Shown: positions 1 through 35,542 of the stretch, one piece after another
Layout: each line of letters begins with the position of its first letter
How positions within the stretch are numbered: the stretch's first letter is position 1
Source of the DNA: Thermoflexales bacterium
GTDB taxonomy: Bacteria; Chloroflexota; Anaerolineae; J036; Brachytrichaceae
Reading direction: 5' to 3'
Length of the DNA stretch: 35,542 bases
NCBI GenBank assembly: GCA_019694215.1
Contig: JAIBCK010000030.1
Location: forward strand, 1-35,542
The notes under the pieces: model-generated
The model's input: the letters and a program-made list of their open reading frames with translations, nothing else
Told to the model about the DNA's origin: nothing
Database searches by the model: none
Made by a program: the position numbers and the translations under genes

Positions 1-373
1 TAAAGTCGTCGCCCATCATGACGTAGAAGGCGGGATTGGCTTTTGCAACGTTTTGCAGGTTCAGCCGGTAGAGATCCGCGCTGAACATCTTGCCGGCCCG
101 CTCGGGGTGTGAGTCCCCTTGCACGCCAAAGGAGAAGCCCGCCGCTGTCCCGGAGCTCACCGGGGTCGCGGTGCGCGGTTGCGTTGTCGCAGTCGCTGGC
201 TGTTGCGTGGGCGGTGCCGCTGTCAGAGTGGGCGGCACCTGCGTGGCGGGCTGGGCGGATGCCTGCACCGGTGGTGCGCTGGTCGCTGCGGGGCTGGCCG
301 ACGCGCACGCCGTCATCAGCGCGGCAAGCGCGCAGGCGGCGAATGTGCCTCGAATCTTGCGTGTGGACAACAT
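1..373 (-). CDS. Metallophosphoesterase lipoprotein, N-terminal part (cut by window edge)
   Basis: The gene starts at the ATG at 373 and runs off the left edge, so only about 124 residues are visible. The N-terminus is a lipoprotein-type signal (MLSTRKIRG, hydrophobic stretch, then LMTAC with a candidate lipid-bearing Cys). A low-complexity Ala/Thr/Pro linker of about 60 residues follows, typical of surface-exposed lipoproteins. The folded part begins with FGVQGDSHPE and continues to FYVMMGDDF. A D-x-H followed at a distance by GD is the start of the calcineurin-like metallophosphoesterase signature, which binds two metals and hydrolyses phosphate esters. Substrate is unknown. It lies 30 nt downstream of the interrupted lipoprotein gene on the same strand with no promoter of its own that I can see, so the two are probably co-transcribed. 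The family call rests on two motifs only, since the remaining metal ligands lie outside the window. Confidence 0.68.
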   Translation of the reverse strand, partial: MLSTRKIRGTFAACALAALMTACASASPAATSAPPVQASAQPATQVPPTLTAAPPTQQPATATTQPRTATPVSSGTAAGFSFGVQGDSHPERAGKMFSADLYRLNLQNVAKANPAFYVMMGDDF

Positions 374-403
374 GGTTGCGTGTGTGAGCGGTGCGCTAGC
401 CGT

Positions 404-1849
404 CTACTTGAACAGGAAGTCGGTGTTCGGCACGGCCGGCATCGAGATCTTGTCGGAGTAGAGATACGCCGATGTGTTGGGGCAGGGATAGTTGCCCAGG
501 TCGCGGAGGGCGGCCAGCTGCGTCTTCTGCTCGGCCGTCAGCGTCTTGCCGACCTGCGCGAAGGCGCTCGCGTAGTAGTAGGAGATTTCGCCGTCCAGCG
601 CGCCATACTCGCGCGAGAGCGCGATCACCGACGCCTCGTTGATGTTGCCGCCGCTGAGCGCCTTGCGCAGCTCGGTGGCAATGGCGCGGCGCTTCTCCAC
701 AATGCCGTTGATGGCCGGGCGTTGGGCGTCGACGATGCTGGTGATGGTCGGCTTCTGCGCGCTCGTCAGCAGCGCCAGGAAGTTCTCGCCCTTGCTGCTG
801 GTGATGGTCTCGTCGATGGTGTAGCCGGCGTTTCCGATGGCCGGCGCATCCTTGATGTAGAACCCGCCGAAGTAGTCGCCCTGTCGCTCCGGGCAGAAAT
901 AGGTGTCCGCCTCGATGTTGCCGGCGTACCAGCCAAACATCTCACTGGCGTAGGTCATCACCAGCACGTGTTCGTCGTGGCTGAGCGAGCGCTTGTCGAC
1001 CTGATCGGGGAGCGCCGCCCACGATGCGAAGCCGCCCTTGACCATGGCGTCGAGCGCGCTGCGCTGGGCGGGGGTGAGCGAGCCGATCACCTCGCTGAAG
1101 AGCTTCGCCCGCTGCAGGCTGATGCGCGCATCCAGCTCGTACAGATCGGCCGAATACTGCATGACCGCGGTCTTGCTCAGGCCCGTTGTGCCGGCCGGCA
1201 GGTCGCCGGAAAGTGTGCGCCGGAAGGCGACCATCAGCGGATAGCGACGATAGGCGTAGTCGTTGACGAGGCTGGCCTGTGTCTTGGCCAGCGCGATGTA
1301 TTTGGCCTTCTGGGCGTCATTGAGAATCTTCAGGACGCCGTTGGCGGCGTTGGTGACGAAGTCGGTGCTGTGACCCTGGCCGGACTGCGTGGTATCGCGC
1401 AGATACTGAAACCCGAAGAAGTCGGCGACCTTGCCCGGCGGCAGGAAGGAATCCGAGCAGGTGTTGCCACTCAGGAAGCCGAGCGCGTCGAAGGCGAGTG
1501 TGTTGAGTTGGGCCTGGTCGGAGATGGCTTAATCGATGCTGTATCCACCCTGACCGCTGCCCTGACCGCGGGCGGGCCCGGGCGACTGCGCCGGGGGACG
1601 CTGTGCGGCCGGCGTCGCGGGTGGGTTGGCCGCTGGCGGCTGCGGGTTGCCCGGGCGCGGGGCCGGCGTGTCGCGGACGACCGGGGCGGGGGTTGCGGGA
1701 ACCGCCACGGGCGCAGCGGCGGTGGGCGCTGGCAGCGGGGTGCTGGTGGGTGCGGCCGGGGCCAGCGCCGTGCAGCCGATGACGCTGATGCTCACAAGCG
1801 CGACGGAAAACCGAAAGAAGCACGGGGGGAGTTGGGGCTTGATATTCAT
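404..1849 (-). pseudogene. LTxxQ-repeat lipoprotein gene interrupted by one in-frame TAA
   Basis: Reading from the ATG at 1849, the frame gives a lipoprotein signal (VIGC, Cys 26), a Pro/Ala-rich linker, then GGYSID and a TAA stop at 1529-1531 (codon 107). The same frame continues without another stop for 374 codons to TAG at 404, starting AISDQAQLNTL. The continuation looks like a genuine helical secreted domain with repeated LTxxQ-like elements (LTPAQ, LTSAQ, LTAEQ and a related LNDAQ), reminiscent of Spy/CpxP-type periplasmic proteins. The signal peptide and linker sit only in front of the stop and the folded domain only behind it, so the halves make sense only together. One change (CAA Gln to TAA) would explain it. 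Possible readings are a recent nonsense mutation, readthrough, or a sequencing/assembly error. An internal restart (for example at 1234) would yield a protein without an export signal. Function is not known. Confidence 0.7.
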
Positions 1850-1949
1850 GCGGGTTGCCTTGTCATCATTTGGCAACGCACGGCAAAAAGTGGCGTGAAG
1901 AGGTTGCAAAAACGTTGAAAAATGACGTCCCCGCGGGCCCGTTCCCGTG

Positions 1950-1982
1950 AAAAACGCAGTGCGCCCGCAGAACAGCGGGCGC
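1950..1982 (-). terminator. Rho-independent terminator of the tRNA-Ser pair
   Basis: A perfect 8-bp inverted repeat (gcgcccgc at 1961-1968 and gcgggcgc at 1975-1982, 6-nt loop) is followed on the minus strand by a run of five T (complement of 1950-1954) after a short spacer. It lies 11 nt beyond the 3' end of tRNA-Ser(GCT). Confidence 0.75.
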
Positions 1983-1993
1983 AACCACGTTTA

Positions 1994-2083
1994 CGGGGAG
2001 GCAGGGATTCGAACCCTGGGTCCACTTATTAGGCGAACAACCGCTTAGCAGGCGGCTCCGATCGTCCACTCCGGCACCTCCCC
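1994..2083 (-). tRNA. tRNA-Ser (GCT anticodon)
   Basis: The complement folds as a 90-nt class II tRNA. The acceptor GGGGAGG pairs with CCTCCCC, the anticodon loop CTGCTAA carries GCT (reads AGC/AGU), a long variable arm follows, and the T-loop is GGTTCGAATCC. No CCA is encoded. It begins 15 nt after the upstream tRNA-Ser(TGA) and is probably processed from the same transcript. Confidence 0.95.
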
Positions 2084-2098
2084 AGTCTGGAGATCGAG

Positions 2099-2186
2099 CG
2101 GAAAGGGTGAGATTCGAACTCACGGTGAGGACGAGCCCCACGACGGTTTTCAAGACCGTTGCCTTAAACCACTCGGCCACCTTTCC
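2099..2186 (-). tRNA. tRNA-Ser (TGA anticodon)
   Basis: The complement folds as an 88-nt class II tRNA. The acceptor GGAAAGG pairs with CCTTTCC, the anticodon loop CTTGAAA carries TGA (reads UCA), a long variable arm and the T-loop GTTCGAATC follow. No CCA is encoded. It is first in a two-gene tRNA-Ser unit with its own extended -10 promoter upstream. Confidence 0.95.
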
Positions 2187-2204
2187 GAGGCCGTAACGGC
2201 GGCG

Positions 2205-2213
2205 ATTCTAACA
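2205..2213 (-). promoter_or_regulatory. Extended -10 promoter for the tRNA-Ser pair
   Basis: On the minus strand TGTTAGAAT (TG-n-TAGAAT) ends 18 nt before the tRNA-Ser(TGA) 5' end. No convincing -35 box is seen at 16-18 nt, consistent with an extended -10 promoter. Confidence 0.55.
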
Positions 2214-2292
2214 CGTCGCCCCCTCGAGGGCGGTCGAAGTGGCCTCACCCATGCGGCCCAATTTGGCCATTTTCGGCAGCCAGATGGACCGC

Positions 2293-2298
2293 TAGAGT
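2293..2298 (+). promoter_or_regulatory. Candidate -10 box for pdxST
   Basis: TAGAGT lies 6 nt before an ATG at 2305 that is in frame with pdxS. Transcription would start near 2305. The strong GGAGG at 2333-2337 argues that translation starts at 2344 after a leader of about 39 nt, rather than leaderless at 2305. Confidence 0.4.
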
Positions 2299-2343
2299 GG
2301 GGGCATGAGCGCGCCGCGTGGCGCAGTTTTTTGGAGGAACACA

Positions 2344-3288
2344 ATGGCAAAGAACGCAGCCGGCGCGAATGGCGCCAATGGCAAGAAACCGGCGATCGTG
2401 CACGGTCGTCAGGTTGGAACGTTTGACCTGAAGAAGGGCCTCGCCCAGATGCTCAAGGGCGGCGTGATCATGGACGTCGTCAACGCGGAGCAGGCGGCCA
2501 TCGCCGAGAACGCCGGCGCGTGCTCGGTCATGGCGCTCGAGCGCGTGCCCGCGGACATCCGCCGCGATGGCGGTGTGGCGCGGATGAGCGATCCCGGCAT
2601 GATCGAGAAGATCATGTCGGTCACGACGATTCCCGTCATGGCGAAATGCCGGATCGGCCACTATGTCGAGGCCAAGGTGCTCGAAGCCATCGGCATCGAC
2701 TACATCGACGAGAGCGAAGTGCTCACCCCGGCCGATGAGGAGCACCACGTCGACAAGCGCGAGTTCAAGGTCCCGTTTGTGTGCGGCGCACGCAACCTCG
2801 GCGAGGCACTGCGCCGCATCAGCGAGGGCGCAGCCATGGTGCGCAGCAAGGGCGAGGCCGGCACCGGCGACGTGGTCGAGGCCGTGCGCCACGCCCGCCA
2901 GATCCTCGGCGACATTCGCCGCCTCAAGGCGATGCGCCGCGACGAGATGCACACCTACGCCAAGGAGATTCAGGCTCCCTTCCCGCTGGTCGAGGAGACC
3001 GCGGACCTGGGCCGCCTGCCGGTGGTACTGTTCGCCGCCGGTGGCATTGCGACGCCCTCGGATGCCGCGTTGATGATGGAGATCGGCGTCGATGGCGTCT
3101 TCGTTGGCAGTGGCATCTTCAAGAGCGGGGATCCCGCCCGCCGGGCCAAGGCCATCGTCGAGGCGACGACGCACTTCCGCGATTACAAGCGCATCGCCGA
3201 GGTGAGCAAGGACCTGGGCGAGCCGATGGTGGGCATCAGCGTCAGCACACTCGACGCCGGCCAGAAGATGGCGGGACGCGGATGGTAG
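2344..3288 (+). CDS. pdxS: Pyridoxal 5'-phosphate synthase subunit PdxS
   Basis: This is the synthase subunit of the DXP-independent vitamin B6 pathway. It condenses ribose 5-phosphate and glyceraldehyde 3-phosphate with ammonia from PdxT to form PLP directly, in the cytoplasm, as a dodecameric (beta/alpha)8 enzyme. The 314-aa product has all catalytic signatures: Asp44 in [10 protein letters not shown], Lys101 in MAKCRIGH and Lys169 in RSKGEAGTG, each offset by exactly 20 from the Bacillus positions 24, 81 and 149. The start at 2344 is chosen because GGAGG (2333-2337) lies 6 nt upstream; an in-frame ATG at 2305 would add a 13-residue, non-conserved extension. pdxT overlaps its 3' end, so the two are translationally coupled. 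Usual family length is about 294 aa, and the extra length is a Gly/Asn/Ala-rich N-terminus. Confidence 0.97.
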
Positions 3289-3839
3289 TCGGCGTCCTCG
3301 CCCTGCAGGGCGGCTTCGCTGAGCACATGGCCATGCTGGCCGGGTTGGGGGTGTCTGCGCGCGAGGTGCGCCAGCCCCGCGACCTGGCCGGCCTGGACCG
3401 TCTGATCCTCCCCGGTGGTGAATCGACAACGTTTGGCAAGGTCGCCGTGGCATCCCGCCTGATGGAGCCACTCGCCGACTTCGCCGCAGCGGGCCACCCG
3501 ATGTGGGGGACCTGCGCCGGGCTGATCTTCATGGCCAGGGACGTCGGGCGTCCGCAGCCCTCGCTCGCGCTGATGGATGTCACGGTGCGGCGAAACGCCT
3601 TCGGCCGTCAGGTGGATTCGTTCACGACGGCGCTGACGATCAAGGGCCTCCGCAGCCCGTTCCCGGCGGTGTTCATCCGCGCGCCGTTGATCGAGAAGGT
3701 GGGAAAGGGCGTGCGCGTACTCAGCACACTCGACGACGGCACCATCGTCGCGGCGCGCCAGGGCGCCTTCCTCGGCACGTCCTTCCATCCCGAGCTCACG
3801 CGCGACCCGCGCATGCATCAGCTCTTCCTCGGCATCTAG
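3282..3839 (+). CDS. pdxT: Pyridoxal 5'-phosphate synthase glutaminase subunit PdxT
   Basis: This is the class I glutamine amidotransferase that hydrolyses glutamine and channels ammonia to PdxS. The product is 185 aa, normal for the family. The nucleophile is Cys78 in GTCAGLIF, and the partner residues His169 and Glu171 lie in SFHPELT, matching the known Cys-His-Glu triad. [10 protein letters not shown] is the conserved oxyanion/glutamine-binding region. Its ATG lies inside the last codons of pdxS (7-nt overlap), the usual arrangement for this obligate pair. A strong terminator follows at 3858-3899. Confidence 0.97.
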
Positions 3840-3857
3840 CGCGATATCGAACGTTGT

Positions 3858-3899
3858 GCGGGCCGGGCTGCCATCGGGCACCCGGCCCGCCCCGTTTTT
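3858..3899 (+). terminator. Rho-independent terminator after pdxT
   Basis: A perfect 10-bp stem (gcgggccggg 3858-3867 with cccggcccgc 3881-3890) encloses a smaller inner stem (tgcc/ggca) and is followed by cccg and five T (3895-3899). It separates pdxT from the convergent MFS gene. Confidence 0.88.
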
Positions 3900-5137
3900 C
3901 AGGCCGCTTTCGCGCTGGGGGCGGGCGGGCGCAACCGCTGCACGACCATGACGATGAGCGGGATGCTCATCACGGTGAAGCTGACCGCCGAGACGCCAAA
4001 GTAGCTGAAGCTCGCCAGGATGATCCCGCTGAAGATGCCGCCCAGCGCCGATGACAGATTCACGACCAGGTCATTGCTGCCCTGCGCACGGGCCTTCTCC
4101 TCGCGCGAGAGCGAGCCGGTCAGCAGCGCCGAGCCACTGACGTAGCAGATGCTCCACCCCAGACCGACCAGGAAGAGCGCGGCTTCGAGTGGGATCAAAT
4201 CGTTGGACAACGGACCGATCACGCAGCCGGCCATGAGCACGATTGCGCCCAGGGTGATCAGCAGACGCTTGTTCATGCGGTCGGCGAGCGTCCCCCACAG
4301 CGGCGAGAAAGCATACATGCCGAGCACGTGCAGCGAGATCACCGCGCCGACGGCATCCAGGGTGTGCCCATGCTGGGTCATGTGCAGGCTGACGATGGAC
4401 ATCATCATCGTCATGGGCGCCTGCGCAAACGCCATCGTCACGATGCCCAGCAGCACGTCGCGGCGGGAGAGCAGGGCGCGCAGCGAGATCGACTTGTTGG
4501 CCGTCGCAGTCGGCTGCGAGGCCCCAACGCGGGCGGCAATGCCCTGCCAGTCGATGGAAAGCAGGATCAGGATGCCGATGGCCGTGAGCGCAAAGAGCGT
4601 CGAGGTGGCGAAGTAGGGTCCGGCCAACCGGTTGAGGCCGAGCGAGGCGATGAGGTTGCTGGCCGGCCCGGCCAATTGTGGCCCCAGCACGCCGCCAATG
4701 GTGCCGCCCCACACGACGATGCTGATGGCCCGTGCGCGCTGCTGCGCCGGATACAGGTCCGCGGCTGCGAAGCGGGCCTGCTCCAGTGTCCCACGACCAA
4801 TCCCCATCACGATCAGGCTGGCGAAGAAGCCCGGAGCGTTGCCAAACGCCACGGCCGTGGCGGCCAGAAAGGCGCCGAGCGTGCCAAAGGCCGAGCCGAT
4901 CAGCAGCCCGTTGCGGCGCCCGATGGTGAGCATCAGCCGCGACAGCGAATAGGCTCCGATCGCGTTGCCGATCAGCACAACGGCATTGGGCCATCCGCCC
5001 GCGCGCCCATCCCCGGTCAGCTGCGTCGCGACGATGGCATTGACTGTGGATGCGGCAAGGAACGCGGTCGAGGCGACGCTCTGGGTGAGGAAGAGCCCGG
5101 CGGTGCCCTTGAGGACGGCGGTGCGATCACTTTTCAT
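3899..5137 (-). CDS. MFS family transporter
   Basis: The product is a 412-aa integral membrane protein with about 12 predicted hydrophobic segments in two halves, the major facilitator layout. After the first helices comes the loop LSRLMLTIGRRNGLLIG, resembling the MFS motif A region between TM2 and TM3, and the second half has the equivalent WGTLADRMNKRLLI. An acidic/basic central loop follows TM6, around WQGIAARVG. The substrate cannot be inferred; the general look fits the drug/sugar efflux branch. The ATG at 5137 is chosen because upstream in-frame codons run into the cytochrome c gene and are Arg/Ser-rich, unlike protein. It lies 67 nt downstream of the cytochrome c gene on the same strand and may be read through from that operon. 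Confidence 0.85.
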   Translation of the reverse strand: MKSDRTAVLKGTAGLFLTQSVASTAFLAASTVNAIVATQLTGDGRAGGWPNAVVLIGNAIGAYSLSRLMLTIGRRNGLLIGSAFGTLGAFLAATAVAFGNAPGFFASLIVMGIGRGTLEQARFAAADLYPAQQRARAISIVVWGGTIGGVLGPQLAGPASNLIASLGLNRLAGPYFATSTLFALTAIGILILLSIDWQGIAARVGASQPTATANKSISLRALLSRRDVLLGIVTMAFAQAPMTMMMSIVSLHMTQHGHTLDAVGAVISLHVLGMYAFSPLWGTLADRMNKRLLITLGAIVLMAGCVIGPLSNDLIPLEAALFLVGLGWSICYVSGSALLTGSLSREEKARAQGSNDLVVNLSSALGGIFSGIILASFSYFGVSAVSFTVMSIPLIVMVVQRLRPPAPSAKAA

Positions 5138-5204
5138 GCTGGAAAAAGACAGCAGTCGCAGTTTGATGACTGCGACTGCTTGCGTATGTGATTGAAAGCT
5201 CGCG

Positions 5205-6110
5205 CTACTTGAGCGTGCTGAGGTAGTCCAGCAGAGCGTCGAGGTCGGCGGCCTGAAGCGTCTGCCCAAACGTGGACGGCATGACGTTGGCCAGACAGGC
5301 ACCCTGAGGGCATTCCGCGACGACAAAGACGTTCGGATTGACGATCGCTTCCTTGATGTATTCAGCGCCGGTCTTGGCGGTGCCTTTGTAGGCGGCATCC
5401 TTGATGCGCGCATCGGCGGTCGTGGCCAGCTTGTTCAGCGACGGCCCAATCGCGCCGGTGGCGACGCCGCGAATGGCGTGGCAGGCCTGGCAGCCGGCTG
5501 CGCCGAGAAAGACCTGCTTCCCCTTCTCCTGATTGGCCGTGAGCGCGACCGCGGCGGCCGCCCCGCCAGCAGCGCCAGGCTCCGGCATCGTCGCGACGGG
5601 CGCGACCTGGCCGGGCCCCCAGTTCAGGACAAAGGCGGCGACGTTCTTGACCTGGTCTTCGCGGAGCGGGCCGCCGAAGGCGAGGGCGAAGGGCGGGTGC
5701 GGGGCCTCCCACACGGCGCTCGACTTGACCGGCATGCCCGAGGCGACGACGGCTTCGACATAGCCGGCGAGGCTGCTCGTCCAACCAATCTTCTTCAACC
5801 GCTCGCTCGGGCCGAGCGTCTTCTTGGCAGCATCCCACTTGCCGAGGAAGCCGTCATAGGACAGGGCCGGGCCGAGGCCATCGGCGCCTTCGCCCTTGGC
5901 CCCGTGGCAGCGCGCGCACTGCTCGTAGTAGACCTTGGCGCCGGCTTCGATGTTGCGGCCCGTGAATTCCTGGCCGCGCTCCGCCATCGCCCCATTCAGG
6001 TCGACGGCACCGGTCAGCAAACACATGCTGATGAACGCCACAACGGCAATCGTGCCGCTGATCAGGCGCAGGGTCCAGCTGGGCTGGAAGGTGAGGATTC
6101 GTTTGATCAT
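5205..6110 (-). CDS. Membrane-anchored dihaem cytochrome c of the bc complex
   Basis: The 301-aa protein begins with an uncleaved-looking membrane anchor (residues about 15-36) and carries two c-type haem sites outside the membrane: CARCH at 65-69 and CQACH at 207-211. Plausible axial Met ligands are Met126 (SGMPVKS) and Met277 (NVMPSTF). The two cytochrome domains are joined by a Gly/Ala/Pro-rich linker near 170-190. An additional cysteine pair (CPQGAC, 267-272) sits just before the second Met ligand and could form a disulfide. It is the last of three tightly spaced genes after the Rieske protein and cytochrome b (20 nt gap). It most likely takes the place of cytochrome c1, passing electrons from the Rieske centre to a downstream oxidase or soluble carrier. 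Confidence 0.9.
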   Translation of the reverse strand: MIKRILTFQPSWTLRLISGTIAVVAFISMCLLTGAVDLNGAMAERGQEFTGRNIEAGAKVYYEQCARCHGAKGEGADGLGPALSYDGFLGKWDAAKKTLGPSERLKKIGWTSSLAGYVEAVVASGMPVKSSAVWEAPHPPFALAFGGPLREDQVKNVAAFVLNWGPGQVAPVATMPEPGAAGGAAAAVALTANQEKGKQVFLGAAGCQACHAIRGVATGAIGPSLNKLATTADARIKDAAYKGTAKTGAEYIKEAIVNPNVFVVAECPQGACLANVMPSTFGQTLQAADLDALLDYLSTLK

Positions 6111-6130
6111 GGCTGCTGTCTCCTGCCTGC

Positions 6131-7819
6131 CTACTCCTTGTCGTAGCCCGAGGCCTTGTGCAGGTAGTTGGTCTTGGAGTACTGCTGCGGCTGCCCCTTG
6201 TCGTCGGTGAAGCTGATGGTCAGCGTGAACTCCTTGACGTCAGGCTGGATGAGCTTGATGCGGACGTTGGCCTTGCCATCCACGAGTTTCTTGCCGTTGG
6301 GATCGGCGGTCTCGGTGCGGTGGTCCATGTCCTGCTGGATCTTCTTGAGCAACGCATTGAACTCAGGCGCGTTGGGCGCTTCGGCGGGCGGGACGATCTC
6401 CCAGGTTCCGACCGGGAGCTGATCCCACGGAACGCGCTTGACTTCGGCCACGCCCTCGTCGGGCATGAACTCCTGCGCGATTTCGGAGGCGGGGTCACCG
6501 CCGACGAAACCAAAGCGCGTCACCGGCACGCCGGTCGGGATGCCGGCCAGCGAGAGATACAGGATGCCCAACTCAAAGAGCACCCCCAACGTGAGCGCCA
6601 CCTTGCGGTCGCCGTAGCGGCGGCTGGGGTTCGGGTCGATGTACGGGATCACCATCAGCAGCAGCGGGATGACCGGCCCGATGATGATGCCCCACAGGAT
6701 CTTGGGCGTGATGCCGGACAGGTTGAAGACGATGGTGTCGAACTGCTTCGAAAGCGCCTCGGGCAGCACCGGCAGGATGTGCGGGATCTTGATGAGGCCC
6801 TGCAGCCAGTAGAAGTACCACGGCGCCACCGTGTGGTTGGGCGTGACCAGCGGGTTCGAGTGCGTCTCGAGCGCCGCGTTGTAGAAGGTGCCCGAGGCGA
6901 TCGTCAATAGCGCGATCGCGATGGCTGCGTAGATCAACTCGTTGCTCAGGATGTCCGGCATGAAGTTGACACGCTTGTCGGGAGCAACCTTGCGGGCCGA
7001 GTCATCGCCAACGGCTTCCATCTCCGGCGGCAAGCTGATGCCGTAGCGCACGACCTTGTAGTAGTGCACCGCCATGAAGATCACGCCGATGAGCGGGAAG
7101 AGCACGACGTGGAAGAGATAGAAGCGCAGCAGACCGCCCGCGCCGATGTCCGGCGCGCCACGGAGCAGCAAGTTGACCGACGGGCCGACCACGGGCGCGG
7201 CATCCGCCATCGAGGTGCCGATGGTGACCGCCCACAGCGCCAGCTGGTCCCACGGGAGCAGGTAGCCGCTGAAGGACAGGAACATCGTCACGATCAGCAG
7301 GATCACACCGGTGAACCAGGTGAACTGGCGCGGCGCTTTGTAGGAGCCCGTCGCAAAGGTCCGCCACATATGCAGCGTGACGACGACGACCATGACCTCC
7401 GCCCCCAGGCGGTGCATGTCGCGCACCAACTGCCCGAAGGGGACGTTGGTGAGGATGTCCAGCATGTTCTGATACGCGCGCTCGGGGGAGGGCGTGTAAA
7501 AGATCATCAGGAAGATGCCGGTGATGATCTCGATCGCGAAGAACAGTGCGGACATGAACCCCAGCCGGAAGGTGGGATAGAGCGTCGTGACCGCCTCGTG
7601 GTAGAAGGTCGGCCGGATGTGGAACCAGAACGCTTCGGTGTGCGGCTTGACGCGGTTGTTGGGCTTGCCGGGCGGATCGCCACGCAGCACGCCACGCACG
7701 TCGTTCCAGGTCAGGCCCGAGGTCAACCGGGTGAAGCCCTCATCGAGGCGCTGGGCGATGGTGGCTTTCAGGCCCGTCGCGCGGACCTGGTCGACCAGTC
7801 TCTTTCCAATGATTGCCAT
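6131..7819 (-). CDS. Cytochrome b subunit of quinol:cytochrome c reductase, with C-terminal extension
   Basis: This is the quinol-oxidising, dihaem membrane subunit of a bc-type complex. The 562-aa protein has the four haem histidines: His136 and His150 in HRLGAEV...LHMW (13 residues between) and His237 and His252 (14 between). The 13/14 spacing is the cytochrome b6/menaquinol type rather than the mitochondrial 13/13 type. It is a full-length fusion: the four-helix haem part is followed by the quinol-site part, where PEWY is replaced by APWY (332-335). No cysteine is present, so there is no covalent extra haem c as in b6. After the last helix a soluble tail of roughly 130 residues follows (from about PTGVPVTRFG), ending in a charged beta-rich region of unknown role. 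It lies 57 nt after the Rieske gene. Confidence 0.94.
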   Translation of the reverse strand: MAIIGKRLVDQVRATGLKATIAQRLDEGFTRLTSGLTWNDVRGVLRGDPPGKPNNRVKPHTEAFWFHIRPTFYHEAVTTLYPTFRLGFMSALFFAIEIITGIFLMIFYTPSPERAYQNMLDILTNVPFGQLVRDMHRLGAEVMVVVVTLHMWRTFATGSYKAPRQFTWFTGVILLIVTMFLSFSGYLLPWDQLALWAVTIGTSMADAAPVVGPSVNLLLRGAPDIGAGGLLRFYLFHVVLFPLIGVIFMAVHYYKVVRYGISLPPEMEAVGDDSARKVAPDKRVNFMPDILSNELIYAAIAIALLTIASGTFYNAALETHSNPLVTPNHTVAPWYFYWLQGLIKIPHILPVLPEALSKQFDTIVFNLSGITPKILWGIIIGPVIPLLLMVIPYIDPNPSRRYGDRKVALTLGVLFELGILYLSLAGIPTGVPVTRFGFVGGDPASEIAQEFMPDEGVAEVKRVPWDQLPVGTWEIVPPAEAPNAPEFNALLKKIQQDMDHRTETADPNGKKLVDGKANVRIKLIQPDVKEFTLTISFTDDKGQPQQYSKTNYLHKASGYDKE

Positions 7820-7876
7820 TTGCTTGATGCCATATGGCGCTACGACGACGGCGCGCAGCCGGCGTCGCGGCGCGCG

Positions 7877-8773
7877 CTAGAAGTGGGCCTTGCCGGTGAT
7901 CTTGGCACCGGTATCGACGACGACGCGATCGGCACCCGCGGGCACCTTGATCATGCTGCCGGCATCATCCGAGGTCGCCAGAACATTGCCACCCGCATCG
8001 AGGATCTGCATCTTGAAGCGATCCAGGTTGCGCGGCGCGGGGCCGGCGATCCATGTCCCGTCGAGCTGGAACTGCGAGCCATGGCACGGGCAGGCAAAGA
8101 TCTTGCCGTTGCTGTTCCAGCCATACAGACAGCCGAGGTGCGTGCACACCTTGTAGATCGCGTTGATCGAGTCGCCGACCTTGACCATCCAGAACTTGCC
8201 GACGTTGTTTGCGTTGGGCGTTCCGTTCGTGTCAAGACCGAAATCCCCGATCTGCTGGGTGAAGCGGCCGCCCACCTCGCCCTCGCGGAAGCGGGGCATG
8301 GCAAACAGGAAGGAGATGCCGCCGAACTGCGCGAGGAAGAGCGCCATCGACGCCCCCCACACGTAGTTTAGGAACTCGCGCCGCGTGACGCCCTTGATCA
8401 CTTCGGGCTCGGGCTTGGCGGGCGCGGCCTTGACGGCCTCGACCTTGGCGACTGGCGCAGGCCTGGCAGCTGCTGCAGGGGCGGGCGTCGCAACGACGGC
8501 CGGCGCGGCCGCCACCGGGGCGGGCTTCGGCGCGGCCGGCACTGCGGCAGCGGGCGCGGGACGCGCACCGGGAGGAGCCTTGGCACCGGGTGGCGCCTTT
8601 GCGCCCGGAGGCGCAGCAGCGGGCTTCGGTGCGCTGGCAACAGGCGCCTCGGCAGGCGATGCATCAGGTGTGGGCGTTGGGGCCGCTGGAGGGGCGGCGG
8701 GAGCTGCTGATCCGGGGGGCGCTTTCGCGCCCGGCGGGCGCGCGCCTCGCGGCGTCGTTGGCGTCTCAGACAT
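7877..8773 (-). CDS. Rieske 2Fe-2S protein with long Pro/Ala-rich N-terminal extension
   Basis: This is the iron-sulfur subunit of the quinol:cytochrome c reductase. The cluster motifs are CTHLGC (Cys210, His212, Cys215) and CPCHGS (Cys228, Cys230, His231): two Cys and two His bind 2Fe-2S, and Cys215-Cys230 form the usual disulfide. A membrane helix at about 135-158 is preceded by TRREF, a Tat-like arginine pair. The unusual feature is residues 1-125, an Ala/Pro/Lys-rich low-complexity segment with a repeated PPGAKA unit (three near-tandem copies near 55-69, another near 13-20). Family members normally have only about 10-40 residues before the helix. The gene leads the operon; AGGAG (8783-8787) 9 nt upstream fixes the ATG at 8773. 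Confidence 0.93.
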   Translation of the reverse strand: MSETPTTPRGARPPGAKAPPGSAAPAAPPAAPTPTPDASPAEAPVASAPKPAAAPPGAKAPPGAKAPPGARPAPAAAVPAAPKPAPVAAAPAVVATPAPAAAARPAPVAKVEAVKAAPAKPEPEVIKGVTRREFLNYVWGASMALFLAQFGGISFLFAMPRFREGEVGGRFTQQIGDFGLDTNGTPNANNVGKFWMVKVGDSINAIYKVCTHLGCLYGWNSNGKIFACPCHGSQFQLDGTWIAGPAPRNLDRFKMQILDAGGNVLATSDDAGSMIKVPAGADRVVVDTGAKITGKAHF

Positions 8774-8834
8774 CCTTTTTGACTCCTGTGTTCGGAAAAA
8801 ATAACGCCGTTCTAAAACGGTATTAAGACTGCTG

Positions 8835-8843
8835 ACTATATCA
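8835..8843 (-). promoter_or_regulatory. Extended -10 promoter of the bc complex operon
   Basis: On the minus strand TGATATAGT (TG-n-TATAGT) lies 61 nt before the Rieske ATG. No good -35 at normal spacing. The resulting leader contains the AGGAG ribosome-binding site. Confidence 0.45.
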
Positions 8844-8898
8844 CGCCGGTCCTTCGCGCGGAGGCTGCAACGGGCTGTGTTTGGCGTGTCGAAGCGGG

Positions 8899-9714
8899 CT
8901 ATCGTGACCCGGGAAGCGGCACCACGAGTGCGAGCAAGAGCGCGCCGACCACGAGGCGGTACCAGGCAAAAGGCGTCAGGTCGCGGCGCGCCACCCAGCC
9001 CAAAAAGAAGCGGATGACGACGAGCGCAACAACAAACGCGACCACCAGGCCGACCCCAAAGGCGGGAATCTCGGCCCCCGGAATGTCCTTGAGGTTGCTG
9101 GCGAGCTCATACACGCTGGCCACGCCGAGGGTGGGGATGGACAAATAGAACGAGAAGCGCAGGGCGGTTGGTCGGTCCAGCCCGCTCAACATCCCGCCCA
9201 CGATCGTTGTCATCGAGCGCGACATGCCGGGGAACAGCGACGCGATCTGCGCCAACCCGACCTGCAACGCCTGCCTGAGCGACATCGCCGACACCGAGCG
9301 GGTGGTTGGCGTGGTGCGTTGGAAGTAGCGCTCGGCGACGAGCATCACCAGCGCGCCAACGATCATCGCGACGGCCACCGGGAGCGGGCCGAACAGCAGG
9401 CCCTTGATCTGCTTGCGGAAGAGCAGCCCGACCACGGCAGCCGGGACGAAGGCGATCGCCACGCCCATCAGGACCTTGCGGGCAGCCTCGTCGCTGCGGG
9501 CGCGTTTGAGCAGGTCGAGCAGGTCGCGCGCGAAGAAGACGACGACGGCGAGAATGGCGCCCAGCTGGATGAAGATCTCGAAGGTCGCCGCGGTCGGCTC
9601 GGGCAGCTTTAGAAGGTTGCCGGCGATGATCAGGTGGCCGGTCGAGGAGATGGGCAGAAACTCGGTCAGGCCTTCGAGGATGCCCATCAGGATGGCTTTG
9701 AGAATGAGGTCCAT
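8899..9714 (-). CDS. uppP: Undecaprenyl-diphosphatase UppP (BacA family)
   Basis: This membrane enzyme dephosphorylates undecaprenyl diphosphate to recycle the lipid carrier for peptidoglycan and other wall polymers; excess confers bacitracin resistance. The 271-aa length is normal. Both family signatures are present: EGLTEFLPISSTGHL (residues about 14-28, with the catalytic glutamates) and PGMSRSMTTI (the PGxSRSxxT motif). About eight hydrophobic segments are visible. The ATG at 9714 is chosen over an upstream in-frame start because the protein then begins at the canonical MDLILKAILMGILEG. A CATAAT box 9 nt upstream suggests a leaderless or nearly leaderless mRNA. It is divergent from the SDR gene with only 20 nt between start codons. 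Confidence 0.95.
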   Translation of the reverse strand: MDLILKAILMGILEGLTEFLPISSTGHLIIAGNLLKLPEPTAATFEIFIQLGAILAVVVFFARDLLDLLKRARSDEAARKVLMGVAIAFVPAAVVGLLFRKQIKGLLFGPLPVAVAMIVGALVMLVAERYFQRTTPTTRSVSAMSLRQALQVGLAQIASLFPGMSRSMTTIVGGMLSGLDRPTALRFSFYLSIPTLGVASVYELASNLKDIPGAEIPAFGVGLVVAFVVALVVIRFFLGWVARRDLTPFAWYRLVVGALLLALVVPLPGSR

Positions 9715-9722
9715 GGGGCGGC

Positions 9723-9729
9723 TATTATG
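9723..9729. promoter_or_regulatory. Shared bidirectional -10 element between uppP and the SDR gene
   Basis: The sequence ctattatgg reads TATTAT (9723-9728) on the plus strand, 6 nt before the GTG at 9735, and CATAAT (complement of 9724-9729) on the minus strand, 9 nt before the uppP ATG at 9714. With only 20 nt between the two start codons, both -10 boxes must coincide and both transcripts must begin at or near the start codon. Confidence 0.5.
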
Positions 9730-9734
9730 GCGGA

Positions 9735-10703
9735 GTGACCACCCTCGTGACCGGTGCCAGCGGATTTCTCGGCTCAAACCTCATCGAAGCGCTCAACGCC
9801 CGGGGCGGGACGCCACGCGCCCTGCTGCGGGCAACCTCGTCGCGCGCGGCACTGGTCGGGCTGCGCTGTGAGCCGGTCATCGGCGATGTGCTGGAGATGG
9901 ACACCCTGCGTTCTGCGATGCGCGGCGTCAAGGCGGTCCTGCACGCGGCAGCGGTGGTCGATGACGACCGCCACGATGAGGCAACGCTCTACCGCGTCAA
10001 CGTGGATGGCACGCGCAACGTGCTCGCGTCTGCGCTCGAGGCCGGGGTGGAGCGCGTCGTCGTGGTGAGCAGCGTCGCGGCGCTCGGCCGGCCGGCCTGG
10101 GACCACCCCGCCGACGAGCGGCAGGTCTTCAACCTGCGCCCCGCCGCCTTTCCGTATGGCTACAGCAAGGCCCTGGCCGAGCAGGTCACCCGCGCCTTCG
10201 TGGCGCGCGGGCTGCACGCCGTGATCGTCAATCCAACGGTCATTTTTGGTCCGCGGGATGTCAACCACGTCAGCGCACGGCTGCTCACCGAGTTGGCCCG
10301 TCGTCCGCTCCCGTTCTATCCGCCTGGCGGCGTCAGCGTCGTTGATGTCGGCGACGTGTGCGCCGGGGTGCTCGCCGCGCTTGCCCGGGGTGAACCCGGC
10401 CGGCGCCATGTGCTGGCAGGGGACAACCTCACCCACCGCGCACTGTTGGGCGCCATCGCGGACACGGTCGGTGTGGCCCGGCCCTGGCTGCCACTGCCGC
10501 GGGCCGTGGCGGCGCTGGCTCACCCCCTCGATGGGCTGCGGCGGCGTGGGCTGAGGCTGCCGATGAATGGCGGCCAGCTGCGGATGTCAACTGAACGTTG
10601 GTGGTATGACAGCACGCGCGCCCGCGCGGCGCTGGGGTTCACGACCCGGCCGGCGCTCGAAACGCTGGCCCGGACCTGGGCGTGGCTGCGTGCCCAGCCA
10701 TAG
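9735..10703 (+). CDS. NAD-dependent epimerase/dehydratase (extended SDR)
   Basis: A 322-aa extended short-chain dehydrogenase with the N-terminal Rossmann motif GASGFLGSNL (residues 7-16), the catalytic YGYSK (YxxxK), a Ser-rich strand VVVVSSVAALG before it, and the substrate-domain strand NPTVIFGPRD. The overall pattern is close to the dihydroflavonol-4-reductase / hopanoid-associated sugar epimerase branch. The exact substrate is not deducible. The start is GTG at 9735, giving MTTLVTGASGFLG directly, as is typical; a TATTAT box lies 6 nt upstream, so the mRNA is probably leaderless. It is convergent with the DUF1405 gene (12 nt between stops). Nothing around it defines a pathway. Confidence 0.85.
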   Translation: MTTLVTGASGFLGSNLIEALNARGGTPRALLRATSSRAALVGLRCEPVIGDVLEMDTLRSAMRGVKAVLHAAAVVDDDRHDEATLYRVNVDGTRNVLASALEAGVERVVVVSSVAALGRPAWDHPADERQVFNLRPAAFPYGYSKALAEQVTRAFVARGLHAVIVNPTVIFGPRDVNHVSARLLTELARRPLPFYPPGGVSVVDVGDVCAGVLAALARGEPGRRHVLAGDNLTHRALLGAIADTVGVARPWLPLPRAVAALAHPLDGLRRRGLRLPMNGGQLRMSTERWWYDSTRARAALGFTTRPALETLARTWAWLRAQP

Positions 10704-10715
10704 GCGCGGGTCTGC

Positions 10716-11381
10716 TCAGGCCTGTCGCGGGCGCGGCAGGAGCGCGCGCAAGAGCTGGCCACCCGCGACCAGCCAGGTCATCACCAGCGCATTGAGCTGC
10801 ATGGCAGGGACCATGCCAAAGGGATCGCCGTGTGCGGGCGGGAGGGGCGGGTAGTAGCCATAGCCGCCGTAGCGCTGCGGGGCGATGGGCGCGTAGTCGA
10901 CGACGTCGCTCATCACAAACCAGAGCAGCACGAGCGCGGCTTCGCGTGGGCGCGGTCGGCCGATGAAGAAGAGCACGAACAGCACGCCCAGCACGAACAG
11001 GCCGAGATGCGTAACGAACATCACTGGTCCGCTGAACAGGCTGGTCAGCTCGAACGGGCCGCCATCCAGCCAGTACAACGTCCAGAACGACATCGTCCAC
11101 ACGCCATACTTGATGCCAAACACGGCCGCGAGCTGATCGAGCAGCCGCGAAGGCCGGCCGAAGTGACGCAGGACCAGCGCGACGCCGAACATCCCGGCCG
11201 CCAGCGGGCAATCCGGGACGAAGGGATACGCCCACAGCGGGACGCGGGCCGCGACGAAGAAATCGCCGTACCAGCCCACGGTTCCCACAACAAAGGCGAG
11301 CATCAACGCGATGACGGCCGGCCACAGCAGCCAGGGGGTGCGGACGATGTCGTCGAGGCGGGCCTTCAGCCAGGTGAGCAT
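10716..11381 (-). CDS. DUF1405 family membrane protein (YpjA-like)
   Basis: A 221-aa protein with about six hydrophobic helices and conserved-looking features of DUF1405: an early GWYG followed by a Pro/Trp-rich loop (PLWAYPFVPDCP) and FGIKYGVWT in mid-protein. The C-terminal region DYAPIAPQRYGGYGYYPPLPP is Tyr/Pro-rich and unusual. In Bacillus the DUF1405 gene ypjA sits directly after the menaquinol:cytochrome c reductase genes; here the bc operon lies about 2 kb away on the same strand, which makes a loose functional tie plausible. The biochemical function is unknown. TATCAT at 11390-11395, 8 nt before the ATG at 11381, suggests its own leaderless transcript. Confidence 0.75.
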   Translation of the reverse strand: MLTWLKARLDDIVRTPWLLWPAVIALMLAFVVGTVGWYGDFFVAARVPLWAYPFVPDCPLAAGMFGVALVLRHFGRPSRLLDQLAAVFGIKYGVWTMSFWTLYWLDGGPFELTSLFSGPVMFVTHLGLFVLGVLFVLFFIGRPRPREAALVLLWFVMSDVVDYAPIAPQRYGGYGYYPPLPPAHGDPFGMVPAMQLNALVMTWLVAGGQLLRALLPRPRQA

Positions 11382-11389
11382 GGGGCGGG

Positions 11390-11395
11390 ATGATA
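11390..11395 (-). promoter_or_regulatory. -10 box of the DUF1405 gene (leaderless type)
   Basis: TATCAT on the minus strand, 8 nt before the ATG at 11381, just downstream of the acyltransferase stop codon. Confidence 0.45.
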
Positions 11396-11405
11396 CCGAG
11401 TTTGG

Positions 11406-11936
11406 TCAGCCGGCGTCGCCGCGCGCGGCTTCGCCCAGCAGGTGGATCGGTACGCCGCCGACAAAGGCGCCCGGTGGCACATCGCGGTTGACCAGGCTCA
11501 TCGCTGAGACGGTCGCGCCGGCCCCGATCACCACACCGGGCAGGATCACGCAGTTGGCCCCGATGGTGACATCGCGCTCGATGACGACCGGACCGCGCCG
11601 CCACGCATAACGCATGAACTCGTGCGCCAGGATGACGGTGTTGTAGCCGATGGTGGCATCCTCGCCGATCTGGATGTCCTGCGGGAAGAAGACGTCCAAG
11701 GTCACCCCGAGGCCGATGGCCGCGTGCTCGGCGATCTGGGCGCCGACCAGGCGATAGAGCAGCCGCTTCAGCCCAAACCACGGCGAGAAGCGGGCGGCGT
11801 AAATGCACAGGGCGTTGAAGAGCGGCCGCAGCCGACCGCCCGTGAAGCGGGGGTAGTGCCAGAGCGCAGCGCGCGCGTCCGGGCTGGGCGTGGTCGTGCA
11901 GCGGGCCTTGCGGGATTCGGTGTCCGGGAGTTGCAT
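11406..11936 (-). CDS. Hexapeptide-repeat acyltransferase (left-handed beta helix)
   Basis: The 176-aa product has the imperfect [LIV]-G-x4 hexapeptide ladder of LbH transferases: IGLGVTL, IQIGEDATIGYNTVI, VVIERDVTIGANCVI, VVIGAGATV. An active-site-like His sits in ILAHEF, and the PPGAFVGGVPIHLL terminal element is typical of the maltose/galactoside O-acetyltransferase (WbbJ-like) group. It likely transfers an acetyl or acyl group from a CoA donor to a sugar or lipid. A short hydrophobic stretch at 45-65 might associate with membrane. It is 24 nt upstream of the DUF1405 gene on the same strand and divergent from the GH127 gene, so an acetylated glycan is an attractive but unproven substrate. 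Confidence 0.82.
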   Translation of the reverse strand: MQLPDTESRKARCTTTPSPDARAALWHYPRFTGGRLRPLFNALCIYAARFSPWFGLKRLLYRLVGAQIAEHAAIGLGVTLDVFFPQDIQIGEDATIGYNTVILAHEFMRYAWRRGPVVIERDVTIGANCVILPGVVIGAGATVSAMSLVNRDVPPGAFVGGVPIHLLGEAARGDAG

Positions 11937-11954
11937 GCGCGGATGTCCGCGTCG

Positions 11955-11964
11955 ATGATACGAT
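11955..11964. promoter_or_regulatory. Overlapping divergent -10 boxes (acyltransferase / GH127)
   Basis: Plus strand TACGAT (11959-11964) lies 7 nt before the ATG at 11972 of the GH127 gene. Minus strand TATCAT (complement of 11955-11960) lies 18 nt before the acyltransferase ATG at 11936. The two boxes overlap by two bases, as at the uppP/SDR junction. Confidence 0.4.
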
Positions 11965-11971
11965 GATTCGC

Positions 11972-13849
11972 ATGCAGGCCCTCCGCCCCGTCCCCCACAC
12001 GCGCGTGACGCTCACAGACGCCTTCTGGGCACCGCGCATCGAGGTCAACCGCACCGCCACGCTGCCGCATGTGCGGCAGCAGCTCGAGGCGACCGGCCGC
12101 CTGGCGGCACTCGACCTGGCCTGGCGGATCGGCATGCCCAACAAGCCGCATCACTTCTGGGATTCGGACATCGCCAAGTGGCTGGAGGCGGCCAGCCTGT
12201 CGCTCGCGGCACATCCCGACCCGGCGCTCGAAGCCGATCTGGATATGATTATCGAACGTTATGCGAACTTGCAGCATCCGAGCGGCTACCTCAATAGCTA
12301 CTTCCTTGGCATCGACCCCAGCCGGCGCTGGGCCAACCTGCGCGACGCGCACGAGCTGTACTGCGTCGGGCACCTGATCGAAGCTGCGGTTGCCCATCAC
12401 GCGGCGACGGGAAAGCGCACCTTTCTGGAGGTCATGTGCCGCGCCGCCGACCACGTCTGCGCCGAGTTTGGTTGGGGGCGCGATCAGCGTCGCGGCTACC
12501 CCGGCCACGAGGAGATCGAGCTGGCGTTGGTAAAGCTCGCGGCGGCGACCGGCGAGAGGCGCTACTTTGAGCAGGCGCGGTATTTCATCGACGCCCGCGG
12601 GCAGCAGCCGCACTACTACGAAATCGAGGCGCGCCTGCGCGGCGATGATCCACGCGCCTACTGGGCCAAGACCTATGAATACGTCCAGGCCCATGTGCCG
12701 CTGCGCGAGCAGACCACCGTGGTCGGGCATGCCGTCCGCGCGATGTATCTCTACGCCGGCGCGACCGACGTGGCCGCCGCCACCGGCGACACCGGGCTGC
12801 TCGCGGTCCTGGAAGGGCTGTGGAAGCAGCTCGTCGACACGCGCCTGTTTGTGACGGGTGGCATCGGCACGTCGGGGGACAACGAGGGTTTCACGCGCGA
12901 CTACGATCTCCCGGACGAAGATGCGTATGCCGAAACCTGCGCGGCGATTGGTCTCGTCTTCTGGGCACAACGCATGCTTGCGACGACCGGGCAGGGCCAG
13001 TATGCCGACATGCTCGAGCGCGCGCTCTACAACGGCGTGTTGAGCGGCGTTGGTCTGGATGGCACGCGCTTTTTCTACGAGAACCCGCTCGCCTCCGGCG
13101 GCCAGCACGCCCGCGAGGCCTGGTACAGCTGCGCGTGCTGTCCGCCCAACATCGCCCGCCTGCTCGCCGGCCTGCCCGGTCTGTTCCTTGGGAGCAGCGA
13201 TGACAGTGTGTGGATGCATCTGTATGCCCAGGGCCGCGCGAGCGTGCCGGTCGCCGCGGGCGTGCTGTCGCTTTCGACGCAGAGTTGCTACCCGTGGGAC
13301 GGTGCCGTGGGCGTGACGGTGGAAGCGGCGCCCGGCGCGCCGCTTGCGCTTCGCCTGCGCATCCCGGGCTGGTGCGTGCGTTGGCGGGTTCGCGTCAACG
13401 GTGCGCCCCTCGAAAGTGCCGTGCTTGAGAATGGCTATCTCGTCCTGCGGCGCGTGTGGCGGGCGGGCGACCGCATCGACCTGCAGTTGGGAATGCCGGT
13501 CCGCTTCACCTACCCCCATCCGCGCATCCGCGCGCTGGCCGGGCGGGTGGCGGTGGAGCGCGGTCCGCTGGTGTATTGCCTTGAAGGCGTCGATCAGCGC
13601 GAACGCGATCTCGAGTTGCTCGCGCTCGATACCTCGGCAGGGCCGGCGGCATTTAAGCCGCATCACGATCATCATCTGCTCGGTGGGGTGACGTTGCTGC
13701 GCGGGCCGGCCCGTCGACTCGGGGCGGCGGGCGGGCTGTATCGCTCGCGGCCGCTCTCAGGTGACGTGACCGACGCGACGCTCATCCCGTATGCGGTCTG
13801 GGCCAACCGGGCCAGGACCGAGATGCGGGTCTGGGGGCGCTCAACGTAA
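11972..13849 (+). CDS. Glycoside hydrolase family 127 (beta-L-arabinofuranosidase type, DUF1680)
   Basis: This is a retaining glycosidase of the HypBA1 type, which uses a zinc-bound cysteine nucleophile to remove beta-L-arabinofuranosyl units from plant or algal glycans. The catalytic set is present (numbering from an in-frame ATG at 11963): Glu308 in NEGF as acid/base; Glu324 and Cys326 in AETCAA and Cys392-Cys393 in CACCPPN as zinc ligands, Cys392 being the nucleophile. The spacing Glu308-Glu324 (16 residues) equals Glu322-Glu338 of HypBA1. The catalytic (alpha/alpha)6 part is followed by beta-sandwich sequence to about residue 628. No signal peptide, so it acts in the cytoplasm on imported oligosaccharides. 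I prefer the ATG at 11972 because the -10 box overlaps the ATG at 11963. No transporter or other glycosidase is adjacent. Confidence 0.92.
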   Translation: MQALRPVPHTRVTLTDAFWAPRIEVNRTATLPHVRQQLEATGRLAALDLAWRIGMPNKPHHFWDSDIAKWLEAASLSLAAHPDPALEADLDMIIERYANLQHPSGYLNSYFLGIDPSRRWANLRDAHELYCVGHLIEAAVAHHAATGKRTFLEVMCRAADHVCAEFGWGRDQRRGYPGHEEIELALVKLAAATGERRYFEQARYFIDARGQQPHYYEIEARLRGDDPRAYWAKTYEYVQAHVPLREQTTVVGHAVRAMYLYAGATDVAAATGDTGLLAVLEGLWKQLVDTRLFVTGGIGTSGDNEGFTRDYDLPDEDAYAETCAAIGLVFWAQRMLATTGQGQYADMLERALYNGVLSGVGLDGTRFFYENPLASGGQHAREAWYSCACCPPNIARLLAGLPGLFLGSSDDSVWMHLYAQGRASVPVAAGVLSLSTQSCYPWDGAVGVTVEAAPGAPLALRLRIPGWCVRWRVRVNGAPLESAVLENGYLVLRRVWRAGDRIDLQLGMPVRFTYPHPRIRALAGRVAVERGPLVYCLEGVDQRERDLELLALDTSAGPAAFKPHHDHHLLGGVTLLRGPARRLGAAGGLYRSRPLSGDVTDATLIPYAVWANRARTEMRVWGRST

Positions 13850-13874
13850 ACGCTGGCGGCGCGCAGCGTTTACG
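13845..13874. repeat. 11-bp perfect inverted repeat after the GH127 gene
   Basis: cgtaaacgctg (13845-13855) and cagcgtttacg (13864-13874) are perfect reverse complements around an 8-nt loop. The left arm includes the GH127 stop codon. No T-run follows on either strand, so it is either an atypical terminator or a regulator site about 60 nt upstream of the promoter of the signalling operon. Confidence 0.7.
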
Positions 13875-13934
13875 CTGGCGACGCACAACCCGACGCTGGA
13901 CCGAGAGGGTGGGGCGCCCGCGGGGGCTCTTTGC

Positions 13935-13940
13935 TATGAT
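13935..13940 (+). promoter_or_regulatory. Candidate -10 box of the signalling operon
   Basis: TATGAT lies 53 nt before the ATG at 13994, with no clear -35 box. It would give a leader that carries GGAGG at 13982-13986, 7 nt before the ATG, unlike the leaderless genes elsewhere in the window. Confidence 0.35.
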
Positions 13941-13993
13941 GATCGGCCGACGCTGCGCGGTGCTGGCTGGCTGCCGGCGACGGAGGATTTGCG

Positions 13994-16900
13994 ATGCCGG
14001 ACACGCCGCGTAGAAAGCCCAAGACCGCTTCCGAGCGGAGGAAGGAAGTTCCCAAAGGTTCCTTCTTTGCCGCGACCCGCTTCACAGACGAAGCCATCGC
14101 GCGCGTGCTCAGGAACCTGCGCGAAAGCCGGGCCGTCGAGCTCTCCGGCCCCGCAGGCTCTGGCAAGAGCCTGGTCCTCGGTGGCGTCGCAGCGCGGCTG
14201 CGCGCCCGGCGTGGCCACCGCGTGGCCGAGATCAACATGGGCGGCCCCCGCGCGCCGGAGGACGAAGCGGCGCTGTGGCGCGACGTTGCCGCGCAGCTCC
14301 TGCCCGGCCAGCCCGAGACCCACGCGGCGGGCGACGCTGCCGTTGGCGAGGTGCGCGCGCGCTTAATTGGGGCGCAGGGTGCGCTCACGCTCTTGATCGA
14401 TCAGAGCGAGCTGACCGACGGCGACTGGCTGATCGAAGCGCTCAGCCACGCCATCGACGCTTCGCCTCGCGTCTCGGTGGTGGTGGCCAGCGTCGAGGCC
14501 CTGGAGGATCGACCCATCCGACCGCTGCACCGCTTCATGCAGGCGCGCGGCTACGTTGAGCTCAGCGACGCGCGGCCCGAGGCGCTACGCTACTGGCGCT
14601 GGTATGCGTCGTCGCTGCCGAAGCGGCTACGGTCAGGCGCGTTGGAAGCACTTATCCGTTTGACGGATGGCGATCCGTATCAGACCCAGGCGCTGTCCGA
14701 GTTCTTGATTCGGCAGGGGCTCGGGCGTCCGCGCAGCGTCCGCAAGCTCGTCGACATGCTGGACGGCGTACGTGGCAATCCCAGCCGCGTCGTCCCGTTG
14801 CTGCGGCTCTTTGTCGAGGAAGTCGAGGCGACTCCCGCGGCCCTCGCGCTCGTCCTGCGCCTGCTCGACGGCGGGTCCGGGGCGAGTGTCCCGGCTGCGG
14901 ACGTCGACGCAATCGGAGTTCGGCATGCGCCCTCCTGGCGCGGCTTTCTTCGCCTGGAGGAAAGCGCGTGGGCGTTCAAGTCAGAGTTCGCCGAACAGGT
15001 CTTTGTGCAGGAGTTTCAGCGCCATCCCGAGCGCGCGTCCGCGGCGCTGCTGCGGCACGGCGACTACGAAGCCGCGGTCGCGCGGGTGAGTGAGCGTCGA
15101 CAGCGCTTCCGGGGTGGGCAGGACGCGTTGATCACGGCCATGACTGCCTGGGTGCATGCGGCATCCGCGCCGAGCGAGGCCTGGCAAAGCGCGGCCCGCG
15201 CAATGGCGCTGGTCTTTGGCGAGGGCACGCGCGTGCTGCGCTTCTCGTCATGGCGCGGCGGTCCCGGTGGAGAAGGCGCCTTCTTTGAGGTGCTCCCGGG
15301 GCGCCTTGAACAGCCGGTGGCGGATCACGTCGTAGCGCTGCTCCAGAAGCTCTTCGTGGACAAGGCAAATCAGTCGCATACCGGTGTCATGACCCACTTC
15401 GCGGGCGATCACGGGATCGCGCCGGGAACAACGGTATATGTTCATCTCGTGACGCGCGACCATCGCCCGTATGCCGCGGTATTGATCCCCACCGACGCGT
15501 ATCTCCCCAGGGGCATGGTTGACGGCAGCGCGGCGTATCACGATTACGTCAGGCACTGGGAGGATGCGCTGCACTCCGTCTTCGTGCGCGTGCGGGAGTT
15601 TGAAGAGCAGGTCATCGACCTCGACGAGCAGACTGCTGCGGTGCGCAATGCGCAGGCCCAGCTCTCGCGCGGCCGCGAGGGCGTCGAGCCCGCGCTGTGG
15701 TGGTTGCTGACGGGCGTTACGGGCGGCTTTGGGCTGGCCTTCAACCGGGCCGTGCTGCTTCGGCGCGCCGGCGGTCTGCGCCTGAAGGGACTGGCCGCCA
15801 TCGGCTACCACACGCAGGCGGAACAGGACGAAGCCTGGAAGGCGGCACCGCTGACCGTTGCTAAGACGGAGGGCGAGAAGATCCGGCTCGATGCAACGCC
15901 CCTGGGTCGCGAGGTCGGCGACTGTTTCATCGAGGACTGGCAGCAGGACCCCGTTCTCCGCGTCGCGCTGGCCTCGGCCAGCCCCACGCCGGTCCCGCTT
16001 TCGACGCTGCAGGCCTCCGCGCTGGGGCGTCTGTTTGCCATCGATGGGGAACGCACTGGCCTGGACAACCCGGCTGTCGTCGTCCCGCTCATGCTCGACG
16101 CGCGCCTGCTGGGCGTCCTGGTGGTGGACAAGCCCTTTGCCGACCATGCAGTGACCCAGGCTCAATTTGATGCGTTGGGCGGAATGGCTTTCCAGCTGGC
16201 GCTGACCCTGCGCACCGAGGATGAGCACCGCCGCCGCGACTTCTTCGACGCACTGAGCGCGATCGGCCACGCCGCGCACTCGTATCAGACCTGTGCCGAG
16301 GAAATCGCCAGCACCGTCATGGCGCACCTCAAGGACCTCGTCGCGCGCGTGGTGATCAGCACCTGGGAGAGCGGCCGGCGCACCAAATTCGATGACCGGA
16401 TGCAGTTCACCGACCGCGTGGCCCTCGGTCCGGGCGATCAGCACGCCCTGACGGGACCGCGCATCCGATACCTTGATCGCGCCGCGCCGGATGTCGGCCC
16501 CGTCCTTGGCGCGCAATTTGCCGCGGCGGGCGAGCTCGATATTCCGAACTACCCCGCCTGGGTGCGCGAGCATCAGACAGGTGATGCGCTATGCGACGCG
16601 CTCGATGCCGTCGCCGTCCTGAGCATCGCGTTCAAGCGCGGCAATGCCTCGACGGGCGTCATGGCGTTCATCAGCACGGCGCCGGCCGGATTCGATGATG
16701 AGGATCGCGCGTTGCTCAGGCGGGTGGCGAATCGAGCCGCCAATCTGCTGGCCATCGCGCGGCAGGACGAAAGCCTGCATCGCTCCCGCCTGCTGACCGG
16801 ATACCTGCAGGATGCCCTCGTCGCGCTGGTCAAGCCGACGTCGGAGGCCTCGCTCCACGAAACGCTGCTCGATCAAATGTGCAAACTTCTGTCGATCGAC

Positions 16901-18010
16901 ACCCTCGACACGACCAAGCAGGCACCACCGGCGAGCGCGGCACTGATCGAGCTCAACAATCTGCGGCCGGCGTCGGTGCTGACGCTCCAGGGGAGTGAGG
17001 CCGCGGCCGGGCTTGTCCGCCAATGTACGCGCGTGGTTCGTTATGCAATCGAACATGGTACGGCGGTTGTCGAGTATGCGGGTGAGGAACGGCTGGCCCG
17101 GCGGCTCTTCGGAAGCGCGGACTGTGACGCCCTCGTCAACGCGGGGATGCAGGCCTCGGTTTGGGCGGTGGTTGCTGGTCGGCTCCTGCTTGTGTTGAGC
17201 TGGCCCGAGCCGCGCCGCGTCACCAGCGCGGAGCGACGCGCGTTGACGTTGCTCAGCATGATCGCCGGTCAGACCACGGCCAGTATCAACGCCGAGCGCC
17301 AGCGCTTTCGCACCGACCTGGCCGACAGCCTCAAGATCGGCGACTACGAACTGATCGAGGCGGAGCAGACCCATCAGTGGAACCGGCGGTTGCGCATCAT
17401 TCGCACCAATACGGCGTGGGCGATCTCGGCGCTCAACAAAATTCCCGGAGAGCCGGAGGTGGCGGGCGCGCTCAGCCAGCTCGAACGTGTGACACAGGAG
17501 GCCGAGCAGGCCCAGCAGCGTCTGGCTTATGGCACCTTCAAGGCTGTGCAGGCGATCGACCTTTCGACCTGGCTGCCGGAGGTGGTCGCTGACTGGCGCA
17601 GCGTCAACGACGACTGCACCTGCCTGGGACCGGTTGTCGTCGGTTCCAACCCCATGCCCATCAAGACGCGGCCAGTCGTGCTGCGCTGGATTCTGAATGA
17701 GCTCCTGCACAACGCAAAGGAAGCCGAGGCCTACAACCCGATCGGTCGCATCAGCGTCGCTGCTTCGCTCGCCCGAAACGGGGATTCCGTCATCCACGTT
17801 GACAACACGACGCCGCTCCCGCCGGCCGTGCTGGCAGCCCTGCGTGAGCCGGAGCTGCTTGTCTCCCGGCGCGGGGAAGGGCGTGGCCGGGGCCTGTGGA
17901 TCGCGTCCCGCCAGATCCGCGTGCTGCTCTCGGGCGAATTCGTTCTGCCCGCTTCGGGCGAACGCCGAACGCGTTTCACCTTGCGCCTGCCCCCAACGAT
18001 CGAGGAGTAG
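13994..18010 (+). CDS. STAND-like ATPase / GAF / histidine-kinase-like sensor (system gene A)
   Basis: A 1338-aa soluble multidomain protein. Residues about 30-245 form a P-loop NTPase of the AAA_16/STAND type: Walker A GPAGSGKS (52-59), Walker B-like LTLLIDQSE (Asp136), and DGDPYQTQALSEFL matching the STAND GxP element. A winged-helix-like stretch follows (about 260-345). Residues about 395-1100 hold GAF-like domains, clearest at about 563-735 (GVTGGFGLAFNRAVLL ... LLGVLVVD) and 750-925, with less certain ones on either side. The C-terminus resembles a histidine kinase: a candidate phosphoacceptor His1127 (EQTHQWNRRL), N-box Glu1236-x3-Asn1240 (NELLHNAKEAE) and a Gly-rich lid (RRGEGRGRG, 1292-1300). 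The D-box is VDNTTP, not DxGxG. No membrane segment. It leads a four-gene operon whose second gene carries a receiver domain, its likely phosphorelay partner. Confidence 0.82.
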   Translation: MPDTPRRKPKTASERRKEVPKGSFFAATRFTDEAIARVLRNLRESRAVELSGPAGSGKSLVLGGVAARLRARRGHRVAEINMGGPRAPEDEAALWRDVAAQLLPGQPETHAAGDAAVGEVRARLIGAQGALTLLIDQSELTDGDWLIEALSHAIDASPRVSVVVASVEALEDRPIRPLHRFMQARGYVELSDARPEALRYWRWYASSLPKRLRSGALEALIRLTDGDPYQTQALSEFLIRQGLGRPRSVRKLVDMLDGVRGNPSRVVPLLRLFVEEVEATPAALALVLRLLDGGSGASVPAADVDAIGVRHAPSWRGFLRLEESAWAFKSEFAEQVFVQEFQRHPERASAALLRHGDYEAAVARVSERRQRFRGGQDALITAMTAWVHAASAPSEAWQSAARAMALVFGEGTRVLRFSSWRGGPGGEGAFFEVLPGRLEQPVADHVVALLQKLFVDKANQSHTGVMTHFAGDHGIAPGTTVYVHLVTRDHRPYAAVLIPTDAYLPRGMVDGSAAYHDYVRHWEDALHSVFVRVREFEEQVIDLDEQTAAVRNAQAQLSRGREGVEPALWWLLTGVTGGFGLAFNRAVLLRRAGGLRLKGLAAIGYHTQAEQDEAWKAAPLTVAKTEGEKIRLDATPLGREVGDCFIEDWQQDPVLRVALASASPTPVPLSTLQASALGRLFAIDGERTGLDNPAVVVPLMLDARLLGVLVVDKPFADHAVTQAQFDALGGMAFQLALTLRTEDEHRRRDFFDALSAIGHAAHSYQTCAEEIASTVMAHLKDLVARVVISTWESGRRTKFDDRMQFTDRVALGPGDQHALTGPRIRYLDRAAPDVGPVLGAQFAAAGELDIPNYPAWVREHQTGDALCDALDAVAVLSIAFKRGNASTGVMAFISTAPAGFDDEDRALLRRVANRAANLLAIARQDESLHRSRLLTGYLQDALVALVKPTSEASLHETLLDQMCKLLSIDTLDTTKQAPPASAALIELNNLRPASVLTLQGSEAAAGLVRQCTRVVRYAIEHGTAVVEYAGEERLARRLFGSADCDALVNAGMQASVWAVVAGRLLLVLSWPEPRRVTSAERRALTLLSMIAGQTTASINAERQRFRTDLADSLKIGDYELIEAEQTHQWNRRLRIIRTNTAWAISALNKIPGEPEVAGALSQLERVTQEAEQAQQRLAYGTFKAVQAIDLSTWLPEVVADWRSVNDDCTCLGPVVVGSNPMPIKTRPVVLRWILNELLHNAKEAEAYNPIGRISVAASLARNGDSVIHVDNTTPLPPAVLAALREPELLVSRRGEGRGRGLWIASRQIRVLLSGEFVLPASGERRTRFTLRLPPTIEE

Positions 18011-18040
18011 GATTGACCCCCAAAAACGGAGGAAACCGAT

Positions 18041-19708
18041 ATGCCAACCAGCCTGCGGCACATTCTGATTGCAGATAACGATGCCAATGATCGCCAGCTC
18101 ATCGCGAAGGCGCTTCCCAACGACTGTGTTGCCGTCGAAGTGGCCAATGTGACCGCGGGCTTGAAGGCGTTTCAATCGGTTGACCTTTACGCCGCCTTTG
18201 TCGACGTCTTCCTCGAAGATCGCGACCAGCGTGCGCTCGGGTTCGAACTTGGAAAGAGGCTTCTGCCCCGCATCCCCGTGATCTACATCAGCGACAAGAA
18301 AGATCGCACGCGCGAGGCAATTCAAAACGCACGGATGAGCGAATTGCGGCTGTTGGACAAGAATCAGGTGTTTGACGATCCCGGCCAGGTTGGCCGAGCC
18401 CTCAAGGAGCAGGCAGCGCAATACTACGCCGACATTCGCTTCGATTTTGTGGGCAACCAGATGAGCTGGAGCCACTGCGCGCGTCAGCTCGCCCCGGAAT
18501 TGTCTGGGACCGAGCGCGACTCGGCCGAGGCGGAGTTCGGTCATCTCCTTGCGCGTGCGATGCGCGGATGGGAGGACTCGAGTTCGCGCTTTGTCAGGGC
18601 CGTGCGGGTCGAGCTCGTACCTGTGGCAGGTTCGGGTGACCACTCCGTCGTGCTTCGAGCGCGGCCATACTCGGCCACCGATGAGGCGCAGGCGGATGTC
18701 ATCGTCAAGTTCACCCGGGAAAAGCATCTGCGTCTCGATGATACGGACCTGCGCGATGACCACACGATGTTCAACCGCTACAAGAATGTGATGGGTGGCT
18801 ACGGGCTGCGCGAGCGGCGGCACGCCCGGCGCTGCAATTTTCAGGTGCAGATCTACGCCATCCCGTATTTCGAGGAGCAACAGACCCAGACCTTTGCCGC
18901 CTTCTACCGCGCCTGTGAGGACCGGTCGGATGCACTTGACACACTTCGCCTGCTGACGAACTTCGTCTTTGAGGAAGCGCTGCGACCACTCAACAAACGT
19001 CGGCTGACGGGAGAGGCATCCAAAGTGCTCGCAGAGGACTACCGGCGGCGCATCGATGCCCCGAAGCGGCTGAAGGCGATTGGTGAGGCGCTGACGCGCG
19101 ACAGCCGCCCGTCACCGATCTTGATGGATGACACCACCCTGACGGTGCAGGTCGGAAAGCGCAAGATGGTGCTTCCCAATCCCACCCGTCCCGTCCTCGA
19201 CCAAAAGCAGTACCCCGGTTGTGCCGATCGCATCGACACCCAGCTCCGCCACGGAGATTTCCATACCGGCAATATCCTTGTCGATCGGGAGCGATGTACG
19301 TGCTGGTATCTCGACTTTGAGACCATGGGCGAGAAGCACTACCATCTCGCCGACCACGTCGAGTTCGAAGCCGACCTGATGTTCAACCTGATGGACGTCG
19401 GCGACGAATACAGCTTCATGGCCGCCTTCGTCGATGGTGCGACCACGGACGACCTCGCCCACGTCGAGGACAAGAGCGCGCTTTGCGGCTCGACTCAACA
19501 CAAGGCCGAGGCGCACAAGGCGTATGTCGCCATCGCTGCGCTGCGCGAGCACTCGGCCCGCCACCTCGGGGCGGGGCCGGTTCAACCCTACTATCACGCT
19601 CTGATGTATGAGGCCCTGCGCGTGGCCGGTCGCCGCTCCGTGCCGACGGATCGGCGCTGGCGGGCGCTGCTCGCCGCCGCCGTGATCTTCAGTAAACTGA
19701 GGGACTAG
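18041..19708 (+). CDS. Receiver domain fused to APH/choline-kinase-fold phosphotransferase (system gene B)
   Basis: A 555-aa fusion. Residues 1-128 are a response-regulator receiver: acidic pocket Asp12/Asp14 (IADNDANDR), phosphoacceptor Asp55 (AAFVDVF), switch Ser84 (IYISDKK) and invariant-type Lys107 (LLDKN). Residues about 185-470 have the protein-kinase-like fold of aminoglycoside phosphotransferases: ATP lysine candidate Lys223 (VIVKFTREK), catalytic loop HGDFHTGN (404-411, with Asp406 as base and Asn411 as metal ligand) and metal-binding Asp425 in WYLDFE. The key residues are intact, so an active kinase is expected. Its target (small molecule or protein) is unknown, and there is no DNA-binding output domain. 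GGAGG at 18028-18032 lies 8 nt before the ATG. It starts 30 nt after gene A and ends 4 nt before gene C. Phosphorylation by gene A probably gates the kinase. Confidence 0.82.
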   Translation: MPTSLRHILIADNDANDRQLIAKALPNDCVAVEVANVTAGLKAFQSVDLYAAFVDVFLEDRDQRALGFELGKRLLPRIPVIYISDKKDRTREAIQNARMSELRLLDKNQVFDDPGQVGRALKEQAAQYYADIRFDFVGNQMSWSHCARQLAPELSGTERDSAEAEFGHLLARAMRGWEDSSSRFVRAVRVELVPVAGSGDHSVVLRARPYSATDEAQADVIVKFTREKHLRLDDTDLRDDHTMFNRYKNVMGGYGLRERRHARRCNFQVQIYAIPYFEEQQTQTFAAFYRACEDRSDALDTLRLLTNFVFEEALRPLNKRRLTGEASKVLAEDYRRRIDAPKRLKAIGEALTRDSRPSPILMDDTTLTVQVGKRKMVLPNPTRPVLDQKQYPGCADRIDTQLRHGDFHTGNILVDRERCTCWYLDFETMGEKHYHLADHVEFEADLMFNLMDVGDEYSFMAAFVDGATTDDLAHVEDKSALCGSTQHKAEAHKAYVAIAALREHSARHLGAGPVQPYYHALMYEALRVAGRRSVPTDRRWRALLAAAVIFSKLRD

Positions 19709-19712
19709 ACGC

Positions 19713-21128
19713 ATGTCTGTCCTTGCCAAGAACAACCCGATCGAGTTTCGCAGCCGGCTGTGCGCGGCGATTCTGAACACGCTTGCGCGCGGCGACTCCT
19801 GCACCGTCATTGGTGTGGGGAGCTCCGGAAAGTCCAACGTCGCGGTGCACCTCGCGCGCGCCGATGTTCGCGCCCGCGCGCTCGGCGGAGTGGGAGTCAG
19901 CCTACTCGGGATCTACGTTGACTTTCAGGACTTCACCGGCACGACGCCGCCGGAGATCCTGCTGGCGCTGCTCGAGGGGCTGCGCAATGCCGCTTCGCGG
20001 GAGGACGCGTCGGCCGCCTTTGGCGCGCTGCGAGGCGATCTTTCCGCGCTGTGGGAGCGCGCAGCGGCACCCGACGCGTCGAACCGCGTGATGACGTATC
20101 TGGCAGATGCGCTTCGGCTGACCTTCTCGCGCGGCGGTATAGACAAGGCCTTCTTCATCCTCGACGACTTCGATCGCGTGATGCGGCCCGAGGTCGATGC
20201 GAGCGCGCTCAATGCGCTCCGCAAGGTGCGCGACACCTTCCGCGGTCAGCTCGCCTTCGCCGTCTTTGCGTGGCGCGAGTTGCAGTTCTCCCGAACGCGG
20301 ACTTCTGACTACAAGGACTTCTTCGAGCTCGTCAAGACCCCTGTGCACGTGGTCGGCCCCTACGAACACGATGACGCGCAGTTCATGATCGATCGGCTGA
20401 TTCGGCAGTCCGGTGGGGGCAGCGCCCCGACGCGGAGTTGGACGGCTGCCGAGCGCGGTCGGCTGATCGAGCTATCAGGTGGGCATGCCGGCCTGTTGCG
20501 GATGATCTACCTGATGGCTGAACGGAGCGCGGTGTCGCTCCTGGCGTCGGATGCGCCGGCCCGACTCGCACAACGCCCGGAAATAAAGACCGAGTGCCAG
20601 ACCCTGTGGGATAGCCTGGATGCGACGGAGTCGGCGGGGTTGCGCGGGTTGGTCAGTGGCGCATTGCCCGGCGATGCCACGGCGTCGCGGTTGCGCCAGA
20701 AGGGGCTGATCGGTGGGCTTGGGGCGGCGGTCCGCGTCACCTCGCCGGTGTTCGAGGCCTGGGTGGCGACGCGCCCGGGCGAACCCGCCGGCGCAACGAA
20801 GGCCACCGTGGCGCCGGGTGCGTCACGCTCGGCGCATGTCGCGCTTGATGACGCCCGCCTAACGGTCACGATCGATGGCCGCGAAGTCGTCATGCCGGAT
20901 CGCGTTTCCTATGCGCTGATTGACAAGGTCGTCAACGCGCGGGCGCAGCCGGTGCCGCTCCGGGAGCTGCTCGAGGTGATGTTGTCGCACGGTCCGAAGC
21001 TCAGCCGCTTCAAGGGCTCGCCGGAGGTGCGCCTGTCCTTGACGCTGACCGATCTGGAGCAGTTGATCAACCTTCCGAACCGAACATACCTGCGACGTCC
21101 AAGCGAAGATACGCTTGTCTTCGCATAG
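19713..21128 (+). CDS. STAND-like ATPase with C-terminal winged-helix-like domain (system gene C)
   Basis: A 471-aa soluble protein. Residues about 8-270 are an ORC/STAND-type P-loop ATPase: Walker A GVGSSGKS (34-41), Walker B AFFILDDFD (Asp151/Asp152) and LSGGHAGLLRMIYLM (254-268), the STAND-typical Gly-His/Pro element. No catalytic Glu directly follows the Walker B aspartates (DDFD). Residues about 372-471 begin VALDDARLTVTIDGREVVM and continue with LRELLEVM, which resembles the OmpR-type winged-helix (beta strands, then helices); a DNA- or protein-binding role is inferred, not shown. It lies 4 nt after gene B and 23 nt before gene D, in the same operon. It differs from the ATPase part of gene A and is not an obvious duplicate. 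It may be the switch or effector of the system. Confidence 0.78.
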   Translation: MSVLAKNNPIEFRSRLCAAILNTLARGDSCTVIGVGSSGKSNVAVHLARADVRARALGGVGVSLLGIYVDFQDFTGTTPPEILLALLEGLRNAASREDASAAFGALRGDLSALWERAAAPDASNRVMTYLADALRLTFSRGGIDKAFFILDDFDRVMRPEVDASALNALRKVRDTFRGQLAFAVFAWRELQFSRTRTSDYKDFFELVKTPVHVVGPYEHDDAQFMIDRLIRQSGGGSAPTRSWTAAERGRLIELSGGHAGLLRMIYLMAERSAVSLLASDAPARLAQRPEIKTECQTLWDSLDATESAGLRGLVSGALPGDATASRLRQKGLIGGLGAAVRVTSPVFEAWVATRPGEPAGATKATVAPGASRSAHVALDDARLTVTIDGREVVMPDRVSYALIDKVVNARAQPVPLRELLEVMLSHGPKLSRFKGSPEVRLSLTLTDLEQLINLPNRTYLRRPSEDTLVFA

Positions 21129-21151
21129 GCACAGGCAAAGGGGAGGCCACC

Positions 21152-21979
21152 ATGTCGATTCCACAGGATGCCCCGTTCGAACACAAGCTGAAGGACCGCC
21201 TGTTCGCGTGGTTGGGTTGGCGCTGGGTGCCGGGCCGCGAGGCCGCCATCGTCATGCGGCATGGCAAGTTTCATCGCATCGTGTCCGGCCCGCAGGAAGT
21301 GTGGCTCTCGCCGAGCTCGGAGGCCATCGCGTTCTCGCTGAGCAAACTGCCCGAGACATCCGACTGCGTCCTTGAAGACATCAACACGTCTGACGGTCCG
21401 CGCGTGCGCATCGAGCTGTCGCTGCGCTATCTGTTCGAGCCGTGGACGGCGCCGCGGGACAAGCAGACCTTGTATGTCATGCAGCTCAAGACCGACAGTG
21501 CGCGCGCCGACCACGTCAAGGTGGTCGCGCAATGGGCGGCCCAGAAGGTCTTCGCCGGCATCTCCTCCATGCGCATCTGTGCGGGGTCGGCGCAAAGTGT
21601 TGAGTTCGAGCGGCAGCTCTTCAAGACCATCAACGAGCGCCTGAACGGGGTGACGATGAGCCTGGTGCCGGAATTCTGCGCCATCCAGAAGATCGTCTGT
21701 CCGGAGGCCATCACCGAGCGCTACGAGAAACTGGTCGAGCGCGCGCTTGCCATCAAGCAGGTTGAGGCGTTGGGCGCCGACAAGGTGGGGCAGGCCCTGC
21801 GCGCCGAGGCCGTCGAATCACTCGGCAAGATGACCAGTGGCAGCCCGTATGTCAGCGTCCATGACCTGACCGAAATGGGCGGTAGCCCGCCTGACGCCCT
21901 CCAGCCGCCCATCATCGAGCATCGGTCGTCAACCCGGCCGCCGGCCGAGGAGCCGCCCGAGAGCATGCTGGACGGCTGA
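21152..21979 (+). CDS. SPFH/band-7 domain protein (system gene D)
   Basis: A 275-aa protein with the order of strands and helices expected for an SPFH (stomatin/prohibitin/flotillin) domain: EAAIVMRHGKFHRIVSGPQEVWL (first strands), then DINTSDGPRVRIELSLRYLFEP (the usual T-x-D-G-x-x-v-x-v segment), a helical stretch, and FCAIQKIVCPEAITERYEKLVE (the usual x-v-x-I-x-x-P-x-x-I exit helix). The long helix after it (about 190-235) would support oligomerisation. I see no true transmembrane helix; the N-terminal LKDRLFAWLGWRWVP could be an amphipathic membrane-binding helix. The tail is Pro/Glu-rich and disordered-looking. GGAGG at 21142-21146 lies 5 nt before the ATG. As the last gene of the operon it may form the membrane-proximal scaffold on which the ATPases act. 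Confidence 0.7.
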   Translation: MSIPQDAPFEHKLKDRLFAWLGWRWVPGREAAIVMRHGKFHRIVSGPQEVWLSPSSEAIAFSLSKLPETSDCVLEDINTSDGPRVRIELSLRYLFEPWTAPRDKQTLYVMQLKTDSARADHVKVVAQWAAQKVFAGISSMRICAGSAQSVEFERQLFKTINERLNGVTMSLVPEFCAIQKIVCPEAITERYEKLVERALAIKQVEALGADKVGQALRAEAVESLGKMTSGSPYVSVHDLTEMGGSPPDALQPPIIEHRSSTRPPAEEPPESMLDG

Positions 21980-21983
21980 ACGC

Positions 21984-22667
21984 CTAACGCTCCCTGAGCA
22001 GCTCTTGATTGCGCGCAAAGATGGCGAGGATGGCGCACAGGGCGGCGAGAAAGGCGGCGAACAGCACGTTGAGCCCGAGAATGGAACCAAAGCGCAGGCC
22101 GCTCTGCGCGACCAGCACGATGACGTGGATGAAGAACACGGCGATGACGGGGTAGACGAAGGGACCGGCTCGCCAGCCTTCCCTGGCTGTCAATGTCAGA
22201 ATCACCGCGAAGACGACCAGGAGCAGGCCAAAGACGCAATTCATCGCCAGTTCCGCGACGGGCAAGTTCACCAGTGCGCCATTGAACAGCGCGAGGCGCA
22301 ACCCCGTGGCCAGGAGGAGCAGGGCCGTCAGCCCGACCAGCCCCCATGCGCAGATCACAGCAACACGTTGTGCGATTCGCCACTGGCTGAGGGCCAGCCC
22401 GATTCCGGCCGGCGCCATCAGGAGGGGCATCAGCACCGTGCGCACCAGTGCCGTCTCCATCATGCTTGCCGCAGCCGCTGGTGGCTGCCCAATGGATGAG
22501 GCACTGACGGCGCCCAGCAGGGTGTTCAACGCAGCCAGCCCGGCGATGGCGGCGGCCAGGGGCATCAGCAGGGCCAGCGCGCCGAGGCCGATCCCACCGG
22601 CGATGTCGATGCCACCCGCCGACGGCGGGGGAGTGGCGGAGGCAGGGCGTTGCGGTTGGGCGGACAT
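21984..22667 (-). CDS. Uncharacterised multi-pass membrane protein
   Basis: The 227-aa product has a short Pro-rich cytoplasmic-looking N-terminus (MSAQPQRPASATPPPS), then about six hydrophobic helices, and ends with a charged LLRER tail. No family motif is recognisable. The start at 22667 is preferred over an upstream in-frame ATG (22715) because GAGAAT lies 6 nt before it, the spacing seen at other leaderless genes here, and the upstream residues are polar and non-conserved-looking. It is convergent with the signalling operon (4 nt between stop codons), so it is not part of that operon. Confidence 0.65.
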   Translation of the reverse strand: MSAQPQRPASATPPPSAGGIDIAGGIGLGALALLMPLAAAIAGLAALNTLLGAVSASSIGQPPAAAASMMETALVRTVLMPLLMAPAGIGLALSQWRIAQRVAVICAWGLVGLTALLLLATGLRLALFNGALVNLPVAELAMNCVFGLLLVVFAVILTLTAREGWRAGPFVYPVIAVFFIHVIVLVAQSGLRFGSILGLNVLFAAFLAALCAILAIFARNQELLRER

Positions 22668-22673
22668 GCCGCC

Positions 22674-22679
22674 ATTCTC
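22674..22679 (-). promoter_or_regulatory. -10-like box of the membrane protein gene
   Basis: GAGAAT on the minus strand, 6 nt before the ATG at 22667. Weak by itself; supported by the same spacing at many genes in the window. Confidence 0.3.
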
Positions 22680-22721
22680 GCACCGAGCGATCCGGTCTGC
22701 CCGGGGCATGTCCACACCTCG

Positions 22722-22757
22722 GAAAAAGCAACAGACCCGGTCAGGTGACCGGGTCTG
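22722..22757 (-). terminator. Rho-independent terminator of initiator tRNA-Met
   Basis: A perfect 12-bp stem (22732-22743 with 22746-22757) is followed on the minus strand by TTGCTTTTT. It starts 9 nt after the tRNA 3' end. Confidence 0.88.
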
Positions 22758-22765
22758 CTTTCAGA

Positions 22766-22837
22766 TAGCGGGAGTAGGATTCGAACCTACGACCTCCGGG
22801 TTATGAGCCCGACGAGCTGCCACTGCTCTATCCCGCA
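22766..22837 (-). tRNA. Initiator tRNA-fMet (CAT)
   Basis: The complement folds into a 72-nt cloverleaf with anticodon loop CTCATAA. Initiator hallmarks: three consecutive G-C pairs at the bottom of the anticodon stem (GGG 29-31 with CCC 39-41), A11-U24 in the D stem, and no Watson-Crick pair at 1-72. Position 1-72 is U-U rather than the C-A of E. coli. Discriminator A73; no CCA encoded. Confidence 0.93.
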
Positions 22838-22848
22838 ACAGTTCAGCA

Positions 22849-22877
22849 ATTATACACGCCCCATTTGCGCAAATCAA
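22849..22877 (-). promoter_or_regulatory. Promoter of initiator tRNA-Met
   Basis: On the minus strand, -35 TTGATT (complement of 22872-22877), 17-nt spacer, -10 TATAAT (complement of 22849-22854), ending 11 nt before the tRNA. The spacer contains the perfect palindrome ATTTGCGCAAAT (22863-22874), and TTTGCGCA recurs at 22880-22887. Confidence 0.8.
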
Positions 22878-22912
22878 ATTTTGCGCAGGCGCGGAGACGC
22901 TGCATCTCGCAA

Positions 22913-23239
22913 CTAGGATGTCTTCTGCGACGCCAGCACCCACTCGGGGTGTTGCGCGCGCAGGGACTCGAACATCGCCCAACTGTAGATGCCATTGTGG
23001 CAGCCACCCTCCCAAATCAAATTGACCGCATAGCTGCCCACGGGCACGATCGCGCCAAGCACGCTGGATTTGGGCTTGATGAGTTTGAGTGGGTTTGGAT
23101 CGTTGCGCTCCTCGTTGCAGCTCGCGCACGGGCAGGCGGCGCTGAGATAGCCGAATGGATACTGCACGCTCACGCCATCGTCCCAGCGAATGGTGAGGGT
23201 GTGGCGCTTCTTGTCGGCCGTGATGGCGGTCGGATTCAT
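22913..23239 (-). CDS. DUF971 family protein (gamma-butyrobetaine hydroxylase N-terminal-like)
   Basis: The product is about 108 aa. It shows the DUF971 pattern: a beta-rich start (HTLTIRWDDGVSVQYPFGYL), then CPCASCNEE, which supplies cysteines for a likely metal site, and a C-terminal WEGGCHNGIYSWAMFESL, where a further Cys-His is conserved. The same domain forms the N-terminus of gamma-butyrobetaine and trimethyllysine hydroxylases; stand-alone versions are often encoded near Fe-S assembly genes, but their role is not established. The ATG at 23239 is preferred over those at 23248 and 23293 because TAGAAT (23247-23252) lies 7 nt upstream and overlaps the ATG at 23248. The gene sits between two CAT-anticodon tRNAs on the same strand. 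Confidence 0.85.
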   Translation of the reverse strand: MNPTAITADKKRHTLTIRWDDGVSVQYPFGYLSAACPCASCNEERNDPNPLKLIKPKSSVLGAIVPVGSYAVNLIWEGGCHNGIYSWAMFESLRAQHPEWVLASQKTS

Positions 23240-23246
23240 GCCGGCC

Positions 23247-23252
23247 ATTCTA
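23247..23252 (-). promoter_or_regulatory. -10 box of the DUF971 gene (leaderless type)
   Basis: TAGAAT on the minus strand, 7 nt before the ATG at 23239, located just beyond the tRNA terminator. Confidence 0.5.
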
Positions 23253-23273
23253 CGGGGGTGGGGGAGTGCGCCG

Positions 23274-23303
23274 AAAAATGCAAAGGCCCGCAACTGCGGG
23301 CCT
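23274..23303 (-). terminator. Rho-independent terminator of the CAT tRNA
   Basis: A perfect 8-bp stem (aggcccgc 23284-23291, gcgggcct 23296-23303, 4-nt loop) is followed on the minus strand by TTTGCATTTTT. It starts 5 nt after the tRNA. Confidence 0.82.
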
Positions 23304-23308
23304 CTTGA

Positions 23309-23381
23309 TGGTGACGACAGGACTTGAACCTGTGACCAAGGGCTTATGAGTCCCCTGCTCTACCGTCTGAGCTACGTCACC
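23309..23381 (-). tRNA. tRNA-Met elongator (CAT anticodon; tRNA-Ile2 not excluded)
   Basis: The complement folds into a 73-nt cloverleaf: acceptor GGTGACG/CGTCACC, anticodon loop CTCATAA, T-loop GGTTCAAGTCC, discriminator A. It has a paired 1-72 and lacks the initiator's three G-C pairs at positions 29-31, so it is an elongator or a lysidine-modified Ile tRNA. The closing pair of the anticodon stem is a non-canonical A31-G39. Confidence 0.92.
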
Positions 23382-23391
23382 GCGGGGAGGG

Positions 23392-23400
23392 ATTATATCA
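23392..23400 (-). promoter_or_regulatory. Extended -10 promoter of the CAT tRNA
   Basis: A perfect TGATATAAT on the minus strand ends 10 nt before the tRNA 5' end; a weak -35 (TTCGCA) lies 18 nt upstream of TATAAT. Confidence 0.75.
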
Positions 23401-23533
23401 AGGCCGCGTGGCGTTTGCGAAAAATTCAAAGCCGCCAGGGGCCGAAGCGGCGACCGCGACGCCGCAGGCAGACGGGCCGATCTGAGCGTGATGAGATCAC
23501 ACGTCCGGCGTGATGGACAAAGAATTCCCGCGA

Positions 23534-23539
23534 GACAAT
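23534..23539 (+). promoter_or_regulatory. -10-like box of the 2-hydroxyacid dehydrogenase operon
   Basis: GACAAT lies 7 nt before the ATG at 23547; no ribosome-binding site is visible, consistent with a leaderless mRNA. Confidence 0.4.
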
Positions 23540-23546
23540 ACCCGGC

Positions 23547-24539
23547 ATGTCTGAACGCCCCCGCGTGTTCGTCTCCCGCGTGGTCGACTTCGACCTGCTT
23601 GCGTCGCTCGAGCAGGTGGCTGAGGTGCGACACAACGCAGCCGATCAAGCGCTACCGCGCGCCGCGCTGCTCGAGGCGGTCCGCGATGCCGATGCGTTGC
23701 TGTGCGGGCCGGATCGCGTTGACGCGGCCCTGCTGGCCGCTGCGCCAAGCCTGCGCATGGTCGCCAACTGCTCGGTCGGGTATGACAACATCGATCTGGC
23801 CGCCTGCACCGCGCGCGGCGTGTGGGCGAGCAACACGCCCGGCGTGCTCACCGAGACCACGGCCGACATGGCCTTTGCCCTGCTGCTCGCCGCGGCCCGT
23901 CAACTGGGGCCGGCACGGGATGCCGCCCGCGACGGCGCCTGGCGCGAGTTCTATTACCGGGGCTGGCTGGGCAGGGACCTGCACGGCGCCACGCTCGGCA
24001 TCGCCGGACTCGGCCGCATCGGCACCGCCATCGCGCGGCGCGCGCACGGCTTTGGCATGCGCATCCTCTATCACAACCGCACGCCCAACGTCGCCGCCGA
24101 AGCCGAAACCGGCGCGTGCTGGGTGAGCAAGGACGCGCTGCTGCGGACCTCCGACTTCCTCGTCCTCGTCATGCCGCTCAGCCCGAGCACGCGCGGGTTC
24201 ATCGGCGCGGCGGAACTGGAGGCGATGAAGCGCGACGCCGTGCTGGTCAACATCGCGCGCGGCCCGGTCGTCGACACGGCCTCGCTGACGGCGGCCCTGC
24301 AGGCGCGGCGCATCTTTGGCGCGGCGCTGGATGTCACCGACCCCGAGCCGCTGCCGGCCGATCACCCGCTGTATCGTCTGGACAACTGTTTCATCGCCCC
24401 GCATCTCGGGAGCGCCACGCTGCGCACCCGCCGCGAGATGTTCCGCATGGCCATCGACAACATCCGGGCCGCCCTGCGCGACGAGCTTCCGCCCAACTGT
24501 CTGAACCCGGATGCGAGAAGGGTCGGGGGCGGGGCATGA
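23547..24539 (+). CDS. D-2-hydroxyacid dehydrogenase (glyoxylate/hydroxypyruvate reductase type)
   Basis: A 330-aa NAD(P)-dependent dehydrogenase of the D-isomer-specific family. It shows the N-terminal substrate-domain strand NCSVGYDNID, the Rossmann motif GLGRIGTAIARR, the catalytic Arg in NIARGPVVD, Glu in DVTDPEPL and His in APHLGSAT. The sequence around HNRTP after the Rossmann strand suggests an NADP preference, as in glyoxylate reductases. A likely reaction is glyoxylate to glycolate or hydroxypyruvate to D-glycerate; the substrate is not fixed by motif. It is the first gene of a plus-strand operon: its stop overlaps the start of the FtsX-type permease (ATGA). Confidence 0.92.
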   Translation: MSERPRVFVSRVVDFDLLASLEQVAEVRHNAADQALPRAALLEAVRDADALLCGPDRVDAALLAAAPSLRMVANCSVGYDNIDLAACTARGVWASNTPGVLTETTADMAFALLLAAARQLGPARDAARDGAWREFYYRGWLGRDLHGATLGIAGLGRIGTAIARRAHGFGMRILYHNRTPNVAAEAETGACWVSKDALLRTSDFLVLVMPLSPSTRGFIGAAELEAMKRDAVLVNIARGPVVDTASLTAALQARRIFGAALDVTDPEPLPADHPLYRLDNCFIAPHLGSATLRTRREMFRMAIDNIRAALRDELPPNCLNPDARRVGGGA

Positions 24540-27115
24540 TTCTCTTCAAGATCGGCCTGCGCTTCTTCCTCCGCCGGCCGCTGCAATCCATCCTGTGCGT
24601 CTTTGGCGTGGCGCTGGGTGTCGCGGTCATCATCGCCATCGACCTGGCCAACGGCAGCGCCTCGCGCGCCTTTGCGCTCAGCGCCGAGACGGTGGCCGGC
24701 CGCAGCACGCATTCGGTCACGGCGGGCGAGGCCGGGCTGGATGTCTCGGTCTATCGCATGCTGCGCGTCGACCTCGGCGTGCGCGAGGCCGCGCCGGTTG
24801 TGGATGGCTACGCGCTGGCAGAGCAGCTCGACCGTCAGCCCATCCGCATCCTCGGTATCGACGTGTTTGCCGAGGCGCCCTTCCGAAGTTATCTCGGGGA
24901 CACCGGTGGCGGCGCGCGCAACGCACAAGCCCTGGATGCCTTTCTCACCCGGCCCGACACCATCCTGATCGGGCGGGGGCTGGCGCAGCGCTACGGACTG
25001 GGCGTGGGCAGCCCGATCGTCTTCAAGGTGGGGGACCGCGCCGTAACGCTTGTCGTGGCCGGCCTGCTCGAACCCGCCGACGCCGCCTCCGCGCAGGCGC
25101 TGGACACGCTGGCGCTGATGGACATCGGCAACGCGCAGCGGCTGTTTGGGCTGGAGGATCGCATCACCCGCGTCGACCTGATTCTGGATGAGCGCACGGC
25201 TGCTGACCGTGCCCTGCTGGCCCGCATCGAGGCCGCGCTGCCCCGGGGGGCGTATCTCGAGAAACCCGAGGCGCGCGCGCAGTCGGTCGAAAGCATGAGC
25301 GATGCCTTCGAGCTCAACCTGACCGCGCTCAGCCTGATCGCGCTGCTGGTCGGCGTCTTCCTGGTCTACAATACCATCACGTTTTCCGTTGTGCAGCGAC
25401 GCGCCATGATCGGGGTGCTGCGCTGTCTCGGCGTCACGCGCGGGCAGGTCTTCGCCATGGTGGTGGGGGAGGCCGCCCTGCTCAGCCTGATTGGCGGCGC
25501 GCTCGGCATCTTCCTCGGCATCGTGCTCGGGCGCGGGGCGGTGGGCCTGGTGACGCGAACGATCAACGACCTGTTCTACGTCGTCAATGTCCGCAACGTC
25601 AGCATCAGCACGGCCTCGTTGCTCAAGGGCATGGCAGCCGGGACGCTCTCCGCTGTCGCAGCGGCGATTGTCCCGGCCTGGGAGGCCACCAGCATTGCCC
25701 CCGTCGGTGCGTTGCGCCGCTCGCAGGTCGAGTCCCGTCTGCGGGGCGCGCTGCCGTGGGTGACCGCTGCGGGCGCGGTGCTGATCGTCGTCGGGGTTGT
25801 GCTGCTGGGCGCATCGACCAACCTGTGGGTCAACTTCATCGGCATCTTTGGCGTCGTGGTTGGGGCCTCGCTCTTCACGCCCGTTGTCGCGCTTGGCTTT
25901 TTGACCGTTGTGCGCCGGCCGTTTGGCGCGCTGTTCGGCCTGCTCGGGCGCATGGCTCCGCGCGCGATGGCGAACGCGCTGTCGCGCACGGCGGTCGCCG
26001 TGGCCGCGCTGATGGTCGCCGTGGCGGTGATCATCGGCCTGCAGGCGATGATCGGCAGCTTCCGCAAAACAGTGTCGCTGTGGCTCGAGCAGAACCTGAC
26101 CTCCGACATCTACATCCGCCCGCCCACGTCGCTCATCGGTGAGACCCGCGTCACGCTCGCACCGGACAAAATCGCCGCGCTGGCGGCCTATCCCGGCGTC
26201 GAGGACGTGACGACCTACCGCCGCATCGGTGTCGACGCCTCGGTCGATGGCAGCCTGTGGCGGGCGATGACACTCCAGGCGCTGGGCCACGCCCGCGAGC
26301 GCGCGCCCGAGCTGATCGCCTGGCAGCAGTCGCGCCCGGGCGGCTTGTGGGCTTCGATGGCGGGCCGCGACGAGGTCTGGGTGTCGGAGCCGCTCGCCAA
26401 CCGGATGGGCATCACGCAGAAAAACAACCTGCTTCGTCTGCGCACGCCGTCCGGCGAGCGCACCTTCACCGTCGTCGCGGTGATGTATGACTTCACCTCG
26501 GATGGCGGCGCGGTTTTCATGCGCTCCGAGCTGTTCACGGCGCTGTGGGGCGATGACGGCGTCTCCTCGCTCTCGATCATCCTAAAGCCCGAGGCGGCGC
26601 CGCGGGCCGCAGACATCGTCGTCGAGATGCGCCGTGACTTCGCCGGCGCCAACCTCGTCTTCTTCGCCAACCGTGAGCTGCGCCGGGATGCCCTGGCCGC
26701 CTTTGACCGCACCTTCGCCATTACGTCCGCACTCAACCTGCTGGCGACTCTGGTCGCCTTCATCGGCGTGCTGAGCGCGCTCATGGCGCTGCAGATCGAG
26801 CGCACCCGCGAGCTGGGGGTGTTGCGCGCCAACGGCATGACGCTCGGCCAGCTCTGGCGAATGACGCTGCTCGAGACCGGGCTGCTCGGGGCCATCGCCG
26901 GCCTGCTCGCCCAGCCGGTCGGATTTGTGCTCGGCCTGATCCTGATCTACATCATCAACCTGCGCTCGTTTGGCTGGAGCATCCGGCTCCTGCTCACGCC
27001 GGACATCTTCCTTCAGGCGCTGGTCGTGTCAATTGTGTCGGCCCTGCTGGCGGCGATCTATCCCATGCTGCGGCTGCGCAAGCTCCGCGTCGCCGAGGCG
27101 GTTCGGCAGGAGTGA
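24536..27115 (+). CDS. FtsX/LolCE-type ABC transporter permease (duplicated, ~859 aa)
   Basis: The ATG at 24536 overlaps the preceding stop codon. The layout is: N-terminal helix (FFLRRPLQSILCVFGVALGV), a large extracytoplasmic MacB-like domain (about 40-265), an FtsX helix bundle (about 270-410, with ALLVGVFLVYNTITFSVVQRRAMIGVLRCLGVT), two further helices (about 405-455), a second extracytoplasmic domain and a second FtsX bundle (LSALMALQIERTRELGVLRANGMT to the end). Two FtsX units in one chain fit the lipoprotein/lipid mechanotransmission permeases. No ATPase of the LolD/MacB type is encoded next to it, so its partner must be elsewhere. The histidine phosphatase start overlaps its stop (GTGA). 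Confidence 0.9.
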   Translation: MILFKIGLRFFLRRPLQSILCVFGVALGVAVIIAIDLANGSASRAFALSAETVAGRSTHSVTAGEAGLDVSVYRMLRVDLGVREAAPVVDGYALAEQLDRQPIRILGIDVFAEAPFRSYLGDTGGGARNAQALDAFLTRPDTILIGRGLAQRYGLGVGSPIVFKVGDRAVTLVVAGLLEPADAASAQALDTLALMDIGNAQRLFGLEDRITRVDLILDERTAADRALLARIEAALPRGAYLEKPEARAQSVESMSDAFELNLTALSLIALLVGVFLVYNTITFSVVQRRAMIGVLRCLGVTRGQVFAMVVGEAALLSLIGGALGIFLGIVLGRGAVGLVTRTINDLFYVVNVRNVSISTASLLKGMAAGTLSAVAAAIVPAWEATSIAPVGALRRSQVESRLRGALPWVTAAGAVLIVVGVVLLGASTNLWVNFIGIFGVVVGASLFTPVVALGFLTVVRRPFGALFGLLGRMAPRAMANALSRTAVAVAALMVAVAVIIGLQAMIGSFRKTVSLWLEQNLTSDIYIRPPTSLIGETRVTLAPDKIAALAAYPGVEDVTTYRRIGVDASVDGSLWRAMTLQALGHARERAPELIAWQQSRPGGLWASMAGRDEVWVSEPLANRMGITQKNNLLRLRTPSGERTFTVVAVMYDFTSDGGAVFMRSELFTALWGDDGVSSLSIILKPEAAPRAADIVVEMRRDFAGANLVFFANRELRRDALAAFDRTFAITSALNLLATLVAFIGVLSALMALQIERTRELGVLRANGMTLGQLWRMTLLETGLLGAIAGLLAQPVGFVLGLILIYIINLRSFGWSIRLLLTPDIFLQALVVSIVSALLAAIYPMLRLRKLRVAEAVRQE

Positions 27116-27723
27116 TTTCGTTGGGCAACCGATACCTCTACCTGGTCCGCCATGCGCAGCGCGCCGTCGAGACGGCCGACGACGGCCCGCTCGAACAGGA
27201 CCTCACCCCGGCCGGCGTGGAGCAGGCGCGGCTGACGGGTCTGCGCTTTGCGCCGCTCCCTGTCGACACGATCTATACCTCGCCGCTCTTGCGGGCCACG
27301 CGCACCGCGGATGCCATCGCCGCCCACCATCCCTCAGCGCGGCGCATCACGCTGCCCGAGCTGATCGAAAGCGCACCAGGGCTCCCGCGTGACTTCACCG
27401 CCGACTACGGCACTGTGACCGCCGCCGAAGTGGCGGAGATGCGCCGCGTGGCCGACCTCGCCTTTGCGCGGCTGTTCGCCCCCAGCCCCGATCGCGACAC
27501 CTTTGACGTGGCGGTCAGCCACGGCAACATCATTCGCTACCTGCTCGTGCGGGCGATGGGGCTGCCACTCGACCTGTGGCGGCGCTTCGACGTGATGAAC
27601 TGCAGCATCTGCGTCGTCAACATCGCGCCCACGTTCACGTGCGTCGAGCGGGTGGGGGATGTCGGCCACCTCCCGCGCGAACTTCAATCCTTCGTCAGAG
27701 ACGCCGCACCGCACGCAGTCTGA
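27112..27723 (+). CDS. Histidine phosphatase family protein
   Basis: A 203-aa member of the phosphoglycerate-mutase-like superfamily. The phosphorylated-His motif is LVRHAQ (residues 11-16, RHA rather than the usual RHG), the YTSPLLRATRTADAI segment gives the second conserved Arg, a conserved acidic residue lies in ELIES, and VSHGNIIRYLL contains the second catalytic His. It most likely acts as a phosphatase on a small molecule or phosphoprotein. The GTG at 27112 overlaps the permease stop; a TTG at 27121 is an alternative. No separate promoter. Confidence 0.87.
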   Translation: MISLGNRYLYLVRHAQRAVETADDGPLEQDLTPAGVEQARLTGLRFAPLPVDTIYTSPLLRATRTADAIAAHHPSARRITLPELIESAPGLPRDFTADYGTVTAAEVAEMRRVADLAFARLFAPSPDRDTFDVAVSHGNIIRYLLVRAMGLPLDLWRRFDVMNCSICVVNIAPTFTCVERVGDVGHLPRELQSFVRDAAPHAV

Positions 27724-27742
27724 GAAGTCAGGGCAAGGGCCG

Positions 27743-27748
27743 GATAAT
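27743..27748 (+). promoter_or_regulatory. -10 box of the serine hydrolase gene (leaderless type)
   Basis: GATAAT, 7 nt before the ATG at 27756, within the 32-nt gap after the histidine phosphatase gene. It suggests an internal promoter. Confidence 0.45.
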
Positions 27749-27755
27749 CCCTGCC

Positions 27756-29219
27756 ATGACCCTCACCGAAGACCCGCTTCCCGGACTCGATGCCGTCGTG
27801 CGCGGCATCATGCGCGATTGGCATGTGCCAGGGCTCGCCCTGGCGGTCGTGTCAAACGGACAAGTGCTGACCGCGCGTGGCTATGGCCATGCCGATGTTG
27901 GCCGCAAACTGCCCGTCACCCCTGAGACGGCCTTTGCCATCGGCTCGTGCACCAAGGCGTTCACGACGACGGCGCTGGCCATGCTCGTCGAGCGCGGCAA
28001 GCTGGCCTGGGACCGGCCCGTCCGCGATTACCTGCCCGAGTTTCGGCTCTTTGATGAGGTGGCCGGCGCGCGCGTGACGCCGCGTGACCTGGCCTGTCAC
28101 CGCACCGGCGTGCCGCGCCACGATCCGGTCTGGTATCTGGCGGATGTCTCACGTGAGGAGCTGGTCCGCCGACTCGCGCACCTGCCGAACAGCATCGACC
28201 TGCGTGCGCGCTATCAGTACAACAACCTGATGTACATCACCGCCGGGGTGCTGGTTGAGGCGGTCAGCGGAATGCGTTGGGAGACCTTCGTCCGCCGCTA
28301 CTTGCTCGAGCCCCTCGGGATGACGCGCACCTCATTTTCGCCGGCGCGGGCGCTCGCGCTGGGCAACCTCGCCCGGCCCCACCTCCTGCGCAAAGGGAGG
28401 ATCGAGCCGATCCCGTTCATGGCCGAGGGCGAGGACGCCCTCAGCGCCGCGGGTTGGATCCATGCCAGCGTGCTGGACATGACCCACTGGCTGCGCTTTC
28501 AGCTGGCGGGCGGGGAGGCCGGCGGCGCCGGGCGGCTGATCTCGCAGCAGGCGCTGGGCGAGACGCACACCCCGCAGGTCGTCGCGTCCGAGCCCTTCCC
28601 GATGTTCACCCACTTCCCGGAAGTGGGCGTGCCGCTGTATGGCCTGGGCTGGCGCATCCAAACGTATCGCGGGCATCTGGCCATCTCGCACGGCGGTGCC
28701 ATCGACGGCTATTGCGCGCAGACGTCCTTTCTCCCCCGCGATGGCGTGGGCGCCGTGATCCTCACCAACCTGGATGATCACTCGGCCGCGCAGATTGTGC
28801 TCTACGCGATCTACGACCGCCTGCTCGGGCTGGATGCCATCGACTGGAACGCCCGCATCCGCCAGCGCACCGCGGCGCTGCGCGAACTTGCTGACGCCGA
28901 GGCTGCGCAGGCCCGCACGTCGCGTTCCGCGGCCGGTGGGCCCGCCGTCGCCTTGGAGGCCTTTGCCGGGCGCTATCACCATCCCGGCTATGGCGGGCTG
29001 GAAGTGCGCGCCGACGCGTCTGGTCTGACGGTCAAACACAACCGGCTGGCCTACACCGCGACGCGGCTTGGCGCGCTGAGCGTCGAACTCACACACCCGT
29101 TGGTCAGCGAGCCGCGCTTCGCCCGCTTCCTGCTCGACTCATCCGGAAACGTCGATGGCGTCGCCATCCCGTTTGAGCCGAGCGTGCCCGAGATCGTTTT
29201 CGCCCGCCGCCGCTGCTGA
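27756..29219 (+). CDS. Serine hydrolase, class C beta-lactamase/ESTHER-type (S12 family)
   Basis: A 487-aa protein. The first about 360 residues are the beta-lactamase-related domain: Ser64-x-x-Lys67 in GSCTK, Tyr155-x-Asn157 in YQYNNL, and HGG (ISHGGAIDGY) in place of KTG. A C-terminal region (about 400-487) of beta-strand character resembles DUF3471, often attached to this family. There is no signal peptide, so it is probably a cytoplasmic esterase or peptidase rather than an antibiotic-resistance enzyme. The ATG at 27756 is supported by GATAAT 7 nt upstream and by the domain beginning at once. Its last 81 nt overlap, tail to tail, the 3' end of the convergent mutY gene. Confidence 0.9.
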   Translation: MTLTEDPLPGLDAVVRGIMRDWHVPGLALAVVSNGQVLTARGYGHADVGRKLPVTPETAFAIGSCTKAFTTTALAMLVERGKLAWDRPVRDYLPEFRLFDEVAGARVTPRDLACHRTGVPRHDPVWYLADVSREELVRRLAHLPNSIDLRARYQYNNLMYITAGVLVEAVSGMRWETFVRRYLLEPLGMTRTSFSPARALALGNLARPHLLRKGRIEPIPFMAEGEDALSAAGWIHASVLDMTHWLRFQLAGGEAGGAGRLISQQALGETHTPQVVASEPFPMFTHFPEVGVPLYGLGWRIQTYRGHLAISHGGAIDGYCAQTSFLPRDGVGAVILTNLDDHSAAQIVLYAIYDRLLGLDAIDWNARIRQRTAALRELADAEAAQARTSRSAAGGPAVALEAFAGRYHHPGYGGLEVRADASGLTVKHNRLAYTATRLGALSVELTHPLVSEPRFARFLLDSSGNVDGVAIPFEPSVPEIVFARRRC

Positions 29220-30368
29220 CGGGGCATCGAGCGCCGCCACGCGGTGATCGTTGCGGGCGAGCGCGAGCGCCGCGCGTTCGGCGTCGCTTACCCAGCGGAG
29301 TTGGGCGTAGCTGCCATCGCCCGAGAGGGCCGGCGCGCTTGCGTCCACGCGCAGAAAGGCGATCCGGCGCAGCTGTCGGAAGTGCGTGTAGGTGTGCTGC
29401 GTCTCGGCCCGGAAGTCCGCTGCCTGCACCGCGATGCGCAGCCCTGTCCGTTGTGCGAGCGTGGCTTCCAGTGCGGAAGCGGCCTCTTCGGCGGAGAGCG
29501 CCTCGGTCGGCAGGGGCGCGCTGCCAACGAATTCCCACAGCCCGCCGAGCAGCCCGCGCGAGGGGCGCTGGCCCATCAGCGCGCGGCCATCCCGATCCCG
29601 CAGCACGGCCGTGACGACCAGCCGACGGGGCAGCGCGGCGCGGGGTGCGCTGACCGGATAGGCCTCCGGGCTGCCGCCCGCGTGTGCGGCACACACCGTG
29701 CGCAGCGGGCAGCCCGGGCAGTCGGGCGCGCGCGGGCTACAGCGCGTCGCGCCCAGCTCCATCATTGCCTCGTTGAAGGCGCCCGCGCGGCCAGCCGGGA
29801 GCAACGCGCTGTCCAACGCCCAGAGCAAATCGTCGCGCGTGCGCCCGCGTGGGCCGAGCGACAGATCGATCGGCGGCTGCCAGCCCGCCCAGTCCTCCCC
29901 GAGCGCAAACAGCCGCGCCAGCACGCGCTTGACGTTGCCATCCAGCGCGGGCGCATCGCGGTTGAAGGCGAGGCTGGCAATTGCGCCCGCGGTATAACGG
30001 CCGATCCCGGGGAGCGCGCACAGCCCATCAACGGTTTCCGGGAGCCTGCCGCCCTGCGCGACGATGGTCTGCGCGGCGCGGTGCAGGTTGCGCGCCCGCG
30101 CGTAGTAACCAAGGCCCTCCCAGGCTTTCAGCACGTCATCGAGCGGCGCGGCGGCCAGCGCGCGCACATCCGGGAAGCGCCGCATCCAACGCTCGAAATA
30201 GGGCATCACGGTGGCGACCTGGGTCTGCTGCAGCATGGCCTCTGACATCCACACGGCATACGGGTCGCGTGGCTCGCGGCGCCAGGGCAGGTCTCGCCGG
30301 TTGGCCTCGAACCAGGCGAGGAGGCGGCGCACTGCGCCCGCCCAATCGTGGGTCGGGTTGGGCATCAT
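29139..30368 (-). CDS. mutY: A/G-specific adenine glycosylase MutY
   Basis: This base-excision repair enzyme removes adenine mispaired with 8-oxoguanine. The 409-aa protein has the HhH-GPD core with catalytic Glu43 (SEAMLQQTQV), helix-hairpin-helix LPGIGRYTAGAI (119-130) and Asp143 (ALDGNVKRV). The 4Fe-4S cluster ligands are Cys210, Cys217, Cys220 and Cys226 (C-x6-C-x2-C-x5-C). The C-terminal NUDIX-like domain for 8-oxoG recognition follows (about 245-365). The ATG at 30368 overlaps the permease stop (ATGA), showing it is the last gene of a seven-gene minus-strand operon. The tail after about residue 375 is poorly conserved-looking and overlaps the serine hydrolase gene by 81 nt. Confidence 0.95.
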   Translation of the reverse strand: MMPNPTHDWAGAVRRLLAWFEANRRDLPWRREPRDPYAVWMSEAMLQQTQVATVMPYFERWMRRFPDVRALAAAPLDDVLKAWEGLGYYARARNLHRAAQTIVAQGGRLPETVDGLCALPGIGRYTAGAIASLAFNRDAPALDGNVKRVLARLFALGEDWAGWQPPIDLSLGPRGRTRDDLLWALDSALLPAGRAGAFNEAMMELGATRCSPRAPDCPGCPLRTVCAAHAGGSPEAYPVSAPRAALPRRLVVTAVLRDRDGRALMGQRPSRGLLGGLWEFVGSAPLPTEALSAEEAASALEATLAQRTGLRIAVQAADFRAETQHTYTHFRQLRRIAFLRVDASAPALSGDGSYAQLRWVSDAERAALALARNDHRVAALDAPSAAAAGENDLGHARLKRDGDAIDVSG

Positions 30369-31303
30369 GGATCGAGCCGGTTGGCCCGCCGCAGCGCCAG
30401 CAGCCAGGCCAGCCCGGTGAGGATCGGGTACTGCAGCGAATACCAGAAGATCGGCGCAAGCCATCGGTCGAGGCTGCTCGTGCCCGGTCCAAACGTCACG
30501 GTCAGCCAGGGCTCCCCCGCGGAGGTCGCGGTGACCAGCGTTACGAGGGTGCTGATCGGGTTCGAGGCGCTGAGGAAAATCAGGCCCGCGCGCGCGGCGC
30601 CCTGGGCATTCATGTCTGGCGCAGCGCCACCGGGCTGGATGGGCAGGCCCCGTGCGAGGGTCACGAGCGTCGTCGCCATGATGAGCATGGCAACGGCCGC
30701 GCCGATGATGACGGCTGTCAAGGCCCCGAGCGTGATCAGGCGCGCCACCAGCGTGGACGATGCGATGGCCGAGGCTGCCGTCGCGATCGCGGTGAAGAGC
30801 AGGGCGGCCAGGACGAAAATCCAGTAGGTCAGCACCACCACCGTCAACCCAACACCGCCGAGTCCGATCGCCACGATGAAGAAGGGCAACAGCGCAAGCG
30901 CGAGCAGGCCGCCGTATGCGAGCGCGGCCAGAGGCGCGGCGGCAACCCGCTGCCAGGTCGGCATCTGGCTGCCGCGCAGAAGGTCATACGTTTTGCTATC
31001 GCGCTGCCGTGACAGACCCTCGCAGGCCAGCAGAGGGGTGATCAACATGGCGGCCACGCCCAGCAGCGAGGTCGTGACGACATACAGCCCGATGCCCATT
31101 CGGCCATTTGCGGCACCCAGCGCATTGCTGCGCGCTGCCAGGGTCATCGCTGCCACCGCGATCGAGGCGGCAGCGGCGGCCAGGCCAACGACCCCAAGCA
31201 ACCCAAGCGCCGCGCTGCGGCGGCGCACCGTGCGATGCAAGGTGAAACTCAGGAAGGGCGCGCGCTCGTGCCACGCCGTCCGCAGGCGCTCAAACTGCAG
31301 CAT
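30365..31303 (-). CDS. ABC-2 type transporter permease
   Basis: The 312-aa product has six hydrophobic segments with an amphipathic N-terminus (LRTAWHERAPFLSFTLHRTVRRRSA), the ABC-2 permease plan. A soluble loop including GEPWLTVTFGPGTSSLDRW precedes the last helix. The ATG at 31303 lies inside the end of the ABC ATPase gene (14-nt overlap), which pairs the two as one exporter. The segment LACEGLSRQRDSKTYDLLRGSQM is the type of cytoplasmic element that contacts the ATPase in this family (inference). Substrate unknown. Confidence 0.8.
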   Translation of the reverse strand: MLQFERLRTAWHERAPFLSFTLHRTVRRRSAALGLLGVVGLAAAAASIAVAAMTLAARSNALGAANGRMGIGLYVVTTSLLGVAAMLITPLLACEGLSRQRDSKTYDLLRGSQMPTWQRVAAAPLAALAYGGLLALALLPFFIVAIGLGGVGLTVVVLTYWIFVLAALLFTAIATAASAIASSTLVARLITLGALTAVIIGAAVAMLIMATTLVTLARGLPIQPGGAAPDMNAQGAARAGLIFLSASNPISTLVTLVTATSAGEPWLTVTFGPGTSSLDRWLAPIFWYSLQYPILTGLAWLLALRRANRLDP

Positions 31304-32270
31304 CGGCCTCCTCCGTCGGCGCGGGCGCGCGTATCTGCCCGGTAAGCCCGACCGTCTGCTCCTGCGCGGCGACGATGCTTTGCCCGCTGCGGAGCAGGAC
31401 GTCGAGGAAGCGGCTGCCTTCGGCGTAGTTGCCGCGAAAGTCGACGATGAGCGTGCTGAGCAGGGCCGGGCTGCCCTGCACGGCGGCGCGTTGCTCCATG
31501 TGCACGTCGAGTATCCCCGGCAGGGGGCGCAGCAGCGCGGCGGCGTCCTGCGGATTGCCAAACAGCACGACGCGGAACTGTCGGAGGGCGACGCCCGCGC
31601 CGAGCGCCTCGGGGCTGTTTCCCGTTGCGCGCACCTTGCCGGCCTCCAGAAAGGTGAAGGCATCGCAGTGGCCTTCGACATCGCTGATGCTGCGCGCGGT
31701 GACGACCACCGCCTTGTTCATCGTCGCCAACTCACGAAACAGATCGAGGCTCTCGCTGCGCCCGCGCGGATCCTGCCCATCCAGTGGGTCATCCAGCAGC
31801 ACGACGCGCGGGTCATTGATCAGCGCGCGCGCGATGCCAAGGCGCCGCTGCATCGCGGGGGAGAGCGACTCGGTTGGCGTGTCCGCGCGGTGGCTGAGCT
31901 CGACCAGCTGCAGCAAATCGATGATCAACCCTGCGCGCTGCTCTGGCGGGATGCCATGCAGGTGCGCACACAGGCCGAGGTCTTCGCGCACCGTGGTTGC
32001 CTCATGCACACCCAGCACCGCCGGCAGATAGCCGACGCGCCGCCGGATCAGCTGCGGCTGTGCCGCCACCGGGATGCCGAGCACGCTCGCCTCACCCTTG
32101 CCGGGCGCAAGCACGCCGGCCAGGATGCGCAGCAGGGTTGTCTTCCCTGCGTTGGGCGGGCCGACCACGGCGTGCACCTGCCCCTCGCGCGCCGCGAAGT
32201 CGACGCCATCGAGCGCGATGGTCCTGCCGAAGCGGCGGGTGAGGGCGCGGGTCTCGACGAGGACGTCCAT
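31290..32270 (-). CDS. ABC transporter ATP-binding protein with degenerate catalytic motifs
   Basis: A 326-aa nucleotide-binding subunit for the adjacent ABC-2 permease. Walker A GPPNAGKT (37-44) is intact. Other motifs are altered: the Q-loop is VGYLPAV (Ala84 where Gln is usual), the signature is LSPAMQRR (136-143) instead of LSGGQ, Walker B VVLLDDP has Asp161 for the catalytic Glu, and the H-switch region reads VTARSISDVE without His. A C-terminal extension (about 220-326) is unlike standard ABC domains and has no recognisable motif. The subunit can probably bind ATP but may hydrolyse poorly. The start at 32270 gives the standard opening VETRALTRRFG. Confidence 0.85.
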   Translation of the reverse strand: MDVLVETRALTRRFGRTIALDGVDFAAREGQVHAVVGPPNAGKTTLLRILAGVLAPGKGEASVLGIPVAAQPQLIRRRVGYLPAVLGVHEATTVREDLGLCAHLHGIPPEQRAGLIIDLLQLVELSHRADTPTESLSPAMQRRLGIARALINDPRVVLLDDPLDGQDPRGRSESLDLFRELATMNKAVVVTARSISDVEGHCDAFTFLEAGKVRATGNSPEALGAGVALRQFRVVLFGNPQDAAALLRPLPGILDVHMEQRAAVQGSPALLSTLIVDFRGNYAEGSRFLDVLLRSGQSIVAAQEQTVGLTGQIRAPAPTEEADAAV

Positions 32271-32281
32271 GCGGGGTGCGA

Positions 32282-33202
32282 TCAGCGGCGGGCCCTGTGG
32301 GCCTCCACCACGCGCGCCAGGCCGTCCTCCAGGCGGGTGCGCGGCTCGAAGCCCAGGCGCTCGCGGGCGCGGCTGAGGTCGGCGCACAGATACGAGACGC
32401 CGCCGCTTTCCTGGGTGACGCGCAGCGGGGTGAGGTCGCGCCCGACCACGCGGCCGATGGCGGCGACCAGATCGTTGATGCTGATCGCGGTCCCGCTGCC
32501 CACGTTCAACGTCAACCTGCTCAGGCCGGCACCTTGCAGCGCCGCAGCCAGCGCTCCGACGACGTCGTCGACATACACAAAGTCGCGCTGCTGCCGGCCG
32601 CTGCCAAACACCACGATCGAGCCACCCGAGAGCGCCTGCCGCACGAGCGATGGCACAACGGGCGGATGTGTGTTGCGATACGGCTGTCCGGGGCCGTAGG
32701 CGTTGAAGATGCGCAGCGCCACGGTCTCCATCCCCCACAGTCCGCCGATCGTATGAATGTAGTGCTCGGCGGCGAGTTTGCTCACGGCGTAGGGCGAGTT
32801 CGGGTGCGGGGTGGCATCCTCGCGGGCCGGCCCCTCGAGATCGCCATAGATTGCGCCTGACGAGGCCAGCACGATGCGACGCACGCCGGCGTCGCGCATG
32901 GCCTGCAGCAAGGCGATGCTGCCGCCGACGTTGGTCGCGTTGTAGTCGCCGGGGTAGAGCACCGACTCCGAGACGCTGACCCGTGCGGCGAGGTGATAGA
33001 CCACCTCGACGCCCTGCAGCACCGACCACAGCCGGGGAATGTCGGAGACATCCGCGCGCTGAAAGAAGACGGCGGGGTCGAGGCGGGTCGGGTCGCCCGC
33101 GCTGAGGTCGTCGATGGCGCGCACGGTGTGGCCGGCCCCGACCAGGTGGTTGGCCAACGCCGCGCCGAGAAATCCTGCCCCGCCGGTGATGAGCACTTTC
33201 AT
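32282..33202 (-). CDS. NAD-dependent epimerase (UDP-glucose 4-epimerase/GalE-like SDR)
   Basis: A 306-aa extended SDR starting MKVLITGGAGFLGAAL (NAD-binding GxxGxxG), with ASSGAIYG, the catalytic YAVSK, and RIFNAYGPGQ and VFGSGRQQRDFVYVDDV, which are typical of nucleotide-sugar epimerases and 4,6-dehydratases. Substrate is likely a UDP- or dTDP-sugar. The ATG at 33202 gives the canonical N-terminus; a TTG at 33208 is a possible earlier start directly abutting the HIT stop. It is in the middle of the minus-strand operon, 11 nt before the ABC ATPase gene. Together with the exporter it could serve envelope glycan synthesis, which is not proven. Confidence 0.9.
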   Translation of the reverse strand: MKVLITGGAGFLGAALANHLVGAGHTVRAIDDLSAGDPTRLDPAVFFQRADVSDIPRLWSVLQGVEVVYHLAARVSVSESVLYPGDYNATNVGGSIALLQAMRDAGVRRIVLASSGAIYGDLEGPAREDATPHPNSPYAVSKLAAEHYIHTIGGLWGMETVALRIFNAYGPGQPYRNTHPPVVPSLVRQALSGGSIVVFGSGRQQRDFVYVDDVVGALAAALQGAGLSRLTLNVGSGTAISINDLVAAIGRVVGRDLTPLRVTQESGGVSYLCADLSRARERLGFEPRTRLEDGLARVVEAHRARR

Positions 33203-33208
33203 CGGCAA

Positions 33209-33556
33209 TCAGCCCGGTGGCCAACTCAGGGTCCGGCCAGCCAGCAGGTGCAGGTGGAGGTGCCACACGCTCTGCCCGCCATCACGGTTGCAGTTCATCA
33301 CCAACCGGTATCCCGATTCGGCCACCCCGAGGTCGGCGGCGACCTGGCGCGCGACGAGCAGCATCTGGCCCAGCACACGGCGGTCGGCCTCGGTGGCGTC
33401 GTTGAGCGTCCTGATGGGTTTGTTGGGGATGATCAGGACGTGCTTCGGGGCGGCGGGGGCGACATCGTAGAACGCCGTCACGTCGTTGTCCTGATACACG
33501 ATACGCGCGGGGACTTCGCCGCGCGCGATTTTTGCAAAGATCGTGTCTTCAGCCAT
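33209..33556 (-). CDS. HIT family nucleotide-binding protein
   Basis: A 115-aa histidine triad protein of the HINT branch, a nucleoside phosphoramidase/AMP hydrolase. The triad HLHLH (His99, His101, His103) followed by LLAGR, plus the FYDVAPAAPKHVLIIP segment, are diagnostic. Length is typical. TACAAT 6 nt before the ATG at 33556 suggests an additional promoter within the operon, which would make the mRNA leaderless. Confidence 0.95.
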   Translation of the reverse strand: MAEDTIFAKIARGEVPARIVYQDNDVTAFYDVAPAAPKHVLIIPNKPIRTLNDATEADRRVLGQMLLVARQVAADLGVAESGYRLVMNCNRDGGQSVWHLHLHLLAGRTLSWPPG

Positions 33557-33562
33557 GCGCCC

Positions 33563-33568
33563 ATTGTA
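33563..33568 (-). promoter_or_regulatory. Internal -10 box before the HIT gene (leaderless type)
   Basis: TACAAT on the minus strand, 6 nt before the ATG at 33556, in the 24-nt gap after the anti-sigma gene. Confidence 0.5.
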
Positions 33569-33580
33569 GATGGGCGGCGG

Positions 33581-33859
33581 TCAGGCGCTTTCCTTCCAGC
33601 TTCGAAAGAGGTGGACGAGCGCTTCGCGGGTGGTGTCGTCGACGCAGTCGCCTTCGCATAGGCAGCGAGTGACGTCGCGCGTGGTCCGCATCTGGGCGAC
33701 GAAGTTTCGGCAGGGCTCGCAGGCGGCCAGGTGCGCATCAAAACGCGCCCGGCCGGCGTCATCGATGACGCCTTCGAGGTAGTCGGTCACGGCCTGGGCG
33801 CACTCGGTGCAGCACAGCGGGTCGGCGGGATCACACGGGAGCATCGTCATGTCATTCAC
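33581..33859 (-). CDS. Cys-rich zinc-binding anti-sigma factor
   Basis: A 92-aa soluble protein with the zinc anti-sigma signature His43-x3-Cys47-x2-Cys50 (HLAACEPC) preceded by the amphipathic helix DYLEGVIDDAGRARFDAHL, as in zf-HC2/ZAS domains. It carries additional cysteines: CCTEC near the N-terminus and CLCEGDC after the ZAS motif. Having no transmembrane helix, it resembles cytoplasmic redox-sensing anti-sigmas of the RsrA kind rather than membrane-anchored ones. The start is taken as GTG at 33859, overlapping the sigma stop by 8 nt; ATG at 33850 is an alternative. It follows the ECF sigma gene directly, so it should bind and inhibit that sigma factor, with release perhaps by thiol oxidation or metal loss. 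Confidence 0.85.
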   Translation of the reverse strand: MNDMTMLPCDPADPLCCTECAQAVTDYLEGVIDDAGRARFDAHLAACEPCRNFVAQMRTTRDVTRCLCEGDCVDDTTREALVHLFRSWKESA

Positions 33860-34460
33860 CCAGCGCCTGGGTCAGGGCCTTGCGCACACGCTGCCGGGCG
33901 CGGTGCAGCAGGACCCGCTGATTGGTCTCACTGATCTGCAGGATGTTACAGACCACGTCCGACGCCAGGTCCTCGATGTCGCGCAGCACGATGACCGCCC
34001 GTTGGGCGGGTGGCAGCGCGTCGATGGCGGTCCGGGCAAGCTGTTGCAGTTCGGCGCGTTCGACGGCGGCGCTGGGTGAGGTCTCCCAACTCACCGGGAA
34101 GGCGCTCCAGTGGCCCTCGGCGTCAAAGGATTCGGTCAGCTCGCTCGCGTCCGCGCTCTCGTCGCGCGCCAGGTCGGCAAAGGCGATGACGCGCTTGTCG
34201 CGCTTGCCTCGCGTGCGGGCGCGGTTGACCAGGATCGTATAAAGCCAGGTCTTGAAGCTGCTGCGCCCCTCGAAGTGGTCGATCCCGCGCAGCACCGCCA
34301 GCCAGGTCTCCTGAACGACCTCCTCGGCGGCCGCCGCGTCGCGGACATAGGCGCGCGCCAAACGCAGCATCGAGGCGTGATGGGCGTCGACGAGCTCGAC
34401 AAACGCGCTTTCGTCCCGCGCCTTCAGCCGACGCAGGAGATCAAGTTCCGCGGGTGGCAC
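33852..34460 (-). CDS. ECF-type RNA polymerase sigma factor
   Basis: A 202-aa extracytoplasmic-function sigma factor. Region 2 spans about 12-80 (FVELVDAHHASMLRLARAYVRD, AEEVVQETWLAVLRG, FKTWLYTILVNRARTR); region 4 spans about 140-200 (ALPPAQRAVIVLRDIEDLASDVVCNILQIS, then RVLLHRARQRVRKAL), with a linker of about 55 residues. Longer in-frame readings upstream are antisense to rpiA and not protein-like, so the GTG at 34460 is chosen; TAGAAT lies 7 nt upstream, the leaderless pattern. The anti-sigma gene overlaps its end. It heads a seven-gene operon ending in mutY. Confidence 0.92.
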   Translation of the reverse strand: MPPAELDLLRRLKARDESAFVELVDAHHASMLRLARAYVRDAAAAEEVVQETWLAVLRGIDHFEGRSSFKTWLYTILVNRARTRGKRDKRVIAFADLARDESADASELTESFDAEGHWSAFPVSWETSPSAAVERAELQQLARTAIDALPPAQRAVIVLRDIEDLASDVVCNILQISETNQRVLLHRARQRVRKALTQALGE

Positions 34461-34467
34461 GGCGTCG

Positions 34468-34473
34468 ATTCTA
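34468..34473 (-). promoter_or_regulatory. -10 box of the sigma/anti-sigma operon (leaderless type)
   Basis: TAGAAT on the minus strand, 7 nt before the GTG at 34460. This is a housekeeping-like box; an autoregulated ECF promoter is not obvious. Confidence 0.5.
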
Positions 34474-34502
34474 GCGGGGCGCGCGGCGCGAGCCGGGCAA
34501 CG

Positions 34503-34508
34503 GATAAT
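34503..34508 (+). promoter_or_regulatory. -10 box of rpiA (leaderless type)
   Basis: GATAAT, 6 nt before the ATG at 34515, with no Shine-Dalgarno sequence between. Confidence 0.5.
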
Positions 34509-34514
34509 GGCGCA

Positions 34515-35234
34515 ATGACGGCACACATGACGCAAGACGATCTCAAGCGCGCGGCGGGCAAATACGCCGCCGAACTGGTGGAGAACGGCATGGTCGTCGG
34601 GCTGGGCGAGGGCTCGACGGCGTGGTGGGCGATCGAGCACCTGGCCCACCGCCTGCGCGCCGGCGAGGTGCGCGACATCGCCGGCATCCCGTGCTCGCGC
34701 TCGGTGGAAGCCCATGCGCGCGCCGTCGGCCTGCCGATTACCGATTTTGAACGTTGTGCACGGTTGGACCTCACCATCGACGGCGCGGATGAGGTGGACG
34801 TCGACTGCAACCTGATCAAGGGTGGTGGCGGGGCCTTGCTGCGGGAGAAGGTCGTGGCGGAGAACTCCCGTCGCGAGGTCATCGTGGTCGATGCCAGCAA
34901 GCGCTCGGATCACCTGGGCACACGCTGGGCGGTGCCGATCGAGGTCGTGCCCTTCGCTGTGCCTGCCGTCGAGCGCGCCATGGTCCGCCTGGGCGGCGCA
35001 CCCACCCTTCGCAAGCGCGCCGATGGGCAGCCTTATGTCACCGATCAGGGCAATGCCATTCTGGACACGCGCTTTGGGCCCATCCCGGATGCACCCGGGT
35101 TGGCGCGGCGCCTCGATGCCATCGCCGGGGTCGTCGAGCACGGCCTGTTCATCGGCCTCGTCCACGATCTGATCATCGCCTCCCCGGGTGGCATCTCACA
35201 CAAGACCGTGCGGGTGCCTGAGCGGCTGGTCTAG
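34515..35234 (+). CDS. rpiA: Ribose-5-phosphate isomerase A
   Basis: This enzyme interconverts ribulose 5-phosphate and ribose 5-phosphate in the pentose phosphate pathway, and so supplies the sugar used by PdxS. The 239-aa length is normal. The signatures TIDGADEVD (with catalytic/substrate-binding Asp), LIKGGGGALLREKVVA (with the base-bearing Glu and Lys) and HGLFIGL near the C-terminus are intact. The phosphate-binding loop reads GLGEGSTAWWAIE where GTGSTA is usual, so a Thr is replaced by Glu. The start at 34515 is supported by a GATAAT box 6 nt upstream. Divergent from the sigma factor gene (54 nt). Confidence 0.95.
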   Translation: MTAHMTQDDLKRAAGKYAAELVENGMVVGLGEGSTAWWAIEHLAHRLRAGEVRDIAGIPCSRSVEAHARAVGLPITDFERCARLDLTIDGADEVDVDCNLIKGGGGALLREKVVAENSRREVIVVDASKRSDHLGTRWAVPIEVVPFAVPAVERAMVRLGGAPTLRKRADGQPYVTDQGNAILDTRFGPIPDAPGLARRLDAIAGVVEHGLFIGLVHDLIIASPGGISHKTVRVPERLV

Positions 35235-35303
35235 GCCGGGCCGGGGACGCGGCGGAATCTCGCGTTATTATGTAGGGGTCTGCAACGACGCGCTGCGCAT
35301 TTC

Positions 35304-35309
35304 CATAAT
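35304..35309 (+). promoter_or_regulatory. -10 box of the spoVS gene (leaderless type)
   Basis: CATAAT, 6 nt before the ATG at 35316. Confidence 0.45.
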
Positions 35310-35315
35310 ATCCCG

Positions 35316-35542
35316 ATGACAGACAAAGAAAAGTTTGTGACCCCGCCTGTTGATCCACCTGATCCTTCGTCGGCCAGCCTACATAGGCAACCGCTTGAAG
35401 TCATCAAGGTGTCTGCGCAGTCGCGCACTGCCAGTGTTGCGGGCGCCATTGCGGGCGTGGTCCGTGATTTTGGGCGCGTCGACATCCAGGCGATTGGGGC
35501 GGGGGCGGTCAACCAGGCCGTCAAGGCGATTGCCATCGCGCG
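35316..35542 (+). CDS. spoVS: SpoVS family protein (stage V sporulation protein S), cut by window edge
   Basis: About 75 residues are visible. After a polar Pro-rich N-terminal extension of about 26 residues (MTDKEKFVTPPVDPP...), the sequence EVIKVSAQSRTASVAGAIAG and IQAIGAGAVNQAVKAIAIA matches SpoVS, a small Alba-like protein with very high conservation in sporulating Firmicutes and in Deinococcota and Chloroflexota. In Bacillus it affects sporulation and septation; in non-sporulators its role is unclear. Standard SpoVS starts directly at the EVIKVSA element, so the extension is unusual. CATAAT lies 6 nt before the ATG. Confidence 0.92.
   Translation, partial: MTDKEKFVTPPVDPPDPSSASLHRQPLEVIKVSAQSRTASVAGAIAGVVRDFGRVDIQAIGAGAVNQAVKAIAIA

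Follow-up and report, generated by a model that had tools for sequence, protein, structure and literature searches.

A single in-frame TAA interrupts what appears to be one exported-lipoprotein gene with a tandem LTXXQ-like domain

We analysed the window, a whole contig of 35,542 bases, and found on its minus strand a reading frame that is interrupted by one TAA and is otherwise intact (Table 1). Comparison with relatives indicates that the 106-codon part upstream of this stop and the 374-codon part downstream of it constitute one ancestral frame and one gene. An earlier note had described a lipoprotein gene split by a single in-frame TAA with both halves otherwise intact, and this description held: 106 residues and a stop are followed by 374 residues and a terminal stop. 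Our best reading, to which we give a little better than an even chance, is a recent single-codon nonsense allele in one exported-lipoprotein gene.

Table 1. Features of the split frame and its surroundings in the window
Feature	Position	Strand	Description
Metallophosphoesterase (next gene downstream)	1..373	(-)	First part of a lipoprotein-type metallophosphoesterase gene, which the contig end truncates
Split frame, whole	1849-404	(-)	106 codons, TAA, 374 open codons and TAG (from translation)
3' part	404..1528	(-)	374 codons, then TAG; encodes a conserved, entirely helical domain built from two LTXXQ-like halves in tandem
Terminal TAG	406-404	(-)	End of the split frame
In-frame TAA	1529..1531	(-)	From sequence; sense codon in 84/84 counted relatives
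5' part	1532..1849	(-)	106 codons; predicted lipoprotein-type signal peptide and Pro/Ala/Thr-rich linker ending in GYSID; from translation
Antisense open frame	119-1918	(+)	599 codons
Two tRNA-Ser genes	1993-2186		Anticodons GCT and TGA
GH127-family gene	11963-13849		Ends in TAA

The 5' part begins MNIKPQ and continues with a hydrophobic stretch, the motif VIGC, which we take to be a lipobox-like site, and the Pro/Ala/Thr-rich linker. The N-terminal signal with its lipobox cysteine was judged by eye from the hydrophobic stretch and VIGC; a Pfam search with the 106 codons gave no match. The 3' part opens AISDQAQLNT, and its first ATG, GTG or TTG lies 98 codons in, from where 276 residues would be encoded. 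The first 98 codons after the TAA, which lack a start, have GC1/GC2/GC3 values of 0.58/0.42/0.85, a coding-type composition. The split goes beyond chance: the downstream stretch is homologous coding sequence, and its start-less portion is of coding type. An open frame of 599 codons also runs antisense to the split gene; its GC3 is lower than its GC1, and this composition suggests that it is the shadow of a high-GC coding strand.

A scan of genome contigs gave 70 loci encoding relatives, and more came from searches of the relatives and of the class. For the codon count, 13 rows were dropped (four matches shorter than 300 residues and nine with identical DNA); five of 83 loci (L006, L007, L053, L165 and L170) contributed nothing to the count, and some others contributed two rows each. 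The earlier note had put forward a comparison of the interrupted codon with sister genomes, and when this was run with relatives the aligned codon was a sense codon in all 84 distinct relatives counted and a stop in none, so that no in-frame stop was conserved among the orthologues. The codon was CAG in 48, CAA in 27, GAC in three, AAC in two, and GAT, CAT, TTT and ATG in one each. Glutamine was thus encoded in 75 of the 84, and all ten relatives above 60% identity had CAA or CAG. One other genome of the same genus was searched (G001, 67% complete) and did not contain the gene; for the window's species itself, no further genome was found for the comparison.

Upstream of the site, the frame was open for at least 21 codons in every counted relative (n = 84). 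The upstream parts of the relatives, apart from two L060 matches that lie at an edge and could not be followed upstream, comprise a signal or membrane anchor and a low-complexity linker in the same frame as the domain, and these linkers end in a YSI-Q-like motif, for example GYSIDQ or YNIEQ, as in the window gene. In the approximately 355 codons from the site onward, with the last codons excluded, none of the 84 had an internal stop. Because all 84 carry a sense codon at the site and read on upstream, the orthologues do not end there. This result contradicts the one arrangement that the earlier note had named as fatal to its claim, in which the downstream domain is always a separate gene.

The 374 residues aligned end to end with 31 relatives at 45–75% identity (75% to the closest homologue), and this alignment showed no second stop or frameshift, in agreement with what had been claimed before. 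The 31 relatives, which were hand-picked for spread, served for the alignment, the fold model and the count of conserved columns. Of the 84 columns with at least 93% conservation among the other rows, the window copy departed at two; the same test, on 83–92 columns each, gave 0–9 deviations for the 31 relatives. Two deviations fall inside this range, and there is thus no sign of accumulated decay. The absence of decay would fit a lesion of very recent date, an error, and continued production of the protein alike, and it is the only means by which the recency of a lesion is dated here.

Conservation, a Pfam match and a structural model all agree with the earlier description of the 374-codon part as a folded domain. 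The LTXXQ family (PF07813) includes Spy/CpxP-type periplasmic proteins. It matched residues 254–341 (E 7.7e-10, 39.8 bits versus a gathering cut-off of 24.3), and Pfam therefore sees only the second half of the domain. When profiles of the two halves were compared with hhalign, they matched with 98.8% probability (E 9.9e-17, 26% identity over 151 columns), indicating that the domain is a tandem internal duplication. The AlphaFold2 model of the 374 residues was confident and helical (mean pLDDT 90.5). A Foldseek search with this model returned nothing at E <= 0.001. The VIA fold rows had Z values of up to 5.9, which are weak and of the sort common for helical bundles, and no Spy/CpxP entry was among the VIA rows shown. 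No PDB sequence relative of the domain was found. Among the homologues, L070 and L016 did not match PF07813 and L021 fell just below the cut-off. Among the literature listed, nothing useful was found on LTXXQ in combination with lipoprotein, Patescibacteria, metallophosphoesterase, CotH or YHYH.

The gene is accessory: it occurred in seven of 298 genomes sampled from the class, one of the seven being the genome of the window. The closest homologues (67–75% identity; L008–L015 and L070) come from records whose titles name CPR-type bacteria, archaea or unclassified bacteria. Such titles, set beside only seven positive genomes among the 298 of the class, suggest horizontal spread or mislabelled bins. 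Two tRNA-Ser genes lie directly upstream of this patchily distributed gene, and the pair is a possible insertion site for acquired DNA.

The metallophosphoesterase that begins downstream is 73–82% identical over 45 residues to proteins of L070, L011 and L009, and the L070 counterpart (4713-5789) belongs to PF00149. A match (E <= 1e-5) to the first 49 domain residues of the phosphoesterase was found in 19 of the 75 relative loci searched, a set with many short and some overlapping loci, and in five of the ten loci with gene order listed. In L070 the gene for the LTXXQ-type protein is followed by one for a 191-aa protein with no Pfam match and then by two PF00149 phosphoesterase genes. The window (1-373) shares a gene neighbourhood with distant MAGs (L070 4141-6813, L009, L011 and L014). 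An anchored protein of LTXXQ type comes first, a small protein that Pfam does not match often comes next, and one or two metallophosphoesterases follow. From this neighbourhood we would guess that the LTXXQ lipoprotein is a surface-anchored scaffold or chaperone that works with the phosphoesterase.

TAA is a normal terminator in the source genome. We sampled 688 kb, about a fifth of the genome, as 40 stretches plus the window; most stretches were the opening 20 kb of contigs chosen by number or for their tRNA content, and the sample is non-random. In it, 470 coding-like ORFs ended in TGA (228), TAG (189) or TAA (53). The last Pfam domain of the GH127-family gene reaches residue 624 of 628, and its TAA is therefore a natural end. 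The RpoB domain lies in a single open frame of 1306 aa. None of 43 tRNA matches had the anticodon TTA that reads UAA, in an assembly that is 96% complete and whose missing part might hold one.

The same sample was scanned for other splits. All of the roughly 100 same-frame neighbour ORFs had a start within 46 codons of the stop. Of the 357 coding-like ORFs with 200 codons or more, 22 had their first start at least 50 codons past the upstream stop, and only the window gene showed an unmistakable coding pattern in the start-less part; one other (L150 + 2044; 0.79/0.51/0.75) was ambiguous. The scan detects only long ORFs with late starts, which limits its power, and within that reach the 688-kb sample held no other clear TAA split of the same kind. 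A first scan with a composition filter had missed the window gene, whose upstream part is Pro-rich, and the later scan was run without the filter. We rejected genome-wide reassignment of TAA, given the lack of a TTA-anticodon tRNA, the use of TAA as a normal stop, the open RpoB domain and the lack of other clear splits in the sample. A recoding RNA structure at the stop was rejected as well, since the RNA around the TAA folded no better than shuffles (z 0.72; 146 of 200 shuffles at least as stable).

We then weighed the explanations of the stop against one another. According to the nonsense-allele reading that we favour, one gene would encode a signal peptide with lipobox, then a flexible linker, then a helical domain of 374 residues with two LTXXQ-like repeats in tandem, and a single nonsense codon, arisen very recently, would interrupt it in the source genome. 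The interrupted gene would yield no more than a secreted stub of linker, about 106 residues long; the helical domain would not be produced, because no start codon follows the TAA for 98 codons. The TAA would then be a real base and no error, function would be lost, and the loss would presumably be tolerated because the gene is accessory. The main competitor, whose probability we place somewhat short of even, is an error of assembly or base calling, or a consensus base taken from a minor strain, with the gene intact in the organism. The assembly consists of 184 contigs, the codon lies 1.5 kb from the end of its contig, and the remainder of the gene appears fully maintained. PMC11017572 gives low coverage as a known source of false internal stops, which rise with low coverage and low read quality. 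Against an error, the limited-power scan found no other clear split among the 357 long ORFs in 688 kb, so that false stops are not abundant in the assembly. The scarcity of further splits, though it comes from an insensitive scan, leans mildly toward a real base.

The earlier note had offered three options, namely a lesion of very recent origin, an error in reads or assembly, and readthrough, and the set stands with the one-frame split behind it upheld (84/84 sense codons) and readthrough the least likely of the three. At least partial readthrough of the TAA would give the full-length lipoprotein. Both halves are intact and conserved, and readthrough of bacterial in-frame stops has been argued from dN/dS <1 in PMC7918605, where in-frame stops in bacterial genes are described as widespread, with dN/dS <1, and as tending to persist only at polymorphism scale. 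However, intact halves are equally expected after a recent mutation, no UAA-reading anticodon was seen, TAA serves as a normal stop, no relative has a stop at the site, and the RNA there is no more stable than its shuffles; we consider readthrough very improbable. A variant that we rate as hardly more than conjecture makes the TAA a switch, acting by low-level readthrough or in a phase-like way and maintained in some of the population, that would control how much of the tandem-LTXXQ lipoprotein is shown beside its phosphoesterase partner. To an arrangement as two distinct genes, the first for a short lipoprotein and the second for a domain that has a start of its own, we give practically no credence. 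The frame is formally two ORFs and the nearest start gives 276 residues, but that start lies 98 codons inside the conserved domain, its product would lack the N-terminal quarter and an export signal, and 84 of 84 counted relatives have one frame. We rejected this arrangement because there is no start in the first 98 domain codons and the relatives are fused.

Annotation should treat the locus as one interrupted gene rather than as two genes. The split amounts to one broken or misread codon with no evidence for an altered genetic code, and is of minor significance in itself. The LTXXQ-like family, patchy across very different MAGs and often beside phosphoesterases, is more interesting than the stop. 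Like members of PF07813, the window protein is helical and predicted to be exported, and its second half scores above the Pfam cut-off. It differs from that family in having two tandem repeats, a 374-residue domain and a predicted lipid anchor; some of its close homologues score under the Pfam cut-off, and there is no solved-structure relative by sequence. With systems of stop-codon reassignment or suppression it shares an in-frame stop within a conserved gene, whereas here a single gene is concerned, no matching tRNA was found and TAA is also the normal terminator. The closest likeness is to nonsense-interrupted bacterial genes, which are pseudogenes with a single internal stop (PMC7918605, PMC11017572). 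As with these, one internal stop in the window gene breaks an otherwise intact, conserved frame and is seen in a single genome, and nothing sets the gene apart from them. In all likelihood the TAA is an ordinary, isolated nonsense codon, whether a genuine base or an artefact, and calls for no new reading of the genetic code.

Follow-up and report, generated by a model that had tools for sequence, protein, structure and literature searches.

A receiver joined to an APH/choline-kinase-fold domain and paired with histidine kinases: a possible two-component family of Chloroflexota and plasmids

Among response regulators, those with enzyme outputs are a minority. The two-component system known from defense, Detocs, has a separate single-receiver gene. 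ATP is cleaved by its best-described effector, a nucleoside phosphorylase (PMC11249213). In PorX-type response regulators, the receiver controls a PglZ phosphodiesterase, an enzyme that likewise occurs in defense systems (PMC12839542). Receivers and aminoglycoside phosphotransferase (APH)-like kinases are among the parts of a different group, the vWA-MoxR-VMAP and iSTAND/TERNS ternary systems. Kaur et al. (2020) described active APH-like kinases and receivers as effectors, with no histidine kinase among the vWA-associated effectors (PMC7159879), and Kaur et al. (2021) suggested that receivers may act independently of histidine kinases (PMC8195603). TCAD9 appears by name in a single relevant paper, which associates the domain with vWA-MoxR-VMAP systems (PMC10910872).

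Here we analyze a 35,542-nucleotide stretch of DNA from a Thermoflexales bacterium of the Chloroflexota (contig JAIBCK010000030.1, assembly GCA_019694215.1; hereafter the window), in which a receiver is joined to a TCAD9-like domain. The gene belongs to a set of four that run in one direction with gaps of ~4–30 bases and encode, in order, an nSTAND-GAF-HATPase kinase, the receiver-TCAD9 protein, an AAA_16/STAND-like ATPase and an SPFH protein. Their features are given below; residue counts for the receiver-TCAD9 protein refer to 60 distinct homologues of this architecture, one of which lacks the C-terminal part.

13994..18010, + strand: partner histidine kinase, with an N-terminal nSTAND-type NTPase, GAF domains, a DHp-like helix and a C-terminal HATPase_c (Pfam nSTAND1, GAF and HATPase_c above their cut-offs)
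17372..17374, + strand: codon of the predicted phospho-donor His1127
17795-17812: G1 box of the histidine kinase, reading DNTTP instead of DxGxG
18041..19708, + strand: receiver–TCAD9-like response regulator, a receiver joined to an APH/choline-kinase-fold domain (Pfam, homologue alignments, AlphaFold2, Foldseek, VIA-align)
18041..18430, + strand: receiver domain, residues 1-130 (strands and helices of the model match receivers)
18203..18205, + strand: codon of the predicted phospho-acceptor Asp55 (D in 58/60 homologues)
18593..19705, + strand: APH/choline-kinase-fold domain, residues 185-555 (Foldseek/VIA-align matches to APH, methylthioribose kinase, LicA and maltokinase)
18707..18709, + strand: codon of the predicted catalytic/ATP-binding Lys223 (K in 56/60)
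19250..19273, + strand: catalytic loop HGDFHTGN, residues 404-411 (H404, D406 and N411 each in 55 of the 59 homologues with the region)
19313..19315, + strand: codon of the predicted metal-binding Asp425, in LDFE (D in 56/59)
19713..21128, + strand: STAND-type ATPase (AAA_16 match below cut-off; AlphaFold2 pLDDT 88; CED-4 and NLR ATPase matches)
~20838-21125, + strand: C-terminal part of the ATPase, residues 376-471, with a winged-helix topology in the model (tail not confirmed, the structure comparison being mainly over residues 2-360)
21152..21979, + strand: SPFH/Band 7 protein, last gene of the set (Pfam Band_7 26.6 bits, cut-off 23.6)

The set has much in common with the described systems. 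It is like Detocs in outline, with a sensor kinase and a receiver bearing an effector, and some receiver-TCAD9 relatives also have a separate single-receiver gene; however, the best-described Detocs effector is a nucleoside phosphorylase (PMC11249213), whereas here an APH-fold kinase is found with STAND- or SMC-type ATPases in the set. Membership of Detocs was rejected for the window, whose set contains neither a PNP domain nor a separate single-receiver gene. The PglZ output of PorX-type regulators has an enzyme fold unrelated to that of the APH-fold kinase. The vWA-MoxR-VMAP and iSTAND/TERNS systems likewise use STAND NTPases, APH-like kinases, receivers, TIR, caspase and Band 7 domains (PMC7159879, PMC8195603), but their receivers were reported without histidine kinases, whereas pairing with a histidine kinase is the rule for receiver-TCAD9 genes. 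A vWA-MoxR-VMAP ternary system was also ruled out, Pfam finding no vWA, MoxR or VMAP component in the four genes. The link to NTPase-linked conflict systems raised in a preliminary description of this DNA survives in part, in the divergent TCAD9 kinase and its STAND-type NTPase neighbors, but does not extend to these core components. No PADLOC model matches the window proteins. In a literature search that left out most subscription papers, and supplements that possibly define the TCADs, no description of histidine-kinase-coupled APH outputs was found; since many papers lay outside the search, this is weak evidence of novelty.

The receiver-TCAD9 reading frame is intact, encoding 555 residues from the ATG at 18041 to the last stop base at 19708. 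We consider it real; the single genome of the same genus that was examined carries a full-length orthologue with 50% identity in a matching gene order. Promoter and terminator scans remained at chance level. In Pfam, the protein scored 33.7 bits for TCAD9, 18.2 for APH and 14.5 for Response_reg, all below cut-off. Thus, the window copy does not reach the curated whole-protein cut-off of 40 bits for TCAD9 (PF19974), for which aligned homologues with the same architecture score 58–99 bits, nor that of 30.2 for Response_reg, which some homologues exceed. The C-terminal part of PF19974 matches residues 378-509 of the window protein, and orthologues pass the cut-off; the window copy differs by a shorter middle region, the fused receiver and the histidine-kinase partner. 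By sequence comparison, then, the kinase domain is a divergent TCAD9 relative. Other TCAD9 proteins, unlike the window protein, carry Clp-N-like, protein-kinase or membrane segments and have no histidine-kinase neighbor. A sequence search of PDB chains gave no match to the protein, and an NCBIfam search no useful one.

Structure prediction makes the fold clear. The AlphaFold2 model, built with 34 sequences, has a mean pLDDT of 80 and a pTM of 0.80, and its best PDB matches by Foldseek are methylthioribose kinase, APH(2'')-Ia and ethanolamine/choline kinases (E 1e-5 to 1e-3). By VIA-align, residues 4-132 superpose on a CheY-like receiver (Z 14.8, rmsd 2.5, 119 aligned) and residues 163-554 on the choline kinase LicA (Z 15.9, rmsd 3.6, 267 aligned), with Z of 12.6–16.5 to members of the APH/choline-kinase superfamily, as expected of a two-lobe kinase-like fold; maltokinase and APH enzymes are also among the matches. 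The TCAD9-like domain has in common with the APH/choline kinase/methylthioribose kinase superfamily the fold, the beta-3 Lys, the HGDxxxxN loop and the metal-binding Asp, at only ~9–15% identity, and the window protein differs from them by its fused receiver. The APH/choline-kinase-type output that the preliminary description had placed on the receiver, and the kinase-like fold on which it had made this depend, are thus both borne out computationally, and we regard the architecture as firm.

At the receiver, Lys107 is kept in 56 of the 60 homologues and Ser or Thr at position 84 in all, such that the receiver fold, the acidic pocket, the Asp, the Ser/Thr and the Lys are all accounted for (D12/N13, D55, S84, K107). 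The pocket had been described as Asp12, Asp14, Asp55, Ser84 and Lys107; the last three stand, but the acidic pair that aligns with other receivers is Asp12-Asn13, with Asp14 at the next position. Asn is the commonest residue at position 13 (37/60). The kinase motifs were placed correctly, and in an alignment of 34 sequences with ~20% identity, D55, K223, H404, G405, D406, N411 and D425 are invariant. Conservation of the catalytic loop in orthologues, without which the earlier proposal would have failed, holds as well. Among 199 genomes of the class, TCAD9 was matched in 57, a count inflated by weak matches to the short catalytic motif, and above the cut-off in 28. A scan of named genomes seeded with a 4-row alignment returned 51 loci, almost all from Chloroflexota; a scan of genome contigs seeded with the window protein alone found no relative.

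The pairing with histidine kinases is the main new result and comes from the gene neighborhood. After clustering at 60% identity, a histidine kinase lies upstream on the same strand, mostly less than 100 bases away, in 35 of 38 receiver-TCAD9 clusters and in none of the 25 clusters without a receiver (Fisher P=1.3e-14, which is a guide only, given that clusters are related by descent). The three exceptions are themselves altered at the receiver: L046 (D55N), L129 (D55A) and L104/L163 (K107Q), the last being a tandem TCAD9 protein truncated by the contig end. L046 and L129, the only two of the 60 homologues without the receiver Asp, form one clade in which K107 is lost too, so that receiver integrity and kinase adjacency were lost together there in a single event. 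The partner kinases keep their characteristic residues: in 57 distinct upstream kinases, the phospho-donor His is present in 55/55 with the region, the N-box Asn in 56/56, and the G2 glycines in 56/57 and 57/57. We consider the pairing firm. In the window, too, what a cognate kinase would require, a HATPase kinase with a conserved His next to the receiver-TCAD9 gene, is in place; it has a Walker A motif GPAGSGKS at residues 52-59 and 44% identity to its orthologue in genome G001. Alignment with the 57 partner kinases shows that His1127, the N-box and G2 are kept, but the two G1-box glycines are lost; in other pairs, such as that of the L044 locus, the G1 box is canonical. The G1 box is also degenerate in the histidine kinase of the congener, so the kinase may be altered in the window's genus. 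The gating by a phosphorelay proposed in the preliminary description is therefore strongly implied by the specific pairing, though no activity has been shown and the G1 glycines are gone in the window kinase.

In Chloroflexota relatives, the set opens with an S1-receiver-GAF-histidine kinase gene, followed by receiver-GAFn-histidine kinase and receiver-TCAD9; next comes an AAA_16 ATPase, which often, though not always, has an OmpR-type winged helix, and in some cases SPFH, a gene found also in Thermoflexales relatives. Of this set, the window retains a four-gene version. ATPase genes adjoin receiver-TCAD9 in 22 of 34 clusters and receiver-less TCAD9 in 9 of 24. The model of the window ATPase (residues 2-360) has Z of 16–18.5 to a P. 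abyssi Walker-type ATPase, CED-4 and plant NLR resistosomes; no winged helix was detected in it with a homologue-derived profile. Two genes of its relatives are missing from the window, the S1-receiver-kinase gene and the canonical ATPase-winged-helix gene, and the former was not found at E 1e-40 in the window's genome or the congener. Both may have been lost; for the ATPase-winged-helix gene, this possibility rests on the window ATPase being closest to the second ATPase of Thermoflexales loci (30–33% identity).

The first operon kinase of the relatives has an unusual input, S1 RNA-binding domains fused to the receiver-GAF-histidine kinase (L156:2722-4959; equivalents in L039, L041, L044, L045, L053 and L142), which suggests sensing of RNA or ribosomes; no description of S1 domains on histidine kinases was found in the literature search, most subscription papers not being covered. 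At one locus (L048:246-3698), the position of this first kinase gene is occupied by a GAF-SpoIIE phosphatase gene, with the GAF-histidine kinase and receiver-TCAD9 genes downstream. The single-receiver genes mentioned above lie within the operon (L125:7185-7649, L132:8362-8877, L133:4785-5246 and L135:16274-17052) and resemble the stand-alone Detocs receiver.

A compact form is carried by plasmids of unrelated bacteria. Receiver-TCAD9 genes were found on plasmids of Caballeronia, Leclercia, Phaeobacter, Rhodococcus, Shinella, Vibrio, Klebsiella, Pantoea, Rhizobium and Piscirickettsia, that is, in Proteobacteria and Actinobacteria. The order ATPase (~610–630 aa), histidine kinase, receiver-TCAD9 is present in 8/8 plasmid regions examined (L175, L176, L177, L178 and L180-L183) and on an Agrobacterium contig (L173:6677-10852). 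Judging from the two examined by profile, the ATPase of this form is of the SMC/ABC type and resembles PtuA, GajA, AriA and LmuB of known defense systems. The partner kinases keep His and N-box, and the receiver-TCAD9 proteins keep most catalytic residues, with K223R in Shinella in the alignment and differences at the Gly of HGD in Vibrio and Pantoea. Toxin-antitoxin genes, transposases or integrases lie near several cassettes. No near copy of the Leclercia cassette was found in 5,426 E. coli genomes, and a Chloroflexota receiver-TCAD9 query found no relative on plasmids. In the TCAD9 tree, receiver-less members separate the plasmid group from the Chloroflexota receiver clade, and either one old fusion followed by losses or two separate fusions could have produced the architecture.

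Taken with the fold, the conserved sites and the recurrence of the gene order on plasmids of other phyla, the pairing leads us to prefer the reading of a genuine two-component system with a phosphorylation-switched phosphotransferase output, to which we assign a probability of roughly 60%; catalytic activity, substrate, direction of control and the step to the ATPase are inferred. In such a system, the NTPase-GAF histidine kinase would sense an intracellular signal and autophosphorylate on His1127, from where the phosphate would move to Asp55 of the receiver. The phosphorylated receiver would control the fused APH-fold kinase, which, using ATP, Lys223, the HGDFHTGN loop and Asp425, might phosphorylate either the partner STAND ATPase or a small molecule. 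From there, the signal would go on to the STAND-type ATPase with its putative winged-helix tail or, in some relatives, straight to a caspase, TIR or CHAT-TIR domain fused to the protein. Such tails occur in L096/L139 (caspase), L128 (TIR) and L057 (CHAT-TIR), on separate branches that amount to three changes on the tree. Against the model stand the absence of biochemical data, the degenerate G1 box, the absence from the window of two of the relatives' genes, the lack of a PADLOC match, and the common descent of the clusters behind the P value, with Asp and histidine kinase lost only once.

The same observations have to be weighed for other explanations. The TCAD9 domain could be a pseudokinase or adaptor that phosphorylates nothing: it would bind ATP or a ligand and pass on the state of the receiver, either to the ATPase or to fused effectors. 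One clade (L056, L106-L108) has indeed lost all catalytic residues and is still retained with a histidine kinase and a C-terminally fused winged helix, and the effector domains are likewise attached C-terminally to TCAD9; yet Lys, HGD, Asn and Asp are kept in 55–56 of ~60 divergent homologues, and in the plasmid group too with few exceptions, and we find a general adaptor role improbable. The winged-helix fusion in the dead-kinase clade is also consistent with a normal output to a separate ATPase-winged-helix gene. Quite improbable, in our judgment, is a receiver that dimerizes or binds nucleotide as a phosphorylation-independent switch while the adjacent histidine kinase has another partner. 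This has been proposed for iSTAND2/TERNS3 receivers (PMC8195603), and Asn at position 13 in most homologues and the degenerate G1 box of the window kinase would suit it, but not the near-universal adjacency of an intact histidine kinase that is absent beside receiver-less TCAD9 genes, nor the near-invariance of D55 and K107.

What the set is for is a further matter. It might be an ordinary housekeeping regulator of transcription or metabolism without a link to defense, with the ATPase-winged-helix protein acting on metabolic genes as a transcription factor. Ordinary regulation typically involves GAF sensors and winged-helix partners and most homologues have no effector fusion, and so this remains a serious if unlikely explanation; it does not sit well with the caspase, TIR and CHAT-TIR fusions, the STAND NTPases, or the plasmid form with its defense-type ATPases and its toxin-antitoxin, integrase or transposase neighbors. 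Finally, an aminoglycoside-resistance enzyme with a merely incidental receiver would explain the fold similarity to APH enzymes, but hardly deserves credence: identity to any solved APH is only 9–15%, maltokinase, choline and methylthioribose kinases are equally close, and the protein is partnered by a STAND ATPase and an SPFH protein. Antibiotic resistance as the main function was rejected on these grounds.

Returning to the phosphorylation-switched phosphotransferase, we infer from the caspase, TIR and CHAT-TIR fusions in some relatives that the gene set probably serves a stress, defense or cell-death response. Defense in the narrower sense is plausible on the fusions, the ATPase types and the mobility, but we rate it at no better than even, and there are no data on phage protection. 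More tentatively still, we propose that receiver-TCAD9 represents an undescribed defensive two-component family, in which an NTPase-coupled kinase switches a phosphotransferase, with a large Chloroflexota form and a compact mobile plasmid form. A gene set conserved across a phylum, together with a compact plasmid relative in unrelated bacteria, suggests a largely unstudied and possibly anti-virus two-component system. If the pairing is functional, it would connect classical two-component signaling with the STAND/TIR/caspase conflict machinery, whose receivers have been reported in published surveys as free of histidine kinases. With the compact plasmid cassette, this can be put to the test in an ordinary E. 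coli laboratory strain.

TCAD9 genes without a receiver or in other arrangements were also encountered. The window's own genome has a second TCAD9 gene, on contig C91 (L050:7258-9408), which lacks a receiver, has a lipoprotein-like signal and a membrane segment, and has no adjacent histidine kinase. L110, L113 and L116-L119 belong to another TCAD9 subfamily, which carries a fused Clp N-terminal-like domain and again has no two-component neighbor. In one genome, three long tandem TCAD9 proteins (1192–1323 aa) are encoded near each other (L055:433-15985).
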